NCBI GenBank assembly: GCA_022446965.1
Contig: JAKVBV010000012.1
Span: forward strand, 1-64,000
Direction of reading: 5' to 3'
From: Phycisphaerales bacterium
GTDB lineage: Bacteria; Planctomycetota; Phycisphaerae; Phycisphaerales; SM1A02
DNA: 64,000 nt
Positions 1 through 64,000 of this stretch are shown piece after piece; position 1 is the first letter of the stretch, and each line of letters opens with the position of its first letter. Made by a program: the position numbers and the translations under genes. The notes below the pieces were generated by a model. The model did not search any database, was not told the DNA's origin, and saw only the letters and a program-made list of their open reading frames with translations.

Positions 1-749
1 AAGGTGAGAAAGCCACCCTTGTAGCGGCCGCCGTCGCCGTACAGCAGAAACTGCACCGTGGCCCAAGCCTGCAGATAGTTGGTGCTCGCGGTGCCCTGTT
101 GCACCTGGCTGTTCCACCGGTCGGATGCCATGCGAAAGAAGTCATTCAGCGGGGTGAGTGCGTTGCGATTGATGGCCTGCTGTAGTCGGGCCACGTCGCT
201 CGATCGCACATTGCCCAGGGCCAGTCCGTTGCTCACTGGCACGGCGCGTTCAAACATCTCTGCGATGCCCTCATTGGCCCACACAGGCAGGTCGGGAAAC
301 AACAGCGCTGCGGCGTGGTGGAAGCCCTCGTGTCGCAGCGTGCCGAGCAGGCGGTGCATCGGTTGGCCGCCGAGCCATGCCACCAGTGCCCTCTTGTTGC
401 CCGCCTGCACGAACATGCCAGCCGAGCCGGTGGGATTGGCACCGATGCGTCGGTGGACCCAGTCGTTGTAGTCTTCTTGGGTGGCGAACACACACACCTG
501 TTCGCCGGTCGGGATACGGCCTCGCAGGGCGGCAAAAAACTCGGTGCAGGTGTCGTGCAACTGATCGAGGTTGTCGGCGACGTCCTTGGCGTGTGCGTCG
601 GGCAGATCGGTAATCAGGATGTAGTTGCGGCAGCTCACTTGGCGAGCGCGGGATTCCCAAGCCTCAGCGCGGGATTGGGCGGTGCTGTGTGTGGTGCACC
701 ACAAGGTCGCCGCAATGGCGATCCAGATGAGCCACAGTGATCGAGGCAT
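1..749 (-). CDS. secreted gluzincin-type metallopeptidase-like protein (DUF1570-like), partial
   Basis: The gene runs off the left edge, so the C-terminus is missing; 249 codons are visible. The N-terminus is a signal peptide (residues 1-25, MPRSLWLIWIAIAATLW then a hydroxylated stretch ending in TAQ). Residues 140-144 read HEGFH, the HExxH zinc motif, followed by a candidate third ligand Glu in NEGIAE at about 160-164, the gluzincin arrangement. This resembles the planctomycete DUF1570 family of putative secreted peptidases; substrate unknown. I start at the ATG at 749; an in-frame ATG at 755 (adds MC) is equally possible and neither has a good ribosome binding site. It follows, on the same strand, the terminator of the PEP-CTERM-like gene, so it is probably transcribed separately. 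Confidence 0.8.
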   Translation of the reverse strand, partial: MPRSLWLIWIAIAATLWCTTHSTAQSRAEAWESRARQVSCRNYILITDLPDAHAKDVADNLDQLHDTCTEFFAALRGRIPTGEQVCVFATQEDYNDWVHRRIGANPTGSAGMFVQAGNKRALVAWLGGQPMHRLLGTLRHEGFHHAAALLFPDLPVWANEGIAEMFERAVPVSNGLALGNVRSSDVARLQQAINRNALTPLNDFFRMASDRWNSQVQQGTASTNYLQAWATVQFLLYGDGGRYKGGFLT

Positions 750-779
750 GCACATGCACACGAGGGTACCGAGCGAACA

Positions 780-792
780 GGTGTCTAACACC
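780..792. repeat. GGTGTCTAACACC palindromic repeat
   Basis: Thirteen-base near-perfect palindrome GGTGTCTAACACC followed by TTT. It belongs to the same pattern as the copies at 22556, 47901, 56619, 56738 and 59499 (GGNGTCNNACNCC). It lies just beyond the terminator of the PEP-CTERM-like gene and about 30 bases upstream of the metallopeptidase-like start. Confidence 0.6.
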
Positions 793-803
793 TTTGGAAA
801 GAA

Positions 804-831
804 CAGCCCCCTGCTCAAGAGCAGGGGGCTG
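804..831 (-). terminator. intrinsic terminator of the PEP-CTERM-like gene
   Basis: Perfect 13-base inverted repeat (804-816 and 819-831, arm CAGCCCCCTGCTC) with a minimal loop. Read on the minus strand the stem is followed by TTCTTT. It lies 60 bases after the stop of the gene at 892-1569. Confidence 0.85.
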
Positions 832-891
832 TGAGAATCGCTTTGATTCGCGAATCAGGCTGATTCGTAGCTTCTGACGAAAGAAGAAGAG

Positions 892-1569
892 TCAGGAGCG
901 GCGTCTCCGACCTGCGAGGCCAGCGAGGCCGAGCAGTGCGACGGCACCTGGTGCGGGGATGGCACTGCCATCGAGGCGATAGGCGTAGTTCACACCAGTT
1001 TCCTGATATGCACCAAAGCCGAAGCCTCCACCTGGGTTGGCTTGCACACCAGCGCCATTTCCAATACTGGAGATAGCAGCGCCGGTTTGGCCGTTCTCGC
1101 CGTACGCGTTGGTGGGCGTGATACCGATGTAGTAGTCGCCTGCAGCGAGTTCAAACCCGCCGAGATCGAAACTAATCAGGGTGAAGCCTTCGCCCGTCCA
1201 GTCGCTGTTGACATCTGCAGTCGTGAAAGACATCGCCATGACATCGCCATAGATGCTGCCACCGGCTGCTTCGATGGAACTGAAGATGCTCACCGTATAG
1301 CCGTCGACACCGTCAAGGCCAGCGAAGCCGTTCCATCCGCCCAGCACCATGCTGGCGGCATCGAGGGTCATCGCTTCGCCGGTTGAGAATGCATCCATTG
1401 CGACAACGTCATAGGCCGCATAGGCATCGAAGTCTTGGCTGGCACCGATACCGCCAGTCAGGTCACTTCCGTCCAATGAGCCAATATTGTCCATGATCAC
1501 ATCTGCCGACGCGAACGCCGTCAGTGTGCACGCAGCAACAGCCGCAAGGCTGAATGTTGTGAATTTCAT
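892..1569 (-). CDS. secreted PEP-CTERM-like protein
   Basis: A 225-residue exported protein. Residues 1-22 (MKFTTFSLAAVAACTLTAFA, then SA) form a signal peptide. The middle is a beta-rich, Gly/Asp-rich domain without a family I recognise. The C-terminus reads IPAPGAVALLGLAGLAGRRR followed by RS: a Pro-containing motif, a hydrophobic helix and a basic tail, the layout of PEP-CTERM sorting signals, in the variant common in Phycisphaerae. Such tails are recognised by an exosortase-type enzyme; none is encoded in this window. I chose the ATG at 1569 because GGAAGGAAG stands a few bases before it and the signal peptide starts exactly there; an upstream in-frame start at 1656 would bury the signal peptide. 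Monocistronic, with its own terminator. Function beyond surface sorting is unknown. Confidence 0.85.
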   Translation of the reverse strand: MKFTTFSLAAVAACTLTAFASADVIMDNIGSLDGSDLTGGIGASQDFDAYAAYDVVAMDAFSTGEAMTLDAASMVLGGWNGFAGLDGVDGYTVSIFSSIEAAGGSIYGDVMAMSFTTADVNSDWTGEGFTLISFDLGGFELAAGDYYIGITPTNAYGENGQTGAAISSIGNGAGVQANPGGGFGFGAYQETGVNYAYRLDGSAIPAPGAVALLGLAGLAGRRRRS

Positions 1570-1574
1570 GCGTA

Positions 1575-1619
1575 CTTCCTTCCTTTCTCTTCTCTTCCGC
1601 CAGGCTCTTCCGAAGCCTG
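1575..1619 (-). promoter_or_regulatory. 5' leader: hairpin plus purine tract
   Basis: On the minus strand a 6-bp hairpin (CAGGCT/AGCCTG, 1601-1619, loop 1607-1613) is followed at once by GGCGGAAGAGAAGAGAAAGG and the Shine-Dalgarno GGAAGG of the PEP-CTERM-like gene. The same hairpin-plus-GAGAAGAGAAAGG layout precedes the second PEP-CTERM-like gene (47072-47107) and occurs without a clear gene at 6114-6161. Confidence 0.5.
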
Positions 1620-1859
1620 ACGCCTCAAACCTAGGCCAATCAGCTGGCGGGAACAACCCGCAAATTCGGAAATACCAGTAACTAAGAGCGATTTCTGAAC
1701 CGCTATCGTGGTGCGTCCTAGAAAAACCGTATCTAAGGGTGCGTCAGTGGTCTTTTTTGCACAGTCGAGGCCAGTGGGACTTGGCCGCACGTTGCCGAAC
1801 CCTCCCCTTGAGCCTTGTCTACAGTGCCTCATCCGCCCTCAGTGCTGTACAAGGGGGGC
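1620..1859. other. divergent intergenic region
   Basis: About 240 bases between the divergent genes at 892-1569 and 1860-2732, noticeably less GC-rich than the genes. It should hold promoters for both directions. Apart from short AT-rich patches around 1660-1700 and 1720-1760 I cannot name a convincing -35/-10 pair, and I see no conserved reading frame. Confidence 0.4.
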
Positions 1860-2732
1860 ATGGCACCCACAGCAGAGGCAGAACTGGTTGTTCTGGGTGT
1901 GGCTCAGGATGGCGGATTGCCCCATTTGGGCTGCATGAAGCCTTGTTGTATGGATGCCCGGGCCAATGGCCGGCGAGAAACCCCTGCCAGCATTGCCCTG
2001 CACGACCGTACCACCGGCGGCCGAGTGCTCATCGACGCCACTTGGGCGATCGAGGCCCAGCTGACAGCCCTGCAGCGGCATACGGCCGCATCCACGCACA
2101 TGGTGGACGCCATCGTGCTGACCCATGTCCACATGGGTCATATCACCGGCCTGCTGCATCTGGGCAAGGAAGTGGCCGCCTGCAGGGGCCTGCCGGTGTA
2201 CTGCACTGCCGCCGTCGCCACCATGCTGCAGACCCACGAACCGTGGCGGCAGTTGGTGGTCAATGCGCACATCGAGGTGCACACAATCGAGCCGGATCTC
2301 GCATTCACGATTGACGCTCTCAAGGACGTGATCATCACGCCCATCGCCGTGCCGCACCGTGACGAACTCGCCGACACCATGGCGTTCATGCTGCAAGGCA
2401 GCACGCAACGCGTGTTCTATTGCCCGGACATCGACGCCTGGCCGGCGGCCTTCGAACAGTGGATCGACGCGGCCGATGTCGCCATCGTCGACGGCACGTT
2501 CCTGCAGGCGCCAGGGCACGACGACACAGGACGTGATCGCGGTGTGATCCCGCATCCACCCATCGCCGACACGATGTCACGGCTAGAGCGACGCCTCAGC
2601 ACTGCGCCGGGCAGCGTGTGCTTCACGCACTTCAATCACGACAATCCGGTGCTGCACGATGTATCGGTGCGTGAGGCCCTGCGTGCACGAGGCGCTGAAC
2701 TGGCCCACACTGGCATGGTGATCCCTTTGTAG
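1860..2732 (+). CDS. MBL-fold hydrolase, PqqB-like
   Basis: 290 residues. The N-terminus (LGVAQDGGLPHLGC, about 12-25) and the Cys pair that follows resemble the PqqB/MBL-fold branch of metallo-beta-lactamase proteins. The metal motif at 88-94 reads THVHMGH; the usual HxHxDH Asp is replaced by Gly, which would remove a ligand of the second metal. A late FTHFNHDNP segment fits the PqqB style. No other pqq genes are present, so a role in PQQ synthesis is not implied; the family has many orphan hydrolases. I start at the ATG at 1860 with GGGGGG in front; a TTG at 1815 would add 15 residues without homology value. The next gene is also an MBL-fold protein. Confidence 0.75.
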   Translation: MAPTAEAELVVLGVAQDGGLPHLGCMKPCCMDARANGRRETPASIALHDRTTGGRVLIDATWAIEAQLTALQRHTAASTHMVDAIVLTHVHMGHITGLLHLGKEVAACRGLPVYCTAAVATMLQTHEPWRQLVVNAHIEVHTIEPDLAFTIDALKDVIITPIAVPHRDELADTMAFMLQGSTQRVFYCPDIDAWPAAFEQWIDAADVAIVDGTFLQAPGHDDTGRDRGVIPHPPIADTMSRLERRLSTAPGSVCFTHFNHDNPVLHDVSVREALRARGAELAHTGMVIPL

Positions 2733-2821
2733 AGGGCTGTGCGTGTCCACCTGTCCCGATAGCGGCCCGTGGTGCCTTTCTGGGACACCAGCATGTACGC
2801 CAAGTTCATAGCTCGGGGGCG

Positions 2822-2827
2822 TACACT
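2822..2827 (+). promoter_or_regulatory. TANNNT box, likely -10 of near-leaderless mRNA
   Basis: TACACT lies exactly 9 bases before the ATG at 2837. The same box and spacing precede the genes starting at 22329, 26654, 36403 and 45164. No clear -35 element. Confidence 0.45.
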
Positions 2828-2836
2828 GTGCAGTCA

Positions 2837-4252
2837 ATGCTGTTTCGACTGCTCTATGACGACATGCTTGCCCACGGGGCGTATCTGATCGGCTGCCAAC
2901 GCACTGGCGAGGCGATCATGATCGATCCGCCGCGCGACATCGACCGCTGCCTGCGTGCGGCCGCAGCTCATGGCATGCGAATTGCCGCGATTGCGGAAAC
3001 GCACATCCACGCGGACTTCTTGTCCGGGGCCCGTCAACTGGCCGTTGCCACCGGCGCTCCGGTGTACGTGTCCGGCGAAGGCGGTGACGACTGGCAATAC
3101 GGCTGGTTGAATGACGACACCACGCCGGTGAACGGCGTGGCATTGCGGCATGGGGATTCATTCATGGTCGGCGGCATTCGGTTCGAAGCCATGCACATGC
3201 CAGGGCACACTCCGGAACACCTGTGCTACGCGGTCACCGATGTTGGTGGTGGTGCCACCGAACCCATGGGCATACTCACCGGCGACTTCGTGTTTGTTGG
3301 TGATGTTGGTCGCCCCGATCTGCTTGAAAGCGCAGCGGGCGTCGCAGGTGCGCGGGACGAAGGCGCTCGTGAACTACAGGCGTCGGCACTGCGATTTCTT
3401 GATCTGCCCGATCACTTTCAGGTGTGGCCCGCCCATGGCGCAGGCAGCGCCTGTGGCAAGGCGTTGGGCGCTGTACCCCAGAGCACGGTGGGCTATGAAC
3501 GACGCACCAACGGTGCGCTGCAACTGGCCCCCGATGCCGACGCTTTCGTGCAGGATGTTCTCGCTGGTCAACACGAACCACCGCTGTACTTCGGCCGCAT
3601 GAAACAACTCAACCGCGACGGTGTGCAGCTGCTCGAAGCCCTGCCCGTGCCGGAACAGCTCGATGCCGATGCACTGGTCGCCGTGGACACGGCCGTCACG
3701 GCCGTGCTGGATCTGCGTCGCTGGCAGGACTTTCGTGACGGACACCTGCCCGGCTCCCTGTATCTGGTGCGGGGGCCAATGATGCTGGCCGCCGCAGGGT
3801 CATTTGTTGAGCCGCAGGAGCCGGTGGTGCTAATCTGCGAAGCGCACGAAGTCGACGCCATCACGCGGGCCCTGGTGCGCATTGGTCTGGACCACGTGGT
3901 GGGCTGGGCGGACGCGGCCACCGTGCATGCGGCCTTGCAACAGCGATCGGCCACCACGCGGGAAATCAGTGTGGGCGAGGTTGCCTCGGCGATGGCCGAT
4001 GCGTCCCTGTTGGACGTGCGATCCACCGCAGAGCATGAGGCGGCCTCGATCGATGGTGGCACGCTGGTGCCCCACACGCGGTTGTTGGAACGGATGGATC
4101 AGGTCCCCGACGGCGACCTGCTGGTGCTCTGTGCAGGTGGTGTGCGAAGTGCCATGGCCTGCAGCCTGCTCGAGCGGGCGGGGCACACCGTCACCAACAT
4201 CGCTGGTGGCATGCACGCTTACCAGCGGCACCTGCAGCACGCGGGCACATGA
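2837..4252 (+). CDS. MBL-fold persulfide dioxygenase-like protein with two rhodanese domains
   Basis: 471 residues. Residues 1 to about 250 form a metallo-beta-lactamase domain of the ETHE1/persulfide dioxygenase type: ETHIHADFLSG (54-64), GHTPEH, GDFVFVGDVGRPDL and WPAHGAGSACGK are all visible. A first rhodanese-like domain (about 280-370) lacks the active-site loop, while the C-terminal rhodanese domain (about 380-465) keeps the catalytic Cys in VLCAGGVRS (about 432). Enzymes of this type oxidise glutathione persulfide or related persulfides to sulfite, with the rhodanese part transferring sulfane sulfur. The start is either the ATG at 2837, favoured by the TACACT box 9 bases upstream, or a GTG at 2828. 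It may act in sulfide detoxification; sulfate-activation genes sat and cysC are at the far end of the window. Confidence 0.85.
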   Translation: MLFRLLYDDMLAHGAYLIGCQRTGEAIMIDPPRDIDRCLRAAAAHGMRIAAIAETHIHADFLSGARQLAVATGAPVYVSGEGGDDWQYGWLNDDTTPVNGVALRHGDSFMVGGIRFEAMHMPGHTPEHLCYAVTDVGGGATEPMGILTGDFVFVGDVGRPDLLESAAGVAGARDEGARELQASALRFLDLPDHFQVWPAHGAGSACGKALGAVPQSTVGYERRTNGALQLAPDADAFVQDVLAGQHEPPLYFGRMKQLNRDGVQLLEALPVPEQLDADALVAVDTAVTAVLDLRRWQDFRDGHLPGSLYLVRGPMMLAAAGSFVEPQEPVVLICEAHEVDAITRALVRIGLDHVVGWADAATVHAALQQRSATTREISVGEVASAMADASLLDVRSTAEHEAASIDGGTLVPHTRLLERMDQVPDGDLLVLCAGGVRSAMACSLLERAGHTVTNIAGGMHAYQRHLQHAGT

Positions 4253-4337
4253 CACTGTCGCCCCAGCACCAGCGTGTGCTGCGATACCATGTCCGGCTTC
4301 TGTCATCGGGCAGGATCTGACTGGAGCATGCACAGAC

Positions 4338-5384
4338 ATGGACTGCGGACTCATCGGCCGCCCCGGCGTGGGCAAGACGACGCTCTTTCAGGCACTGACG
4401 GCGCACAGCGTGCCCGTCACGCCCGGCGCCATGAAGCCCGCCATGGGTGTGGCGGCCATTCCTGATACTCGGCTTGATCGCATCGCCGAATTCGTGCCCA
4501 CACAGAAGGTGATTCCGGCTTCCGTGCGCGTGGTGGACATCCCCGGCGTGCCCGGTGGTGGCGACTCTCTTGGCCAGGTGCTTGCTCACATTCGCAATGT
4601 TGATGCGCTCACCCACGTGGTGCGCTGTTGGGACGATGCAGGCCTCGGGCCGGCTGACCCTGCGGGCGACATCGATGTGATGGATGGTGAACTGCTCATC
4701 AGCGATCTGGTCGTGGTGGAGGGCGCCATCGACAAGGCCACCCGCGCTGCCCGCGGCGCCGATGCCGAGGCCAAACAGCGATTGGGTGTGCTCGAACGCG
4801 CCAACGAACTGCTGCAGGAAGGCCGGCCATTGCGTGATGGCGAATGGGATGCCACCGACATGGGCATTCTCAAGTCGTATGGATTCATGACCGCCAAGCC
4901 CGTGCTCATGGTTGCCAACGTGAGTGAAGACGACGTCGCCGGTGACACCGCCGCCGTGCAGGCGGTGCGGGATGCAGGGAACGGCATCGCCGTGGTGTTG
5001 TGCGCCACGCTTGAATCGGAAATCGCCGAACTCGAAGAAGCCGATCGCGGCGAAATGCTCGACTCCATGGGGCTCACGCAACCGGCAGTGGGGGCGCTCG
5101 CCCAAGGCATGAATGCCGCGCTGGGATTGAGCACCTTCTACACGGCTGGTGAAAAGGAAGTGCGGGCCTGGGTGATTCCCGAATCATGCCCCGCGCCTGA
5201 GGCTGCTGGCGCCATTCACAGTGATATCCAACGCGGCTTCATCCGCGCCGAGTGCTACGGTTGCGGAGATCTCTTCGATCTGGGCTCGGAAAAGGCCATC
5301 AAGGAAGCGGGCAAGCTGCGGAGCGAGGGCAAGGGATACGCCATGCAGGATGGAGATGTGGTGCACTTTCTCTTTAACGTGTGA
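4338..5384 (+). CDS. ychF: YchF/OLA1-type P-loop ATPase/GTPase
   Basis: 348 residues, close to the 363 of E. coli YchF. The P-loop at 7-15 reads GRPGVGKTT, whereas the family usually has GxPNVGKST; the nucleotide-recognition loop VANVSED and the C-terminal TGS domain (AWVIP, QRGFIRAE, QDGDVVHFLFNV) are typical. YchF binds ATP or GTP and associates with ribosomes and stress responses; its exact role is unsettled. The ATG at 4338 is chosen because translation then begins directly with the P-loop strand, and GGAG lies about 11 bases before it. The same frame is open upstream to 3882 but there it only shadows the rhodanese gene. Confidence 0.9.
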   Translation: MDCGLIGRPGVGKTTLFQALTAHSVPVTPGAMKPAMGVAAIPDTRLDRIAEFVPTQKVIPASVRVVDIPGVPGGGDSLGQVLAHIRNVDALTHVVRCWDDAGLGPADPAGDIDVMDGELLISDLVVVEGAIDKATRAARGADAEAKQRLGVLERANELLQEGRPLRDGEWDATDMGILKSYGFMTAKPVLMVANVSEDDVAGDTAAVQAVRDAGNGIAVVLCATLESEIAELEEADRGEMLDSMGLTQPAVGALAQGMNAALGLSTFYTAGEKEVRAWVIPESCPAPEAAGAIHSDIQRGFIRAECYGCGDLFDLGSEKAIKEAGKLRSEGKGYAMQDGDVVHFLFNV

Positions 5385-5402
5385 GGGTGTGAAACCCGAG
5401 GG

Positions 5403-5433
5403 TTGAGTGACGGCTGGGGGCCTGACGTATAGT
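5403..5433 (+). promoter_or_regulatory. possible sigma-70-type promoter
   Basis: TTGAGT (5403-5408) and TATAGT (5428-5433) are separated by 19 bases, slightly long, in the gap before the small membrane gene at 5452. Confidence 0.35.
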
Positions 5434-5451
5434 CTCGCTGTGGAGCGGGAT

Positions 5452-5637
5452 ATGACACATCTACCCAAACGGCATCTGTTCATTCTTCTCGGCGGCATCT
5501 TGGGGGGGTGGTATCTGCTCGATGTTGAGATGGCCGCAGACTGGATGCGCTGGGTCATGCTCGCAGGCTGGGTGCCACTGATTGTGTGGATCTTCGTCCG
5601 ATGTCCCAACGAGTGGGATGAAATGCACGACGAATGA
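5452..5637 (+). CDS. small membrane protein
   Basis: 61 residues with two hydrophobic stretches (about 8-22 and 29-47) and a charged tail ending WDEMHDE. No family recognised. GGAGCGGG stands before the ATG at 5452; the frame stays open upstream but without a sensible start. Its stop overlaps the next start as ATGA, so the two genes are very likely cotranscribed and translationally coupled. Confidence 0.6.
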   Translation: MTHLPKRHLFILLGGILGGWYLLDVEMAADWMRWVMLAGWVPLIVWIFVRCPNEWDEMHDE

Positions 5638-6059
5638 CTGACAGCACTCCGATGGTTGAACAGGTTGCCGCTGCGCTCGCCACCGCACTTGATCAGTGCG
5701 ACTTCGACACGGCAGCCACACTCTTGCACGCTCAGTGCGAGTACGTCATCGATGCGTTTGAAACGCACGTCGGGTCTGATGCGATCATCGCCTCGTATCG
5801 CGGCGCACATGACGCGGCGACTGCCGTGCTCGACTCGGTTACGTACGAGTCATCCGTCCGTGGCGAAGGCCCGGACGCCGTCATCGCGTACATCGATCAC
5901 CTTGTCAAAGGCGCGCATCGACACACGCATCGCTGTGAACAGCTGATCAAGTGTGATCCAGATGGCCGGGTGATTCGGATCACACACCAGCCCATCGATG
6001 GCGAGCGTGAGTCGATACGCGCCTTCTTCGCTGCGGCCGAGATTCACTGGCCGCAGTGA
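5634..6059 (+). CDS. SnoaL-like (NTF2-fold) small protein
   Basis: 141 residues with the pattern of SnoaL-like/NTF2-fold proteins: an N-terminal helix pair (ALATALDQCDFDTAATLL), a central segment typical of the ligand pocket (ASYRGAHDAA) and C-terminal strands (QLIKCDPDGRVIRITHQP). The family includes cyclases, isomerases and many proteins of unknown role; no catalytic residues can be assigned here. It shares an ATGA overlap with the small membrane gene upstream. Confidence 0.6.
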   Translation: MTDSTPMVEQVAAALATALDQCDFDTAATLLHAQCEYVIDAFETHVGSDAIIASYRGAHDAATAVLDSVTYESSVRGEGPDAVIAYIDHLVKGAHRHTHRCEQLIKCDPDGRVIRITHQPIDGERESIRAFFAAAEIHWPQ

Positions 6060-6113
6060 GCCAGTGCGATGCGCCTGGCTCGGCCCACACTCAACCGCCC
6101 AGCCCAAAACAAA

Positions 6114-6161
6114 CCACCTCCAACCCGAGGGCTGGAGGTGGCGGAAGAGAAGAGAAGGAAG
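6114..6161 (+). promoter_or_regulatory. orphan hairpin plus purine-tract leader
   Basis: A 9-bp inverted repeat (CCACCTCCA 6114-6122, TGGAGGTGG 6133-6141) runs directly into CGGAAGAGAAGAGAAGGAAG. This matches the leader of the PEP-CTERM-like gene at 892-1569 almost base for base in the purine part, but here an ATG follows 20 bases later with no recognisable product. Read on the minus strand the hairpin is followed by TTTGTTTT and could instead serve as a terminator. Confidence 0.45.
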
Positions 6162-6418
6162 TCTGATTGAGAAGCAACGCATGAACGTCGCTCACAGCCT
6201 CTATCGGCCGTCTCTTCAGGCGTGGCTCAAACTTATTGGGACCTTTCCATGTCCTGCAGTGCCATACCGGGGGCCTGATGGCTGCTGTGGATACGTGTCC
6301 AACCCTCTGTAGGGCATGATCTAGGGTGCTTGGGGTGACAGATGTTCGTGCATGCAGTGATTGTCGGCTGATGATGCAACCGGTTTCGCTGTAAGCAGTT
6401 GTAACTTTCTTCCAAAAA

Positions 6419-6435
6419 GTGTTCCAAGTGAACAC
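6419..6435 (-). terminator. possible terminator of the repeat-protein gene
   Basis: Inverted repeat GTGTTC/GAACAC (6419-6424, 6430-6435) with a 5-base loop; on the minus strand it is followed by TTTTT. It lies about 75 bases downstream of the stop at 6509. Confidence 0.4.
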
Positions 6436-6508
6436 CTTGGATCAGCCGCCAACCGGGGTCAACCCGAAGTGCACCGGGAAGTTGCGCCGGGCCTGCAACA
6501 GCGAGGAA

Positions 6509-8071
6509 TCATTCCATCGCGCCGGCGTGTACGGCGCCAGCGGTGGGCGGGGCTAGCGTGGATGCCCGGTTGTCACCTGGGTCGACAACCCGAACACGGC
6601 CATCGGCATCGGGTCCAGCACCTGCGGTGACGACCACATCGCCATCGGCATTTCGGAAGGCCGCGGCGCCGCCGCGGCCTTCAGCGCTGGCGCCCGTCAG
6701 CACCACGGGCATGCCTTGAGTGTCCATCAGGTTCAGCACGCCACCGGTACCGGTGCCTGCGAGCATGGCTTGTGTTCGCCCATCAGGTCCGAGCAGCGCC
6801 GCCATGGGACCGGCGCCCGATCGCACGAGCACGGTGCCGTGTTCGCCGCGGAGGTCGAGGCGTCCACCGATGGATCGCCCTCGCATGATGGCCGTGGGCG
6901 TGCCGCCGTAGCCGGCCACGAACGCGCCTGCGCCGGCCGCTTCCATTGACATGGCGGCGACTCGAAGGCCTGCGCGATCGAGTACTTCCACTGCAGGCAC
7001 GCTGCCGTCGGTGCCCGCGACAAGACGAATACCGCCCGCTTCGCCAGCACCCAGACGGATCGCACCAGAGGGCCCGTCAGCCATGAGTGTGAGCCCGCCG
7101 CCACCGGCTACGAGCAGTGGTTCGTCACGATGGGCAGCCAGTGTGACCGCGTCGTCGGAGCCCACCAGATCGGTGCGGGCGCCACCGGCATCCACCTGCA
7201 TCACGCCGGCGCCAACGCCGTCGACTGCAGTGCGTACCGCCGCTTCGCCAGCCATCACCGACAAGCTCGCTACGGCATCGCCTTCGTGCACGGCCAGCGT
7301 GGTGAGGCCATCTGAGGAACGCGCCTGCATGAGCGTGGCCGAGCCGTGTGTCACCTGCACGCCGTCATCGATCACCGCCATGCGCACGCCCTTGTGCGAC
7401 AACGCTGGCCCTGCATCGGAGAACGTCAGTTCGCTCGCGCCAGCCTGCAGCCCATCAGGGGACACCGCCATGGTGTGGCCGTCGGTCCCCAGGGTGAGCG
7501 CCGTCGCTGTGAGTGTGGCGTTGTCGTCAATGCGCACGCCAGCATGATCCAGCGAGCTGGTGATGTTGGCGTGGGTGGCTGATACGCGACCGGCATCGGC
7601 GACCAGAGCAATGGTGCCGTTGTCGCCACGCACGTGTACGTCGCCATGCATCTGCATGCCCTTGGCATCGACTCGTGCCAGGCGCTGGCCGTCGGCCTGC
7701 CACAAGGCCATGGCCCCACCGGTGGTGGTGGCCCACAGGCCCGCGTGCGTCGTGCCGTCATTGGCCCACATGGCCAAGTCGCCACCGTTGGTGTTGGCAG
7801 AGAGCCGCGCGACGTTGTGGCCAGCTGGTGTCCATAGATCAACGCGGCCGCCGTTGGCGTCGGTGCTCAAGGCAAGCACCGTCCGGCCGTCGTCACCGAC
7901 CACGTCTACCCGTTTGGCTCGGATGTGTTCGGTGGCGGTCATCGATGAGCCCATCAGCGTGGCCAACGCGATGCCCCCGGCAAAGGTGCACGGTAGGCCC
8001 CAACGCAGCCGCCGCCGCATGGTGTTGAGATCGCGTTCAAGGGTGTGCAGACGAGAATTGACGTCGGTCAT
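6509..8071 (-). CDS. membrane-anchored beta-repeat protein, unknown function
   Basis: 520 residues. The N-terminal 20 residues are helical and charged, followed by one membrane segment (about 25-46, WGLPCTFAGGIALATLMG). The rest is a long run of short Gly/Asp-rich units of about 22-23 residues, clearest at about 50-120 as VDLWTPAGHNVARL, LAMWANDGTTHAGL and MALWQADGQRLARV, and again near the C-terminus (LDLRGEHGTVLV, LNLMDTQGMPVVL). The pattern suggests a beta-solenoid or stacked hairpins outside the membrane. I recognise no family. The ATG at 8071 has GGAG seven bases upstream and begins MTDVNSRLH; a longer frame upstream overlaps the next gene. It is probably cotranscribed with the amidohydrolase gene 17 bases upstream. 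Confidence 0.7.
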   Translation of the reverse strand: MTDVNSRLHTLERDLNTMRRRLRWGLPCTFAGGIALATLMGSSMTATEHIRAKRVDVVGDDGRTVLALSTDANGGRVDLWTPAGHNVARLSANTNGGDLAMWANDGTTHAGLWATTTGGAMALWQADGQRLARVDAKGMQMHGDVHVRGDNGTIALVADAGRVSATHANITSSLDHAGVRIDDNATLTATALTLGTDGHTMAVSPDGLQAGASELTFSDAGPALSHKGVRMAVIDDGVQVTHGSATLMQARSSDGLTTLAVHEGDAVASLSVMAGEAAVRTAVDGVGAGVMQVDAGGARTDLVGSDDAVTLAAHRDEPLLVAGGGGLTLMADGPSGAIRLGAGEAGGIRLVAGTDGSVPAVEVLDRAGLRVAAMSMEAAGAGAFVAGYGGTPTAIMRGRSIGGRLDLRGEHGTVLVRSGAGPMAALLGPDGRTQAMLAGTGTGGVLNLMDTQGMPVVLTGASAEGRGGAAAFRNADGDVVVTAGAGPDADGRVRVVDPGDNRASTLAPPTAGAVHAGAME

Positions 8072-8088
8072 GTCGAGACTCCAAGGCT

Positions 8089-8919
8089 TTAGAGATCGGT
8101 CCACGCGGCTTTGGGGGTGGTGTTTGCCCACGCCGCTGTATAGGTATCGGCTGGAATGGCCAGATAGGCTGGATAGTCTTGCCGGGCCTGGGCGACAGCA
8201 TCGAGATCGATGTCGACAAAGGCCAGCGGATCTTCGGTTTCAAGGACCACCTCGCCCCGCGGGCACACCACCACCGAGGGGCCGCCGATGGGTGTACCAC
8301 CTTCGGGGCCGGGCCGATTCACCGAGGCGACCCAGCAGCCGGTGGTGATTGCATTGGCACGCCACATGGTGGTCCATGTGTCCAGCGTGCCCGCTTCGGT
8401 GGCGCGAGGGTTGAGGATCAACTGACACCCGTGGGCGGCCAGATGTTGGCAGCCGAAGGGGCGGTTGTTGTCCGAGCAGATTTGAATGCCCACACGCATG
8501 TCAGCAAGAACGCACGGCATGGGCGGATCTTGCCCCGCGTCGTAATGATCGGCTTCCCAAAAGCCCACCTCATCGGGGATGTGCACCTTGCGGTAGTGCA
8601 TCACCAGGGTGCCATCGGCATCGATGCACAGGGCGGTGTTGAAGCGTCGGCCTTCAGCATCGGTGTGAATGCCTCCGCCGACAAGGGCCACGCCGGCCTG
8701 AGCCGCCGAGGCACATTGCATGGCGGCGCGAGGACCATCGAGCGGTTCCGCATGGGAGGGATCGGCCTGTTTCGTGCATGGCGCCCACGGCAGGCTGGGG
8801 ATCTCAGGCAAGCACACCAGATCGGCGCCGCCGTCGCGTGCTTCCTTGAGTCGAGCCGTCAACGCTGCCCCGTGATCGGGTGTGGGGAAGACATCGCGAA
8901 GCAGCGCCAACCGTGGCAT
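8089..8919 (-). CDS. carbon-nitrogen hydrolase (nitrilase superfamily)
   Basis: 276 residues, the usual size for the superfamily. The catalytic triad is visible: Glu39 in CLPEIP, Lys111 in YRKVHIP and Cys148 in QICSDNNRP, in the style of N-carbamoylputrescine amidase and beta-ureidopropionase relatives. It should hydrolyse an amide or carbamoyl group to acid plus ammonia, with the substrate undetermined. A TACCAT box lies 7 bases before the ATG at 8919, which suggests a leaderless transcript that continues into the beta-repeat gene. Confidence 0.85.
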   Translation of the reverse strand: MPRLALLRDVFPTPDHGAALTARLKEARDGGADLVCLPEIPSLPWAPCTKQADPSHAEPLDGPRAAMQCASAAQAGVALVGGGIHTDAEGRRFNTALCIDADGTLVMHYRKVHIPDEVGFWEADHYDAGQDPPMPCVLADMRVGIQICSDNNRPFGCQHLAAHGCQLILNPRATEAGTLDTWTTMWRANAITTGCWVASVNRPGPEGGTPIGGPSVVVCPRGEVVLETEDPLAFVDIDLDAVAQARQDYPAYLAIPADTYTAAWANTTPKAAWTDL

Positions 8920-8926
8920 GGGGGGG

Positions 8927-8932
8927 ATGGTA
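8927..8932 (-). promoter_or_regulatory. TANNNT box, likely -10 of leaderless mRNA
   Basis: TACCAT on the minus strand, 7 bases before the ATG at 8919. Confidence 0.4.
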
Positions 8933-8966
8933 TGCGATCAGCGGCGCGTTTGGCGGCAGGCGCACG

Positions 8967-9040
8967 CACCCCGGGCAGGACTCGAACCTGCGGCCTGCGC
9001 TTTAGGAAAGCGCTGCTCTATCCAGCTGAGCTACCGGGGC
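8967..9040 (-). tRNA. tRNA-Arg (anticodon CCT)
   Basis: A complete 74-base cloverleaf on the minus strand: acceptor arm GCCCCGG/CCGGGGT, D arm GCTC/GAGC, anticodon arm GCGCT/AGCGC with loop TTCCTAA giving anticodon CCT (reads AGG), variable loop of 5, and T arm GCAGG/CCTGC with loop TTCGAGT. The CCA end is not encoded. Confidence 0.95.
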
Positions 9041-9065
9041 AGTGTGTGCCCGTGCGTGTCGTGCG

Positions 9066-9254
9066 TCAGTCACCGACCAGCTGCACGACAAAGAACAACA
9101 GAAACACGCCGCCTGCGATCAGCCCGGTGGTTCGCGCCGCGGCGCTCCATTCGGGTGCCACCGCGTAGGTGGCCCAGGCACCGATGCAGATCAGCAATGA
9201 CGCCCACGTCAGTAGCGTGAGCATTCGTGATCCTGATGATGCAGTGGTGGTCAT
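9066..9254 (-). CDS. small two-helix membrane protein
   Basis: 62 residues with two hydrophobic helices (about 11-31 and 41-60) and no catalytic motif. No family recognised. It lies directly upstream of the tRNA-Arg gene on the same strand. The ATG at 9254 begins MTTTASSGS. Confidence 0.5.
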   Translation of the reverse strand: MTTTASSGSRMLTLLTWASLLICIGAWATYAVAPEWSAAARTTGLIAGGVFLLFFVVQLVGD

Positions 9255-9312
9255 GACGCCGTGTTCCTACCGTGGGCGTCAGTCTAGCCGCTGCGAGATG
9301 GCGAACAGGTGA

Positions 9313-9933
9313 TCAAGCGATGAGCCGCAAGCGGGGGCGCTCAACCAATTCAAGGAAGGCATCCACCAGAACGGGATCAAACTGCGTGCCCGCACAACGA
9401 TCGAGCTCGTCGCCAGCCTTACGGTCGCTCTTCGTGGCGGCGTACGGCCTTGGGGACGTCATTGCGTCCCACACGTCGACCACAGCGATCAACCGAGCGA
9501 TGAGCGGTGTCTCGATGCCGTGGGTGTCGAAGCGGTCATGATGCCGCGCGACGGGTTCGACAAGATGCCCGAGCATCGTGTCGCCCTTGAGCATGGCAGC
9601 GCCCAATGCCACATGGCGGTCTACATGGGCGCGTTCGCTGGCAGTGAGTTTGCGTGGCGCATCAAGCAGTGTGGTGTCGATCGCTGCTTTGCCGATGTCG
9701 TGCAGCAGCCCGGCGTGGCAGGCATCAGCGACCCGATCTTCACGCCAGCCCAGGGCACGGGCCAATTGCTGAGCAAGACGTCCCACGCGGCGGCAGTGCG
9801 ACGCTGACGCCGGGTGCACGTCATGCAACACCTGCAGGTGTTGTTCGATGTGTTGGGTGATGCGATCAGCAGCAGGGCGAATGCGGGCCACGATGTTGAT
9901 GTCGGTCGTCGGGGTGATCGTGGCGTGGGGCAT
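9313..9933 (-). CDS. HD-domain phosphohydrolase, degenerate HD-GYP type
   Basis: 206 residues. The HD core is clear: HCRRVGRLA, HAGLLHDIGK with the metal-binding HD, HVALGA and RHHDRFD. HD-GYP cyclic-di-GMP phosphodiesterases have HHExxDGxGYP at the last position; here the segment reads HHDRFDTHGIETP, so the GYP signature is gone although the following IARLIAVVDVWDAMTSPRPY is family-like. It may hydrolyse a cyclic dinucleotide or another phosphoester, or act as a sensor. Start ATG at 9933 has GGAG 10 bases upstream; the longer frame upstream has an implausible Arg/Thr-rich lead. A GGDEF protein lies at 41091-42335. Confidence 0.75.
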   Translation of the reverse strand: MPHATITPTTDINIVARIRPAADRITQHIEQHLQVLHDVHPASASHCRRVGRLAQQLARALGWREDRVADACHAGLLHDIGKAAIDTTLLDAPRKLTASERAHVDRHVALGAAMLKGDTMLGHLVEPVARHHDRFDTHGIETPLIARLIAVVDVWDAMTSPRPYAATKSDRKAGDELDRCAGTQFDPVLVDAFLELVERPRLRLIA

Positions 9934-10045
9934 TGGACATGGCTCCTGCAAGACGCGGATCGTGGCGTCGACAGGACAAGCCCTCACCTGACGGCAGGCT
10001 TTCAGCAGGACCAGAAAAAAGGGCGTGCCAGGGCCGCCACAGTGG

Positions 10046-10630
10046 TCATTCCTGCGTGTCGTCGTCGTGCGGTGTGTCGGCCGCGCCGGCGGCCTTGCGG
10101 AGCGTGTTGCCCAATGCGACCCGGTCGGCACCACGAATGATGAGATCCAAGCCCAGCAGGAACAGCACCAGATACGCGGCGATCTGTGGCTCGGTCAGCA
10201 TGAAGATGCCCGCCCCAAGCGTGATGAGACCAACCAACAGGCTCAACTGCCAGCCGCCGCGGGGGCGGTGGGACAAGGCGAAGGCGGTGGAGACCACGCC
10301 CCACAAGAGCACGCTGATTCCCACGATCACACCGAAGGCGGCCAGGGCTTCCTTGGCCCATAGCAACAACACGAGCCCGAGCACGAATGGTGCGAGGGCG
10401 GCGATCCAGGCCAGTGGCGACACCGGTGCCTGCGCATGTGACAACCACAGTCGTGCACCGATGGCGACGCCGGCGAGCATCAACAGCCCTCCTCCAGCTT
10501 GCACCACCCATGGGTTGTCCGTGAATGCGTCGCCCACCAGCACGATGCCCAGCAACAACAACAGGACACCGTCGACGAGGATGATCCATGCGGCGGGACG
10601 AAGCAGGTTGGGGGCACTTGGCGTGGTCAT
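10046..10630 (-). CDS. HdeD-like DUF308 membrane protein
   Basis: 194 residues, almost entirely hydrophobic, with about six membrane helices arranged as helix pairs (WIILVDGVLLLLLGIVLVG, FVLGLVLLLWA, LVGLITLGAGIFML and others) and a short charged C-terminal tail ending DDDTQE. This fits the DUF308/HdeD family, linked to acid-stress survival in enterobacteria but largely uncharacterised. The ATG at 10630 is preceded by TACGCT at a distance of 7, suggesting a leaderless start; the frame upstream of it overlaps the divergent small gene at 10680. Confidence 0.75.
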   Translation of the reverse strand: MTTPSAPNLLRPAAWIILVDGVLLLLLGIVLVGDAFTDNPWVVQAGGGLLMLAGVAIGARLWLSHAQAPVSPLAWIAALAPFVLGLVLLLWAKEALAAFGVIVGISVLLWGVVSTAFALSHRPRGGWQLSLLVGLITLGAGIFMLTEPQIAAYLVLFLLGLDLIIRGADRVALGNTLRKAAGAADTPHDDDTQE

Positions 10631-10637
10631 ACTCGCA

Positions 10638-10643
10638 AGCGTA
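10638..10643 (-). promoter_or_regulatory. TANNNT box, likely -10 of leaderless mRNA
   Basis: TACGCT on the minus strand, 7 bases before the ATG at 10630. Confidence 0.35.
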
Positions 10644-10679
10644 CCGTGTACATGCCCTCGAGGCGTTTGGAGGCTGACC

Positions 10680-10865
10680 ATGGCGAACAAGACACCGGTG
10701 ACGATTGAACTGACCCCGCAACAGTTGCAATGGCTCGAGTCCAAGACAGCCGATCACGGCCTGCCCAACATCGGCAAGGCGGTGCGATGCCTTATCAATC
10801 ACGCCCGTGACGAGGCGTCGGCGGATGAAGCCATCTTCGGCACGATTCGCTGTCCGGATTGCTGA
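10680..10865 (+). CDS. small protein, possible ribbon-helix-helix type
   Basis: 61 residues. The N-terminal strand TPVTIELTPQQLQWLE followed by helical segments (GLPNIGKAVRCLINHARDE) resembles a CopG/ribbon-helix-helix DNA-binding fold, and the C-terminus ends in CPDC, a possible metal-binding Cys pair. GGAGG lies seven bases before the ATG at 10680, strong support for a real start. It is divergent from the DUF308 gene and its stop lies 5 bases from the convergent permease stop. The DNA-binding role is inferred from the pattern only. Confidence 0.65.
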   Translation: MANKTPVTIELTPQQLQWLESKTADHGLPNIGKAVRCLINHARDEASADEAIFGTIRCPDC

Positions 10866-10870
10866 CCAAT

Positions 10871-13024
10871 TCAGGATTGATCAGGGCCCAACGGGATGGT
10901 CCGGTCCAGATCGAGCGATGCTCGCAACGCCGCGATGCCCTCGGGTTCACCCAACAGCACCACACGATCACCATGACGCAGCACCGTTGATCCGCGTGGC
11001 ACGATGCTGTCTTCATCGCGGCCGATCATGGCCACGATCACATCCTCGGGCAGTGTGAGATCACGCAGCGCGATGTCGATCCAGTCGTGCGCGGGACCGC
11101 CGGTACGCAGCCGGAGATCCAAACTGCGTTCACGCCGCAGCAGGCACGCCTTCAAACTCTCCGAGCCCGTCACCGATCGCCAGCGGTCGTGGAAGCCAGG
11201 TTGCTCCACAGCGATGGCGATGCTCGCAAGCAGGCGCAGGTGCATGCCCGGGTCTGCTTCGGGTGACACAAGGAAGAAGATCGCGTCCACGTGCTGCGTT
11301 CGCACCACGTGGTCTGCGCCACCCACCTCGATGTTCATGCCCTCCCGGCATCGCACAATCACCAACTCGGGAGTGGCAATGTCGTCAGACCGTGTGTGGG
11401 GCAGGGCCGCGCCACCAGCCACTGGCGTTGCACCGATTCGGGTGCCTTCGAGGAACTCGGTGCAGAGCCAGTTGCTGTCTAAGCCACGTCGTTCTGAGAT
11501 CGCGGCGGAGGCCAGCGAGGCCGCCGTTGCGAACCCCGAATCGGGTGGCAAGTCGATCACGTGCGCTTCGGCCACGACCGCTTCGAAGGGGTCGGCCTTG
11601 CGCAGCCCCTTCTCCTTGATGATCTCACGCAACTCCATGTCGAGGGGGTTGAACTGCTGCTTGCCCAGTTGGGCGAAGATGTGATGGATGGCGCCAATTC
11701 GCCGCACCCGCTTGGATGCGTACCAGTGGAACCACAACACCCCGACGGTGATCAAGCTCAGTGCGAAGAGCACCGGGATCCAGCCCAACATGATGATGCA
11801 GAACAGACACGCCGCCATGCCGGCGATGGGCAGTAGGGGATAGAGCGGCGCACGAAAGCCCGGGTCGTACGATTCGATGCGGCTTTGCCGCATCACGATC
11901 ACGCCGGCGCACACCGCAGTGAACAGCAACAGTTTGAGCGTGCCGGCGTACTTGGCGATCACCAACGGATCGAGCAGCACGATTTCGGCAACGATCAATG
12001 CCACCGTGGCGATCACGGCGCGTGTCGGCGTGTTGAAGCGACCGACGGCGCGGAAGTAGGCCGGGAATGTGTGGTCGCGCCCCATGGCGAATGGGTATCG
12101 CGATGCGCTCAGGATTCCTGCATTGGCCACCGACATGAATGAGCCGATTGCGGCAATCGACACCAGGATCAAGCCGGTGCGTCCCGCCAGCACTTGGGCG
12201 GCGGCTGCCGCGGGCGTGGACGATTCCACCAATTCGGTGGGCGACAGCACGCCGATCATCACAGTGACACCCAGGCCGTACAGCGTCATCGCTGCGCCCA
12301 ACGCGAGCAGCATGCCCACGGGGATGTTGCGTTCGGGGTTCTGCACTTCTTCGGCGACGCTCGCCACCTTGGTCAAGCCCATGTAGGCCACCACCACGAC
12401 ACCGATCATGCTGATCATGGTGCCCTCGCCCTTGGCGAAGAAGTGGTCGAAGCGTGCTTGGTTCACTTCCGGCAGGCCATTGATGCAGAACCACACCAGA
12501 AGGCCGATGACGCACACCACCAGCCCCTGCTGAATGCGAGCGGCTTTACCTGCCCCGACGATGTTCAGCAGCCCGAACAACACGGTAGCCACCACGGCGA
12601 TGACGGTGGTGTTGGGAGGATGATCAAAGAACAGTGAGATGTAGAAGCCCGCACCGACGAGGGCGAAGGAGGCTTTGAGGGACAGTGCGATCCACGAGCT
12701 GATGCCCGCAATCGAGCCCGCCATGGGGCCGAACGCCCGGTCCATGTAGAAGTACACCCCGCCTGCCCTGGGCATGGCGGTGGTCAGCTCAGCCTTGCAC
12801 AGGATGGGCAGCAGCACCACGACGCCGGCGAGCAGATAGGCCAGCACGATCGCCGGTCCGGCCATGTCGTAGGCCATCGAGGGCAGCAGAAAGAAGCCGC
12901 TCGACACGGTGGTGCCAAAGGACAGGGCGAAGACGCCGAAGAGCCCAATGTGCTTGTGCAATGTTCCTTTTGAGCCAGCCATGAGCATTTTTGCGAGTGT
13001 CTTGCCGCGGAGATCGCGGGTCAT
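10871..13024 (-). CDS. APC-family permease fused to PTS-IIA-like and TrkA-C-like domains
   Basis: 717 residues. Residues about 20-440 are an amino acid-polyamine-organocation permease with about 12 helices (begins LFGVFALSFGTTVSSGFFLLP). About 470-610 resembles the fructose/nitrogen type PTS-IIA domain, with a candidate phospho-His in ALPHTRSD. About 630-705 resembles a TrkA-C/RCK-C ligand-binding domain (DVIVAMIGRDEDSIVPRGST, then VVLLGEPEGI). The tail domains would gate transport in response to phosphorylation or a ligand such as a nucleotide. Substrate unknown; amino acid or cation exchange are candidates. GGAGG stands before the ATG at 13024. Divergent from paaN. Confidence 0.85.
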   Translation of the reverse strand: MTRDLRGKTLAKMLMAGSKGTLHKHIGLFGVFALSFGTTVSSGFFLLPSMAYDMAGPAIVLAYLLAGVVVLLPILCKAELTTAMPRAGGVYFYMDRAFGPMAGSIAGISSWIALSLKASFALVGAGFYISLFFDHPPNTTVIAVVATVLFGLLNIVGAGKAARIQQGLVVCVIGLLVWFCINGLPEVNQARFDHFFAKGEGTMISMIGVVVVAYMGLTKVASVAEEVQNPERNIPVGMLLALGAAMTLYGLGVTVMIGVLSPTELVESSTPAAAAAQVLAGRTGLILVSIAAIGSFMSVANAGILSASRYPFAMGRDHTFPAYFRAVGRFNTPTRAVIATVALIVAEIVLLDPLVIAKYAGTLKLLLFTAVCAGVIVMRQSRIESYDPGFRAPLYPLLPIAGMAACLFCIIMLGWIPVLFALSLITVGVLWFHWYASKRVRRIGAIHHIFAQLGKQQFNPLDMELREIIKEKGLRKADPFEAVVAEAHVIDLPPDSGFATAASLASAAISERRGLDSNWLCTEFLEGTRIGATPVAGGAALPHTRSDDIATPELVIVRCREGMNIEVGGADHVVRTQHVDAIFFLVSPEADPGMHLRLLASIAIAVEQPGFHDRWRSVTGSESLKACLLRRERSLDLRLRTGGPAHDWIDIALRDLTLPEDVIVAMIGRDEDSIVPRGSTVLRHGDRVVLLGEPEGIAALRASLDLDRTIPLGPDQS

Positions 13025-13059
13025 CGTCCTCCAATGGCCGCGCGTGGTTGGCGGAGTCC

Positions 13060-13089
13060 ATCATAGGTTGGTGGTGCGTACGGTGTCGT
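13060..13089 (-). promoter_or_regulatory. possible promoter of the permease gene
   Basis: On the minus strand ACGACA (13084-13089) and TATGAT (13060-13065) are 18 bases apart, about 35 bases before the permease start. Confidence 0.35.
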
Positions 13090-13094
13090 ACAAT
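13089..13094 (+). promoter_or_regulatory. possible -10 element of paaN-paaY
   Basis: TACAAT lies 38 bases before the GTG start of paaN; a -35 match is weak (TTGGTG, 15-base spacer). Confidence 0.35.
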
Positions 13095-13132
13095 GCACGC
13101 TCGGCGGAGTTGACCGCTGGTGGAGATGACAC

Positions 13133-14827
13133 GTGAGCGATTCGTTCTTTGACGCACACCGCGCCACCCTCGAGGGCGCACTGGCCGCCATCGATGACCG
13201 TGGATTTTGGGCCGCCTATCCCGAAGTGCCAAGCAAGCGCATCTATGGTGAAACCGCCCGCGAAGATGGCATGGCCGCGTGGAAGTCGCGGTTGGGCAAA
13301 CCCTTCGAGGTCGATCAACCCGGTGTGGTGGGGACGGTCGCGGCCGAGACCTCGCCGTATGGCATCGCCACTGACATCAGCTATCCCAGCATCGATCTGA
13401 ATCAACTGCTACCCGCAGCCGTGGCCGCGATGGACACCTGGAAGCGCGCGTCGATCGAAGATCGCGTGGGCGTGTGTCTCGAAATCCTGCACCGGCTCAA
13501 TCGTCGTTCGTTCGAGATGGCCTTCGCAGTGATGCACACCACGGGGCAGGGCTTCATGATGGCGTTCCAGGCCGGTGGCCCACATGCGCAGGATCGCGGC
13601 CTTGAAGCGCTGGCCATGGCCTACCGTGCGATGAAGGCATGTCCCGCTTCGGCCACCTGGACTAAGCAGGTGTCCAAGACCGAGACGATCACCCTGAACA
13701 AGTCGTGGCGGATCGTGCCGCGTGGTGTAGCAGTGAACATTGGGTGTTCGACATTCCCCACCTGGAATGGCTATCCCGGACTGTTTGCATCATTAGCCAC
13801 GGGTAATGCCGTGGTCGTCAAGCCGCATCCCGGTGCCGTGTTGCCGTTGGCGATCACGGTGGAGATCGCCCGCGATGTGCTGGCCGAAGCGGGCTTTGAT
13901 CCCAATGTGGTCACGCTCGCATGTGACACGCAGGATGCACCCGTCGCGCAGGATCTGGTGGTCCACGACTCGGTCGGCATCGTGGACTTCACCGGCGGCA
14001 ACGCCTTCGGTGACTGGATCGAAGCCAATGCCACGCAGGCCAAGGTGTACACCGAGAAGGCCGGTGTGAACGCGGTCGTGCTCGACGGCTGTGATGATCT
14101 TCGTGCCATGACCGGCAACCTGGCGTTCTCGTTGAGCTTGTACTCCGGTCAGATGTGCACCACGCCGCAGAACATCTTCATTCCCGAAGACGGCATCGAT
14201 ACCCCCGACGGCCGCATGTCGTTCGACGACACGTGTGCCGCAATCGTGAAGGCCGTGGACTGGTTCCTGTCCGATCCGGCCCGCGCCAACGAAGTGCTCG
14301 GCGCGGTGCAGTCTCCAGCAACCGTGCAACGACAAGGCTCAGCCAAGACCGCCGGCGGCACGATGCTCCGTGACTGCACGCCGGTGCCGCATGAGCATTT
14401 CCCAGACGCCCGAGTGTCTTCGCCCCTCATCATGCAGGTCGATGCCGCTGATGCAGCGTTGTATCAGCAGGAGTGCTTCGGTCCGGTGGTGTACATCGTC
14501 AAGACCGGGTCCACATGCGAGTCGATCACGCAGGCTGCGGACACGGCCAAGGCCAAGGGCGGGTTGACCGCGGCCCTGTGGACACGCGACGACAGGGTGA
14601 TCGACGCGGCGACCGATGCATTTGGAGACGCCGGCGTGGCGTTGTCGGTGAATCTGGCGGGGCAGATCTGGATGAACCAATCGGCAGCATTCAGTGACTT
14701 TCACGTGTCGGGTGCCAATCCCGCGGGCAATGCCACGCTGTGTGACATGGCCTTCGTGGCGGATCGATTCCGCACCGTGGCCACGCGCATTCCCGTCGCC
14801 GCGCCTGTTGAAGAGGCCGCCTGCTGA
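13133..14827 (+). CDS. paaN: phenylacetate degradation aldehyde dehydrogenase PaaN
   Basis: 564 residues of the shorter PaaN family: an aldehyde dehydrogenase without the C-terminal MaoC-like hydratase domain that E. coli PaaZ carries (681 residues). The catalytic Cys is at about 342 in YSGQMCTTPQ; the NAD-binding and Glu regions (VVKPHPGAVLPL, VYTEKAGVNAVVLDG) are present. In the aerobic CoA-dependent phenylacetate pathway the enzyme oxidises the ring-opened semialdehyde; who supplies ring hydrolysis here is not evident. The start is GTG at 13133 with GGAG seven bases before it. It overlaps paaY by one base (TGATG) and so is coupled to it. Confidence 0.85.
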   Translation: MSDSFFDAHRATLEGALAAIDDRGFWAAYPEVPSKRIYGETAREDGMAAWKSRLGKPFEVDQPGVVGTVAAETSPYGIATDISYPSIDLNQLLPAAVAAMDTWKRASIEDRVGVCLEILHRLNRRSFEMAFAVMHTTGQGFMMAFQAGGPHAQDRGLEALAMAYRAMKACPASATWTKQVSKTETITLNKSWRIVPRGVAVNIGCSTFPTWNGYPGLFASLATGNAVVVKPHPGAVLPLAITVEIARDVLAEAGFDPNVVTLACDTQDAPVAQDLVVHDSVGIVDFTGGNAFGDWIEANATQAKVYTEKAGVNAVVLDGCDDLRAMTGNLAFSLSLYSGQMCTTPQNIFIPEDGIDTPDGRMSFDDTCAAIVKAVDWFLSDPARANEVLGAVQSPATVQRQGSAKTAGGTMLRDCTPVPHEHFPDARVSSPLIMQVDAADAALYQQECFGPVVYIVKTGSTCESITQAADTAKAKGGLTAALWTRDDRVIDAATDAFGDAGVALSVNLAGQIWMNQSAAFSDFHVSGANPAGNATLCDMAFVADRFRTVATRIPVAAPVEEAAC

Positions 14828-15438
14828 TGCCCTGCTACACCTGGGAGGGCATCACGCCCGTCGTGGATCCGACCGCCTTCGTGCACGCTGATGCCGTGCT
14901 CATTGGCGACGTGATCATCGGACCGGGGTGCTTGGTCGGTCCGTGTGCTGTGCTACGCGGCGACATCGGCCGACTGGAACTCAAGGCCGGCAGCAACGTG
15001 CAGGATGGTTGCGTGGTTCACTGCTTCCCGGGCAAGGATGTCATCGTGCATGAGAACGGCCATGTGGGTCATGGCGCCGTGTTGCATGGGTGCAGTGTGG
15101 GTCGCAACGCCCTCATCGGCATGAACGCCGTGCTGATGGATGATGTGGTGGTGGGGGAGAACGCCATCGTCGGCGCGCTGTCCTTCGTGAAGGAACGCAC
15201 CGAGATTCCTTCCAACACCCTGTGGGCTGGGTCGCCCGCGAAGCAGATTCGTGAATTGAGCGAGAAGGAAATCGGCTGGAAGTCGCGTGGCACGGCGGTG
15301 TACCACCACCTCGCCGCGCGTCATCTGGCGACGGAATCACAGGTTGATCCTCTGCCCATGGCTGATGACGATCGTCTCGCCCAGCGTGTGCCCGACGTGT
15401 TGTACGAAACAAAGAAGACCAGCAGCGACGATCAGTGA
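14827..15438 (+). CDS. paaY: PaaY-like hexapeptide-repeat protein (gamma-carbonic anhydrase fold)
   Basis: 203 residues. Residues about 10-150 are left-handed beta-helix hexapeptide repeats (VLIGDVIIGPGCLVGPCAVL, VGHGAVLHGC, IGMNAVLMDDVVVGENAIVG) with the metal-binding His residues of the gamma-carbonic anhydrase fold (HGAVLHGC and an earlier VVHCF), followed by a helical tail. E. coli PaaY is a thioesterase that clears dead-end CoA esters of the phenylacetate pathway; coupling to paaN supports the same role here. Confidence 0.8.
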   Translation: MPCYTWEGITPVVDPTAFVHADAVLIGDVIIGPGCLVGPCAVLRGDIGRLELKAGSNVQDGCVVHCFPGKDVIVHENGHVGHGAVLHGCSVGRNALIGMNAVLMDDVVVGENAIVGALSFVKERTEIPSNTLWAGSPAKQIRELSEKEIGWKSRGTAVYHHLAARHLATESQVDPLPMADDDRLAQRVPDVLYETKKTSSDDQ

Positions 15439-15965
15439 TCGGCCGGGCGTTCAAACGCCCATGGCGGTCCCCACACGTCCAACGTGCCGATTCGTGCCCG
15501 TTTGCGGTTCTGCATCGTGATGGCATCCCACGGGATGCTGGCATCGACAGCACCGAACACCCGCAGCAGTCCGATCAGGCGCAGATGCAGGTGCGTCTGG
15601 TCCTTGGTCACGTGCACGCACAGACCGAGATTCATCAGTTGCATGCGAAACGACTGAAAGCGGCGGCGCTGGGCATCTGCAGTTGGTTCGATCGGCGGCC
15701 ATGGGGCCACCATGCGGTTCCATAACAGTGATATCGCGGCACGCATGGTGCACAGCAGAAATGCGACGGTGAGCACGCCGATGATCCAACCGGTGAACGG
15801 CCACTTCATGAACACCGCAGCGAGGATGACGCCGAGGATCGCCATGTCGGCCAGCAACAGCACGCCGATGAACATGGGCATGGAGACCGGTGGCTTGGGC
15901 GATGTGGAATCGACCTCGCTTGGCGCGTCGTCACCTTCGCGAACGGGAAGGTCGTCGCGACTCAT
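15432..15965 (-). CDS. hypothetical membrane protein
   Basis: 177 residues: an acidic N-terminal 28 residues, two membrane helices (about 30-52 and 56-80) and a soluble C-terminal domain containing DQTHLHLRLIGLLRVFG and SIPWDAITM. No family recognised. Its start overlaps the stop of the E3-like gene by 4 bases, so it appears to be the last gene of the dehydrogenase operon. Its stop overlaps the convergent paaY by 7 bases. Confidence 0.6.
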   Translation of the reverse strand: MSRDDLPVREGDDAPSEVDSTSPKPPVSMPMFIGVLLLADMAILGVILAAVFMKWPFTGWIIGVLTVAFLLCTMRAAISLLWNRMVAPWPPIEPTADAQRRRFQSFRMQLMNLGLCVHVTKDQTHLHLRLIGLLRVFGAVDASIPWDAITMQNRKRARIGTLDVWGPPWAFERPADH

Positions 15966-17197
15966 GTGGCGATGGCCTGTCTAGCGGTTTCGCCCAGCAG
16001 TTCAGCCTTGGTCGGATGCGCTGGTGTGCATGCAGCCAGGTCTTCGATCGTGGCGGCCAGTTCAACGGCGAGTGTGAATGCTTCGGCGTGTTCGGCGGCG
16101 TCGACGCCGATGGCACCAGCGCCATGCACGATGCCAGTGACCGGATCCCACGCGAGCATCGTGCGCCCTGTGGCTGCTTCGCCCCGCAACACCGCCTGAC
16201 CGCTGTGGCCCCAGGGCACAATGACGTGGGCGAGGCCATCTAGTGCGGGCGGGCCACACCAGGTGAGGCCCGGGATGGTCCAGGCGCACACGGGTTCGAC
16301 GGCAGGGTCGAAGGCGTCATGGCCTTCTAGGATCGTCGACGCCGCGACGGCGCCCATCCGCAGCGCGGCGCCGGCGCGAAGACTGCGTCCTGTGCAGCGG
16401 CCCGCCGCGAGGATGCGAGTGTCGGCGGTGCGCATCTGCTCGTCGACTTTGATCCATCCCTCGGCCGTGCAGGCGGCCTGTGTGCTGTGCAGATCGAGTG
16501 CCGAACAATCGGGCGAGCCGCCTGTGGCGTCGATCGTGAGATCGGCGTCGACCGGATCGGACGCGATCGTCAACTCACGTTGCAGGGTTCGCTTGAGGTG
16601 ACGAACAAGCGTATCGGGCACCTCCGGGAGCAGGGCGTCGCCGCATGCCAGGGTGACGGTGCACCCAGCCGCCGCCGCCATCGCTGCCAGTTCCATGGCA
16701 TCCGTTGAATTACCCAACACGCACACCGACCCCTTGAGGGAGGATGGATCCTGCAGCACATCGATCGCCGGCACGGTTGCATCGGACGATGCACGCCAGC
16801 CGCCCGTGCAGATGATGGCCCGCTTGAACCGCAGGCGGCCCACGGATTCGCCTGCCACCTGCACGGTGCGTCGATCGGCGAAGCGTGCGGTGCCCTTGAG
16901 CACACGTACACCTAGCGATCTGGCCGTGGCATCGAGGCCCTTGGCGAGCGTCGCCACGTGAGCAGCGGCCCGCTCGGTGGCGTGGTCCAGCGATGCGCCG
17001 GCGCTGCACAGTTCGTGCAGCAGCGTCTTGGACCCAATGCAGCCCGCGTGCAGGCAGGTGCCACCAAGATCACCGCGAGTGTCGACCACGATGGGTGATC
17101 GGCCACCGCGGGCGAGGGCAAATGCCGCGCTGTAGCCGGCCGGGCCGCCGCCAAGAATGACGACGTCCACATCCTCGGTGAATTCACCAACAACCAT
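15962..17197 (-). CDS. dihydrolipoamide dehydrogenase-like flavoprotein (E3)
   Basis: 411 residues, shorter than the usual 460-480 of lipoamide dehydrogenases. FAD-binding GGGPAGYSAA is at 16-25, the redox disulfide is in GGTCLHAGCIGSK, the second nucleotide site begins VCVLGNSTDAMELAAMAAAA, and the C-terminal AHPTKAE carries the His-Glu pair used as acid-base catalyst. Spacing in the NAD domain looks contracted, and the typical GxGxxG is altered to GNSTDA. It probably reoxidises the lipoyl domain of the adjacent E2. Start ATG at 17197, nine bases after the thioredoxin gene, indicates cotranscription. Confidence 0.8.
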   Translation of the reverse strand: MVVGEFTEDVDVVILGGGPAGYSAAFALARGGRSPIVVDTRGDLGGTCLHAGCIGSKTLLHELCSAGASLDHATERAAAHVATLAKGLDATARSLGVRVLKGTARFADRRTVQVAGESVGRLRFKRAIICTGGWRASSDATVPAIDVLQDPSSLKGSVCVLGNSTDAMELAAMAAAAGCTVTLACGDALLPEVPDTLVRHLKRTLQRELTIASDPVDADLTIDATGGSPDCSALDLHSTQAACTAEGWIKVDEQMRTADTRILAAGRCTGRSLRAGAALRMGAVAASTILEGHDAFDPAVEPVCAWTIPGLTWCGPPALDGLAHVIVPWGHSGQAVLRGEAATGRTMLAWDPVTGIVHGAGAIGVDAAEHAEAFTLAVELAATIEDLAACTPAHPTKAELLGETARQAIAT

Positions 17198-17206
17198 CGG
17201 TGTGAT

Positions 17207-18772
17207 TCAGCCCTTCGATACCTGATCGAGGTAGTGATTGAGTGTCGATTGGATCGACGACTTCATCGTTGGCGATGCGTGCTCCACAGCTTTGCGCTGC
17301 AGATCGATCGCTTTCTCGGTGTCGCCTCGTTCCCACCAGCATCGCGCCAGTGTGTCGATGATCTGGGCATCCTTGTGATCGGTGAGGGCGTCGGCTCGCT
17401 CGGCCCAGGCCGTGGCCTGTTCGAGATTGCGATGCACCGCCACCGGGTCGTCCACGGTCCACCAACTGATCGAGTTGAGGAACATGGCGTCGTCCCAGTT
17501 GATCTTGGCGATGCGGGCGCCGTAACCGCTGACGGCGTCGGCGGTCGTGGCGAACTGCAACATCGTGCGATACTTCAACTGTTGAGCAAGGGGTTGATCG
17601 GGGTACGCCTTCACCAGATCGTCGACTAGTGTCATGGCTCGCCCTCCGTCACCGTCGCGGGTGGCGGCGCTGATGGCTGTGGCAGCACGACGATGATCGG
17701 TGCTCCACGCTCGTTCACGTGCCTCTTGTTCGGCGTACTTCTGTCGGTCGAATGTGCCCGCGACGATCTGCTCCAGTGCGGAGTCCATGCGGCCGGGGTG
17801 ACCCATCCATTCAATCTTGCCCGTCTTGCCCACGATGAAGGCGCTGGGAATGCCGTTGCGTCCGGCGGGCCGCATCCAGGTGTCGCTCATCGTGCGATCG
17901 GCGTCGACAGCGATGGTGTAGTCCATCTTGTCACCTTGCTTCTCGACGAACTCGGTGACGGTGGACTGCCGGTTCTCTTGCGTTTCTTCCCGCTGCCAGA
18001 TGGCGGTGCCGACGATGGTCACACCCTTGTCCTTGTATTCCTTCTGCAGTTCGGTCAGGTGCGGGATGCCCACGATGCACGGTCCGCACCAGGTGGCCCA
18101 GAACTCCATGACGTAGATCTTGCCTTTCTCAAACCGATCGACGGGCTTGCCCTTGACCCAGGCGCCCACCTTGATCGGCGGGGCGGGATCACCCACCTTG
18201 AGCACCTTGGGGGCGTCAGGCTTCTTCTCCGGCGCAGGAGCCGCGGCGCCCGAGCCACCCATGGCCTTGGCCAGTGCGTCATCCATCCGTGCCGGGTGAC
18301 CGATCCACTCGATCTTGCCCGTCTTGCCGATGATGAATGCGGCGGGAATGCCATTGCGACCGGCAGCGGCCATCCATGTCTTGGCCATCGTGGAGTCGTC
18401 GTCGACCGCCACGGTGTAGTTCATTTTGTCGCCCTGCTTCTCGACGAAGTCCCGCACCTTGTTCTCACGGCCGGCTTGGGTGTTCTCCTGCTGCCAGACC
18501 GCCATGCCGATGACCGTGAGGCCGTCGTCCTTGTACTTGGCCTGCAGTTCGGTCAGATGGGGAATGCCACGAATGCACGGTCCGCACCATGTGGCCCAGA
18601 ACTCCATCACATACACCCGGCCCGATTCAAATTCGGTCACCGGCGAGCCCTTGATCCAGGTGCCCGCGGCGATGGCCGGAGCATCGTCGCCAACCTTGAG
18701 TGTGGCTTGAGCTGTGGCGGTGGAGGCCACGGCGAGGGTGGCGACGGTGACGATGGATGCGAACAGATTCAT
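17207..18772 (-). CDS. secreted tandem TlpA/thioredoxin-like protein
   Basis: 521 residues with a signal peptide (MNLFASIVTVATLAVASTA). Two TlpA-like thioredoxin domains follow, at about 25-170 and 190-340, each with EFWATWCGPC and a GIP cis-Pro loop (RNGIPAAFIIGKTG, RNGIPSAFIVGKTG). The domains are roughly two-thirds identical, so they arose by a recent duplication. The last 170 residues are helical and TPR-like (AEQEARERAW, TWAERADALTDHKDAQIIDT). It should act as a thiol-disulfide oxidoreductase in the periplasm. I use the ATG at 18772 with GGAG eight bases before it; a GTG at 18781 is possible. It sits inside the dehydrogenase operon between E2 and E3 for no obvious reason. Confidence 0.85.
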   Translation of the reverse strand: MNLFASIVTVATLAVASTATAQATLKVGDDAPAIAAGTWIKGSPVTEFESGRVYVMEFWATWCGPCIRGIPHLTELQAKYKDDGLTVIGMAVWQQENTQAGRENKVRDFVEKQGDKMNYTVAVDDDSTMAKTWMAAAGRNGIPAAFIIGKTGKIEWIGHPARMDDALAKAMGGSGAAAPAPEKKPDAPKVLKVGDPAPPIKVGAWVKGKPVDRFEKGKIYVMEFWATWCGPCIVGIPHLTELQKEYKDKGVTIVGTAIWQREETQENRQSTVTEFVEKQGDKMDYTIAVDADRTMSDTWMRPAGRNGIPSAFIVGKTGKIEWMGHPGRMDSALEQIVAGTFDRQKYAEQEARERAWSTDHRRAATAISAATRDGDGGRAMTLVDDLVKAYPDQPLAQQLKYRTMLQFATTADAVSGYGARIAKINWDDAMFLNSISWWTVDDPVAVHRNLEQATAWAERADALTDHKDAQIIDTLARCWWERGDTEKAIDLQRKAVEHASPTMKSSIQSTLNHYLDQVSKG

Positions 18773-18848
18773 CAGAGGCACTCCTTCACCATGCCGGGGA
18801 TGGCACGGGATCGCGACGATACCACCATCGAGAGTGCGGTGTGACGCT

Positions 18849-20165
18849 TCAGAGCGCGAATCGCATGGGGTGCTCGAGATCGTCCATCACGTGCTCGATG
18901 AACGGGATTTCGCGTCCCCCGTCGACCAATCGATGATCCATCGAGTGGCTCAACGGCAGGATGAGACGCGGCTCGATGGCGTCGCCCACCACCCATGGCA
19001 TCTTGCGAGCTCGGCCCACGGCGAGACATGCCACCTGGCCGGGCGTGATGATAGGCGTGCTGTAGCGAGTGCGTCCCATCGCGCCAGCATTGGAGATCGT
19101 GTACGTGCCACCGCGGGTGTCTTCGATGCTGAACGACCCGGCCCGTGCATTGTGCGTGATGGCAGCGAGATGATCTGCGATGTGGCCCACGCCCATCGTG
19201 TGGGCGTCGCGGATCACTGGCGCGACCAGGCCGCGCGGCGTTTCGATGCCGATGCCGATGTTCACGTAGCGGTGGTAGACCACGCTCTGTGTGGTCCAGT
19301 CGATCGTGGCATTCAGAATGGGGTGCTTCACCAGGGCGCGGCACACGGCGCGAATCACGAAGGCCAGCGTGGTGATGCGGCGTTCAGGCGCCGATGGGTC
19401 GGTGAATTCTCGCCGCATGGCTTCGAGCTGCGTGATGTCGGCATCGTTGCAGTCGGTGACATGCGGGATCGTGGCCCACGCTTCGCTCATCACTCGGGCG
19501 ATGGTCTTGCGGGCCTGCGTGAGATCGCTGCGAACAATGGCTCCGTACTCATTGGTGTCTTCCACGCCGTCCAGTTCGGCGCGGAGTGGCGCTGGTGTCA
19601 CCGCGGTCGTGGCCAGTTGCGTTGGTGCCGCTGGCGGTGGTGCAGGTGCTGCCGGTGCGACAGGCGCGGCTTGCGGTGTCGGCGTGGGCGTTGGCTGTTG
19701 CGCCGCGGCCAAGACGTCGGCACGTATAAGTCGGCCGCCCGGGCCTGATCCGGAGACGATCGACAAATCCACGCCATGTTCGCGAGCCAGTCGTCGCACA
19801 CTGGGCGATGCTGGGGTGCGACGGCCGGGTGTCGCCGGAGCGTGAGGTGCTGCTGGTGTTCGTGCCGGTTCCACATCAGGTGTGGGCGTCGTCACCGATG
19901 CGGCTTCTGCCGTGGCCTGCCCGTCACCTGCGATGGTCACCATCACATTGCCCACGAAGACGAGGTCCTTTTCGGCCACATGCCACTTGGCGATCGTGCC
20001 GGTGCGGGGGCAGGGAATCTCCACCGCCGCTTTGTCGGTTTCGACTTCCATCAACGGCGAGTCTTCGTTGATGGCGGCGCCTTCGGCAGCGAACAGCCGC
20101 AGTACACGGCCTTCGTGCACACCTTCACCCAGGTCAGGCAGCTTGAATTCAAAGGTGCTGGCCAT
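18849..20165 (-). CDS. 2-oxoacid dehydrogenase E2 acyltransferase
   Basis: 438 residues with the full E2 layout: lipoyl domain (1-80) with the lipoylated Lys in VETDKAAVEI, an Ala/Pro linker, the peripheral subunit-binding domain (about 113-150, SPSVRRLAREHGVDLSIVSG), a second Ala/Pro/Thr-rich linker, and the catalytic domain ending with LSHSMDHRLVDGG, which contains the HxxxDG active site. Only one lipoyl domain is present, as in branched-chain complexes. It transfers an acyl group to CoA. The ATG at 20165 lies directly after the E1beta stop. Confidence 0.9.
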   Translation of the reverse strand: MASTFEFKLPDLGEGVHEGRVLRLFAAEGAAINEDSPLMEVETDKAAVEIPCPRTGTIAKWHVAEKDLVFVGNVMVTIAGDGQATAEAASVTTPTPDVEPARTPAAPHAPATPGRRTPASPSVRRLAREHGVDLSIVSGSGPGGRLIRADVLAAAQQPTPTPTPQAAPVAPAAPAPPPAAPTQLATTAVTPAPLRAELDGVEDTNEYGAIVRSDLTQARKTIARVMSEAWATIPHVTDCNDADITQLEAMRREFTDPSAPERRITTLAFVIRAVCRALVKHPILNATIDWTTQSVVYHRYVNIGIGIETPRGLVAPVIRDAHTMGVGHIADHLAAITHNARAGSFSIEDTRGGTYTISNAGAMGRTRYSTPIITPGQVACLAVGRARKMPWVVGDAIEPRLILPLSHSMDHRLVDGGREIPFIEHVMDDLEHPMRFAL

Positions 20166-20167
20166 GG

Positions 20168-21154
20168 TCAATCCCAGGTCATCGCGTCGCGAACTGCTTC
20201 GATGATGTCGTCCGCCTCGGGCAGCGCATGCTGCTCGACTTGGAAGTAGGGGAAGGGCACGTCAAAGCCGGTGATGCGTCGCACGGGGGCAACGAGATGT
20301 TCGAAGGCATCTTCGGTGACGCGGGCAGCCACTTCGGCGCCCACGCCACAGGTACGGTGTCCTTCGTGCACGATGATGCAGCGGCCGGTGCGACGCACCG
20401 ATTCGGTAACCGTGTCGGTATCCATGGGCGATACGGTGAGCAGGTCGATGCACTCGGCGTCGATGCCGTGTTCGTCTGCGAGGTCTTCGGCGGCTTCCTT
20501 CACAGGACGAACCATCGCGCCGTAGGTGACCAGCGTGACATCGGAACCGGTGCGGAAGACTTCGGCCTGGCCCAGTTCGATCGTCTCCGGAGTGTCGGGC
20601 ACTTCCTCGCGGAAGGCGCGATACACGGCCTTGGGCTCGTAGAAGATCACTGGATCGTCGCACTCGATGGCGGCGCGAAGCAGGGCACGAGCGTTTCGTG
20701 GGCCCGACGGGATCACGCACTTGAGGCCGGGCGTGTGTACCCAGTACGCCTCTCGTGATTCGCTGTGGTGTTCCACGGCTCGAATGCCGCCACCGAAGGG
20801 CGTGCGCATCACCATCGACACGGTGTAGCGGCCCTGAGTGCGGTTGTGCAGGCGGGCCATATTTTGTTCTATCTGATCGAACGCTTGCATCGTGAATCCG
20901 GAGAACTGAATCTCGGCGACCGGACGCATGCCGTGCACTGCCATGCCCACGGCAGTGCCGATGATGCCGCACTCTGCCAGAGGCGTATCCATCACACGAT
21001 CAGTGCCGTGTGTGGACTGCAGGTCCTTGGTGACACGAAACACGCCGCCGTTGACACCGATGTCCTGCCCCATCAGGCACACACGTTCGTCTTCTCGGAG
21101 TGCTTCATCGAGGGCCTTGTTGAGCGCCTCGACCATGGTGAGCTGGGCCATCAC
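20168..21154 (-). CDS. 2-oxoacid dehydrogenase E1 component, beta subunit
   Basis: 328 residues, the usual length. The transketolase-type pyrimidine-binding domain (begins TMVEALNKALDEALREDERV, with GQDIGVNGGVFRVT) and the C-terminal transketolase domain (VTLVTYGAMV, IVHEGHRTCGVGAEVAARV) are intact. With E1alpha it carries out thiamine-diphosphate-dependent decarboxylation of a 2-oxo acid. It overlaps the E1alpha stop by 4 bases. The sequence style fits both branched-chain and pyruvate dehydrogenases of the heterotetrameric type. Confidence 0.9.
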   Translation of the reverse strand: MMAQLTMVEALNKALDEALREDERVCLMGQDIGVNGGVFRVTKDLQSTHGTDRVMDTPLAECGIIGTAVGMAVHGMRPVAEIQFSGFTMQAFDQIEQNMARLHNRTQGRYTVSMVMRTPFGGGIRAVEHHSESREAYWVHTPGLKCVIPSGPRNARALLRAAIECDDPVIFYEPKAVYRAFREEVPDTPETIELGQAEVFRTGSDVTLVTYGAMVRPVKEAAEDLADEHGIDAECIDLLTVSPMDTDTVTESVRRTGRCIIVHEGHRTCGVGAEVAARVTEDAFEHLVAPVRRITGFDVPFPYFQVEQHALPEADDIIEAVRDAMTWD

Positions 21155-22329
21155 TCCACCCCCTTGCGATCGAGCCGCTTGAAGTACTCGGCCTTCTGGC
21201 GTTCGAGGGTGACAGTGGTGTCGACGTAGAGATAGTCGAAGATCTCACGCGGCTTGGCTTCAGCGCTCTCACGGAAGGCGTCGCGGGCGGCGAGCACTTG
21301 GGCTTCGCAATCGGCCTTGATGCGATCGCACGCGGCGCCGTCGAGCAGGCCACGTCGCTTGAGCCAGGCTTCGAAACGACGGATGGGGCAGCGATCCTGC
21401 CACGGGTCGACCAGGGCCTCATCGCGATACACCGTGGGGTCGTCCGCCGTGGTGTGCAGACTCATGCGGTAGGTGACGGCTTCGATCAGTGTGGGGCCTT
21501 CGCCATTGCGGGCTCGATCAGCGGCATCACGAGTGGCCACCATCATGGCGAGGATGTCGTTGCCGTCCACGCGAATGCTCGGCACGCCGTACCCCATACC
21601 GCGAATCGCCAGTGATTCCACTCGCGTCTGCTTGGTGAGCGGTGTGGAGATCGCCCACCCGTTGTTCTCGCACACGAAGATCACCGGTGCGTTGTCGACG
21701 GCGGCAAAGTTGAGGCTCTCTGCCACGGCACCTTGTGAGAACGCGCCGTCGCCGAAGTTCACCACCACGCAGTTGGCTTCCTTGCGTCGTCGCATGGCCA
21801 TGGCTGTGCCCACGGCCGGTGGGACCTGAGCGCCGATCACGATGGAGAAGGGGTAGTCGTTGACATCGGGTGGGGGCACGAAGCCCTCGTGGTACCCCGC
21901 CCACAACTTCATGAGCCGTTCCATTGACCAGCCCCGCCAGATCTGGGCGCCGAAGGATCGGTACGACGGGGCGAACCAGTCATCCTTGGTGAGCGGCCAC
22001 ACCTGGCCGATCATGCAGGCTTCCTGGCCGATGTTGGGTGCAAACGTGCCCATCTCGCCCTGTCGCTGCATGGTGAGCATGCGGCTGTCGAACGCCCGGC
22101 TGAGCACCATGGCTCGGTGCACATCGAGCAGTTGTTCGTCAGTGAAGCCCGGGTCCATGCCCTGCTCCACATTGCCGTGCTCGTCGAGGATCTGCAGACA
22201 CTCGATACGGCCCGGATCAATGGCGCGTGTGCTGAACGCACTGGCGTGCGGCGGGGGTGTTACCTCGCCGGACTCGTGCGATGACCGCCGTTCGATTGGC
22301 GGGGTGTGGGCATGTGGATCAATGGACAT
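21151..22329 (-). CDS. 2-oxoacid dehydrogenase E1 component, alpha subunit
   Basis: 392 residues. The thiamine-diphosphate motif runs from FGDGAFSQG to FVCENNGWAIST, preceded by the substrate-binding YRSFG and FAPNIGQEA. The phosphorylation-loop region YRMSLHTTADDP is of the branched-chain/pyruvate type. An N-terminal extension of about 40 residues (His, Pro and Ser rich) precedes the domain. The substrate is not determinable from sequence; position next to paaDCBAJ suggests an aryl- or branched-chain 2-oxo acid. TACAAT lies 9 bases before the ATG at 22329 and GGGGGG in between. Confidence 0.9.
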   Translation of the reverse strand: MSIDPHAHTPPIERRSSHESGEVTPPPHASAFSTRAIDPGRIECLQILDEHGNVEQGMDPGFTDEQLLDVHRAMVLSRAFDSRMLTMQRQGEMGTFAPNIGQEACMIGQVWPLTKDDWFAPSYRSFGAQIWRGWSMERLMKLWAGYHEGFVPPPDVNDYPFSIVIGAQVPPAVGTAMAMRRRKEANCVVVNFGDGAFSQGAVAESLNFAAVDNAPVIFVCENNGWAISTPLTKQTRVESLAIRGMGYGVPSIRVDGNDILAMMVATRDAADRARNGEGPTLIEAVTYRMSLHTTADDPTVYRDEALVDPWQDRCPIRRFEAWLKRRGLLDGAACDRIKADCEAQVLAARDAFRESAEAKPREIFDYLYVDTTVTLERQKAEYFKRLDRKGVE

Positions 22330-22338
22330 GGACCCCCC

Positions 22339-22344
22339 ATTGTA
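22339..22344 (-). promoter_or_regulatory. TANNNT box before E1alpha
   Basis: TACAAT on the minus strand exactly 9 bases before the E1alpha ATG, giving a near-leaderless transcript for the E1-E2-E3 operon separate from paa. Confidence 0.45.
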
Positions 22345-22384
22345 ACGGAGAGCTCATGGTGTTCCGGAGTGCAATTTGGGGGCT

Positions 22385-22567
22385 TCAGAAGCAACTTCCC
22401 CAGCCGGTGAGCAGGGTGACCAGATCGTGGACGTCGACATCGCCATCGCCATCAACATCAACATCGCCGGGGCAGTCGCCAGGCATGCCAGGGCACAGCG
22501 TCCAGTCGGTGAGCAGCAGGAGAAGATCGTCGGCGTCGGTCACGACGTCCATGGAGGTGTCTGACAC
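22385..22567 (-). pseudogene. C-terminal remnant of a dockerin-like secreted protein
   Basis: The frame encodes 60 residues made of two dockerin-like calcium repeats: TDADDLLLLLTDW and then CPGDVDVDGDGDVDVHDLVT, ending LLTGWGSCF and a stop. This is the standard C-terminal module of secreted Phycisphaerae proteins, but no signal peptide or body precedes it. The open frame begins inside the palindrome GGTGTCAGACACC that follows the paaD stop, so the 5' part seems to have been cut off there. I regard it as a relic, not a working gene; it has no Shine-Dalgarno. Confidence 0.7.
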
Positions 22568-22568
22568 C
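22556..22568. repeat. GGTGTCTGACACC palindromic repeat
   Basis: A 13-base palindrome three bases after the paaD stop, followed on the + strand by TTT, exactly at the 5' edge of the dockerin remnant. Same pattern as at 780 and, with G for T at position 3, as at 47901, 56619 and 59499. Confidence 0.65.
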
Positions 22569-22571
22569 TTT

Positions 22572-23069
22572 CTAAGACACGGGCTTCATGTGCTCGAACT
22601 GATTGCGACAGTCCTCACACATGTGGATCTGACGGCACCGGGTGGGGCCGTAGGGGCTGTCCAGACGGGTGTTCGCCGAGCCGCAGTAGGGACACGGCAC
22701 CGCCGACGTGGTCAGCGACACGGTGGCATCGCCCCCGGCGGCGCCACAGCAGGCCGCTGGTGTGGTCACGCCATGGGCGTGCAGTCGTTCGCGACCAGCA
22801 CTGGTGATGCGGTCGGGTGTCCATGCAGGTTCGTACTGCCAGGCCACGGTGCAGGTGTCGACACCATCCATGGCCGCTACGGTGCGGCGGACGTCGTCTT
22901 CGATCATCTGCAGGGCTGGGCACCCCGTGAAGGTGGGCAGCAAAACGATGTGCGCTACGCCCGATTCGATGCCGATCGACTCGACCAGTCCCAGCTGAAC
23001 AATGCTGCAGGGCAGCTCAGGGTCGTCGATGCCGTCCAGCACCGTGCGGACGTCCTCGATGCTCACCAT
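22572..23069 (-). CDS. paaD: phenylacetate degradation protein PaaD
   Basis: 165 residues. The N-terminal 100 residues are a DUF59/MIP18-type domain (DDPELPCSIVQLGLV, TFTGCPALQMIEDDV), and the C-terminus is a zinc ribbon with CPYCGS and MCEDCRNQF, the classic PaaD arrangement. PaaD is thought to help mature the metal centres of the PaaABCE epoxidase. The ATG at 23069 lies 7 bases inside the end of paaC; the longer upstream frame only shadows paaC. Last recognisable paa gene of the J-A-B-C-D run. Confidence 0.9.
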   Translation of the reverse strand: MVSIEDVRTVLDGIDDPELPCSIVQLGLVESIGIESGVAHIVLLPTFTGCPALQMIEDDVRRTVAAMDGVDTCTVAWQYEPAWTPDRITSAGRERLHAHGVTTPAACCGAAGGDATVSLTTSAVPCPYCGSANTRLDSPYGPTRCRQIHMCEDCRNQFEHMKPVS

Positions 23070-23755
23070 GCGGCGGTGGGATCCTCGGCCCACACCTGTG
23101 TCATCTCCGCGTGTTGCTCGACGAAGTGATCGGCATGAGCGCCGCGGCGTCCGCCGTGCACGGATTCGTCCGGGAGGTCCGTGTGCATGGTGAGGCCGGC
23201 ATCGGCAATTGGCGACGCAATCGCCGCGCACCATCGAGCATGGCGATCAGCACGGTTGTCGATCGCTTCGAACAGCATCCCCGCGTGGGGCGCGAGTGTG
23301 TCGAATGCGTGTTGCATGCGACCCTTGGCATCGTCGCCACCGCGGCCAAGTCGGCGAATCCACGCATCGAGATGTTCGGTCTGCAGTCGCTGTTCGATGA
23401 GCAGTCGTGATGCACGCTCAGGGATGTCGCCTTCGCCCTTTGCGAGATCCTCCAGCACGATGGTGGCGAAGTGCGCACAGATAAAGCGACGCACGGTGGC
23501 CATCGCCCAATCAAGTTCATCTGGCACGGTGACGAGATCGCAGCAGCGATAGTCCGCAGCGGCACGTCCGAAGGCCAGCGCATCGGGGTCTTCGCCGAGG
23601 GCTTCGTACAACACCGTGGCATGGCTCAGATCATCCTGGGCCATCGCCGAGGAGGCGATGTCTTCTTCCAGGATCGGGCCGAGGCCGGTCCAGTCACTCT
23701 GCGTGTGACCGAGCATCAGTTTGTCGTCGGCGAGCGCCAGCACGTCATTGGACAT
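23063..23755 (-). CDS. paaC: phenylacetyl-CoA epoxidase structural subunit PaaC
   Basis: 230 residues, all-helical ferritin-like. It starts MSNDVLALADDKLMLGHTQS and contains MAQDDLSHATVLYEAL, as in the PaaC subunit that lacks a functional di-iron site and scaffolds PaaA in the epoxidase core. The start lies 3 bases after the paaB stop, so translation is coupled. Confidence 0.9.
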   Translation of the reverse strand: MSNDVLALADDKLMLGHTQSDWTGLGPILEEDIASSAMAQDDLSHATVLYEALGEDPDALAFGRAAADYRCCDLVTVPDELDWAMATVRRFICAHFATIVLEDLAKGEGDIPERASRLLIEQRLQTEHLDAWIRRLGRGGDDAKGRMQHAFDTLAPHAGMLFEAIDNRADRHARWCAAIASPIADAGLTMHTDLPDESVHGGRRGAHADHFVEQHAEMTQVWAEDPTAAW

Positions 23756-23758
23756 GGC

Positions 23759-24367
23759 TCAGAAGTGCTCCTTGATGTCGCCGCGGCGATACCGCTCGAG
23801 ATCTTCGTCACTGCGGAAGTTCGACCACTTGGAGCGGACACCCTTGCTGTATCCGCGGGCGAACTTGTAGGTCATGTCGTGGTCGCGCCACAACGGCACA
23901 TCGTCAGGATGCACTTCGGTGCAGTCAGCCGTACGGACGACGCGAATGTTGGTGATCCTGCCATCAGCATGAATCGCACGGGCCCGTGCCAGGGCAGTGT
24001 CGGCATCCGGGGCCCGCACCACACCCGCTTCGATGTGAATCATGCCGCGGCGCCGCTGCGTGAACACGATCCACGATTCGCCGTCATCGCCGGTGGCGTC
24101 GCCACCTTCGATCGGATCGATGCCGTACTCGCAATCGTGCAAAGCATCGTGTGGGTGAATGAGGATCCCCGTGCAGGCTTCGTCCAGGCCGTAGTGCTCG
24201 CGGGCATACTGCATCGCGAGCTCGACATCGACGGCGTCGAGATAGCCCGCCCATCGGGCCGGGCCGTCCCTCTTCTTGCGGGTGTACACCACCCAGTGGG
24301 TGTCGTCGGGCTTGCCTGTGGGCAGCTCGTCGGCGAACTCGTAAGTCTGTTGACGTCGCTTGGACAT
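23759..24367 (-). CDS. paaB: tandem PaaB-like subunit of phenylacetyl-CoA epoxidase
   Basis: 202 residues, about twice the length of E. coli PaaB (95). Two PaaB-like units can be seen: THWVVYTRKKRDGPARWAGY with DVELAMQYAREHYG, and ESWIVFTQRRRGMIHIEAG with DADTALARARAIHA. The C-terminal part adds TEVHPDDVPLWRDHDMTYKF and a basic tail. PaaB bridges PaaAC heterodimers in the E. coli epoxidase; an in-line duplication could replace a PaaB dimer. Six bases separate it from paaA. I am confident of the family; the functional effect of duplication is inference. Confidence 0.85.
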   Translation of the reverse strand: MSKRRQQTYEFADELPTGKPDDTHWVVYTRKKRDGPARWAGYLDAVDVELAMQYAREHYGLDEACTGILIHPHDALHDCEYGIDPIEGGDATGDDGESWIVFTQRRRGMIHIEAGVVRAPDADTALARARAIHADGRITNIRVVRTADCTEVHPDDVPLWRDHDMTYKFARGYSKGVRSKWSNFRSDEDLERYRRGDIKEHF

Positions 24368-24373
24368 TGGGGA

Positions 24374-25396
24374 TCAGGCTGCCGGAGGCGTGGTCGTGCC
24401 GCCCTTGGCGATGGCGTTGCGCACCCACCTGCCTTGTTCATACGAGAATCGACGCAGGTCCAGACGATGTGCATTGCACGGACCGTTGCCACGAATCACG
24501 CGGAAGAACTCGTTCCAGTCGGGATCCGTGAATCCCCAATTGCCGGTGTCGGTGTCGAGCACGCACTGCTCGTCTTCGCGAACGCTTGTGACAAAGCCGC
24601 GGTCGTCCTTCTCGCACACGTTGATCGTGAAGCCGAGGTCCTTGGCCGCGGGCGCGAATCGATTGACGAAGCGCTGTCGCAGCGAATCATTGCGTTCGAT
24701 CTTCATTCGCCATCGCATGGCGGGCCGCTGTTCTGCATCGGGCTTGTCGTGTGGACCAAAGAACATCAGCGAGACCGACCACCATCGGTCGAAGGCCTCT
24801 TGTGTCATCTTCTTCTGCTTTCTGGTTCCGCTCATGAGCGTGAGCACCATGTCTTCGCCGCTCTTGAAGTGGAAGGCCTCTTCCATGTTGATGCGGTTCA
24901 TGGTGCGTACGTAGGGGCCGTAGGCGCCGTCGGCGAGCGTCTTCTGGTTCATGATCGCCGCGCCATCGATGAGCCACTGGATCATGGCGATGTCGCCCCA
25001 TGTGGGCGCGGGGTAGTTGAAGCAGTTGTGGTACTTGGTCTTGCCCGTGATCAGGTCGCGAAGCATGTCATCGCGGCTCTTGCCCAGTTCCTGAGATACC
25101 CGGTAGAGCATCTGGCCGTGGCCCACTTCGTCCTGCACCTTGGCGGTGAGCGCAAGCTTGCGACGCAGGCTGGGGGCACGAGTGATCCACTCACCCTCCG
25201 GCAGGGCGCCAATGATTTCGCTGTTGGCATGGTGTTCGGCCATGCCCAACATGCCCATGCGATAGGCCTCGGGCATCCAGTCGCCGGGTTCAATGTGCAC
25301 GCCATCGGTGATGCGCTGTTCAAACTCAGCGAGCTTGTCGGGATCTTCGCCTTCGCATGGACACAAAGGCTGAACTGGGTTGGCGGCACCACTCAC
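24374..25396 (-). CDS. paaA: phenylacetyl-CoA epoxidase catalytic subunit PaaA
   Basis: 340 residues. The di-iron carboxylate ligands typical of PaaA are in VQDEVGHGQMLYR and NMEEAFHFKSGEDM, and the CoA-ester pocket region (WLIDGAAIMNQKTLADGAYG) is well conserved. It inserts oxygen into the ring of phenylacetyl-CoA to give the 1,2-epoxide. The start is GTG at 25396 with AGGAG seven bases upstream; the frame remains open to 25591 but only overlaps paaJ. The partner reductase PaaE is not in this window. Confidence 0.92.
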   Translation of the reverse strand: MSGAANPVQPLCPCEGEDPDKLAEFEQRITDGVHIEPGDWMPEAYRMGMLGMAEHHANSEIIGALPEGEWITRAPSLRRKLALTAKVQDEVGHGQMLYRVSQELGKSRDDMLRDLITGKTKYHNCFNYPAPTWGDIAMIQWLIDGAAIMNQKTLADGAYGPYVRTMNRINMEEAFHFKSGEDMVLTLMSGTRKQKKMTQEAFDRWWSVSLMFFGPHDKPDAEQRPAMRWRMKIERNDSLRQRFVNRFAPAAKDLGFTINVCEKDDRGFVTSVREDEQCVLDTDTGNWGFTDPDWNEFFRVIRGNGPCNAHRLDLRRFSYEQGRWVRNAIAKGGTTTPPAA

Positions 25397-25424
25397 GGTG
25401 AATCTCCTGCGGGCATCCGATGGA

Positions 25425-26654
25425 TCAGGATGCGGCCGGGTTCTCGAAGACGGCGGCCAGTCCCTGGCCGACACCAACGCACAGTGTAGCCACGCCTCGG
25501 CGTGCTCCACGACGACGAAGTTCATGAACAAGAGTCGTGGCCAGCCGCGCACCGGATGCACCCAGCGGGTGTCCGATTGCGATGGCGCCACCGTTGACGT
25601 TCACCTTGGCCAGATCGAGCGCCAGCCCTTCGACACACGCGATCGATTGCGCCGCGAAGGCTTCGTTGAGTTCGAACAGGTCGATGTCGTCGGTTGTGAG
25701 GTCGGCCTTCTCAAGCGCCTTCTTCGTGGCGGGCACGGGACCGAGGCCCATCATCGCCGGATCGACACCCGCCGACGCGCTGCTGGTCACCAGCGCCAGG
25801 ATCTCGCGGCCTTCGGCGCGAGCACGCGATGCTTCCATCAGCACGAGGGCGGCGGCGCCGTCGTTCACGCCACTGGAATTGCCGGCAGTCACCGAGGCGT
25901 CGTCATCCTTGGCGAACGCAGGACGTAGCTTGGCAAGCGCTTCGATGGTCGTGCCCGGGCGTGGATGTTCATCGGTATCGACCATCACTGGGTCGCCCTT
26001 GCGTTGTGGCACCTCCACAGAGATCAACTCGTCGGCGAAGTGGCCCATTTCATTGGCCAGCGCCCATCGCTGTTGGCTCAACACGGCGAAGCGATCCTGT
26101 GCTTCGCGGGTGATGTTGAAGGCGCGAGCCACATTCTCTGCGGTCTCGCCCATCCCGTAGGGGTGGTGCAAGGCAGAGAGGGCAGGATTGGTGAAGCGCC
26201 AACCGATCGTCGTGTCGTGTACATCAACGGCGCGGCTGAAGGCGGTGGCGCCCTTGGCCATCACAAATGGCGCACGGCTCATGCTTTCGACGCCGCCGGC
26301 TACGTAGATATCGCCAGCGCCAGATTCGATCAAACGTGCCGAAAGGATTACTGCCTCAAGTCCAGATGCGCATAGGCGATTTACCGTGCAACCCGGCACA
26401 GTGACGGGAAGTCCTGCCATAAGGGATGCCATGCGGGCGACATTGCGATTGTCTTCCCCAGCTTGATTGGCCGCGCCAAAGTAGACATCATCAATGCAGT
26501 TGACATCAATCCCGGCTTGACTCACGGCGGCCTTAATGGCGAGAGCAGCCAAGTCGTCTGGGCGAATGCTGCTCAGGCTTCCGCCATAACGGCCAAAGGG
26601 AGTACGAATTGCGGCAACGATCGCGGCCTGACGTGGGGGTGGCAAGTGGGTCAT
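25425..26654 (-). CDS. paaJ: 3-oxoadipyl-CoA/acetyl-CoA thiolase (PaaJ-like)
   Basis: 409 residues. The acylated Cys is Cys95 in VNRLCASGLEA; the C-terminal His and Cys are in NGGAIAIGHPLGASGAR and LCVGVGQG. In phenylacetate degradation this enzyme cleaves 3-oxoadipyl-CoA and an earlier 3-oxo intermediate to acetyl-CoA and succinyl-CoA. It heads the paaJ-A-B-C-D operon; TACAAT lies 9 bases before its ATG. From about 26330 to the start (residues 1 to about 108) base composition drops toward 55% GC by eye, unlike the GC-rich remainder of the gene. Confidence 0.88.
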   Translation of the reverse strand: MTHLPPPRQAAIVAAIRTPFGRYGGSLSSIRPDDLAALAIKAAVSQAGIDVNCIDDVYFGAANQAGEDNRNVARMASLMAGLPVTVPGCTVNRLCASGLEAVILSARLIESGAGDIYVAGGVESMSRAPFVMAKGATAFSRAVDVHDTTIGWRFTNPALSALHHPYGMGETAENVARAFNITREAQDRFAVLSQQRWALANEMGHFADELISVEVPQRKGDPVMVDTDEHPRPGTTIEALAKLRPAFAKDDDASVTAGNSSGVNDGAAALVLMEASRARAEGREILALVTSSASAGVDPAMMGLGPVPATKKALEKADLTTDDIDLFELNEAFAAQSIACVEGLALDLAKVNVNGGAIAIGHPLGASGARLATTLVHELRRRGARRGVATLCVGVGQGLAAVFENPAAS

Positions 26655-26663
26655 GAGACCCTA

Positions 26664-26669
26664 ATTGTA
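26664..26669 (-). promoter_or_regulatory. TANNNT box before paaJ
   Basis: TACAAT on the minus strand exactly 9 bases before the paaJ ATG, as for E1alpha. This would give both catabolic operons near-leaderless messages. Confidence 0.45.
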
Positions 26670-26689
26670 CGTTGCTAAGGTTGGCTTAC

Positions 26690-26702
26690 ACCCTTTAAGG
26701 GT
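26690..26702. promoter_or_regulatory. palindrome upstream of paaJ, possible operator
   Basis: ACCCTTTAAGGGT is a perfect 6-base inverted repeat around a central T, located about 20 bases upstream of the paaJ -10 candidate, the right place for a regulator. No paa regulator gene is in the window. Confidence 0.3.
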
Positions 26703-26851
26703 CCCATGGGGCTTCACGGAATGGCCCTCAGGGGCTCCAATCGTCGCTCAACCGGTTCATTGGGTCAAAAAACACGATTCTTGCGTATCTAACTTGGTCT
26801 TTCAGACGTGCATGCCGGTGGATTTGGGCTAGATTGAGGCACGAGTCAAAC

Positions 26852-26889
26852 CCCCATCTGGGGCGGGAAGTTCTGATCAGAATCAGGAG
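26852..26889 (+). promoter_or_regulatory. leader of the secreted dockerin gene
   Basis: Contains a CCCC/GGGG hairpin (26852-26863), then the 12-base palindrome TTCTGATCAGAA (26871-26882), then the strong Shine-Dalgarno AGGAGGAG. A TAGATT further upstream (26830) may be the -10. Structured leaders seem common before the exported-protein genes here. Confidence 0.4.
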
Positions 26890-26901
26890 GAGTTTCGCAA
26901 A

Positions 26902-28287
26902 ATGGCGAACATGAGTATTCGCAAGGCTTTGAGTGCCGCCGCAGTTTCAGCGGGCACAGCAGCCTTTATTACAAGCCCGCTAACTGCAGGTGGTGGCCCC
27001 TGCGACGATAATCCGGGTTTTGATGTGACCACAGTTTTCGTTGGCGAAGATGGTTACGGCGGCGGTGGCACCGATATGGAGTACTACGGTACTTCCAACG
27101 GAGTCCGTGGTTTCGCTGTTGGCACGACCTCATGTAATCGTGGCAATGTGGTCGCGCCTTGGTACGGGGGAACCAACAACGTTCCGGTTATTCAGCAAAG
27201 TGCTTACCGCGTTCACGAAGGTCGCTTTGAGCAGATTGGGATGAGTTGGCTTAAGCACAGTTTTTGTGCGGTCAGTGAACCAGGCTGTGACACTTGGACA
27301 GGTGGCGGCTGCAACAGTACAGGTTGTAATACCTTAGGTATTGGTTGTGCCGACACCTACTGGGCAGGCTTGAATGCAGATGCAAACGCTCCTCGTAGCG
27401 AAATCAATGCCTACACCGGTGAATATGACTACCCATTCAACATTAGTCCTTCAGGGCCGAGTGGAGTACGTGGCAAGTTGCAAATGGTTGATGCCGACAC
27501 TCAGATTGAAGGCGCTGACTATTACATGGAAGCCTCTTACGTTGAGCCTAATGAGCACACACAGTGCGATGGACGCCGTCACTTGAACAACGCCTCGCAT
27601 TCAAAGGCGTTCTTCAACAGCCCGACAGACTTGCGTCGTGACCAATCTTGGGGGCCGACGGCACATATGGTTCCAGCGATCTTCAGCTGGGCAGATTATG
27701 GCGCAACCGTTGAGCAGCATGACACGCTTGAGGCCGACGGCGGCCCTGCTCGTGTGAATACTGGTTACATGGTTACGGATAATGGCAATGGCACTTGGCA
27801 TTACGAGTATGTCATTCATAACCAGAACTCCCATCGCAGCATTGAAAGCTTGTCTATTCCTGTGCCGAGTGGGACAACTTTGACAAATGTTGGCTTCCAT
27901 GACGTCCATTACCACAGTGGCGAAGAAAACGTCATCTATGGAACAGATTGGTCATTTGAGAACGTCGGCGGTTATGCCACTTGGACAGCAGTCGACGAAG
28001 GTTCAGCCACAAATGCTATTCGTTGGTCAACTAGCTACACCTTCCGGTTTGACGCTGATGCGCCGCCAACTGAGAGCGTTATCTCAATGGGCTACTGGCG
28101 TGCCGGCCCGGGGAGTGCTTTGGTCTTTGTCGGCGAAACACCTGATTCAGCAGGTTGCCCGGGCGACCTCAACGGTGACAACGTGGTCAATGTTGATGAC
28201 GTTCTCGTGGCCATCTCCGGCTTCGGCGATGAGTACAACGTCGAGGACATCCTCGAAGTCCTGGCCTACTTCGGCGAGGGCTGCTGA
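26902..28287 (+). CDS. secreted protein with C-terminal dockerin-like repeats
   Basis: 461 residues. A signal peptide (about 1-30, MSIRKALSAAAVSAGTAAFI) precedes a body of about 390 residues rich in Gly, Asn, Tyr and Cys, with beta-sandwich character (WHYEYVIHNQNSHRSIESLS). The C-terminus has CPGDLNGDNVVNVDDVLVAI and a weaker second unit ending AYFGEGC, the dockerin-like module of Phycisphaerae exported proteins. Function unknown. The body is near 50% GC by eye whereas the last 140 bases encoding the dockerin return to the local high GC, so the gene looks mosaic. Strong ribosome binding site and a strong terminator indicate an expressed single gene. Confidence 0.85.
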   Translation: MANMSIRKALSAAAVSAGTAAFITSPLTAGGGPCDDNPGFDVTTVFVGEDGYGGGGTDMEYYGTSNGVRGFAVGTTSCNRGNVVAPWYGGTNNVPVIQQSAYRVHEGRFEQIGMSWLKHSFCAVSEPGCDTWTGGGCNSTGCNTLGIGCADTYWAGLNADANAPRSEINAYTGEYDYPFNISPSGPSGVRGKLQMVDADTQIEGADYYMEASYVEPNEHTQCDGRRHLNNASHSKAFFNSPTDLRRDQSWGPTAHMVPAIFSWADYGATVEQHDTLEADGGPARVNTGYMVTDNGNGTWHYEYVIHNQNSHRSIESLSIPVPSGTTLTNVGFHDVHYHSGEENVIYGTDWSFENVGGYATWTAVDEGSATNAIRWSTSYTFRFDADAPPTESVISMGYWRAGPGSALVFVGETPDSAGCPGDLNGDNVVNVDDVLVAISGFGDEYNVEDILEVLAYFGEGC

Positions 28288-28317
28288 TCACGCCGTTTCA
28301 GTTTGATTGAATCGATG

Positions 28318-28353
28318 CGGGCCGGAGCATGTGCTCCGGCCCGTGTCGTTTTT
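28318..28353 (+). terminator. intrinsic terminator
   Basis: Perfect 11-bp stem CGGGCCGGAGC/GCTCCGGCCCG (28318-28328, 28333-28343), loop ATGT, followed by GTGTCGTTTTT. Ends the dockerin gene and separates it from the convergent paaH. Confidence 0.92.
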
Positions 28354-28368
28354 CACGCGTGATGTCAC

Positions 28369-29565
28369 TCAGGGCCGCGTGAATCGACCAGCACTGACGT
28401 CGGCGGATAGTGCATCGAATGCCGCGTCGACAACGCCGCCGTCGAAGCTGGACATCCACTCGAACGGGCCCTTGGGGTAGTTCACGCCGAACGTCATCGC
28501 GGTGTCGATGGCGTTGGCATCGGCCACACCGTCGTGCCTCGCCCACAATGCTTCGTTGAACAGGCCACACAGCACCCGCATCAGCGCCACCTGTACGGGG
28601 GCAGGGCACGTCGCCGCCTGTGATGACACGCCTGCAGCGAAGGCGGCTGCGGCCTCGGTGAGGCCGCTGGTCAAACAGGGGGCATCACTCATCCCTCGAA
28701 GCACCGCGACGGGTGCATCGCCGGTGTGGTCGTACACGCCGCAGCCGGTCTTGCGGCCCAGGTCGCCTGCGGACACGAGTGCTTCCTGGGCGTGTACCGG
28801 GCACAGTCGCTGTGGCTTGTCCCACGAGGTCCACACGCTGCGCGTGGTGGCGGTGTTGACGTCGTGACCGATGAGGTCGGTCAGTTCGAACGGGCCCATG
28901 CGGAAGTTCGCAGCATCACGCATGGCTGCATCGAGCAGATCGGGCGTGCACAGGCCGTCTTCCAGACAGCGGAACGCCTCGAGGTAGTAGGGGCGTGCCA
29001 CGCGATTGACGATGAAGCCGGGCGTGTCGGCGCAGTGGGCAACTGTCTTGCCCCATTTGGTGGCGATGTCAGCCACACGATCGATGACGGCCCGGTCGCA
29101 GTGTTCGGTGGCGACCACTTCGACCAATTTCATCACAGGCGCCGGGTTGAAGAAGTGCATGCCGCAGGTGCGGTCAGCTCGATCAAGGCGAACGCCCAGT
29201 TCAGTCACGCTCAGCGACGACGTGTTCGAGGCGATGATGGCGTCAGCTGGCAAATGCTCGAGCAGTGCCGACAGGGCTGCCACCTTCATATCGATGTCTT
29301 CAACGATGGCTTCGATCAACAGCGCGCAGTCTGAGAGCGAGTCGGGGGATCCAGCGGATATCCGTCCGACGATGGCGTCGGCGTCGTCCTGGGTCATGCG
29401 GCCACGCTCAATGCGTTTGGCGAATCGACCAGCGATGCCGTCGATGCCGGCCTGCGCCGCGGTCTGATCAACATCAAGCAGCACGACAGACCACCCTGCG
29501 GCCGCGGCGACCTGAGCGATGCCGGCGCCCATGGCGCCCGCGCCGAGAATGCCTGCGGTTGGCAT
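28369..29565 (-). CDS. paaH: 3-hydroxyacyl-CoA dehydrogenase PaaH-like
   Basis: 398 residues. The NAD site GILGAGAMGAGIAQVAAAAG lies at 4-23, the catalytic His region is MHFFNPAPVMKLVEVV, and the C-terminal 3HCDH domain (GFIVNRVARPYYLEA, DLIGHDVN) is followed by a shorter second C-terminal unit (NYPKGPFEWM). In the pathway it oxidises 3-hydroxyadipyl-CoA to 3-oxoadipyl-CoA with NAD. The ATG at 29565 follows the paaG stop directly; a GTG at 29574 is an alternative. Confidence 0.88.
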   Translation of the reverse strand: MPTAGILGAGAMGAGIAQVAAAAGWSVVLLDVDQTAAQAGIDGIAGRFAKRIERGRMTQDDADAIVGRISAGSPDSLSDCALLIEAIVEDIDMKVAALSALLEHLPADAIIASNTSSLSVTELGVRLDRADRTCGMHFFNPAPVMKLVEVVATEHCDRAVIDRVADIATKWGKTVAHCADTPGFIVNRVARPYYLEAFRCLEDGLCTPDLLDAAMRDAANFRMGPFELTDLIGHDVNTATTRSVWTSWDKPQRLCPVHAQEALVSAGDLGRKTGCGVYDHTGDAPVAVLRGMSDAPCLTSGLTEAAAAFAAGVSSQAATCPAPVQVALMRVLCGLFNEALWARHDGVADANAIDTAMTFGVNYPKGPFEWMSSFDGGVVDAAFDALSADVSAGRFTRP

Positions 29566-29567
29566 GG

Positions 29568-30356
29568 TCAGCACCCCTTGAATTCGGGCGTGCGCTTCTG
29601 CAGAAACGCGGTGACACCCTCGAAGTGATCCTGCGTGAGTCCAGCGGTTTCCTGGGCGAAGGCCTCGGCGTCCAGCTGTTCAGCAAGCGGTGTTTCCATC
29701 GACTGATTCAGCAGACGCTTGGTCATCGCCAGTGCCTTGGCTGGCAGCGCCGCGAGACGAGCCGCGACCTTGGCCGTGGCGGCCGGCAACTCGTCTGCCG
29801 GAACAACCTGACTCACCAGACCGATCTGCAAGGCTTCTTCTGCACCAACTGGCCGACCCGTCAGGCACATGTCCATGGCCCGTCCAAGGCCCACGAGGCG
29901 GGGTAGCGTCCAGGTGCTGGCCGAATCCGGCACGAGGCCGACATTCACGAACACTTCGATGAACTTGGCATGCTCCGACGCAATGCGAATGTCACAGGCC
30001 AGTGCCAACGAGCATCCTGCGCCGGCTGCGACGCCGTTGACGGCCGCGATCACCGGCTTGTCCATGTTGCGGATGCGCTTCACCCACGGGTCGTACCGCT
30101 TCTTGAGATCAGCGCCCAGATGGGGTTCGTGCCCCGGCACGTACTTGGCCTTGAGGTCATCAAGGTCCTGGCCGCTGCTGAATGCGCGTCCGGCACCGGT
30201 GATGACGATCACGTTCACTTCCGGGTCTTTCTCCACCTGCTTGATGGTGTCAATGAACTCGGGACTGAATGCGTGGTTGAACGCATTGAGCACGTCGGGG
30301 CGATTGATGGTGATCGTGGCGATGCGATCGGCGATGTCGAGTGTGAGCGTTTCCAT
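29568..30356 (-). CDS. paaG: enoyl-CoA isomerase PaaG-like
   Basis: 262 residues of the crotonase fold: oxyanion-hole segments GRAFSSGQDLDDL and NGVAAGAGCSLALACD, and the segment GLVPDSASTWTLPRLVG, which parallels GLIPDSGGTW in E. coli PaaG and carries the isomerase-type Asp rather than the hydratase Glu pair. It would convert the 1,2-epoxyphenylacetyl-CoA to the oxepin-CoA. Both this and paaF end in the same FKGC tail, pointing to common descent. Six bases separate it from paaF. Confidence 0.88.
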   Translation of the reverse strand: METLTLDIADRIATITINRPDVLNAFNHAFSPEFIDTIKQVEKDPEVNVIVITGAGRAFSSGQDLDDLKAKYVPGHEPHLGADLKKRYDPWVKRIRNMDKPVIAAVNGVAAGAGCSLALACDIRIASEHAKFIEVFVNVGLVPDSASTWTLPRLVGLGRAMDMCLTGRPVGAEEALQIGLVSQVVPADELPAATAKVAARLAALPAKALAMTKRLLNQSMETPLAEQLDAEAFAQETAGLTQDHFEGVTAFLQKRTPEFKGC

Positions 30357-30362
30357 GTCGTC

Positions 30363-31139
30363 TCAGCAGCCCTTGAAGTTGGGGCGTCGCTTCTCCATGA
30401 AGGCGGCCATGCCTTCCTTCTGATCCTCTGTGTCGAACAGGTCCATGAACAGCCTTCGTTCTTCAACCAGGCCGCCGCTGAGGTGATCTTCTTCCGCATT
30501 GAGCACCGACGCCTTGGCTGCTCGCAGCGCCACAGGAGGCATGGTGGCCAGCTTGCGGGCCACGGCCAGTGCTTCGGTGTACCAGTGCTCGCGAGGGACG
30601 ACACGACTGACAAGGCCGTGCTGCATGGCTTCCGCGGCGGACAGGAATCGTCCACCAAGCACCACGTCCATCGCGATCGCCTTGCCCACGGCACGTGTGA
30701 GTCTTTGCGTGCCACCGGCACCAGGCATCACGCCGATGTTGATCTCTGGTTGGCCGATCTTTGCCGTATCGCTGCAGACGATGATGTCGCAGTGCATCAT
30801 CAATTCGCAGCCACCGCCAAGGGCGAAGCCGCTGACCGCCGCGACGATGGGCTTGCGCACCGCCTTGATGCGTTCCCATTGCGCGAACTGATCTCGATCA
30901 CGCATGTCCTGGGCAGAGGCGGTGGCCATGTCGCCGATGTCGGCGCCTGCAGCCCAGGCTCGTTCGCCGCCGGCCAACAGCATGACGACGATCGAATCGT
31001 CGGCGTCGTACTGCTCCATCAGGTCGGCGAGGTCCTTCATCAAGTCGAGGTTCAGTGCATTGAGCACCTTGGGACGATTGATGCGGATGATGGCGATGGG
31101 GCCGTCAACTTCCGTCAACAGATGCGGGGCGTCGGTCAT
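30363..31139 (-). CDS. paaF: enoyl-CoA hydratase PaaF-like
   Basis: 258 residues, crotonase fold. GERAWAAGADIGDMA and SGFALGGGCELMMHCDI give the oxyanion hole and the first catalytic Glu region, and PEINIGVMPGAGGTQRLTR the second Glu, so hydratase chemistry is expected (2,3-dehydroadipyl-CoA to 3-hydroxyadipyl-CoA). The ATG at 31139 overlaps the thioesterase stop (ATGA); upstream extension of the frame is Arg/His-rich noise. Confidence 0.88.
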   Translation of the reverse strand: MTDAPHLLTEVDGPIAIIRINRPKVLNALNLDLMKDLADLMEQYDADDSIVVMLLAGGERAWAAGADIGDMATASAQDMRDRDQFAQWERIKAVRKPIVAAVSGFALGGGCELMMHCDIIVCSDTAKIGQPEINIGVMPGAGGTQRLTRAVGKAIAMDVVLGGRFLSAAEAMQHGLVSRVVPREHWYTEALAVARKLATMPPVALRAAKASVLNAEEDHLSGGLVEERRLFMDLFDTEDQKEGMAAFMEKRRPNFKGC

Positions 31140-31552
31140 TGGTCGCTCGATTCGCTGCTTGTCTTGGCGCGACGCATGATGTCGTCGATCACGTCGCGGG
31201 GGAAAATGCGTTGCGTCTGTGTGCCGGTGGCCACCACGGTCTCGCCGGTGCGGGCCTCGATCGCGCACACCAGTGTGGAATCGGAAAGGGCTTCGGCTCG
31301 TGCCTCCACGTGAAGCGTGCATCCCACCGGGGCTGGTGCTACATGGTCGATCGACACCTGACTGCCGATGCCTTCCTCATGCGGTTCTAGATTGGGGGCC
31401 AGCACCGCGCGGGCGGCGGTTTCCATGTGCCGGACCAGATCCCACGTGGAACACACGTCGTGGACGACCGTGCCATTGAAGGCGGGGCGCATGTCGAGCG
31501 TGACATCCACCTCGACCGACGCGGTCGTTCCTATCTGCAGGTCCGGTTTCAT
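31136..31552 (-). CDS. hotdog-fold thioesterase, FlK-like
   Basis: 138 residues. The segment HMETAARAVLAPNLEPHEE with GIGSQVSIDHVAPAPVG matches the pattern of fluoroacetyl-CoA-type (FlK) hotdog thioesterases, with candidate catalytic Thr/Ser, Glu and His in order. It occupies the operon position where other organisms have PaaI, the thioesterase that rescues CoA from stalled intermediates, and probably does the same. It overlaps both neighbours by 4 bases. Confidence 0.75.
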   Translation of the reverse strand: MKPDLQIGTTASVEVDVTLDMRPAFNGTVVHDVCSTWDLVRHMETAARAVLAPNLEPHEEGIGSQVSIDHVAPAPVGCTLHVEARAEALSDSTLVCAIEARTGETVVATGTQTQRIFPRDVIDDIMRRAKTSSESSDQ

Positions 31553-32133
31553 GAGAGGCAGATTCTACCGGTCCACAGCAGGGGGAATGCTGGCATGCCG
31601 TACTGGTCGAGCACATGCCGCAGCCCATCAGCCGTGTCCCGCCAGGCCGATGTGACATTCGCTTCACCTCGGTCTGCACACGACAACGCGATCAAACCGC
31701 CGAGCCCTGTGCCGTACAGGGCGACAGGCCCCTCGATGGTGTCCAGCACGGCGGAGACGTCGTGGACTTCTTCGCGGCCCAATGTGCATCGGCCCGATCC
31801 TGGCCCATGACCACGCAGGGTGGGAATGACGACGGCTCGGGCGGCGGTCACCAGATGCTCGGCATCGCCCAGCAGGTCGATGGGCTGCTGTGCCCAGTCG
31901 TGCAGCAGGACCACCGTCGGGCCGGTGGCGTCATCGCCCTCGATTGTCCAGACCTCCATGTCGGCGCAGGTCCATGCATGCCACTGCAGCCCGGCTTCGC
32001 CGGGATCGGTGGGCAGGCCGTGTGCCAATGCACGTCCCAATGAACCGGACGGCGGGTGGGTGGCGAGATGCACCACCCAGACAGTGCCGATTACGAGCAA
32101 CAGCACCACCGCGATGGCGACAAGCAAGAGCAC
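31549..32133 (-). CDS. membrane-anchored alpha/beta-hydrolase-like protein lacking the nucleophile
   Basis: 194 residues: a membrane helix (2-24), then an alpha/beta-hydrolase-like core with VVLLHDWAQQP (oxyanion loop) and TLRGHGPGSG. The nucleophile elbow, normally GxSxG, reads YGTGLGGLIAL, so the Ser is replaced by Gly, and the distal His region is short. It is thus likely non-catalytic or degraded. It overlaps the thioesterase start by 4 bases and follows fumC by 3 bases, so it belongs to the fumC-hydrolase-thioesterase-paaFGH transcription run. Confidence 0.65.
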   Translation of the reverse strand: MLLLVAIAVVLLLVIGTVWVVHLATHPPSGSLGRALAHGLPTDPGEAGLQWHAWTCADMEVWTIEGDDATGPTVVLLHDWAQQPIDLLGDAEHLVTAARAVVIPTLRGHGPGSGRCTLGREEVHDVSAVLDTIEGPVALYGTGLGGLIALSCADRGEANVTSAWRDTADGLRHVLDQYGMPAFPLLWTGRICLS

Positions 32134-32136
32134 GAA

Positions 32137-33573
32137 TCAGTGGGGGTGGGTCATGGCGGTGACGTCGAGCAGGGTGTCGAGTTCGTCGGCCGGCAGGAGA
32201 TCGTGTTCAAGGCAGTATGCCCGGATCGTGCAGCCTTCGGCATGGGCCGCCTTGGCGATGCGAGCTGCTTCGTTGTAGCCCAGCACTGGTGCCAGCGCGG
32301 TGGCCAGCATCAAGCTGCGTTCCACGGTGGCCGCGATCGACTGGCGGTCGGCCTTGAGGCCGTCGACGCAGTCTTCAGCGAACACCGCGCTGCCGTTGGC
32401 GATCAACCGAATGCTCTCGAGCAGGGTGTCGGCCATCATCGGCATGGCGAGCGTGAGGTCCATGATGGATCCACTGCCGCCGACATTGCCGCAGGCCACC
32501 GCTACGTCGTTGCCCATGACTCGCATGGACACCTGCATGATCGATTCCACGAGCACCGGATTCACCTTGCCGGGCATGATGGACGATCCGGGCTGGATCG
32601 CCGGCAGTTCAAGTTCATGAATGCCACAGCGGGGGCCGCACCCCATGAATCGCACGTCGCTGGCGATCTTGGACAGGCTCACGGCGATCGTCTTGAGATG
32701 GCCGTGGGCATCGACCACGCAATCACGGGTGTGCTGTGCCTCGAAGTGGTTGGCGGCTTCCTTGAACCGCACACCTGTGGCCTTGCTCAACCGCGAGGCG
32801 ACCATCGAGCCGAAGCGGCGATGAGTGTTGATGCCCGTGCCGACGGCCGTTCCGCCCAGCGGCAGGTTGGACGCGAGCGATTCCAGCGCCGCCTGCGCCC
32901 GTGTGATGCCGCGGTCGATCTGGTCGGCGTAGCCGGAGAACTCCTGCCCGAGTCGGATGGGCGTGGCGTCTTGCATGTGCGTGCGGCCGATCTTGACGAT
33001 GCCGTCGAACTGCTTGGCCTTGCGGCGGAGCGACTTGGCGAGCGTCTTGAGGGCGGGCAGCAAGGTGCGCTTGATCTGCACCGCCGCGGCCACCTGCATC
33101 GCCGTGGGGAACGTGTCGTTAGACGACTGCCCCATGTTCACATGGTCGTTGGGATGCACCGGGTCTTGAGCGCCGATCTTTTTGCCGGCGCCAATGCACG
33201 CGATGTTTGACACCACCTCGTTCACGTTCATGTTGGTCGACGTGCCAGACCCCGTCTGATACACGTCCACCGGGAAGTGCCGCATCATGTCGTCGCGGGA
33301 GAGACTGTCGTCAAGCATGTCGGCGACTTCATCGCAGGCCTTCGTGATCAGTTTCGAGTGTCGCGCATCGAGCTGCTTGAGCGCGTGATTGGAATCAGCG
33401 CATGCATGCTTGAGCAGTGCAAAGGCGTGGATCACCTCCCACGGCAGGGGCCGGTGGGCGATGGGGAAGTTCAAGACGGCACGTTGGGTGGTGGCTCCGT
33501 AGAGCACGTCAGCGGGCACGTCCATCGTGCCCATTGAATCTCGTTCGGTGCGAGTGGTCTTGCGCTTTGCCAT
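32137..33573 (-). CDS. fumC: class II fumarate hydratase
   Basis: 478 residues, the normal length. The signature GSSIMPGKVNP and the substrate loops TGSGTSTNMN and MGQSSNDTFPTAM are intact, with the catalytic region GRTHMQDATPIRLGQEFSGY. It interconverts fumarate and malate in the TCA cycle, here apparently leading an operon with the paaF-G-H genes whose product succinyl-CoA enters the cycle upstream of fumarate. AGGAG precedes the ATG at 33573; TATTTT at 33606-33611 may be the -10. Confidence 0.93.
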   Translation of the reverse strand: MAKRKTTRTERDSMGTMDVPADVLYGATTQRAVLNFPIAHRPLPWEVIHAFALLKHACADSNHALKQLDARHSKLITKACDEVADMLDDSLSRDDMMRHFPVDVYQTGSGTSTNMNVNEVVSNIACIGAGKKIGAQDPVHPNDHVNMGQSSNDTFPTAMQVAAAVQIKRTLLPALKTLAKSLRRKAKQFDGIVKIGRTHMQDATPIRLGQEFSGYADQIDRGITRAQAALESLASNLPLGGTAVGTGINTHRRFGSMVASRLSKATGVRFKEAANHFEAQHTRDCVVDAHGHLKTIAVSLSKIASDVRFMGCGPRCGIHELELPAIQPGSSIMPGKVNPVLVESIMQVSMRVMGNDVAVACGNVGGSGSIMDLTLAMPMMADTLLESIRLIANGSAVFAEDCVDGLKADRQSIAATVERSLMLATALAPVLGYNEAARIAKAAHAEGCTIRAYCLEHDLLPADELDTLLDVTAMTHPH

Positions 33574-33642
33574 GTCGCAGGCTCCTGATCAAAGGCGAAG
33601 TGTGCAAAATACCAGAGGCAGGTGCGACAAAATCGACCGCTG

Positions 33643-34392
33643 TCAGTGTGGGAATAGCGTGGGCAGCAGGGTATCGGCCGAGCCGGTGAGGACATGGTCC
33701 GCGAGCCCGTCGGCGGCCGATGCATCGGTATTCACCACGATCACGCTGGCCCCGTGATCGCGAGCCAAGGCGATCAGCCCTGCGGCGGGGTGGACGACCG
33801 CGCTGGTTCCCACGACCACAAGGACGTCGCTCTGCTCGATGGCGTCGACGGCCGCCGTCCAGATGTCCTGTGGCAGCGATTCGCCGAACCACACCACATC
33901 CGGTCGTGATGGATGGTGGCCGCACCCGGGGCAGGACTGCACACCTGGCGGATCAGCCAGATCGATGGGTGACCGCCAGCCGCACCGACCGTGGCATCGT
34001 TCCGCATTGATGGTGCCATGCAGATGTAACACGTTCGTAGCACCGGCTCGCTCGAGCAGATCGTCGGTGTTCTGTGTGATGTGCACCATGGTGGGATGCG
34101 CCGCAAGGGCACGGTGCCCGGCATTGGGTGTGGCTGCGGCCATTTCCCTGCGTCGCATGGCGTACCAGGTCATCACCAGTTCCGGATCACGAGCAAAGCC
34201 AACGGGCGACGCCAGATCCATGGGATCGTGCTTGGCCCAGTGACCTTGGGCCGTGTCACGAAAGGTGGCTACGCCAGATGGGGCGCTCAGGCCAGCGCCG
34301 GAAAACGACACCAGACGACGGGCGGAAGCAATCGCATCAATGGCTGGGGTGCAGGTCACGGCGTCACTCGCCGGGCGGATCAGTGGCGTCAC
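33643..34392 (-). CDS. Sir2-family NAD-dependent protein deacylase
   Basis: 249 residues. GAGLSAPSGVATFRD (33-47), TQNTDDLLERAG (106-117), the catalytic His in HLHG (about 125) and a Cys4 zinc site (CHGRC and CPGCG) are complete. Tyr77 and Arg80 (WYAMR) match the YxxR pair of class III sirtuins, which prefer succinyl, malonyl or other acidic acyl groups, plausible near acyl-CoA pathways. Its first 29 bases overlap the end of the HEAT gene; a later start is possible but ATG at 34392 fits family length. Confidence 0.88.
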   Translation of the reverse strand: MTPLIRPASDAVTCTPAIDAIASARRLVSFSGAGLSAPSGVATFRDTAQGHWAKHDPMDLASPVGFARDPELVMTWYAMRRREMAAATPNAGHRALAAHPTMVHITQNTDDLLERAGATNVLHLHGTINAERCHGRCGWRSPIDLADPPGVQSCPGCGHHPSRPDVVWFGESLPQDIWTAAVDAIEQSDVLVVVGTSAVVHPAAGLIALARDHGASVIVVNTDASAADGLADHVLTGSADTLLPTLFPH

Positions 34393-36403
34393 CCATCAGA
34401 GGGTCGTCAGCCATGCCCAGTCTTGAGCGGAGTGCGGCGTCGAGATCGTCGTTGAAGCGGCGCACAATCTCTGTGCGAAGCAGGTCGGCGAGCTCTGGTC
34501 GTCCTGCCTGCATGCCTTCGAAGGCCACGACCCACGCTCGGGGCACGCTGCGAATGGTGGCAGCGTCATCAAAGGCCTTGGCTCGCAGGGCGGCGAGGAA
34601 GGCCGCGTCGTCGAGGTCGTCCGTGCGATGGTCCACGGGAATCGCATCGACCAGCGCCATGATCGCGCGATCATCTCCGGTGGCTGCGAGGAGCTCGACC
34701 AATGCGGCTGCCGCAGACAGCCGCAGATCGAGCGGCTGCTCAGGCGCTGTGGCACTTGAGAGCAGTGCGATGCGTTGTGTAGGCGTGATGCCTTCAACCG
34801 TGGACAACTGTTGATCCACCTGGACGCGGTCTGTCATCGGGATGGCGGCTGCGGTCTGAAGCAGGGCAGTGCGCCACGCATCGATCTGGTCACTGGGTGG
34901 CTGCAGTGCCATGAGGGATGAGAAGCCGTCGATCGTGCCCTGGTCCTGCAAGATGCGCAGGACGACCGGGAACAAGGCGGCATCGGTCGATCGCTCTAGC
35001 ACCGTGGCGGATCGTCCCCCGCGTCGCAGGGCCTCGGCCGCGTCGGCTCGCGCTGTGGGGTCGTCGGCGTCGAGCTGCGCCACGATTCGGGTCGCCGCGT
35101 CGTCGTCGCCGAGGGAGGCCGACAGCAGATCGAGCCGTGCCTCCGGGTTGGACAAGGTGGCGGCGGCGATGGCGTCTTGCACCGCGCTGCGATCTTCGTC
35201 ACTCAATGTTGCATTGGTCCGCGGCCATAGCGCTGCTGTTGCGGCCTGGCAGGTGTCGGCTTTGGGCAGGAAGCCAGCGAGTGTCGCGACGGGCACCTGG
35301 GCACGCTCGGTGGCGGCGCACCAGGTGAGCAGGGCGTTGGCCACCGACGCATCACGTTCCTGATGCAGGCGGCTGGCCACTGCGGTTTGGACTGCGTCTT
35401 CGGGCAATTCCGGCAGTAGCTTCACGCAGACTGTACGGACGGCCGCCGACGGATCGTTCAACCGTGCGAGCACCGCCGCATGGGTGGCATCGGTGGCATT
35501 GCCGTCACGAAGCAACACGGCGGCGCGTTCGAGGCCAAAGAGGCGAAGGACTTCAAGGTCATCCGTCAGCAGGGCGTTCAGTTCGTTCACTTGTGCCTGC
35601 ACACCCATGAGCGGCCACAAGTCGCGATGCACCGTCAACAGGCGCTGGGCGAGGTGATCCACTTGCGTCCGATTCGTGTGCGCGTCACGCTCAAGTGTGG
35701 CCACGCGGCTGGACAATGCCTGCACCATGTCTTCCAACCATCGTTCCGCCGGGCGATTGCGATTGGTCTCCCACCATCGTGTCCAGGTCTGGACATCGTC
35801 GCTCGCGGGCAATCCGGTGAGGGCGCTGAGGGATGTCATGGCCGCATCGAGCACCGGCGGAGGTTGTGTCGAGGCCGACTCGAGCAATGTGATCAATGCC
35901 GCAGCAGCCTGCACTGGAGTGTGACGAAACTCACCAAGCGCACGGATCACGTTTACCCGGCGGGCATCGTCGAGGTCGCCATTGGCAGCAGTCGCGTGCA
36001 GTCTGGCCACGACGTCTGGGGTTCGGCCCGCGGCACGAGCAAGCATGCGGGCAAGCACGTCACTGGTGTCCGTGGCATCGGGTAGTTGGGCGACAGCGGC
36101 ATCGAGCAGGGCCGGGTCGAGGCCGTCGTGGGCGGCCATCGCCTCATAGACCGCAGATTGCACGGCCTGTTCGGGGGATCGCATCGCCTCGAGCAGGATG
36201 GTGTTGGCCTCCGGGGTGTCCAGTGACAGCAGCTCCGTGGCCGCTGCCCGGCGCGTGGGGGCGTCGATGTGGGCGTCGGTGCTGTGCAGCGTGACGCGGA
36301 AGATCGACAGTCGATGCCGTTGGCGGTCGTCGCTACTGGTTTCGGCCACGGCCACAGTGGCCATGGCGAGTACCAACATCGGGACAAGGCGTGGATACCA
36401 CAT
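34364..36403 (-). CDS. secreted HEAT-repeat-like protein
   Basis: 679 residues. Signal peptide at 1-20 (LVPMLVLAMATVAVA). The remainder is helical with irregular HEAT/PBS-lyase-like repeats (RRAAATELLSLDTPEANTIL, PSAAVRTVCVKLLPELPEDA, DPTARADAAEALRRGGRS) and a short coiled segment (about 255-300). Such proteins usually mediate protein contacts; no enzyme motif is visible. TAGAAT lies 9 bases before its ATG. It is followed, with overlap, by the sirtuin gene. Confidence 0.7.
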   Translation of the reverse strand: MWYPRLVPMLVLAMATVAVAETSSDDRQRHRLSIFRVTLHSTDAHIDAPTRRAAATELLSLDTPEANTILLEAMRSPEQAVQSAVYEAMAAHDGLDPALLDAAVAQLPDATDTSDVLARMLARAAGRTPDVVARLHATAANGDLDDARRVNVIRALGEFRHTPVQAAAALITLLESASTQPPPVLDAAMTSLSALTGLPASDDVQTWTRWWETNRNRPAERWLEDMVQALSSRVATLERDAHTNRTQVDHLAQRLLTVHRDLWPLMGVQAQVNELNALLTDDLEVLRLFGLERAAVLLRDGNATDATHAAVLARLNDPSAAVRTVCVKLLPELPEDAVQTAVASRLHQERDASVANALLTWCAATERAQVPVATLAGFLPKADTCQAATAALWPRTNATLSDEDRSAVQDAIAAATLSNPEARLDLLSASLGDDDAATRIVAQLDADDPTARADAAEALRRGGRSATVLERSTDAALFPVVLRILQDQGTIDGFSSLMALQPPSDQIDAWRTALLQTAAAIPMTDRVQVDQQLSTVEGITPTQRIALLSSATAPEQPLDLRLSAAAALVELLAATGDDRAIMALVDAIPVDHRTDDLDDAAFLAALRAKAFDDAATIRSVPRAWVVAFEGMQAGRPELADLLRTEIVRRFNDDLDAALRSRLGMADDPLMGDATDPPGE

Positions 36404-36412
36404 GGGTGTTCA

Positions 36413-36418
36413 ATTCTA
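36413..36418 (-). promoter_or_regulatory. TANNNT box before the HEAT gene
   Basis: TAGAAT on the minus strand exactly 9 bases before the ATG at 36403; no Shine-Dalgarno between them. Confidence 0.4.
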
Positions 36419-36492
36419 CGGTGCATTGGGGAACAACCGGGCGCCGCGATCAGTAGACTTCGCAGCGGAGAGGCACAGGAGGCACACTTTCC

Positions 36493-37830
36493 ATGGACAA
36501 CTGGCTGGATGCCGAACAGCTTGCCGATCAGGCCATGGACCTGTTGGACCGGGGGCGGTGGGCGCAGGCCGAGGCACAACTCCGTCGAGCCCTCGCTGTG
36601 GATCCCCAACAACGGGAGTGGCGGTTCAATCTTGGTGTGGTGCTCGAAGCCCAGGGGCAGGACGCCAAGGCGGCCGAAGCCTTCGATCAGGCCGTGGATC
36701 CCGCAGCCGACGACACCGACGCCCTGCTCTGCGCCGCTGCAGCATGGGCCCGGGTGCAGCACTGGTCCAACGCAGCCGACCGGCTCCGCCAAACACTGGA
36801 ACGTGATGCCTCGATCGAAGCGGCCCACGCCCGCTTGATCGAGGTCCTGCGTCTTCAGGGCGAGCATGAAGACGCCGAAACCGCCTTCTACATGGCTGAG
36901 CACGCCCTCGATGGCCCGAGTGCCGATTGCCTGTGTGAGATCGGCGAGAGCCTCGCGACACGGGAGCAGTGGCGTCGAGCCGCGTGGTGCCTGCGCCAGG
37001 CCACTCGCCTCGATGCCACCATGGGACACGCTCGACGCCGCCTTGCTGATGTGCTGGCCAAGATGGGTCAGGTGCAGCGTGCGGTGGAGGTGTACGAGTC
37101 AGAACTCCGTACCGACCCCGATCAGATTGATCTGTTGGTGGGCTATGCCGGATTGCTCGAACAACTCGGACGGCTGGAAGACGCGGCCATGCGGCTGCAG
37201 CATGCACTGGATCTGGATCCCACCAGCATTGAAGCCAATCACCGTCTTGGCGTGCTGGCACTCCGCATGCGATGCCCTGATCGTGCTGCCGTGGCCTTTC
37301 AATTGGTTCGCCGTCTTGATCGCACGCACCCCACGGTGCAACGCGATCTGGCCCACGCGCTGTTGTGCGCCGGTCAGCGTGGCGACGCCAGCCGCATGCT
37401 AACCACCATCGTGCAGCATGAACGCGAAGCGGCTGAAGACGGCCACAGTGCGTCGATTCCGGATCAACTGGCACTGATCGATCTGCTGTCGGCCACCGGC
37501 TTGCATGCCGATGCCGCGGAACGTGTGGAGGCCGTCTTGGCTGGCGGGCTCACGCCCGATGTGCATCACTGGCGACAGTTCGCCCGGGTGCGGTTTCTCA
37601 GTGGTGACCTCGATGGCGGTCGAGCAGCCAGCCGCCGTGTGCTTCGGCACGAGCCCACGTGTGTGGCGTCGATAGGCAATCTCGCTCGGGCAGCATTGCT
37701 GCAAGGGAGTTTGGACGAGGCTGCGGGGTGGATTCGTAAGGGGCGCAGCCTCGACCGGGGCGACGCTCGATTGCGGTCACTTCGAACTCAATTGTGGGTG
37801 GCTCGGCTCCGTGCCATGCTGGTCCGTTGA
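36493..37830 (+). CDS. cytoplasmic TPR-repeat protein
   Basis: 445 residues, no signal peptide. About ten tetratricopeptide repeats are readable, for example ALDLLDRGRWAQAEAQLRRA-like units, YAGLLEQLGRLEDAAMRLQ and LARAALLQGSLDEAAGWIRK. TPR arrays bind partner proteins; none can be named. GGAGAGG and AGGAGG precede the ATG at 36493, and TAGACT (36451) is a candidate -10 on the plus strand opposite the HEAT promoter. Confidence 0.75.
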   Translation: MDNWLDAEQLADQAMDLLDRGRWAQAEAQLRRALAVDPQQREWRFNLGVVLEAQGQDAKAAEAFDQAVDPAADDTDALLCAAAAWARVQHWSNAADRLRQTLERDASIEAAHARLIEVLRLQGEHEDAETAFYMAEHALDGPSADCLCEIGESLATREQWRRAAWCLRQATRLDATMGHARRRLADVLAKMGQVQRAVEVYESELRTDPDQIDLLVGYAGLLEQLGRLEDAAMRLQHALDLDPTSIEANHRLGVLALRMRCPDRAAVAFQLVRRLDRTHPTVQRDLAHALLCAGQRGDASRMLTTIVQHEREAAEDGHSASIPDQLALIDLLSATGLHADAAERVEAVLAGGLTPDVHHWRQFARVRFLSGDLDGGRAASRRVLRHEPTCVASIGNLARAALLQGSLDEAAGWIRKGRSLDRGDARLRSLRTQLWVARLRAMLVR

Positions 37831-37900
37831 ACACGTGCAGACGCGCATGCAGCGACAGGCATGCATGTGCACGCCTGGTCAATCTGCAATGCACAGAAGA

Positions 37901-38140
37901 TCAAACGGTGCCGCTGGTGTAGGGCAGCAGGCCCATGAAGCGTGCACGCTTGATCGCCTTGGCGATGCGGCGCTGCTCCGAGGCGGTGGTGCCCAGACGC
38001 TTGCGGGAGTAGATCTTGCCGTTGGGGGTCATCATGCGACGCAGCTCGTCGACGTCCTTGTAATCGACCCAAGGGTTGCCTTTGACGTCCTGACGGACGA
38101 CCTTGGCACGGCGGCTGCGACGGCGTTGCATGTGAGACAT
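37901..38140 (-). CDS. rpsR: 30S ribosomal protein S18
   Basis: 79 residues. VDYKDVDELRRMMTPNGKI and RKRLGTTASEQRRIAKAIKR with RARFMGLLPYT are the S18 signature. No Cys zinc motif, as in most S18 proteins. It stands alone, without the usual rpsF or rplI neighbours. The ATG at 38140 has AGAGGA about 10 bases upstream; the longer frame upstream overlaps the divergent peptidase gene and is spurious. Confidence 0.95.
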   Translation of the reverse strand: MSHMQRRRSRRAKVVRQDVKGNPWVDYKDVDELRRMMTPNGKIYSRKRLGTTASEQRRIAKAIKRARFMGLLPYTSGTV

Positions 38141-38240
38141 GAGCAGGGGTTCCTCTCGTCGTGGATACTGTGAGCCAGCAGTCCCCGACACTGCGAGGAC
38201 GACGAACGGAACAGTGTACCCGAACCCTTCCATTTCGCCA

Positions 38241-38897
38241 ATGCCCGGCCCGCTTGTGGCTGTGTCCCCGGACGTCCGTGACGGCCGGGTGCGGGTGTCA
38301 GAGGCTCTGCTGCAGGCCGTGATCGCCGCTGGCGGTGTGCCTGTGGTGCTCAGCCATGCACCAGCCGCGGCCGTGCGGGTGCTGGAGCAGTGCCACGCGT
38401 TGGTCATCGGCGGGGGCGACGACCCGCGGATGGAGCCCTTCGGACAGGCCACCAATGCACACAGCGTGCTGGTGCATCCCACTCGGCAGGAGCTCGATCT
38501 GGCCCTGCTTGACTCCACCGCTGATCGGCCGGATATGCCCATGCTGGCCATTTGTCTGGGCATGCAATACATGGGCCTTGCGGCTGGAGGATCGCTGCAG
38601 CAGCATCTGCCTGATGTCCTGGAGCATCCCGAAATCCACCAACATAATGCCACCCACGCCATCCAAGGCGTCATGGGCGACGGCGATGTGGTCTCACACC
38701 ATCGTCAGGCACTCGATGATGCGGGCGCACTGGAGATCATTGCTCGTGCACCAGATGGTGTGATCGAAGCTGTGCGGCGACCGGATGCGGTGTGCCAGAT
38801 CGGTGTGCAGTGGCATCCCGAACGCATGGGCGAGGGGCCGCTGGGCAGCGGCGTGTTCACCACCTTGATCGATGCAGCACGGGTGGCAGCACCATGA
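38241..38897 (+). CDS. class I glutamine amidotransferase-like, peptidase C26 (PuuD-like)
   Basis: 218 residues. The nucleophile Cys is in LAICLGMQ and the His-Glu pair in GVQWHPE, with VIGGGDDP as oxyanion strand, typical of gamma-glutamyl hydrolases such as PuuD. The gamma-glutamylated substrate is unknown. I use the ATG at 38241, where the family begins; no good ribosome binding site. Its last bases overlap the next start (ATGA), so it is coupled to the YgfZ-type gene. Confidence 0.8.
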   Translation: MPGPLVAVSPDVRDGRVRVSEALLQAVIAAGGVPVVLSHAPAAAVRVLEQCHALVIGGGDDPRMEPFGQATNAHSVLVHPTRQELDLALLDSTADRPDMPMLAICLGMQYMGLAAGGSLQQHLPDVLEHPEIHQHNATHAIQGVMGDGDVVSHHRQALDDAGALEIIARAPDGVIEAVRRPDAVCQIGVQWHPERMGEGPLGSGVFTTLIDAARVAAP

Positions 38898-40075
38898 TCG
38901 ATGCGTCGCCCGTGCAATCACTGATCCTCGACGAGGCCCAGCACCGCACCATGGCCCCTGACGGCGGGCAGCGACCAGGTGCCGCCACGGGCGAAGCACC
39001 ACCACTGCAGTGTGAGTGGGTGCCGTGGGGGCCTGAGACAGACGACGCACGGCCACCGCTGCTGCTGGCCACATTGGGCAGTATCGAACTGGAGTACGCG
39101 GCGCTGCATCGTGGCGTGGGCCGCTTTGATACACCACATCGACGCGTCATTCGAGTGACCGGCGACGACCGCGTGGATTTGCTGGATCGCCTGTGTACGC
39201 AGCGTCTGGCCGAGCCGTCCACACCGAGTGTGCACGAGTCGTTCTTGACCGCTCGTACTGGTCGTGTGATCGCTGACATGGTGATCGTGCATACACAGGA
39301 TGACACCTGGATTGAGCTCGATGCATTGCAAGGCGACGACGTGCTGAGCACGGTGCAGGGCATGGTCTTTGCCGAAGACGTCAACCTGCACGACATGGGC
39401 GATGCGATCACGCGCATAGATCTGTTCGGTCCCGCCGCGTTCGCCGTGTTGGCAGCGATGGGCTTCGATCTGCTCGAGGTCGATGTGGCCGTGCAAGGGC
39501 AGGCACGAGCTTGGCGAATGCCCACCGGCACACTCGGCGGCGCATCGCTGGCAGTGCCGCCCGCCGCAGCGGCCGAAACCTGGCGGGCGATTGACGAGGC
39601 CGCCCAAGGCGGAGGACACACGTGTCGTACGGTGGGGTGGTATGCCCTGAACATGGCTCGGGTGGAGGCGCATGAGCCTGTCGCCAACATCGATTTCGGA
39701 CCGGGCAACTTGCCGGCAGAGACAGGCGTGCTGCACCGCCGCGTGAGCTTCGCCAAAGGCTGCTATCCCGGTCAGGAAGTGGTCGCCCGCATGCACAATC
39801 TCGGTCATCCCAAACAGGTATTGCGCGTGCTGCATATGCCGGGGATGGAGTTGCCGGTGGCCGGAAGCCAGGTCTTCGCCACAGACGACGTCGATCTGGC
39901 ATCACCACTGGGACAGATCACCTCCAGTGCGCCGGCACCCATGGCCAGCCAGCGGGGCACCGCACTGGCCATGTTGCGATGGAAGATCGCCACGGTTGGC
40001 GATCACGTGCAGGTGATGTGTGACGGCGCACCGGTGAAGGCTTCTGTCGTGGAGGTCTCATCTGATGACGCATGA
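38894..40075 (+). CDS. ygfZ: YgfZ/GcvT-type folate-binding protein
   Basis: 393 residues. The hallmark KGCYPGQEVVARMHNLG near residue 290 defines the YgfZ (IBA57) branch of aminomethyltransferase-like proteins, which use tetrahydrofolate to maintain certain iron-sulfur enzymes such as MiaB. The N-terminal 45 residues are a low-complexity extension. MiaB is encoded at 45164 in this window and the epoxidase depends on metal centres, so the role fits locally. The start overlaps the preceding stop by 4 bases. Confidence 0.85.
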   Translation: MIDASPVQSLILDEAQHRTMAPDGGQRPGAATGEAPPLQCEWVPWGPETDDARPPLLLATLGSIELEYAALHRGVGRFDTPHRRVIRVTGDDRVDLLDRLCTQRLAEPSTPSVHESFLTARTGRVIADMVIVHTQDDTWIELDALQGDDVLSTVQGMVFAEDVNLHDMGDAITRIDLFGPAAFAVLAAMGFDLLEVDVAVQGQARAWRMPTGTLGGASLAVPPAAAAETWRAIDEAAQGGGHTCRTVGWYALNMARVEAHEPVANIDFGPGNLPAETGVLHRRVSFAKGCYPGQEVVARMHNLGHPKQVLRVLHMPGMELPVAGSQVFATDDVDLASPLGQITSSAPAPMASQRGTALAMLRWKIATVGDHVQVMCDGAPVKASVVEVSSDDA

Positions 40076-40247
40076 GGTACAGACCGTGCCGCTGCCACCC
40101 ATTCCCGAAGCGGGTCTGGTGGAACCGTTCGCGACGACCGGTGAACTCGTGCTCTTGGCACTCGGGGGGTTCATGACAGTGTGTGTGGCTGTTGCAGCGA
40201 TCACATTCTTCGTCCGCATGCAGCGTCAGGAAGGGTCATCGGACTGA
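40065..40247 (+). CDS. small single-pass membrane protein
   Basis: 60 residues: a Pro/Glu-rich start, one membrane helix (about 27-50, LVLLALGGFMTVCVAVAA) and a short polar tail QRQEGSSD. No family recognised. It overlaps the end of the YgfZ-type gene by 11 bases and its stop overlaps the HMG-CoA lyase start (TGATG), so it is embedded in that operon. Confidence 0.55.
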   Translation: MTHEVQTVPLPPIPEAGLVEPFATTGELVLLALGGFMTVCVAVAAITFFVRMQRQEGSSD

Positions 40248-41104
40248 TGCCCGAATTCGTACGTATCACAGACGTTGGCCCACGCGACGGCCTGCAGAAT
40301 GAGGCCGCGCCCGTGCCGACGGCCGCAAAGGTGGCGCTCATCGATGCGCTCGCTGGGGCCGGTTTGCCCGAGGTGGAAGCCACGGCGTTCGTGCGCAGCG
40401 ATCTCATTCCTCAACTGGCTGACGCCGCTGAGGTGATGTCCACCATCGAGCGGCGCCCGTCCACGGTGTACTCCACGCTCGTGCCGAACGAACGCGGGTT
40501 CGACGCCGCCGTCACCGCCGGGACGGACAAGGTGGCGGTGTTCACAGCCGCCAGCGAGACGTTTTCGCAGCGCAACACCAACACCTCGATCGAAGGCACA
40601 TTGCACCGCTTTGCACCGGTCTTCGCTCGATGTGATGCTCAGGAAATCCCGCTGCGGGCCTACGTGAGCACGGTGATCGCCTGTCCGTATGACGGGCCGA
40701 TCGATCCCAGCGCAGTCGCGAACGTCGTCGAACAGTTGCTGGCCATGGGTCCGTGTGAAATTGATCTCGGCGACACGATTGGTGCCGCCAAGCCGGACGA
40801 CATCGAACGATTGCTCGAGGCCGTCACGCCGCTTGTCCAGATGGATCAACTCGTGCTGCATCTGCACGACACGGGTGGCCTCGCGCTGGCCTGTGCCGAG
40901 CGTGCACTGCACCTGGGCGTGCGTCATTTTGACGCATCGTGTGGAGGGCTCGGGGGCTGCCCATTTGCGCCGGGCGCGCCGGGCAACATCTCGACCGTGG
41001 CCTTGGCGAAGCTGTGTGCATCGATGGGATTCGAAACGGGCATCGACACGATAGCCGTGGCGGATGCCGCGACCACGGTGCGTTCACTGCTCAATCGAGA
41101 TTGA
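40247..41104 (+). CDS. mvaB: hydroxymethylglutaryl-CoA lyase
   Basis: 285 residues. The TIM-barrel start DVGPRDGLQNE contains the substrate-binding Arg-Asp, LHLHDTGGLALA the metal His pair, and GLGGCPFAPGAPGN the catalytic Cys, all diagnostic. It cleaves HMG-CoA to acetoacetate and acetyl-CoA, the last step of leucine degradation; with the 2-oxoacid dehydrogenase cluster it hints at branched-chain amino acid use. Its end overlaps the convergent GGDEF gene by 14 bases. Confidence 0.92.
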   Translation: MPEFVRITDVGPRDGLQNEAAPVPTAAKVALIDALAGAGLPEVEATAFVRSDLIPQLADAAEVMSTIERRPSTVYSTLVPNERGFDAAVTAGTDKVAVFTAASETFSQRNTNTSIEGTLHRFAPVFARCDAQEIPLRAYVSTVIACPYDGPIDPSAVANVVEQLLAMGPCEIDLGDTIGAAKPDDIERLLEAVTPLVQMDQLVLHLHDTGGLALACAERALHLGVRHFDASCGGLGGCPFAPGAPGNISTVALAKLCASMGFETGIDTIAVADAATTVRSLLNRD

Positions 41105-42335
41105 CGGCGTCGGGACCGAACGTCAGGCAATTCTTGCCGCGACGTTTGCTGGCCAGCGCACGCTCATCAGCCACCCGTTGCAAGGTGGCCGCGTCGTCTC
41201 CATCCCACGGGAACGTGGCCAGGCCGCCGCTGATGGAGACGGCGCCGGGCGCTGCAAGGCCAAGTTCAGGAAACTTCATCGACGTCACCTGCTGCTGGAA
41301 TCGACGTGTAATGGATTCGATCGTGTCCGGGTGCTGAGAACCAGGCGTGCGCGGTGGCGTGCGGTCGGCGAACACCACCACGAACTCGTCGCCACCGATA
41401 CGGGCGACGGCATCGCCGTCGCGAATCACCGATCCCAGCAGTCGGACGGTGTGCTTCAGGATCACGTCGCCGGCTTCATGACCCCAGCGATCATTCCAAC
41501 TCTTGAAGTCGTCAATGTCGAACACCATCACGGTGATTTCGCGACGCGCCGCGCGGGCCTGTGCCACAGCGGCGTCGAGAAAGCGATCGAGACCGCGACG
41601 GTTGAGCGCCCCGGTGAGCTGGTCGCACATGGCCTCTTCGCTGAGCCGTTGCATGCGCTGTTCGAGCCGCATCCAGGATGCGGCCCACGCGGCCCAGGGC
41701 CGCAGCCGCTCGAGCTCACCGCCGGCGAGGTGTCCCCAGGTGACGCCGTCGTACTGCACGGTGGCGGCATCGTCCGAACCAGCGCCGTCTTCCAGGCGTG
41801 CACCTGGTTGTCCGGATCGCTCAGCCACCGCGCGAAGCAGCAGTGCGCGGAATCGATCCGGCGTGTGCAGCAGTGTGTCGATCAGCTTGCGATCGGTCAC
41901 GCGATCAGTGGTCGTTTCGCTGGGCGTATCGAGTTCCGGGGTGGGCGCGGCAGTGTCGGAGGCTGGCGCACCGGTGCCGTCGAGCATGGCCTTGATCTGC
42001 GTGATGTGGAGATCCGGCTCCACCTGCAGATCAACACGACCTTCCAATGCGGGCAGGGGCAGGCCGGGGGCCACGGCGATGATCTGCAGCATGGGTTCAA
42101 GTCGTTTGACGGCGTCCACGCCGCGAAGCAGATCGGGCAATCGATGCGTGGATGGTGCGGCAATGACCAACGCTTCGATGGGCGATCGTGCTGGGCAGGT
42201 GGCCAGTTCGCCAAGCGCCGCGAACACGTTGGCAACATTGCGCACGTTGAGCGAGTCATCGGCGCCCTTGACCACGGTGTCACCAACTACCAGCACACGT
42301 CGCCGTGTGGTTCGACTCGTCGCGGCCGAACTCAT
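41091..42335 (-). CDS. GGDEF-domain diguanylate cyclase
   Basis: 414 residues. An N-terminal receiver-like fold (about 12-120) lacks the usual phospho-Asp context. A linker of about 90 residues follows, then the GGDEF domain (about 235-400) with DQLTGALNRRG, FDIDDFKSWND and RIGGDEFVV, so cyclic-di-GMP synthesis is expected. The RxxD inhibitory site is not obvious. Start ATG at 42335 overlaps the small upstream gene's stop (4 bases), so the two are coupled. Confidence 0.88.
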   Translation of the reverse strand: MSSAATSRTTRRRVLVVGDTVVKGADDSLNVRNVANVFAALGELATCPARSPIEALVIAAPSTHRLPDLLRGVDAVKRLEPMLQIIAVAPGLPLPALEGRVDLQVEPDLHITQIKAMLDGTGAPASDTAAPTPELDTPSETTTDRVTDRKLIDTLLHTPDRFRALLLRAVAERSGQPGARLEDGAGSDDAATVQYDGVTWGHLAGGELERLRPWAAWAASWMRLEQRMQRLSEEAMCDQLTGALNRRGLDRFLDAAVAQARAARREITVMVFDIDDFKSWNDRWGHEAGDVILKHTVRLLGSVIRDGDAVARIGGDEFVVVFADRTPPRTPGSQHPDTIESITRRFQQQVTSMKFPELGLAAPGAVSISGGLATFPWDGDDAATLQRVADERALASKRRGKNCLTFGPDAVNLD

Positions 42336-42814
42336 GCCTGACCTTGGTGGGCCTGATCCGCAGGGCGTCCGAGCAGGGACTCGATTTCATCAGGCACCAG
42401 ATCGGCCGTCGGTTCGGGGCCGCCTGCGTCAAGTTCGCCCAGCGCTTCACCGACCAGCATCAACACCGGGATGTCGGGCACGATGCGTTGCAGCGTGTCG
42501 ACCATTTCACCGGCGGCACCTTCAGGCGGGCTGAGTAAGATCAGCGGGGGCGTGAGGGCATCCTCGAGGCCCAACGCAGCGCGTTCGCGTGTCTCGCGAC
42601 GCAGCAGGCAGGCTTCCGCCATGGCCAGCCGTGGATCGTGCTCGATGCGCGGTGCCAGATCCGCCGCCTGCAGGGCGTGGTGAAGCGCATCGGGAATCGG
42701 GCTGTCCAAGGCGGCCAGCACTACGCACGGGCGCAGCGGACCAGCTTCTGGTTGAGCGCCAGAAAGTGACGGCGTCCAGCCGGGGGTAGACGTGGTTGTG
42801 TGGTCATCCGACAT
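42332..42814 (-). CDS. receiver-like hypothetical protein
   Basis: 160 residues. The central part (PCVVLAALDSPIPDALHHAL, then PPLILLSPPE and DIPVLMLVGEAL) alternates strands and helices like a degenerate response-regulator receiver without the phospho-Asp. The N-terminus is Thr/Ser-rich. GGAGG is placed correctly for the ATG at 42814. Coupled to the GGDEF gene, it may be a signalling partner; this is inference. Confidence 0.6.
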   Translation of the reverse strand: MSDDHTTTSTPGWTPSLSGAQPEAGPLRPCVVLAALDSPIPDALHHALQAADLAPRIEHDPRLAMAEACLLRRETRERAALGLEDALTPPLILLSPPEGAAGEMVDTLQRIVPDIPVLMLVGEALGELDAGGPEPTADLVPDEIESLLGRPADQAHQGQA

Positions 42815-42865
42815 GGACAGCCTCCAGTGCAAGTCTACCCCTCCCAGAGCGTGGCACCAGCAGAA

Positions 42866-43969
42866 TCATCGCTGCAGGGCCAGCAGCATGGCGGCAACGG
42901 CCGCGGCGGCATCATGGCCGCGGGTGCGGTCAGCAGCGGTCTGCATGGTGTCTAGCGAGTCACCCTGCAGTATCGACTCCAGGACGGGCAGCGCGTGGGG
43001 CCAGGTGGCGTGTGGATCGATCCGGTCATCCACGATCACGGCCCGGCCCGATGTCACGGATTCCTGAGCGTTGTGCCACTGGTGCTTGTCGCGATGCCAG
43101 GGATAGGGCAGGTACACCGCGGGAACGCCGGCGTATGTGGCCTCGGCGATCGACGAAGCGCCCGCACGCGACAGGCACGCGTCCGCTGCGCCCCAGGCCA
43201 GGCCCATGGTGTCGAGATAGGGCAGCACGGTCGCGGCGATGTTTGCCTGTGCGTAGGTGTCACGGAGCGTGTCGTCCTCACCGTGACCAGCAAGGTGCAG
43301 CACTTGCCATCCATCTAGCATCGCCGGCGCGTGGTGCACGAGATGGCGCATCAGGTCGTTCAACGTGCGGGCGCCTTGTGATGCGCCTGTGACCAGCAGC
43401 GTGCGTCGATCAGGCTGCAAGCCCAGTGAACGGGCGCATGTGGCCTTGTCGTCATCGGGCATTGCCGCGGCTCGGACAGGGACGCCCTGCAATCGGGTGC
43501 AGTTGGCCCGCAGTGGGCGGGTGGTATCGACAGCAGTGGCGCAGTGTGTGGCCAGTCGCGACATGAGTCGGTTGGCGCGTCCAGGTACCACGTCGAGATT
43601 CACCATCACCGTGGGGACACCGGCGCGTCGTGCGCCCAGCAGTACCGGGCCGGCCACAAAGCCACCATGCAGCAGCACCAGATCGATGCGCTGCTCGCGC
43701 ACCATCGATCGGGTGCGTTGCATGCATCGCATCGTGGCGATGGCGCACCGTGCCACGCCCGTGGGCGTCTTGCGTATCGGCACCGCGGGCAGTGGTGTCC
43801 ATGGCAGATCGCAGCCGTCCATGACACGAGCGTCGATGGGACGATCGGAACAGACCAGATGAACGTGTGTGTCGGGCGAGGCAGTCTTGAGTGCTTCGGC
43901 CACGGCGATCCCCGGCGTGACATGTCCGCCGGAACCACCACCGGCGATCAAGATGCGAGGGGCGCTCAT
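42866..43969 (-). CDS. murG: UDP-GlcNAc--lipid I N-acetylglucosaminyltransferase MurG
   Basis: 367 residues. LIAGGGSGGHVTPGIAVAEA (about 7-26) is the acceptor-domain loop, VTGASQGARTLND the second Gly loop, and RAGASSIAEATYAGVPAVYLP the donor-binding motif, all MurG hallmarks. It adds GlcNAc to lipid I at the inner membrane during peptidoglycan synthesis. The start ATG at 43969 overlaps the ftsW stop by 4 bases. Presence of murG and ftsW supports a peptidoglycan wall. The rest of the mur/fts cluster is not here. Confidence 0.93.
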   Translation of the reverse strand: MSAPRILIAGGGSGGHVTPGIAVAEALKTASPDTHVHLVCSDRPIDARVMDGCDLPWTPLPAVPIRKTPTGVARCAIATMRCMQRTRSMVREQRIDLVLLHGGFVAGPVLLGARRAGVPTVMVNLDVVPGRANRLMSRLATHCATAVDTTRPLRANCTRLQGVPVRAAAMPDDDKATCARSLGLQPDRRTLLVTGASQGARTLNDLMRHLVHHAPAMLDGWQVLHLAGHGEDDTLRDTYAQANIAATVLPYLDTMGLAWGAADACLSRAGASSIAEATYAGVPAVYLPYPWHRDKHQWHNAQESVTSGRAVIVDDRIDPHATWPHALPVLESILQGDSLDTMQTAADRTRGHDAAAAVAAMLLALQR

Positions 43970-45087
43970 GCGGGCAATTGTGACGCCTCGAGCGATGGCG
44001 TGGTGGCCTGGGCATGCTGCCGATCGATCGCCCGGATCCAGCCCAAGGCGAAGGCGGTCACCAACCACCCGGTGCCGCCGGAGGAGATCAACGGTAATGC
44101 GATGCCTTTGGTCGGGGCGAGGCCGGTGACGACCAGCAAATTCATCAGGGCCTGCCCACCGATCGTGAGCAGCACGCCGAGGCACAGCAGGCGGGCATGC
44201 ACACTCGATGCCGATCGCAGCACGGTGAAGCCCACGAGCAGTAGGCCAATGCACAGCGCCACCACGAGCACGGCGCCGCCCACGCCGGTCTCTTCGCAGA
44301 TCACCGCGAAGATGAAGTCGGTGGTGTCTTCGGGCAGATAGCCATACTTCTGAATGCCGTTGCCCAGCCCGCGGCCACCCGGCCCAGGTCCGGCAATGGC
44401 AGCCATCGATTGAATGACGTGGTAGCCCGTGCCGGTGGGGTCCGCCCACGGATCGAGGAAGGCCTGCAATCGTTGCACGCGATAGGGCTCGATGGCGATG
44501 GCACCGACGATGGCCGGTGCGGCCACGGTGCCCATCACGGCGAGGTGCCAGATCTTGGCGCCCGCGGCAGCCACCATGCCTGCGGCGACCGCCAACATGA
44601 GGACCGACGTGCCGAGGTCTTCCTTGAGGACGGCCACCGCCATCACGCCCACAGGAATGAGCACCAGCAGCAGTCGGCGGAAGCGGAAGAGGTCGCGGGC
44701 CCACCAGGTGCAGGCGGCGGCTAGAAAGATCACCGTGGCCCATTTGGCCAGTTCACTGGGCTGAAAGCCAACCGGGCCGACATCGATCCAGCGACGGGCG
44801 CCGTTCACTTCGCGGCCGATGCCCGGTATCAGCACCAGCGCCGACAGCACGGTGGCGACGGCCAATGCGGTCCACACCACCCAACGCTTCTGCAGGAATC
44901 CCGGTGACAGCCGCCCTCCGGCGAGAAAGGCGAGCACTGCCGCGATCCCCAGCCAGATGATCCGATCGGACATGGCCGCGTCCAGTGGAAGGGCGTCGGT
45001 CACGCGGAGTCCGGCGGATTGCACCGCCACGACGCCGGTGCCGAGCATCGCTACGACCAGAATCAGAAGGACATCACCGCTACGCAT
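43966..45087 (-). CDS. ftsW: FtsW/RodA-family peptidoglycan polymerase
   Basis: 373 residues with about ten membrane helices. ARRWIDVGPVGFQPSELAKW, the loop around KEDLGTS and PLISSGGTGW are SEDS-family signatures, including the catalytic Asp region. Pairing with murG argues for FtsW (division) over RodA. It heads the murG pair and is divergent from miaB. Confidence 0.9.
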   Translation of the reverse strand: MRSGDVLLILVVAMLGTGVVAVQSAGLRVTDALPLDAAMSDRIIWLGIAAVLAFLAGGRLSPGFLQKRWVVWTALAVATVLSALVLIPGIGREVNGARRWIDVGPVGFQPSELAKWATVIFLAAACTWWARDLFRFRRLLLVLIPVGVMAVAVLKEDLGTSVLMLAVAAGMVAAAGAKIWHLAVMGTVAAPAIVGAIAIEPYRVQRLQAFLDPWADPTGTGYHVIQSMAAIAGPGPGGRGLGNGIQKYGYLPEDTTDFIFAVICEETGVGGAVLVVALCIGLLLVGFTVLRSASSVHARLLCLGVLLTIGGQALMNLLVVTGLAPTKGIALPLISSGGTGWLVTAFALGWIRAIDRQHAQATTPSLEASQLPA

Positions 45088-45148
45088 GTGCAGTGTCTAT
45101 CGGCCATCGGAGCGATTCTGGTTGGGCATTTGCGGGTCTGGTTGCCGG

Positions 45149-45154
45149 TAGCAT
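45149..45154 (+). promoter_or_regulatory. TANNNT box before miaB
   Basis: TAGCAT exactly 9 bases before the miaB ATG; no Shine-Dalgarno between. Confidence 0.4.
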
Positions 45155-45163
45155 GCGTGGTCC

Positions 45164-46753
45164 ATGGTCGACCTCACAGTGCACGGTGGTTCCACGGGGC
45201 CGAACATCTATCTGGAGACGTTTGGCTGCCAGATGAACGAGCTTGACAGTGAGCTGGTTCGTGGGCATCTGCATGCCCTTGGCTATCGGTTCATCACCTC
45301 CCGGGACGAGGCAGACATCGTGCTCTACAACACCTGTTCGGTGCGACAGCAGGCCGAGAACAAGGTGCTCAGCAGGATTGGTGAGCTCAAGGTGGAGAAG
45401 GCGCAGGGCCGCGACGTGGTTCTGGGTGTGATCGGCTGTCTGGCTGAGCGTGAGGGTGAGGCGATGCTTCGTCGCCTGCCCGAAGTCGACCTCATGTGTG
45501 GTCCGGGCGAACTCGATCGGTTGCCCATGCTGCTGGACAATGTCCTCAAAGGTGAGGCGGTGGCGCAAGCCGACCGATCCGCGCTTCAAGGCAACACGTC
45601 GCGACGCTCAACCACCCTCGCAGCGGCCGAAGACTCCCTCGAGTCACTCGATCTGTCTCGTGCCTTCGATCCCGATCTTGCCGAACACGGTGGACGCAGT
45701 GCGTACGTGCGGATCACACGCGGGTGCAACAAGTTTTGCACGTACTGCGTGGTGCCCAACACCCGCGGGGCCGAAGTGCATCGTCCTCCCGATGCGATCG
45801 TGGACGAATGCCGCCAGCTCGTGGAGCAAGGCGTGCGTGAAGTCACGTTGCTTGGGCAGACCGTCAATCACTACATGTACGTGCACGATCTGGCTGTGGG
45901 CGATGACGGGCGTGAACTGCCGCAGGTCGGCCCGGGCCTCACAGCATTTCGGAAGGACGATCGTGGTGTGCCGGGCAAGCGAGTCACGACATTCGCTGAT
46001 CTGCTCGCCCGCATTCACGAAGAAGTGCCCGGGCTTGCTCGGCTGCGCTTCGTCACCAGTTATCCCCGCGACTTTGGCGACGACATTCTTGATGTGATTG
46101 CATCGAGCCCGCGGATCTGTCCCTATCTGCACGTGCCTGCGCAGTCAGGATCCGACCGTATTCTCGGTCTGATGAACCGTGGCTACACCATGGGGCAGTA
46201 CATGGAGTTCATCGGGCGTGTGCTGGACCGGGTGCCCGGGGCGTCGATCGCCGGTGACATGATCGTGGGCTTCCCCACGGAAACTGACGAAGACTTCGAG
46301 GCCTCGGTCGAGCTGATCCGGCAGGTGCCTTTCAAGAACAACTTCGTCTTCAAGTACTCCCCGCGGCCGGGGACCACGGCGATCAAGCGGTTGCCCGATG
46401 ACGTGCCTGAGGCGGTGAAAAAAGAACGATGCAATGCGCTGCTGGCGGTACAGGCGGAGGTCTCACAGGCCGTGCACGCCGCACAGGTGGGCCAGGTGCA
46501 CGAGGTCTTCGTCGAAAAACTTGGCACCGGGGGCGGGACGAGCAGCCCCGGCCGAGTGGAGCTGGGGTGGGCGAAGCCCCCGGTACAGCTCTCAGGACGC
46601 ACCCAGGGCGATCTGATCACTGTTTTTGACCGCCCAGCGGGCCCCGCCGCGGAGGCGTTGATCGGTGAAATCATTCCAGTTTTTGTGGAATCAGCGGCAC
46701 CCAGACTGCTTCGGGGCCGAATGGTGCAGGGTGCCCCCATCAAGAAGGCCTAA
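45164..46753 (+). CDS. miaB: tRNA-2-methylthio-N6-dimethylallyladenosine synthase MiaB
   Basis: 529 residues against 474 in E. coli. The N-terminal UPF0004 domain carries three cluster Cys (ETFGCQMNE, YNTCSVR, IGCLAER), the radical-SAM CxxxCxxC is RGCNKFCTYCVVP, and the C-terminal TRAM domain ends near GAPIKKA. About 45 extra residues after LLGQTVNHYMYVHDL (rich in Gly, Asp and Lys) explain much of the length. It methylthiolates i6A37 of tRNAs. The YgfZ-type protein encoded at 38894 is known elsewhere to support MiaB. It is the first plus-strand gene after ftsW. Confidence 0.93.
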   Translation: MVDLTVHGGSTGPNIYLETFGCQMNELDSELVRGHLHALGYRFITSRDEADIVLYNTCSVRQQAENKVLSRIGELKVEKAQGRDVVLGVIGCLAEREGEAMLRRLPEVDLMCGPGELDRLPMLLDNVLKGEAVAQADRSALQGNTSRRSTTLAAAEDSLESLDLSRAFDPDLAEHGGRSAYVRITRGCNKFCTYCVVPNTRGAEVHRPPDAIVDECRQLVEQGVREVTLLGQTVNHYMYVHDLAVGDDGRELPQVGPGLTAFRKDDRGVPGKRVTTFADLLARIHEEVPGLARLRFVTSYPRDFGDDILDVIASSPRICPYLHVPAQSGSDRILGLMNRGYTMGQYMEFIGRVLDRVPGASIAGDMIVGFPTETDEDFEASVELIRQVPFKNNFVFKYSPRPGTTAIKRLPDDVPEAVKKERCNALLAVQAEVSQAVHAAQVGQVHEVFVEKLGTGGGTSSPGRVELGWAKPPVQLSGRTQGDLITVFDRPAGPAAEALIGEIIPVFVESAAPRLLRGRMVQGAPIKKA

Positions 46754-46961
46754 TATTGGCCGTGTGGCGGGGATGTACAGCCCCTTCGCGGGGAAAAAAT
46801 GGCGACAGATCGCCCTTCCAGTGGTTGACCTGTGTGATCCGGAAGGTAAGGTCGGCAAGTAGTTTGCGACTCTACGCATGGGCTTTGTTGGCCTTTAGGA
46901 GTCGTGGGAGAGATCAGAAGGAGACGCCACGGCGTCAATCAGCAGATCAATTCCATTCATT

Positions 46962-47029
46962 GACCACATTCCCGGACGCGTGTCCGGGTTCCAAGCTTGG
47001 CTTCTTATGTGGGTCCGCGGGGTCGGACC
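46962..47029 (+). promoter_or_regulatory. structured intergenic RNA candidate
   Basis: In the 354-base gap after miaB: an outer stem GACCACAT (46962-46969) with ATGTGG-G-TC (47007-47015) encloses a 7-bp hairpin CCCGGAC/GTCCGGG (46971-46988) and the palindrome CCAAGCTTGG; a further stem GGTCCG/CGGACC (47012-47029) competes with the outer stem. This could be a terminator, a leader switch or a small RNA. The rest of the gap (46754-46961) shows no gene. Confidence 0.35.
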
Positions 47030-47071
47030 TGTCCCGAGCAAGGCGTGGGGGCGAGATCTAGATCAAATCAT

Positions 47072-47107
47072 GTGCACCCCGGCACGAGAAGAGAAAGGTT
47101 CGGAGGA
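47072..47107 (+). promoter_or_regulatory. 5' leader: small hairpin plus purine tract
   Basis: GTGC/GCAC (47072-47085) followed directly by GAGAAGAGAAAGG (47086-47098) and GGAGGA, the same layout as before the PEP-CTERM-like gene at 892-1569. Confidence 0.45.
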
Positions 47108-47794
47108 ATGAACGTGAAGCGTCTTTCCATGTTTGCGGGCACCGTTGGCACTCTCGCCGTCGCTGCTTCCGCCACGGCCGGTTTGAACGGCCTCAGTTAT
47201 GACGTCATCGGTGATCAACTTGTTGATCCCGGTGCTCCATATCACTACACCGTCCGTCTGTATGCGGATGTGGATTCTGGTGATCGTCTTGATGCCGTCT
47301 ACGGCAACAGCGACATCGGTTTCAGCATCACGATGAACGGTGGCGCATCCACCTATCAGAACACGAGTTTCGGTGGCCCCACGTCCACGAGCATCAACGA
47401 CGCCCTCTTCACGGCGTTCCCTTCGCTCGAATGGGACTCCTACGTCACCATCGGCGCCCTGTACTCCAACGGCAACGCCCTGCAGCAGATCGGTATTGAC
47501 TGGTCTGGCTTTGAAGGTGGCGGCGACGCCTCCGCCGACAACGGCACCTGGTTCGTGACCCCCGCCGACGCGCAGGGTGAAGAAGTGGGCGGCCGCGTCC
47601 TGATTGGTCAGTTCACGATCTTCAAGGGCGATGGCGCTTATGACATGACCTTCAGCGCTGGTTTCCAGGGCAGCAACGCTGCTGGCGAAACGTGGAACGC
47701 TGCCGGCAGTGTCGACATTGCTGTTCCTGCCCCCGGCGCTGTGGCGCTGCTGGGCTTGGCCGGTCTCGCCGGCCGTCGTCGTCGTCGCGGCTGA
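47108..47794 (+). CDS. secreted PEP-CTERM-like protein
   Basis: 228 residues. Signal peptide MNVKRLSMFAGTVGTLAVAA; a beta-rich Gly/Asn/Asp domain of about 180 residues; and a tail VPAPGAVALLGLAGLAGRRR then RRG, identical over about 20 residues to the tail of the protein at 892-1569 although the codons differ throughout, so the tail is kept by selection. The start could also be the GTG at 47114 (MKRLSMF), which has better spacing from GGAGGA. Own leader and terminator, hence a single-gene unit. Function unknown. Confidence 0.85.
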   Translation: MNVKRLSMFAGTVGTLAVAASATAGLNGLSYDVIGDQLVDPGAPYHYTVRLYADVDSGDRLDAVYGNSDIGFSITMNGGASTYQNTSFGGPTSTSINDALFTAFPSLEWDSYVTIGALYSNGNALQQIGIDWSGFEGGGDASADNGTWFVTPADAQGEEVGGRVLIGQFTIFKGDGAYDMTFSAGFQGSNAAGETWNAAGSVDIAVPAPGAVALLGLAGLAGRRRRRG

Positions 47795-47842
47795 GCCCCT
47801 GACGCCAGCGGGAACTCGGGCCCCGCTGTTTGACGAAACTTC

Positions 47843-47887
47843 CCGCCCGCCGTTGTGTGCCCCCACACAGCGGCGGGCGGTCTTTTT
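47843..47887 (+). terminator. intrinsic terminator
   Basis: A 17-base arm CCGCCCGCCGTTGTGTG pairs with CACACAGCGGCGGGCGG (one T-G wobble), then TCTTTTT. Ends the PEP-CTERM-like gene. Confidence 0.93.
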
Positions 47888-47900
47888 GGCGCTCATATTT

Positions 47901-47913
47901 GGGGTCAGACCCC
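47901..47913. repeat. GGGGTCAGACCCC palindromic repeat
   Basis: Perfect palindrome around a central A. Read on the minus strand it supplies the last codons and the TGA stop of the TPR-sulfotransferase gene (stop 47905-47907). Confidence 0.7.
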
Positions 47914-49377
47914 ACTGGTGTAGGTGTCGATCGCGTCGCCGAGCGCTGTTCGCAGTGGGTCCAGCAGCTCGCCCCACGCCTCGTGACGGCCCACGGCTGA
48001 GGCGTACAGCGGACGCCGCACCTGATCCTGGCTCAGCGTGAGCACCGTGCGTTTGGTTTCCCAGAACCGCAGACACGCCTCGTCGAACGGCAGGCCGACG
48101 AACTCCAGGATGCGACGCACCTGGCCGTCGAGATCGTTGACAAGCGCTTCGTAGCGCACCTCGAGCGTTGGCAGCGGCTGGATCTCGGACCAGTGGTCGA
48201 TGAGTCGCTGCCCGTTGTGCCACATGCCAGCGATGTGCTCTTGCGACGACGCCCAGCCATTGGTCTCGGGAGGAAACTTCTGCGTCCAACACGACAGGCC
48301 CAGATCCATCGGATGCCGCGTGCAGTGAATGATGCGAGCATTGGGTGTGAGCAGACCGGCGAACCCGGCGAGCACCAGATTGCCCAGCTGCTTGTCCACC
48401 ACCCGACGGGCCTTGGGCGCCGTTCGACGCAACACCTTGAGATAGGCCTTGGCGACGGACGAGAGTTGCAGTTCGTTGGTTTCCATCAGGCATGCGGGGA
48501 AAGGCAGTCCGGCGGCCACGCGAGGGCCCAGACCGCTGGCCAGTTCGGCCAGCGTTTCGAGTTCGCCAGCACCGGCACCGTCGGGGTGCGACGCGATGAT
48601 CTGCTCCACCAATGTGGATCCACAGCGGGGCAGCCCGACCACATACACCGGCACATCGCTGTCACACTCGGCACGCGGCAGCGTGGGCCATGCCTCTGCA
48701 GCAAAGCCCTCGAGGACGGCCTCGAGTTGTCGCTCGTGTTGCCCAGATGCATCGGGCTGCGTGGACATCGCGTTGCCCTGCGTGAAGGCCGCCGAGGCCG
48801 CGGGGTAGTCCTGCAGCCCATCGCAGACATGGCCCAGCTCAAACCACAGCGTGCGGTGCGCCTCGTGAGGGAGATCAGTGGCCTGCATGTGGGGCGTCAA
48901 GCGTGCACGAGCGGCCGCAGGATCGCCAGCTCGCCGCAGGGCTCTGGCGGCCATCCCAGCCATCATGGGCGTGTCAGGGCTGTCCTGAGCGGCCTGTGCA
49001 GCGTCCTCAAGCCGTCTGAGCCTAAGGAGGGCGTTGATCCGGCCCGACATGGCGGCTTGGTAGCCAGGATGCAGCTTCAGCGCTTCGTCAAACCGAGCGA
49101 GGCCCTCTTCGGCCTTGCCCCACGTGGTGAGGACTTCGCCGGCGAGGGCATGGAAATCCGCCCGCTTGCGATCGCCTGAAATCGCGCGTTGGATCAACGG
49201 CAGTGCTTCGTCGAAGGCGCGACGGCGAGCAAGCACCTGGCCGAGCATCGCCATGGCGTCGAGGTCGTTGCGTCGACGCCGAACGAGATCGCGGAGCAAC
49301 TGTTCTGCCTCGTGAGGCTGGCCGACAGCCAGCAGACGCGCCGCTTCTTGCCGGACGCCATCGTCGGCCTTGGCCAT
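47905..49377 (-). CDS. TPR-repeat sulfotransferase
   Basis: 490 residues. About 1-210 are TPR-like helices (GQPHEAEQLLRDLVRRRRND, AEEGLARFDEALKLHPGYQA). About 230-480 is a sulfotransferase domain: the PAPS 5'-phosphosulfate loop is GLPRCGSTLVEQIIASHP and the 3'-phosphate loop RIIHCTRHPMDLGLSCW. It should transfer sulfate from PAPS to a protein or carbohydrate. The final residues TSGV and the stop come from a GGGGTCTGACCCC palindrome, so the natural C-terminus may have been altered by it. It overlaps the rho stop by one base. Confidence 0.85.
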   Translation of the reverse strand: MAKADDGVRQEAARLLAVGQPHEAEQLLRDLVRRRRNDLDAMAMLGQVLARRRAFDEALPLIQRAISGDRKRADFHALAGEVLTTWGKAEEGLARFDEALKLHPGYQAAMSGRINALLRLRRLEDAAQAAQDSPDTPMMAGMAARALRRAGDPAAARARLTPHMQATDLPHEAHRTLWFELGHVCDGLQDYPAASAAFTQGNAMSTQPDASGQHERQLEAVLEGFAAEAWPTLPRAECDSDVPVYVVGLPRCGSTLVEQIIASHPDGAGAGELETLAELASGLGPRVAAGLPFPACLMETNELQLSSVAKAYLKVLRRTAPKARRVVDKQLGNLVLAGFAGLLTPNARIIHCTRHPMDLGLSCWTQKFPPETNGWASSQEHIAGMWHNGQRLIDHWSEIQPLPTLEVRYEALVNDLDGQVRRILEFVGLPFDEACLRFWETKRTVLTLSQDQVRRPLYASAVGRHEAWGELLDPLRTALGDAIDTYTSGV

Positions 49378-50507
49378 CAGCCGCGCACCAGATCGTCGTT
49401 CGAGGGGAACCGCTGCAGGGCGCTGAGAAGTTGTTCAATCTGCACGGCGGGCTTCATGTTCATCAAGCGTCGACGCAAGGCCGAGACTGTCTTGAATTCC
49501 ACGTCGCCCATCAACTTGTCTTCTCGACGCGTTCCCGACGCGGCGAGGTTGATCGCTGGATACAGCCGCTGATCGGCGATGGACCGATCAAGGATCAACT
49601 CCATGTTGCCAGTGCCCTTGAACTCCTCAAAGATCACCTGATCAGCGCGGCTGCCGGTGTCCACGAGGCACGTGGCGAGCATGGTGAGCGAGCCACCTTC
49701 TTCGGCCTTGCGGGCGGCGCCGAACAACTGCTTGGGAATCTCGAGTGCCTTGGAGTCGAGCCCGCCGCTCATCGTGCGGCCGCTGTTGCCGTACTTGCGC
49801 GAGTTGTTGAAGGCGCGGCCCAGCCGGGTGAGCGAATCAAGCAGCACCACCACGTCTTGCCCCGCTTCGAGCAGGCGCTTGGCTCGGTCGACTGCGAGCA
49901 TGCCCAGCTCGATGTGCCGGTCGACTGCTTCGTCGTTGGACGAGGCGAGCACTTCAGCGGGCACGTTGCGGCGGAAGTCGGTGACTTCTTCCGGGCGTTC
50001 ATCGATCAACAAGGCGACCAGTTTCACATGCGGGTGATTCTGGTGAATGCCCTTGGCGATCTGCTGCAGCAGCACGGTCTTGCCGGCTTTGGGCGGGGCC
50101 ACGATCAAACCGCGGGTGCCAAAGCCGATGGGGCAGAAGAGGTCGATCAGACGACACGCCGGGGGACACCCTCGGTGCTCGAGGGCCATCCGTGGTTCGG
50201 GGTCGATCGGGGTGAGTTCGGTGAATGATTTCCGGGCCGCCCAGTCTTCCGGATGCATGCCTTCGATCTGCACCAGCGTCTCTACCACCGCACGAGCGGC
50301 GCCGCGGGGCTTGCCCGACCGGCGACGCGGCCGCTTCATCGTCACCGTGGCTTCGATCCGCATGCCTTCGCGCAGCGCATGATCGTCGGCCAGCTGCTGC
50401 GGTACGAGCGGGTCGGCATCATTGACGACGATGCCATTGTCGTACTGCCGGAGCCGGCACTCCTGGGATGAAACCCAGTCGAGGATGCCTGATACGGAGT
50501 CGGTCAT
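49377..50507 (-). CDS. rho: short transcription termination factor Rho-like protein
   Basis: 376 residues; E. coli Rho has 419. The ATPase core is intact: the P-loop APPKAGKTVL (about 137-146), LIDERPEEVTDFRR, the Q-loop/R-loop region DSLTRLGRAFNN and SGGLDSKALEIPKQLFGAAR. The N-terminal helical domain is missing, and the RNA-binding cold-shock segment is poor: where other Rho proteins have GFGFLR it reads SSQECRLRQYDNG. It may be a second, specialised Rho or a lineage variant. ATG at 50507 begins MTDSVSGILDW. Confidence 0.88.
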   Translation of the reverse strand: MTDSVSGILDWVSSQECRLRQYDNGIVVNDADPLVPQQLADDHALREGMRIEATVTMKRPRRRSGKPRGAARAVVETLVQIEGMHPEDWAARKSFTELTPIDPEPRMALEHRGCPPACRLIDLFCPIGFGTRGLIVAPPKAGKTVLLQQIAKGIHQNHPHVKLVALLIDERPEEVTDFRRNVPAEVLASSNDEAVDRHIELGMLAVDRAKRLLEAGQDVVVLLDSLTRLGRAFNNSRKYGNSGRTMSGGLDSKALEIPKQLFGAARKAEEGGSLTMLATCLVDTGSRADQVIFEEFKGTGNMELILDRSIADQRLYPAINLAASGTRREDKLMGDVEFKTVSALRRRLMNMKPAVQIEQLLSALQRFPSNDDLVRG

Positions 50508-50596
50508 GGGTGTGTGGTGTGCAGGAGCGATCGAACCCATGTTCGGAAGTCATCTCCACGCAGCCGGAGGTATTGGACCAGCGCCGCGGGGGCAGG

Positions 50597-51547
50597 TCAA
50601 ACGGCGGAACGGGCCAGTGCAGCTGCGGTCCGTGCATTGGCCACAAGGACGGCGATGTTGGCCTGCAATGTGGCGCCCTTGGAGATGGTCGCCATGGCCT
50701 GCAGCAGATCGGGTGTACGCATGGGACCAGTAGTGCTGACACCCGCTTCGGCGGCGTCGGCCCAGGCTGAAGCGTCGGTGCGGTCCAACGCGGCTTCGAC
50801 CGGAGGATCCTGCACGCACAGCACGCCGCCACCGCCCATGGTCCAGTGGGCCTGCGCAATTGCCGCGGGGTGTTCGGTTGACGTCACCGGCGGCGCATCA
50901 TCGGCCCCGGTCGACAGGAAGGCGGGCATGCGGGAGGTGTCCATGCCGAGTACCGGCACGCCCAGCGTCTGCAGCGCTTCGGCCGTGGCGTGCACGTCAA
51001 GAATCGACTTGGCTCCTGCGCACACCACGCCCACCGGCGTGCGGGCGAGCATGCCCAGATCGGCCGAGACATCAAGATGGTCCTGCCAGTTGCGGTGCAC
51101 ACCCCCGATGCCGCCAGTGGCGAACCAGCGGATAGGTGGAGCGATCGATGCGGCCTGCTGCAGCAGCATCAACGTGCCGCCAACGGTGGTGCCTGCAGTC
51201 GTGCCCGCAGCACAGTGCAGGGCGGTTGATTCTGGTGCGGCTTTCGCCGGTGCGGCCAGTGCAAGATGTTCGAGCGTGGCGTCATCGAGGCCGATCATGG
51301 GCTGGCCATCCACAATGGCGCACGTGGCCGGGACAGCGCCAGCTGTGCGCACCGTGTCGGCGAGCAGGCGGCTTGTGGCCAGATGCAGTGGGGATGCTGG
51401 ATCGATGCCCTCTGGGCAGTCGCCATGGTCAGCCTGCCACGTGGAACGAGGCAGCCCGCAGGTGAGCACTGCTGTTTCCAGTGCCACGACAGGTCGGCCC
51501 TGGTCGAGGGCGTCGGCGACCTCCGGATGTAGTGTGACGACCGTCAC
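50597..51547 (-). CDS. psuG: pseudouridine-5'-phosphate glycosidase
   Basis: 316 residues. VVALETAVLTCGLP, the manganese/phosphate region ATGGIGGVHR and the catalytic Lys segment VVCAGAKSILD are PsuG signatures. It splits pseudouridine 5'-phosphate into uracil and ribose 5-phosphate. The partner kinase PsuK is not adjacent. Start GTG at 51547 overlaps the helicase stop (GTGA), so the two RNA-related genes are coupled. Confidence 0.9.
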   Translation of the reverse strand: MTVVTLHPEVADALDQGRPVVALETAVLTCGLPRSTWQADHGDCPEGIDPASPLHLATSRLLADTVRTAGAVPATCAIVDGQPMIGLDDATLEHLALAAPAKAAPESTALHCAAGTTAGTTVGGTLMLLQQAASIAPPIRWFATGGIGGVHRNWQDHLDVSADLGMLARTPVGVVCAGAKSILDVHATAEALQTLGVPVLGMDTSRMPAFLSTGADDAPPVTSTEHPAAIAQAHWTMGGGGVLCVQDPPVEAALDRTDASAWADAAEAGVSTTGPMRTPDLLQAMATISKGATLQANIAVLVANARTAAALARSAV

Positions 51548-52887
51548 GAGCGACGAGTACGCAGCCGTCCACCCATGCCCTTCTTGGGCAGTGCAGTGGG
51601 CACGATGCCGCCGGGGAACTTGGCTTTATCGGCCGCGGACTTGGCGTCGGGCAGCTGGTTCACGGAGCGGGACTTGTCCTGCACCTCTTGTGCCTTGGCC
51701 TTGGACTGTGCTTCGATGCGACGTCGGTCCTTCTCCGGCGGCGGCGAGGGCGTGAAGTCCTCGTAGGTCATTTCCGGGATCTCGACGTTGGTCAACTGCA
51801 TGATGCCGTCGACGAGCCCGCCCTGATCCGGCGTGACGAACATGATGGCCTGGCCATCGCTGCCCGCTCGGGCGGTGCGTCCGATGCGGTGGACATACAC
51901 CTCGGGGTCTTCGGGCACGTCGTAGTTGACCACATGCGTGATGCCCTTCACGTCGATACCGCGGGCGGCCAGATCTGAAGCGATCAGCACACGCAACTTG
52001 CCTTCACGCAGTTTGCGCATCACGCGGTCGCGTTGGCTCTGTCCCATGTCGGCGTGCAGGGTGCTCGCGTCGATGTTCTTGCGGTTGAGGGCGTCGCTGA
52101 CCTTGTCGCAGGTGGCCTTGGTGCGGCAGAACACCAACATGAGATCGGGATTCTCGGTCTTGATGACCTTCTGCAGCAGGCGTCGTTTGTCCCAGGGCTC
52201 GACAGCCATGAACCGCTGGTTCACCTGCGACACAGTGAGACTCTTGGCCTCGACCGTGGACAGATCCAGTGGGTTGGTCATGTACTGCTTGGCGAGCTTC
52301 TCGATCTCGGGCGAAATCGTGGCCGACACGAAGATTGTCTGATGCTCGTGCTTGATGGCCCCGAGGATCTTGCGGATGTCCTCGCGGAAGCCGATGTCGA
52401 GCATGCGGTCCACTTCGTCGAGCAGCGCGATCTTGAGATGCTTGTAGGGCAGCATGTGCCGCTGGTGCATGTCCATCACGCGCCCAGGCGTGCCCACGAT
52501 GATGTGGGGGTGCCGCTCGAGCTTCTTCTGTTGCACCGTGATCTTCTGGCCGCCATACACGGGGACCACATCAAGCTGCGTGTGCTTGCCGAGTACGTCG
52601 ATTTCCCGAGCCACCTGCACGGCCAATTCCCGTGTGGGCACGAGGACGAGTGCGCCAAACGTGTCTTCCACAGTCAGGGCGTGCAGCAGGGGCAGGCCGA
52701 AGGCGGCCGTCTTGCCGGTGCCGGTCTTGGATTGCCCGAGGATGTCGCGGCCTTCGATGGCCTGCGGAATGAGTTCCGCCTGGACATGTGTGGGGTGTTC
52801 GAAGCCCGCTTCGGTGATGCCTTTGAGCACCTCCGGGCGGAGGCCGATCGACTCGAACGTCGCGTCGGTGTTGAAGATTTCGCTCAT
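51544..52887 (-). CDS. DEAD-box-family RNA helicase with DEVD motif
   Basis: 447 residues. Q motif and motif I (GQSKTGTGKT), Ia (PTRELAVQV), II (LLDEVDRMLD, so DEVD instead of DEAD), III (SAT), IV (LVFCRTK), V (ASDLAARGIDV) and VI (HRIGRTARAG) are all there. The C-terminal 70 residues are Lys/Arg/Ala-rich and probably bind RNA. A role in ribosome assembly or mRNA turnover is likely. The ATG at 52887 starts MSEIFNTDATFESIG; upstream frame is noise. Confidence 0.9.
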   Translation of the reverse strand: MSEIFNTDATFESIGLRPEVLKGITEAGFEHPTHVQAELIPQAIEGRDILGQSKTGTGKTAAFGLPLLHALTVEDTFGALVLVPTRELAVQVAREIDVLGKHTQLDVVPVYGGQKITVQQKKLERHPHIIVGTPGRVMDMHQRHMLPYKHLKIALLDEVDRMLDIGFREDIRKILGAIKHEHQTIFVSATISPEIEKLAKQYMTNPLDLSTVEAKSLTVSQVNQRFMAVEPWDKRRLLQKVIKTENPDLMLVFCRTKATCDKVSDALNRKNIDASTLHADMGQSQRDRVMRKLREGKLRVLIASDLAARGIDVKGITHVVNYDVPEDPEVYVHRIGRTARAGSDGQAIMFVTPDQGGLVDGIMQLTNVEIPEMTYEDFTPSPPPEKDRRRIEAQSKAKAQEVQDKSRSVNQLPDAKSAADKAKFPGGIVPTALPKKGMGGRLRTRRS

Positions 52888-52959
52888 TGAGGTCTCGCCG
52901 AGAATGGGGATCGTGGCCGAGGTGGCGGAGATCCGCTCGCGGCGTGTGTAGAAGCGCTC

Positions 52960-52989
52960 ATGATAGGATTCCGCGGCCGTCGATAGCAA
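52960..52989 (-). promoter_or_regulatory. possible promoter of helicase-psuG
   Basis: TTGCTA (52984-52989) and TATCAT (52960-52965) on the minus strand with an 18-base spacer, leaving a leader of about 65 bases. Confidence 0.45.
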
Positions 52990-53026
52990 CTATTGACGAC
53001 GATTGAAGACCACATGTAGGGCACGG

Positions 53027-54178
53027 ATGCACGCTGACAGCACCTTACAGATCGATTTGGACGCGATTGCTTCCAATGCAGCAGTGCTGCACGACCTGTG
53101 CGATCGTCAAGCTATGTGTGGCGTGCTCAAAGCCGATGCCTACGGATTGGGCGCGCATGCCATCGCACCGGTGCTTGAGGCCGCTGGTTGGAGCCTGCTT
53201 GCTGTCCATCGCATCGACGAAGCCCTGGCGCTTCTGGATCACGTGTCGGTGCCCTTGCTGGTGCTGGGTCCTGTGCGTGACCTGACCCCGCTGCACCCGC
53301 TGGCGGCACCTTTGGGTGATGGTCGAGTGCAATTGGTGATTCAAGATGGCGCGGCGCTCGATGACGTGCGTGGGCTGGCGCACGCCATGTCGCGTCCGAT
53401 CGGGGTCCATCTCGAGGTGGACACCGGCATGGGCCGTGGTATGCATCTGAACGACGCGGCCAACATGCTGCGCGGCATGCTGGCCGATCCACGTCTGGTG
53501 ACACATGGTGTGATGTCGCATTTCACAGCGGCAGCTGATCGAGAGCGAACCCGGTCGCAGTTCGCAGACTTCGATCGCATGCTGTTGCCGATGCGACGGC
53601 GATTGCCAGTGACGTGTCGGCGACACATTGCCGCGACCACCGCTGCCCTTCGAGACGCCGAGGTTCGCGGTGACATGGTGCGCATCGGACTGGGGTGGGC
53701 GGGGCATGCCGTAGCGCTGGATGATCAGATGCATCTGACCGGCGCCGTGCGATGGCAGGCCAGCATCGCAAGCGTTCGCGCCGTGCCATCTGGGACTGCC
53801 GTTGGGTATGGCGGTCGTCACGTGTGTGCTCGCGATGCCAGACTCGCCATGGTGCCGGTGGGCTACGCCGATGGACTTCCTGTGCAGGCCACGGGGCAGC
53901 GACTCACGGTGCGCGATGCCAAGGGGGAAGCGATCGGCACGGCGCCCATCGTGGGCACGGTGGCGATGGATCAAGTGATGATCGACGTCACGCATCTGTC
54001 CGCGGCCGTGGATGTAGGCACCAGTGTCGAGGTGTTCGGGCCCGAGACGTTCTCGGCATTTGCTGCGTCGATGGGGTTGCAGCCACACCATCTCTTGACG
54101 AACATCGGCCCACGTGTGCACCGACGGCTGATCTCCAGCGCGGGCGCGACACGCACGCACGCTGTTGCCGCGGGCTGA
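53027..54178 (+). CDS. alr: alanine racemase
   Basis: 383 residues. The PLP Lys is in GVLKADAYGLGA and the catalytic Tyr in TAVGYGGRHVC; VPVGYADGLP and AMDQVMIDVT complete the C-terminal domain. It makes D-alanine for peptidoglycan, consistent with murG and ftsW. The ATG at 53027 starts MHADSTLQIDLDAI; an in-frame start at 53003 is possible. TTGACG at 52993 with a weak -10 leads this gene, divergent from the helicase. Confidence 0.92.
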   Translation: MHADSTLQIDLDAIASNAAVLHDLCDRQAMCGVLKADAYGLGAHAIAPVLEAAGWSLLAVHRIDEALALLDHVSVPLLVLGPVRDLTPLHPLAAPLGDGRVQLVIQDGAALDDVRGLAHAMSRPIGVHLEVDTGMGRGMHLNDAANMLRGMLADPRLVTHGVMSHFTAAADRERTRSQFADFDRMLLPMRRRLPVTCRRHIAATTAALRDAEVRGDMVRIGLGWAGHAVALDDQMHLTGAVRWQASIASVRAVPSGTAVGYGGRHVCARDARLAMVPVGYADGLPVQATGQRLTVRDAKGEAIGTAPIVGTVAMDQVMIDVTHLSAAVDVGTSVEVFGPETFSAFAASMGLQPHHLLTNIGPRVHRRLISSAGATRTHAVAAG

Positions 54179-54211
54179 CGCATCCTTCGCTGAGTAGGGC
54201 GTGGAGCGACC

Positions 54212-54217
54212 TATACT
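54212..54217 (+). promoter_or_regulatory. TANNNT box before mqnA
   Basis: TATACT six bases before the ATG at 54224: the ideal distance for a leaderless transcript. Confidence 0.5.
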
Positions 54218-54223
54218 TCACGC

Positions 54224-55102
54224 ATGTCCGTCGTTGCCGAACGTCCCTTGCCACTTGATGCAGCACCTGTCACCGGTGACCGGGCGCTCTTGCGTGTTGG
54301 ACTGGTGCCCTATCTGAACGCCTGGCCCGTGGCCTGGGGGCTTGATGGGTTGCGTGACTGGCAGACCACCGCGATGGTGCCGTCGGCCCTAGCTCGTGCG
54401 CTCGGCGAGGGGGACATTGATCTGTCGCTGGGATCATCGATCGACGCGGTACGCATCGATCCTCAGCCACTGGTGATTCCTGTGGCGCCAATCGCGAGCA
54501 ATGGTCCCACCCGCACCGTGCAGTTGGTGTCGAGTGTGCCGCCGGCGGAGATCACGCATCTGCATTGCGATACCGACAGTCACACCAGTGTGGCACTAGC
54601 TCGGATTCTGCTGCGTGATGTGTGGGGTGTTGATCCTGAACTCGTTCCGTGGGATGCGCGAGCTGGATTGGAGTCATGGGGGGCGGATGACACACCCCGA
54701 TCGGTGCTCATGATCGGCGACAAGGTGATGACCGACATCGTTGATCCGGCCGTGCACGCCCACACGATCGATCTGGGTGAAGCATGGTGCTCAGCCATGG
54801 GACTGCCTTTCGTCTTCGCAGTGTGGATGTTGCGTGCCGAGTGTGCCGACCGTGCCCGTGGCGTGGCTGCGGTGCTTGATCGTCAGCGACGCGCGAATCT
54901 GATGCGATTTGAGGCGATGGTGGCAGCAGGTGCACGGCAGCATGGCTGGCCGCTGCGCGTGGCCGAGGGCTATCTGGCCGACACGCTGTGCTATGAGTTC
55001 GGCGCAGCGCAACGGCAGGGGTATGAGGCGTTCGTTCAGCGGTGTGTCGAGCACGACCTGTTGCCAGGCGGCACGACGATTCGCTGGGCCGACGTGCACT
55101 GA
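54224..55102 (+). CDS. mqnA: chorismate dehydratase MqnA (futalosine pathway)
   Basis: 292 residues. VGLVPYLNAWPVAWGL at the N-terminus, the binding-loop LSLGSSIDAV, and DLGEAWCSAMGLPFVFAVW are typical of MqnA, which converts chorismate to 3-enolpyruvyl-benzoate in the futalosine route to menaquinone. Its presence implies menaquinone respiration by that route; the other mqn genes are elsewhere. An extension of about 20 residues precedes the domain. Confidence 0.9.
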   Translation: MSVVAERPLPLDAAPVTGDRALLRVGLVPYLNAWPVAWGLDGLRDWQTTAMVPSALARALGEGDIDLSLGSSIDAVRIDPQPLVIPVAPIASNGPTRTVQLVSSVPPAEITHLHCDTDSHTSVALARILLRDVWGVDPELVPWDARAGLESWGADDTPRSVLMIGDKVMTDIVDPAVHAHTIDLGEAWCSAMGLPFVFAVWMLRAECADRARGVAAVLDRQRRANLMRFEAMVAAGARQHGWPLRVAEGYLADTLCYEFGAAQRQGYEAFVQRCVEHDLLPGGTTIRWADVH

Positions 55103-55103
55103 C

Positions 55104-56639
55104 ATGCCCCGGCGTCCGGAGTTTCGCTCCAGCGTCATCGCCGATCTCAATCGTCAATTGGAGTGGGCGCCCGAAGCCGTGCGCCGCAAACGCCTCGAGT
55201 CTGCAGAAGCACTGATTCGTGACATCGATGCTGACCGTGGCTACCCCATGGACTTCATTACCTTCCGTTTGACGGGCTATCGGCCCGATGAAGCGGGGCA
55301 GGAGGTGGTGGTGGGCGCCGCACTGCGGGCTGATCTGGTGACGATGATTCAGGTGGCATCGCGTGGGTGTCCACTTGAAGCTGGCGGTTCGCGTGGTCCA
55401 TTGCGGGATCTCGATCAGGTTGCGGCCTCCTTTGGCCGGAGTCGCAGTGGATTGCGGTCGATGCGTGATCAGGGATTGGTGCTGTGGTGGTCGCGGCTTG
55501 GCGATGGGCCGCTGCGCTTGGCGGCGCCCGATGACATGCTCACGTGGTTTCGCACCGCCGTCGATGTGGCACCCGGGTCGTCGCGAGTGGCAGGTCAGGT
55601 GGAGGACATCGAGCGACGCGCCGCAGCAATGGCATCCAGGCACGGCGATCTGGCCAGTTTGAGTCGGGCTGTAGCCCAAGATGTGGGCTGTTCGATCGAC
55701 ACCGTGCGCGGCGTGCTTCGTCGGGCGGTGGATGCGGGCCGGTTGGCGTTGGCCAAAGGCACGCGATTGGATGATCGACAAGGCACGCTGATCTTGCGAG
55801 GTGTGCGGCGGGGGGTATCTGCAACGGCGTTGGCATCAAGGCTGGGCATTGGTGTGCCCAGCGTGCACCGCGCGTGTCGTCGTGCGCAAATGAAACGTAT
55901 CAAGCGGGTATTGGCGTCGCCCCCGGTGCCGCGCAGCGATGGCGAAGAGACAGAGCCACCACGATTGCGATGGGACGCGGTGCTGGTGCCGGGGCGCGAT
56001 GTTGATGTCGATGTGGTGTCGTCGTATCACGGAACCGCTGCGGCGCTGGAGGTGTTGGCCGAGGCGGCATCGGGGTGCACGGCGCGGTCGGGCATCGACG
56101 CATGGGTGCGCGTGGAGGCGGCCGTGCAGGCCATGACGCGCCACTGGTGGGGTGTGCTGTTGGGGTTGACACCGGCTGTCGCGGCAGCGTTGTCCCAGTG
56201 GTCAGGGCGTCCTGCGGCCACCTTGCCAGCGCCGGTCATGGTGCGCGTGCTGCCGCCGCTGGTGGATGCGATGATCGACACCGTGAAACGAAGTGAAGAC
56301 GGGCCAGAACGCCTGTCGCAACGAGTTCGTGCGGCATGTGATCGGCGGTTGGTGCAGGTGGCAACGATGTCCGACCGCGGCATGAGCGCATCGGGCGAGG
56401 GCGTGTTTTTGATTCGGCACACGCCATGGCGTTTGGTGTTGCCCGATCCACGATGGGAACGGTCTTTCGATCGACTGCAGGACGACGACGTGGACTTCGC
56501 GTGCACACAACTGGCCTTGCGCGGGCAGACATTGACGTCTCCGGCGGCACTGGCTGCACGATTGGGCACGAGTGTGCAGTCGATCGTCGCCCGCACGGCC
56601 GCCATCCGCTCACGCTTGGGGTCAGACCCCAATTGTTAA
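55104..56639 (+). CDS. multi-HTH DNA-binding protein, sigma-factor-like
   Basis: 511 residues. The N-terminus contains EALIRDIDADRGYPMDFITF then RLTGYRPDE, a segment I associate with large planctomycete sigma-70-like proteins. At least three to four helix-turn-helix-like units follow: DLDQVAASFGRSRSGLRSM, SLSRAVAQDVGCSIDTVRGV, SATALASRLGIGVPSVHRAC and SPAALAARLGTSVQSIVART. Very Arg-rich between them. I suggest a transcription regulator or alternative sigma factor; the sigma assignment is uncertain. It starts one base after the mqnA stop. The last codons (LGSDPNC) come from a GGGGTCAGACCCC palindrome, so the original C-terminus may be lost. Confidence 0.7.
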   Translation: MPRRPEFRSSVIADLNRQLEWAPEAVRRKRLESAEALIRDIDADRGYPMDFITFRLTGYRPDEAGQEVVVGAALRADLVTMIQVASRGCPLEAGGSRGPLRDLDQVAASFGRSRSGLRSMRDQGLVLWWSRLGDGPLRLAAPDDMLTWFRTAVDVAPGSSRVAGQVEDIERRAAAMASRHGDLASLSRAVAQDVGCSIDTVRGVLRRAVDAGRLALAKGTRLDDRQGTLILRGVRRGVSATALASRLGIGVPSVHRACRRAQMKRIKRVLASPPVPRSDGEETEPPRLRWDAVLVPGRDVDVDVVSSYHGTAAALEVLAEAASGCTARSGIDAWVRVEAAVQAMTRHWWGVLLGLTPAVAAALSQWSGRPAATLPAPVMVRVLPPLVDAMIDTVKRSEDGPERLSQRVRAACDRRLVQVATMSDRGMSASGEGVFLIRHTPWRLVLPDPRWERSFDRLQDDDVDFACTQLALRGQTLTSPAALAARLGTSVQSIVARTAAIRSRLGSDPNC

Positions 56640-56751
56640 GGAAAATCGAAGTATGGCCATCATGTCGGCTACTGACGCCAACGTCGTCGCTTCTTCGCCG
56701 ATCGTGCGGCATCGTGCTTTTCGCGCAATATACGTTTGGGGTCTGACCTCC
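56619..56751. repeat. 133-bp segment bounded by inverted GGGGTCAGACCCC palindromes
   Basis: The left copy TTGGGGTCAGACCCCAA (56617-56633) and the right copy TTTGGGGTCTGACCTCCAA (56735-56753) are inverted relative to each other and enclose about 106 bases of lower-GC sequence with no gene. The right copy has one mismatch. The arrangement looks like a miniature non-autonomous element; no target-site duplication is obvious. It overlaps the 3' end of the multi-HTH gene. The remaining stretch to 56851 shows nothing further. Confidence 0.5.
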
Positions 56752-56851
56752 AATGCAGCCTTTTCGCACGTCATCCCGAGGGGACCTGTCTCGCGTGCTA
56801 TCTATGGCGGTATCAGGCGTTGCGCCTGTAGCACACGGTGTGCCACATGAG

Positions 56852-56882
56852 CGACGCCCGCAGCTCGGTGCTGCGGGCGTCG
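56852..56882 (-). terminator. terminator of rplM-rpsI
   Basis: Perfect 13-bp inverted repeat CGACGCCCGCAGC/GCTGCGGGCGTCG with a 5-base loop, 32 bases after the rpsI stop. No long T run on either side, so termination may be Rho-assisted or the hairpin may protect the 3' end. Confidence 0.65.
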
Positions 56883-56914
56883 TTCGATTCGTGGTTGTCA
56901 GGCCAGACGTTGGA

Positions 56915-57481
56915 TCAACGCTTGGAGAACTGGAACCGCTTACGGGCACCAGGCTGACCGGGCTTCTTGCGTTCCACCTTACGCGGGTCGCGGGTGAGGA
57001 AGCCGTGTTCGCGGAGGACGCCGTCCAGGGACGGGTCGAAGTTGCGGAGTGCTCGGCCAAGGCCCAGCACGATGGCACCGGCTTGTCCGGTATAGCCGCC
57101 ACCGCGGATGTTGACGGCCACGTCCACGCCACCGTGTGTGCCGGTGGTCTTGAGGACATAGTTGATGTCGTTGTGGTCACGCTCCTGCGAGAAGAACTCG
57201 GTGAGGTCGCGGTTGTTGACCTTGAACTGACCGTTGCCGGCCTTCACGCGGACACGTGCGACGGCAGCCTTGCGGCGGCCGGTGCCCCAGAACCAACCGC
57301 CTGAAGCGGGCTTGGTCGCCGCGGCGACGGACGCCGGTGCGGGGGTGGTGTCTTCGATGACGGGAGCCTCGATGGCTGCAGGTGCTTCGCTGGGCGTTTC
57401 GGGTGCCACTTCAGCGGGGGCTGCTGCTTCGGTCGGGGTGTCGGCGGTGTCGCCGTTTTCGATGGTGCCTTCGTCGGTCAT
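56915..57481 (-). CDS. rpsI: 30S ribosomal protein S9 with acidic N-terminal extension
   Basis: 188 residues; bacterial S9 is usually about 130. The S9 body (about 60-188) shows WGTGRRKAAVARVRV, GGGYTGQAGAIVLGLGRAL and the basic tail KKPGQPGARKRFQFSKR that reaches the ribosomal P site. The first 60 residues are Ala/Pro/Glu/Thr-rich and acidic, likely disordered. Located 18 bases after rplM, the standard L13-S9 pair. Confidence 0.95.
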   Translation of the reverse strand: MTDEGTIENGDTADTPTEAAAPAEVAPETPSEAPAAIEAPVIEDTTPAPASVAAATKPASGGWFWGTGRRKAAVARVRVKAGNGQFKVNNRDLTEFFSQERDHNDINYVLKTTGTHGGVDVAVNIRGGGYTGQAGAIVLGLGRALRNFDPSLDGVLREHGFLTRDPRKVERKKPGQPGARKRFQFSKR

Positions 57482-57499
57482 TGCTGGTCGAACTCCAGA

Positions 57500-57934
57500 T
57501 CAGCAGGACATGGCAGCTGGTTGCTGCGCGGTGTGCGGGTGGTCGCTTCCGGCGTACACCTTCAGCTTGGTCATCATCTGACGGCCCAGACGATTCTTGG
57601 GCAGCATGCGGCGGACCGCGGTCTCGACGACACGTTCCGGATGCTTCTCAATCACGGTGCCGACAGGTCGCTGACGCAGACCGCCGGGATAGCCCGAGTA
57701 CGACTTGACCATGCGCTGCTCAGCCTTGCGGCCGGTGAGCACGATCTTGTCGGCATTGGTCACGACCACGAAGTCACCGCAATCTACATGCGGTGTGTAG
57801 TCGGGACGATGCTTGCCCATCAGAACCCGGGCGATGGACACGGCCATGCGGCCGAGCACCTTGCCGTCGGCATCGACGTGATGCCATGAGCGATCAACGT
57901 CTTCACGCGTTTTGAAACTGGTCTGACGGGGCAT
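57500..57934 (-). CDS. rplM: 50S ribosomal protein L13
   Basis: 144 residues, normal length. DRSWHHVDADGKVLGRMAV, GDFVVVTNADKIVLTG and the segment KHPERVVETAVRRMLPKNRLG are L13 signatures. GGAGG is well placed for the ATG at 57934. It binds early in assembly of the large subunit. Heads the rplM-rpsI operon. Confidence 0.96.
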   Translation of the reverse strand: MPRQTSFKTREDVDRSWHHVDADGKVLGRMAVSIARVLMGKHRPDYTPHVDCGDFVVVTNADKIVLTGRKAEQRMVKSYSGYPGGLRQRPVGTVIEKHPERVVETAVRRMLPKNRLGRQMMTKLKVYAGSDHPHTAQQPAAMSC

Positions 57935-58090
57935 GGCCCGGTCCTCCTGCACCCCTGTTCGGGGCGTGCAATCACACGAAAGCCGTGGCCTGAATCGACC
58001 ACGGGCGAACCGAGGAGGATAGCGAAATCAGTGTGAAAATCAAGCCCACAATGCCCCTGCAAGGGGCATCAGCAGGGGTTCAAGGGCCGC

Positions 58091-58096
58091 TAGGGT
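58091..58096 (+). promoter_or_regulatory. TANNNT box before the CPBP gene
   Basis: TAGGGT seven bases before the ATG at 58104, though AGGG could also serve as Shine-Dalgarno. Confidence 0.3.
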
Positions 58097-58103
58097 GTTC
58101 GCC

Positions 58104-59489
58104 ATGCAGCCATCACCTTCATCTTCAGCGCAGCACATGCAGCCTCAGCCCGGAATCGCCTGGATTTTGATCGCGCTGATCACCAGCTTCATCGCCCTGG
58201 GCGTGTGGATCGGAGGTGACGAGGCCCAGGGCACAGAGATCGAACCTGCGGCTGCCGAATTGGTCGAAGAGGCCCCCAAGACCGACGTGGAACAGGAAAT
58301 CCAGGCCAAAGTGCTGCTCGGTCAGATCACCCTGATGCCCAGTGACACGCCGCTCGAGCCGCTGCTTGAGAACACCGATGCGATGCAACGCTTGCGGGGC
58401 ATTGTGATGCTGTCCGTGCTCGACCGTGAACGAGCCACACTCATGGCCAAGGCACTCCGCATGGAGCTCGACGCAGCCGCACCCAACGCCGAGTTGGTGC
58501 ATTCGGTGCTGCAGATCCTCCAAGGGGATGACACCGCGGAAGACGGCAATCGCGCCAAGGCCGAATTGGGCCCCTTCGCACCGATCCTTTGGTCGGCATG
58601 TGTAGATCAAGATGCGTTGCGGGCCTTGCAGGAGCGGGCGGTTCGCGCGGTGATGATGATCGTTGCCGGGTTGCTCGTGGTCGGCGTCTCAGCGTTGGTC
58701 GGTCTGGTGCTGTGCATCATCGCGTTGGTGCGTGTGCGAGCCGGCACGATGCGTAGCGCGTTGACTGAGCGTTCGGTGCAGCACGGGCTGTACGCCGAGA
58801 CGTTTGTTGCCTGGTTGATCGTGTTCAATCTCCTGTCCATCGTCGCCGCGGAAGGGGCGAGGGCATTGGCGTGCAGTCCGTTCAGTCTGCTCGCGGTTGC
58901 GTTCCCGTTGAGTCTGGTGGCGTTGGCATGGCCGTCATGGCGTGGGTCGTCACTGAGCCGCACACGGCAGGACATTGGACTGCACTGTGGCAAGGGCCTC
59001 GTTCGTGAACTGGCCGCAGGCGTGGTGGGGTGGATGTGCATGTTGCCGATCCAGGGCATCGGCTTGCTCATCACCTTGATGTTCATGTCGATGGCGGGGG
59101 TCGTTGAGGGCGACGCTGACGCGCCATCGCACCCGATTGTGGAGGTGCTCGGTGATCCAGCCGCGATCGCATTGAGTTTGATCGTTGCGGTGGTGATGGC
59201 GCCGCTTGTGGAAGAGACGGTGTTCCGGGGCCTGCTGTACAGGCAGCTGAGGAGCGTGGGGAAGCTTGGTCGAGGTGCGGTGTCGTGCGTGAGCTCGGCG
59301 TTCATCACGGGATTCGTGTTTGCCGCTGTGCACCCGCAGGGGTGGATGGGTGTTCCGGCGCTGATGGGCATCGCGATCGCCATCGCACTGGCCCGCGAGT
59401 GGCGTGGGTCACTGATCGCTCCGATGGTGATGCACGGCATCAACAACGGATTGGCGATGACCGCGCTGCTGGTGCTGTTGTACGCCTGA
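58104..59489 (+). CDS. CPBP-family intramembrane metalloprotease
   Basis: 461 residues. One N-terminal helix (about 18-38), a soluble acidic segment (40-180), then about seven helices. The CPBP/Abi motifs are complete: EETVFRGLLYRQL, FAAVHPQGWMG and HGINNG supply the Glu, Glu/His and Asn/His residues of the active site in the membrane. Relatives process prenylated or membrane proteins or give bacteriocin immunity; substrate unknown. I use the ATG at 58104 over a GTG at 58095. A palindromic repeat follows the stop by 9 bases. Confidence 0.85.
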   Translation: MQPSPSSSAQHMQPQPGIAWILIALITSFIALGVWIGGDEAQGTEIEPAAAELVEEAPKTDVEQEIQAKVLLGQITLMPSDTPLEPLLENTDAMQRLRGIVMLSVLDRERATLMAKALRMELDAAAPNAELVHSVLQILQGDDTAEDGNRAKAELGPFAPILWSACVDQDALRALQERAVRAVMMIVAGLLVVGVSALVGLVLCIIALVRVRAGTMRSALTERSVQHGLYAETFVAWLIVFNLLSIVAAEGARALACSPFSLLAVAFPLSLVALAWPSWRGSSLSRTRQDIGLHCGKGLVRELAAGVVGWMCMLPIQGIGLLITLMFMSMAGVVEGDADAPSHPIVEVLGDPAAIALSLIVAVVMAPLVEETVFRGLLYRQLRSVGKLGRGAVSCVSSAFITGFVFAAVHPQGWMGVPALMGIAIAIALAREWRGSLIAPMVMHGINNGLAMTALLVLLYA

Positions 59490-59498
59490 TACTGCTTC

Positions 59499-59511
59499 GG
59501 GGTCAGACCCC
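59499..59511. repeat. GGGGTCAGACCCC palindromic repeat
   Basis: Fills most of the 26-base gap between the convergent stops of the CPBP gene (59489) and mrp (59516). It could act as a short bidirectional hairpin. Confidence 0.7.
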
Positions 59512-59515
59512 ACGC

Positions 59516-60586
59516 CTAGCGCACGCTGATCGTGGGGGTCACCGTGGCCGCACTGGCGATGGACACCTGCTGGGCCACTTTCGCTGCGAGCTGTTCGAAC
59601 GCCGCTTGCACATCGGCATGAGATTCGAACATGGCCGTCGGGTCGCCTTTATCGGCGCCCACCCGCACCTGCGTGTGCATCGGTACCTGGCCAAGGAAGG
59701 GCAGGCCCATGTCTTGTGCCATCGATTCGGCGCCACCGGTGCCGAACAGATCGTGCGTGCCGCCAGCGTCGTCGATGAACCAGCTCATGTTCTCCACGAC
59801 ACCGAGCACTGGTACCTCCAACTGTCCGAACATCTTTACCGCTCGCCGGGCGTCATCAAGCGCCACGCGTTGGGGCGTGCACACGATCACACTGCCCGAC
59901 AGTGGCAACGACTGCGCCAGACTCAACGGCACATCACCAGTGCCCGGCGGCAGGTCGACGATCAGGTAATCGAGCTCGCCCCAGTTGGTCTGCATCAGCA
60001 GTTGTTGAAACGCCTTGTGGGCCATGGGGCCACGCCAGATCATCGCCTTCTCGGGGTCTACCAGTTTGCCGATGGTCATGGACTTCACGCCATGGACATC
60101 AAAGGGATCAAGGATGTTGCCTTGGGCCGTTGCCTGCAGTGCATCGAGGCCGAGCATGGTGCCCAATGACGGGCCGTAGATGTCGCCATCCAGCAAGCCC
60201 ACTGCAGCGCCAGCTCGAGACAGGCCAAGAGCGAGCATCGTGGAGATTGTGCTCTTACCCACGCCACCTTTGCCGGCACCCACTGCGATCACATGCTTCA
60301 CGTTGGGCAGTACCTGTCGATCAGGATTGCCACCACGCACTTTGGCGGTGAAATCCACGGTCACCGCGACGCCGTCGCCGCACGCACCATGCACCGCCGC
60401 GACCACATCGCGTTCGATGACATCCTTCATGGGACATGCCGGTGTGGTCAATTCAATGCCCACGGTCACGGCGTCGCCGTCACAGTGGACACCCTTCACC
60501 ATGTTGAGCGACACGAGATCGCGGCCCAGATCGGGGTCATTCACGCCCTCGAGGGCCTTGAGTACGGCATCTTGCGAAACGGTCAT
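59516..60586 (-). CDS. mrp: Mrp/ApbC-type iron-sulfur carrier ATPase
   Basis: 356 residues. An N-terminal DUF59 domain (1-95, VNDPDLGRDLVSLNMVKG, TTPACPMKD) is followed by the deviant Walker A GAGKGGVGKSTIS, LLDGDIYGPSLGTMLG, and DLPPGTGDVPLSLAQ. Mrp proteins load Fe-S clusters onto target enzymes. The CxxC of many Mrp proteins is not evident near the C-terminus (ENMSWFIDDAGGTHDLFGTG), so cluster binding may differ. The ATG at 60586 starts MTVSQDAVLKALEG. Confidence 0.92.
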   Translation of the reverse strand: MTVSQDAVLKALEGVNDPDLGRDLVSLNMVKGVHCDGDAVTVGIELTTPACPMKDVIERDVVAAVHGACGDGVAVTVDFTAKVRGGNPDRQVLPNVKHVIAVGAGKGGVGKSTISTMLALGLSRAGAAVGLLDGDIYGPSLGTMLGLDALQATAQGNILDPFDVHGVKSMTIGKLVDPEKAMIWRGPMAHKAFQQLLMQTNWGELDYLIVDLPPGTGDVPLSLAQSLPLSGSVIVCTPQRVALDDARRAVKMFGQLEVPVLGVVENMSWFIDDAGGTHDLFGTGGAESMAQDMGLPFLGQVPMHTQVRVGADKGDPTAMFESHADVQAAFEQLAAKVAQQVSIASAATVTPTISVR

Positions 60587-60647
60587 TGGGGGATGGTCTC
60601 CGAGGTCCGTATCGTAGACTCTGGTGGACACCCACAGGAGGCCCGCC

Positions 60648-61619
60648 ATGCACGTCATCTTCCTTGCGCTCGCCACAGTGCTCACGCTGCAAGACGCCCC
60701 GCCTCCTCCAGGCAACTGGGATCCCACCAATCCAGAAGATGTCGCCCGCCGCACATCTGATCCTGCACAGCCAGGCCAGGCCGACGATCCGCTCAAGGGA
60801 CCGTCCGTGCCAGCCCAGACCGACGACCGTCGCGGTCGCACCGGCGGCGCCATGATGACCGCGGTCACCGTTGAGTCCATTCTGCAGGCCAACTGTGCGT
60901 CGTGCCATGCTGGTGACAAGCAGAAGGGCGGCGTCGAAGTGTTGCCAATCTCGCGCTTGCATGAAGGGCCGGAGAAGTTTCGGGTGGTCAAGCCCGGTGA
61001 TCCCGCCGGCAGTCTGCTTGTGCAACGCATCAAACTGCCGGCCGGCCATGACGACGTGATGCCACCGTCGGGCAAGGTGTTGACGGCGGACCAGATCAAG
61101 GTCATCGAAGACTGGGTTCGCGATGGCGCCACCGAAGCAGATGCCAAGAAGCCCATCGCCGGCATGTCAGCCATGTCTTCGGGACGGGGCGGGCAACAGA
61201 AGACATCCGCTCGCGAGTTTCTCCGGGCCTACATGGCGCTGCCGAATCTCACCAAGGAGCAACGTGCTGCGGGGATCAATGCCGCCGCTGAAGCTCGCAA
61301 GAGCCTCTCCCCAGAAGACAAGCAAGCCCTCGCCGACTTCAACGCGTTTCGGCGAGCGATCGGCGAGGGAGAAGAAATCCCGCAAGACATTGCCGAGCGT
61401 CGTCAGGAATTGATGTCAAAGGCACAGGAACTCCAGGCCCGTGCCGCCAAGGCGCAGCAGGATCTGTGGAACCTGCTCACGACCGAGCAGCAGACCCAGC
61501 TGCGAGCGCGTCTGGACAAGGCTGCCGAGGACGCCGCCAAGCGACGACAGCAAGGCCGTCGTGGGGCCGACCGTCGAGGTGGTCAGCGCGGCGGCACGCA
61601 GCCTCCGCGCCAGAACTGA
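60648..61619 (+). CDS. secreted planctomycete-type cytochrome c-like protein
   Basis: 323 residues. Signal peptide at 1-15 (MHVIFLALATVLTLQ). The heme motif CASCH lies in LQANCASCHAGDKQKGGVEV, a Met ligand candidate in HDDVMPPSGKVL, and DQIKVIEDWVRDGA completes the PSCyt1-like pattern. The last 130 residues are helical and highly charged, ending in Arg/Gly-rich RRGADRRGGQRGGTQPP. Presumably an electron-transfer or membrane-associated c-type cytochrome. AGGAGG precedes the ATG at 60648. Its terminal codons and stop are duplicated just downstream. Confidence 0.85.
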   Translation: MHVIFLALATVLTLQDAPPPPGNWDPTNPEDVARRTSDPAQPGQADDPLKGPSVPAQTDDRRGRTGGAMMTAVTVESILQANCASCHAGDKQKGGVEVLPISRLHEGPEKFRVVKPGDPAGSLLVQRIKLPAGHDDVMPPSGKVLTADQIKVIEDWVRDGATEADAKKPIAGMSAMSSGRGGQQKTSAREFLRAYMALPNLTKEQRAAGINAAAEARKSLSPEDKQALADFNAFRRAIGEGEEIPQDIAERRQELMSKAQELQARAAKAQQDLWNLLTTEQQTQLRARLDKAAEDAAKRRQQGRRGADRRGGQRGGTQPPRQN

Positions 61620-61698
61620 TCCAGACCGCCGCGCCGCCGTGGGGGCGACTGTCGAGGCGATCATCGCGGCGGTACGCAGCCGCCGAGCAAGGACTGAT
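61561..61698 (+). repeat. tandem duplication of the gene's 3' end
   Basis: 61561-61620 and 61639-61698 are 50/60 identical, offset 78 bases (26 codons). The second copy keeps the reading frame (GGDCRGDHRGGTQPPSKD) up to its own TGA but lies after the TGA of the cytochrome gene. Substitutions fall at all codon positions, so the second copy looks unselected. Confidence 0.75.
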
Positions 61699-62052
61699 CT
61701 CGCCACACGTGCGAAGCGCCATCGCCGCGACGGCCTCGATGGCGGCAGCTGTATCACCGCCTCCAGGCACTTACTGAGTTTGCCGCACGAGCGAATGGCC
61801 AACTTCACGGTGGTTTGAGGCCCTGCATTGGCCTGAAATCTGCGGTGCTGCGTGGCACCTGCAAATGCCTGCGAATCAGGTCTTGCCCCGAGGCAGGGGA
61901 GTCTCTACGATCGTCGTTTTCCCGCCCATTTCGGCGGTTTTTGCCCTCGGCATGCGTGCCGATCACGACCGATGCTCTGGCATTGGCTACCCCCTTCGGC
62001 TCCTTCGGCTGTGCCGATTCGCTGAGCCACAATTCACAAGGCCTTGAATCCC
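61699..62052. other. intergenic region before sat
   Basis: About 350 bases without a convincing gene. Contains the terminator at 61922-61942 and a short direct repeat CTTCGGCT (near 62003 and 62012). No clear promoter box for sat; AAGG about 11 bases before its ATG is a weak binding site. Confidence 0.4.
61922..61942 (+). terminator. intrinsic terminator
   Basis: CCGCC/GGCGG stem with loop CATTTC followed immediately by TTTTT. Confidence 0.7.
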
Positions 62053-63237
62053 ATGGGTACAACGCTCGTCCCCCCGCATGGCGGCTCGCTCGTCAACCGT
62101 TTCGTCGCCGCTGATCAGGCTGATGCCCTTCGCGCCCAGGCCGCATCGCTGCCTCGCATCGAGATGTCCGCCAAGCAGGCGTGTGATTTGGAGATGATCG
62201 CCACTGGTGCGTTCAGTCCGCTCACCGGCTTCGTCAAGGAAGCGGACTTCAGCAGCATTTGCACCGACATGAAGTTGGCCGACGGCACCGTGTGGCCCAT
62301 CCCCGCCACGCTGGCTGTTGAGGACGACGTCAAGGCCACGCTCGAGACCGGCGGTCGCGCCGCGCTGTATCACAGTGACGGCACGCTGATGGCCGTGATC
62401 GATGTGGAAGAGATCTACGCCCACAACCGTGACATCGAACTTGACGGTGTGTTCCGAACACGCGACGACGCCCACCCGGGCGTTGCTCAAGTGCTGGCCG
62501 AAGGCAACTGGCTCGTGGGCGGCACGGTGCACGTGCTCACCGTCACGCCCGAGGTTGAGCCCGGCGAACAGTTCACCGAGTACCGCCTGACGCCTGCCCA
62601 GACCCGCGCCGAATTCGAGCGTCGAGGCTGGAGCACCGTGGCGGGTTTCCAGACGCGCAACCCGATTCACCGCGCCCACGAGTACCTGTGCAAGTGTGCC
62701 ACTGAAATCTGCGACGGCCTGCTGATCCACCCGCTGGTGGGCGAAACGAAGGAAGGCGATATCCCTGCTGACGTTCGCATGCAGTGCTACGAGACGATCA
62801 TCGAGCACTACTTCGTGCCCGATTGCACCTGCCTCACGGTGATGCCCGCAGCCATGCGCTACGCAGGGCCGCGTGAAGCCGTGCTGCACGCCTTGGTTCG
62901 TCAAAACTACGGCGTGTCCCACTTCATCGTGGGCCGTGACCACGCCGGTGTGGGTGACTACTACGGCACCTACGACGCCCAGGAGATCTTCGACACCATC
63001 GAGACCGGTGCCATCAAGGTGACGCCGCTCAAGTTCGAGCATGCCGCCTGGAGCCACAAGGCTCAGGGGATGGTGTCCGCTAAGACATTCCCCAAGCTCG
63101 AAGGCGATCAAGTCTTCCTCAGTGGCACCAAGGTGCGTGAATTGTTGGCCAAGGGTGAGCGTCCCCCGGCCGAGTTCTCTCGACCAGAAGTTGCTGACGT
63201 CCTCATCGAATGGGCCACCTCGCTGGCCACCGCCTGA
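62053..63237 (+). CDS. sat: sulfate adenylyltransferase (ATP sulfurylase)
   Basis: 394 residues of the monofunctional Sat type. QTRNPIHRAHEYLCK contains the HxxH active site with the QxRN loop, and GRDHAGVGDYYG and MRYAGPREAVLHA are conserved. It forms adenosine 5'-phosphosulfate from ATP and sulfate. The ATG at 62053 is preferred to a TTG at 62044. With cysC 86 bases downstream it forms the sulfate-activation operon; no APS or PAPS reductase is nearby, so the purpose may be PAPS supply for sulfotransferases. Confidence 0.95.
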   Translation: MGTTLVPPHGGSLVNRFVAADQADALRAQAASLPRIEMSAKQACDLEMIATGAFSPLTGFVKEADFSSICTDMKLADGTVWPIPATLAVEDDVKATLETGGRAALYHSDGTLMAVIDVEEIYAHNRDIELDGVFRTRDDAHPGVAQVLAEGNWLVGGTVHVLTVTPEVEPGEQFTEYRLTPAQTRAEFERRGWSTVAGFQTRNPIHRAHEYLCKCATEICDGLLIHPLVGETKEGDIPADVRMQCYETIIEHYFVPDCTCLTVMPAAMRYAGPREAVLHALVRQNYGVSHFIVGRDHAGVGDYYGTYDAQEIFDTIETGAIKVTPLKFEHAAWSHKAQGMVSAKTFPKLEGDQVFLSGTKVRELLAKGERPPAEFSRPEVADVLIEWATSLATA

Positions 63238-63323
63238 TCGGCAACGGTCTGAGTTCATCCGACAGGCTCCAACAGCCCGACAGGGCAGAACAAAGCCCCA
63301 AAGGGCAGAATTGAGAGTTTCTC

Positions 63324-63938
63324 ATGGCCGAACAGGTCGCAACGAACATCACCTGGCACGACGGCACGGTCACTCGTGAAGAGCGAGCTGCCTGCCTCAA
63401 GCAGACTGGCGGCACCGTGTGGTTCACCGGTCTGAGCGCCAGTGGCAAGAGCACGATCGCCGTGGCACTAGAGCAGGTGCTGATCCAGCGTGGACACGCC
63501 GCCTATCGTCTTGATGGCGACAACATCCGCATGGGTCTGAACAAGAACCTAGGCTTCAGCGCCGAGGATCGCGCCGAAAACATTCGCCGCATCGGTGAAG
63601 TGTCCAAGCTCTTCGCCGACTCGGGCATGATCTGCCTGTCGTCGTTCATCTCGCCTTACACAGCCGACCGCGACGCAGTGCGGGCACTCCACGAAGAGGC
63701 TGGTGTGCCGTTCATCGAGTGCTACGTGGAAGTGGATCTGGCCATCGCTGAAGAGCGAGACCCCAAGGGCTTGTACAAGAAGGCCCGCGCCGGCGAGATC
63801 AAGGGCTTCACCGGGATCGACGATCCCTACGAGGCGCCTGAGAAGGCCGAGCTAGTGTTGAACACCGGCGAGTCTTCACTGGAAGACTGCGTCGCCGCAG
63901 CACTGGAAGCGATCGAAGGTCGCGGCCTGCTGGGCTGA
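63324..63938 (+). CDS. cysC: adenylylsulfate kinase
   Basis: 204 residues. The P-loop [11 protein letters not shown], the [20 protein letters not shown] substrate segment and [20 protein letters not shown] with PYEAPE are canonical. It phosphorylates APS to PAPS. The gene follows sat on the same strand; a terminator follows 24 bases after its stop. Confidence 0.96.
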
Positions 63939-63961
63939 GGCAACTGCAATCCAACTGGACC

Positions 63962-63993
63962 ACACGGCCCCATGCTCTGGTGTGGGGCCGTGT
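63962..63993 (+). terminator. intrinsic terminator of sat-cysC
   Basis: ACACGGCCCCA/TGGGGCCGTGT, an 11-bp stem with a 10-base loop, followed by TCGTTGT. Confidence 0.75.
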
Positions 63994-64000
63994 TCGTTGT

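Follow-up and report, generated by a model that had tools for sequence, protein, structure and literature searches.

A multi-HTH protein encoded behind mqnA

What is the protein encoded directly behind mqnA in this genome, with several helix-turn-helix (HTH) units in a single chain, and is it the lineage-specific sigma factor that the original prediction offered as a possibility? In the window, by which we mean the whole 64,000-nucleotide stretch of DNA analyzed here, positions 55104 to 56639 of the forward (+) strand, stop codon included, hold an uninterrupted translation of 511 aa that we annotate, from the translation and a family alignment, as a putative sigma-derived multi-HTH protein. 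The motif YPMDFITFRLTGYRPDE, quoted when the reading frame was first pointed out, lies at residues 47 to 63 (55242..55292, +) inside a conserved N-terminal domain (residues ∼1 to 96), and both the frame and the motif are real. In the window protein's AlphaFold2 model, this block has pLDDT values of 87 to 94, and Y47, P48, T57, and R60 are invariant across the 28 sequences of alignment A1.

Three HTH units follow on the same strand. HTH1 (residues 100 to 155; 55401..55568), MerR/HTH_17-like with a two-stranded wing, was delimited from the secondary structure of the model and from family matches, HTH_17 being matched in 26/28 and MerR in 22/28 members of A1 at E ≤ 1. HTH2 (residues 161 to 210; 55584..55733) is drawn from the model, with A173, R202, and L205 conserved, and HTH3 (residues 224 to 271; 55773..55916) from the model together with weak HTH_23/HTH_29 matches and an invariant R256. 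Behind them lie a decayed sigma region 1.2/sigma2 module (residues 308 to 424; 56025..56375, +), identified by profile alignment, signatures, and fold, and a decayed sigma4-like domain (residues 450 to 506; 56451..56621, +), recognized by an order-level profile and a fold match to 4g6d, its signature being absent. The model places the HTH units at residues ∼100 to 125, 183 to 210, and 224 to 262 and an HTH-like pair near 480 to 506, and the "three or four" HTH segments first described correspond to these three N-terminal units and the C-terminal pair.

The mqnA gene (54224..55102, +) is directly upstream with a 1-nt gap, its stop codon ending at 55102, and its product matches PF02621 at an E value of 3.2e-39. 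Upstream of mqnA is a reading frame at 53003..54178 (+) that we take to encode an alanine-racemase-like protein, and the convergent neighbor at 56915..57481 (−) is presumably ribosomal protein S9-like. DNA similar to the former was present at 12/30 loci and the latter was found by tblastn at 18/30, counts that include the window's own locus; the order of alanine-racemase-like frame, mqnA, sigma-derived gene, and convergent S9-like frame (53003 to 57481) recurs in part of these 30 loci.

Distribution of the family

Used as a query, the single window protein matched 90 of 101 Phycisphaerales-type relatives, with one match per genome. An order-level profile added four genomes of family f2 and then two of f1 (G044 and G049, both full-length), bringing the number of relatives in which the family is clearly present to 96/101; G024 and G057 gave partial N-terminal matches, and in G007, G059, and G087 the profile matches were confined to the sigma part (434 to 546 of 551). 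The matches across 90/101 relatives and the added f2 and f1 genomes indicate that the HTH-bearing protein is not a chance reading frame. Among 294 genomes drawn from the phylum, 50 matched at E < 1e-30 (15 from the order, 7 from the rest of the class, and 28 from outside the class), which is a lower bound because the profile was built from the order.

We extracted 117 members and aligned the 112 complete ones, dropping 5 that ran off their contigs; G045, with its edge match of 52 residues, was left out of the extraction, as were G044 and G049. The outside-order set draws on 24 of the 35 genomes there that matched at E < 1e-30. One of these, G370 (f94), was set apart from the "intact outside order" set after its decay was seen, and it is included wherever a count is given out of 24.

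Sigma-70 ancestry at the family level

The family as a whole conserves the front half of the protein, with its YPMDFITFRLTGYRP domain and three HTH units. Behind it, most relatives from outside the order, as well as f5, have a sigma-70 module comprising region 1.2, sigma2, and sigma4, with no sigma3. Three outside-order members (L056, L041, and L048) score 58 to 77 bits against Sigma70_r4 (cutoff, 24.1) and 49 to 51 bits against Sigma70_r2 (cutoff, 24). A profile of 24 diverse members matched solved SigA chains at an E value of 5.7e-40, with region 1.2-sigma2 and sigma4 aligned, and the order-level profile reached sigma4 of RpoD at 1.4e-6. TIGR02393 matched 6/6 intact members tested, five of them in two pieces (∼2 to 74 and 147 to 233 of 238) that skip sigma3 and one (in G072) in a single piece, while Sigma70_r1_2 matched intact members weakly (E = 0.06). 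The original prediction had tied its reading to similarity to sigma or DNA-binding folds in sensitive profile searches, and family-level profiles do match sigma-70 proteins. Collinear homology with sigma-70 proteins scoring above cutoff was found at the level of the family, not for the window's genus alone. Judged from these alignments, descent of the family from a planctomycete sigma-70-type factor is strongly supported at the family level, and the ancestral layout was likely N-domain, HTH1, HTH2, HTH3, region 1.2, sigma2, and sigma4. The early association of the motif with planctomycete sigma-70 proteins thus holds as ancestry, given the Sigma70_r2/r4 matches outside the order and the SigA alignment, and does not extend to the functional class of the window protein.

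The family shares with RpoD/SigA-type factors (groups 1 to 3) an alignable region 1.2-sigma2 and sigma4, and its intact members carry NLRLVVSIAKRH-, FSTYA-, and KERIRQ-type signatures. It differs from them in lacking sigma3 (hence the two-piece TIGR02393 matches), in carrying a three-HTH extension of ∼280 residues ahead of the sigma module, and, for the window's clade, in lacking the sigma2 and sigma4.2 signatures. Sigma2 and sigma4 without sigma3 are likewise found in ECF (group 4) factors, but the family is longer, with its 280-residue array, shows the weak region 1.2 match (E = 0.06), and has SigA as its best PDB match. ECF factors are described in PMC4598750 as lacking the first helix of region 1.2. 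Although HTH1 is MerR-like and exceeds the MerR_1 cutoff in 2/8 relatives scanned, we do not place the protein in the MerR family, as two further HTH units and a sigma-type half follow it.

A three-HTH array joined to region 1.2-sigma2-sigma4, with sigma3 missing, is an unusual sigma layout. Planctomycete sigma factors have reportedly been catalogued by Jogler et al. (2012), and intact family members may figure in that catalogue. The fusion of three HTH units ahead of region 1.2-sigma2-sigma4 without sigma3 was not found described in the open-licence literature searched, nor was decay of the sigma half, including in passages of PMC10632474, PMC3906078, PMC6461901, and PMC4598750.

The window protein taken alone

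Little of this ancestry is visible in the window protein itself. Its best Pfam matches are HTH models below threshold (E = 0.003 to 0.005), its NCBIfam matches are stretches of IS630, Cbp1, and IS21 models (E = 0.001 to 0.11), no Pfam or NCBIfam cutoff is reached, and a scan of the single protein against a collection of genome contigs gave no match. With single-sequence matches this anonymous, the identity of the window protein is visible solely at the family level. PF04542 and PF04545 each match at 12 places in the window's own genome, and the gene at 55104 to 56639 is not among them. A sigma2 hidden Markov model (HMM) built independently from three sigma factors of this same genome found no match at the C half of the protein, and a signature check found neither the [DE]G of sigma region 2.2, nor FSTY, nor the R[VIA]R of sigma4.2. 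The suggestion that the window protein is itself a lineage-specific sigma factor is not supported, given the lack of any PF04542 or PF04545 match together with the absence of all three signatures.

The fold retains more. The AlphaFold2 model, computed from a 23-row alignment, has a mean pLDDT of 74.1, with 11 of the first 15 ten-residue blocks at ≥90 and poorly modeled stretches at residues 156 to 162, 273 to 335, and 425 to 446. In Foldseek searches with the models of the window protein and of L165, another f1 protein, the best 50 of 285 and of 346 matches, respectively, were all sigma-containing entries, at weak E values (best, 0.059 and 0.009). Structural alignment of sigma4 with VIA-align gave a Z score of 8.2 for the window model against 4g6d (root mean square deviation [rmsd], 2.1 Å over 62 residues) and 10.1 for the L165 model (rmsd, 2.1 Å over 61 residues), a range in which common arrangements score too, as with the non-sigma HTH protein 1s7o at a Z score of 7.7 in the window's list. 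We take the large rmsd of the whole-chain rows to reflect domain placement.

Decay of the sigma half

Across f1 to f4, the clade to which the window belongs, the helical layout of the sigma half is retained and the sigma2 signature is lost. The region 2.2 [DE]G is present in 23/24 outside-order proteins (the exception being G370) and in 5/6 f5 proteins, against 0/70 in f1 to f4 and 0/12 in f6. An FSTY-like motif follows the same pattern (23/24, 6/6, 1/70, and 0/12, respectively), as does the R[VIA]R of the recognition helix (22/24, 5/6, 0/70, and 0/12). Scores against the independent sigma2 HMM run in parallel, with 23 of the 24 outside-order proteins at 56 to 85 bits (G370, 2.3) and six f5 proteins at 28 to 63, while the 51 f1 proteins have a median of −2.7 and a maximum of 2.1, all 70 proteins of f1 to f4 stay at ≤7.5, and the 12 f6 proteins range from no score to 24.5 bits. 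Sigma4 is less decayed than sigma2 in f1 to f4, where the sigma4 HMM exceeds 20 bits in 6/70 and 10 bits in 27/70 proteins; Sigma70_r4 is matched at E ≤ 1 in 21/28 members of A1, and the f1 protein L016 clears the Pfam Sigma70_r4 cutoff (28.1 versus 24.1 bits). Many f1 to f4 members also retain an echo of the region 2.3 segment DPxRG..L.

Residue conservation locates the change. The conserved columns of the outside-order set (without G370) that are lost in f1 to f4 number 27 in sigma2 and 14 in sigma4, compared with 12/280 in the N half. At 13 sigma2 columns, f1 to f4 have acquired a new consensus residue, in part as an ETDLRWA-like stretch, which is not kept in the window protein. The window protein keeps 28/39 of the shared conserved residues in its N half and 6/22 in its C half, with 14/16 in the N-domain, 7/10 in HTH1, 4/8 in HTH2, and 3/5 in HTH3. 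The HTH array is better kept than the sigma half in f1 to f4, whose sigma half has lost residues that define contact with the β′ coiled coil (region 2.2), −10 melting (regions 2.3/2.4), and the −35 helix (region 4.2).

Homology of the decayed C termini with sigma-70 proteins was nonetheless recovered with hhalign, in which the 51 f1 C termini aligned to those of intact family members with a P of 99.0 over 257 columns. When the sigma factors of the window's genome served as the reference, the 70 f1 to f4 C termini reached 94.2 over 169 columns, sigma2 included, and f1 alone reached 91.2 over 62 columns, covering sigma4 only. The window's genus gave 1.7 to 2.3 by itself and 25.7 to 57.6, over sigma4, with one more relative (four rows), and given the low value for the genus alone, the homology and descent of sigma2 in the window protein rest on its relatives.

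Decay is also seen elsewhere in the family. In f6 (for example, L042, L043, and L104; 478 to 511 aa), sigma2 is partly decayed and sigma4 is gone, the sigma4 HMM scoring at most 1.3 bits, and G098 keeps FSTL. The f5 protein L105 (G076) has an eroded region 2.2 and sigma4 and keeps FSAYA, an intermediate stage. A further apparent loss is found outside the order in L044 (G370, f94), a protein of 449 residues with a decayed sigma2 and a missing sigma4.

Phylogeny and the number of losses

A first tree of the N half covered 76 of the 112 rows, and a careful tree was made from 57 of those after long or odd rows were dropped and the set was thinned. In the latter (bootstrap/SH-aLRT), the order forms one clade (99/97) in which f6 branches first, f5 joins f1 to f4 (96/81), and f1 to f4 form one clade (99/97). 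Mapped onto this tree, the sigma2 state requires three changes, one of which is G370, and the position of f5 between f6 and f1 to f4 suggests two losses of sigma2 within the order, one in f6 and one in f1 to f4. A topology that unites every decayed order protein in one clade was, however, not rejected by an approximately unbiased (AU) test (P = 0.435).

Selective constraint

For closely related pairs within f1, f2, and f4, the C half remains under purifying selection, with dN/dS values of 0.10 to 0.41, several of which were obtained at a dS of >1; the window's own genus is too divergent for this measure, and the figures describe pairs elsewhere in these families. Relative to the N half, the C half evolves more slowly in f32, slightly more slowly in f2, and at an equal or higher rate in pairs from f1 and f4. 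Mean identity in sigma2 is 90% in f32, where it is the highest of all segments, and 24% in f1, where it is the lowest (HTH1, 37%); it is 39% (mid-range) in f2 and 54% in f4. Constraint is clearly reversed in f1, not clearly in f2, and weakly in f4.

Linkage to mqnA

The gene is immediately preceded by a same-strand mqnA in 76/93 order members (f1, 41/54; f2, 10/12; f3, 1/1; f4, 6/6; f5, 8/8; f6, 10/12), a count in which G047 is covered by 199 nt of upstream sequence, and in 0/24 members from outside the order. In 74 of the 76 linked members the gap between mqnA and the gene is −37 to 70 nt, given our choice of start codons. Of 17 order members without upstream mqnA, 16 were searched for PF02621 (mqnA/mqnD), which 5 have elsewhere and which was not found in the other 11 (G034, G060, G028, G018, G054, G019, G055, G043, G046, G003, and G065), although the gene is kept in all of these; ten of the 11 genomes are ≥93% complete and G034 is 79% complete. 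These 11 genomes suggest that the futalosine menaquinone pathway has been lost in several lineages. PF02621 homologues occur in 4/5 genomes tested from outside the order.

Description of the gene as an operon partner of mqnA is accurate as far as adjacency within the order goes, and the adjacency does not define the role of the protein. One could suppose a dedicated regulator of its own menaquinone (futalosine) operon, in keeping with the same-strand position of mqnA in 76/93 members and the short spacing in 74 of them. We consider this quite improbable, as 11/16 searched order genomes without upstream mqnA lack PF02621 and keep the gene, and the linkage is 0/24 outside the order even though 4/5 genomes tested there have PF02621. 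Retention of the gene without PF02621 points to a role wider than menaquinone.

An array-free sibling sigma factor

The order also encodes a shorter protein of ∼350 to 400 aa that consists of the shared linker and the region 1.2-sigma2-sigma4 module without the HTH array. A profile of this sibling matched 99/101 relatives at E ≤ 1e-40, the exceptions being G013 (82% complete) and the window's genome. All five siblings aligned (alignment A7) have an intact sigma2 and sigma4, and the likeness from linker to sigma4 covers about positions 1 to 271 of the family C half in most of them. In the nine outside-order genomes tested, the best match to the sibling profile is the array-bearing protein itself. 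Sibling loci in other genomes include L209 to L240 and L258 to L267.

The sibling follows ndk, and is not beside mqnA, in both same-genus genomes examined. In G001 it lies between the putative ndk and a putative polyferredoxin-like gene, and 1,214 nt separate these two flanking genes. In the window's genome (L270:1492-2160) the same two are adjacent, 166 nt apart, inside an 80-kb contig and with no N in the stretch examined, which leads us to reject an assembly gap as the reason for the missing sibling; the window's genome appears to have truly lost it. The reverse is seen in G007 and G059, where the sibling is present and the array protein was not found, and because each occurs without the other, an obligate partnership of the two was also rejected.

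In a quick tree of sigma modules, the sibling forms one clade (support, 100) on a long branch, and the sibling, the array sigmas, and other short planctomycete sigmas group apart from RpoD/group 2 (SH-aLRT, 96). Short sigmas from other planctomycete families (L251 to L254 and L207; frames of 302 to 418 aa) likewise group with the array sigmas and not with RpoD. A separate RpoD-type match was present in 13/13 genomes tested, in 11 of them above the curated cutoff; the possibility that the array protein is the housekeeping sigma was rejected, since RpoD is encoded elsewhere in the window's genome. Because f5 genomes carry the sibling alongside intact array proteins, having it is not enough to account for the decay.

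Interpretation and alternative explanations

We hypothesize that the protein of f1 to f4, including that of the window, is a former sigma factor that now acts mainly as a DNA-binding regulator, a reading we regard as probable if far from settled. Under this hypothesis, the f1 to f4 protein would no longer load RNA polymerase as a sigma factor, the HTH array would confer sequence-specific DNA binding and regulatory function, the old sigma half would persist as a structural, dimerization, or partner-binding domain, and in the order an array-free sibling would be available to take over the sigma function. The β′ coiled coil is among the most conserved surfaces of RNA polymerase; with a partner so highly conserved and sigma2 so poorly conserved in f1, sigma2 is unlikely to bind polymerase still. 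PMC4598750 gives the contact between the region 2.2 helix and the β′ coiled coil as the main sigma2-polymerase interface. From sequence, we infer that f1 to f4 proteins may have lost polymerase binding. More tentatively, and at a strength that falls somewhat short of probable, the array-plus-sigma chain could have been split by duplication and complementary decay, with the array copy losing its polymerase-binding and promoter-melting surfaces, possibly twice (in f6 and in f1 to f4), and becoming a regulator, and the sibling keeping the sigma module.

The main rival to a retired sigma factor is a working but very divergent one, in which the C half would bind core polymerase through a rewritten interface and the array would add promoter contacts. 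Loss of the sigma consensus is no proof of loss of function, and divergent sigma factors exist. The sigma2/sigma4 helical layout is kept in the models, with a mean pLDDT of up to 89, dN/dS in the pairs tested points to purifying selection on the C half, sigma4 is recognizable in part of f1 to f4 along with the DPxRG..L echo in many members, and the f5 orthologues, most of which have an intact sigma2, likewise adjoin mqnA. Against these points stand the signatures of regions 2.2 and 4.2, missing from 70/70 f1 to f4 proteins, and FSTY, missing from 69/70, together with the complete loss of sigma4 in f6 and a sigma2 core with the lowest conservation of any f1 segment (24%) even though its expected partner is highly conserved. 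On balance we judge a working divergent sigma unlikely, while the alternative most deserving of attention. Sigma function is divided over two chains in SigO-RsoA (YvrI-YvrHa) of Bacillus subtilis, and an analogous split system would have the array protein bind upstream DNA and recruit the short sigma. Such a division would fit the near-universal presence of both proteins in the order and the grouping of their sigma modules apart from RpoD/group 2 (SH-aLRT of 96 in the quick tree), but each is found without the other (in the window's genome and in G007 and G059), and where each chain of SigO-RsoA bears a part of the sigma, here the sigma module would sit undivided on one chain and the array on the other; we find it improbable. 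That the array derives from a transposase or excisionase and the sigma resemblance is a coincidence of helical bundles strikes us as barely credible. The weak HTH matches to IS630, IS21, and ISL3 models and the weak whole-model Foldseek E values would agree with such an origin, yet the best stretches span 22 to 48 residues at 12 to 18.5 bits, against cutoffs of 27 to 160, with no catalytic domain to place the protein in any of these families, while full-length collinear orthologues score above cutoff for Sigma70_r2 and r4 and the hhalign match extends over 257 C-half columns (P = 99.0).

Should the retirement of a sigma factor into a transcription factor be borne out, its stages would be living side by side in one order, with intact, intermediate (G076 of f5), and decayed forms of the same protein. 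Sigma factors are usually seen as either kept or lost, and a near-universal decayed gene beside intact orthologues offers a natural series that may reveal how an initiation factor changes into a DNA-binding regulator and which residues core binding needs.
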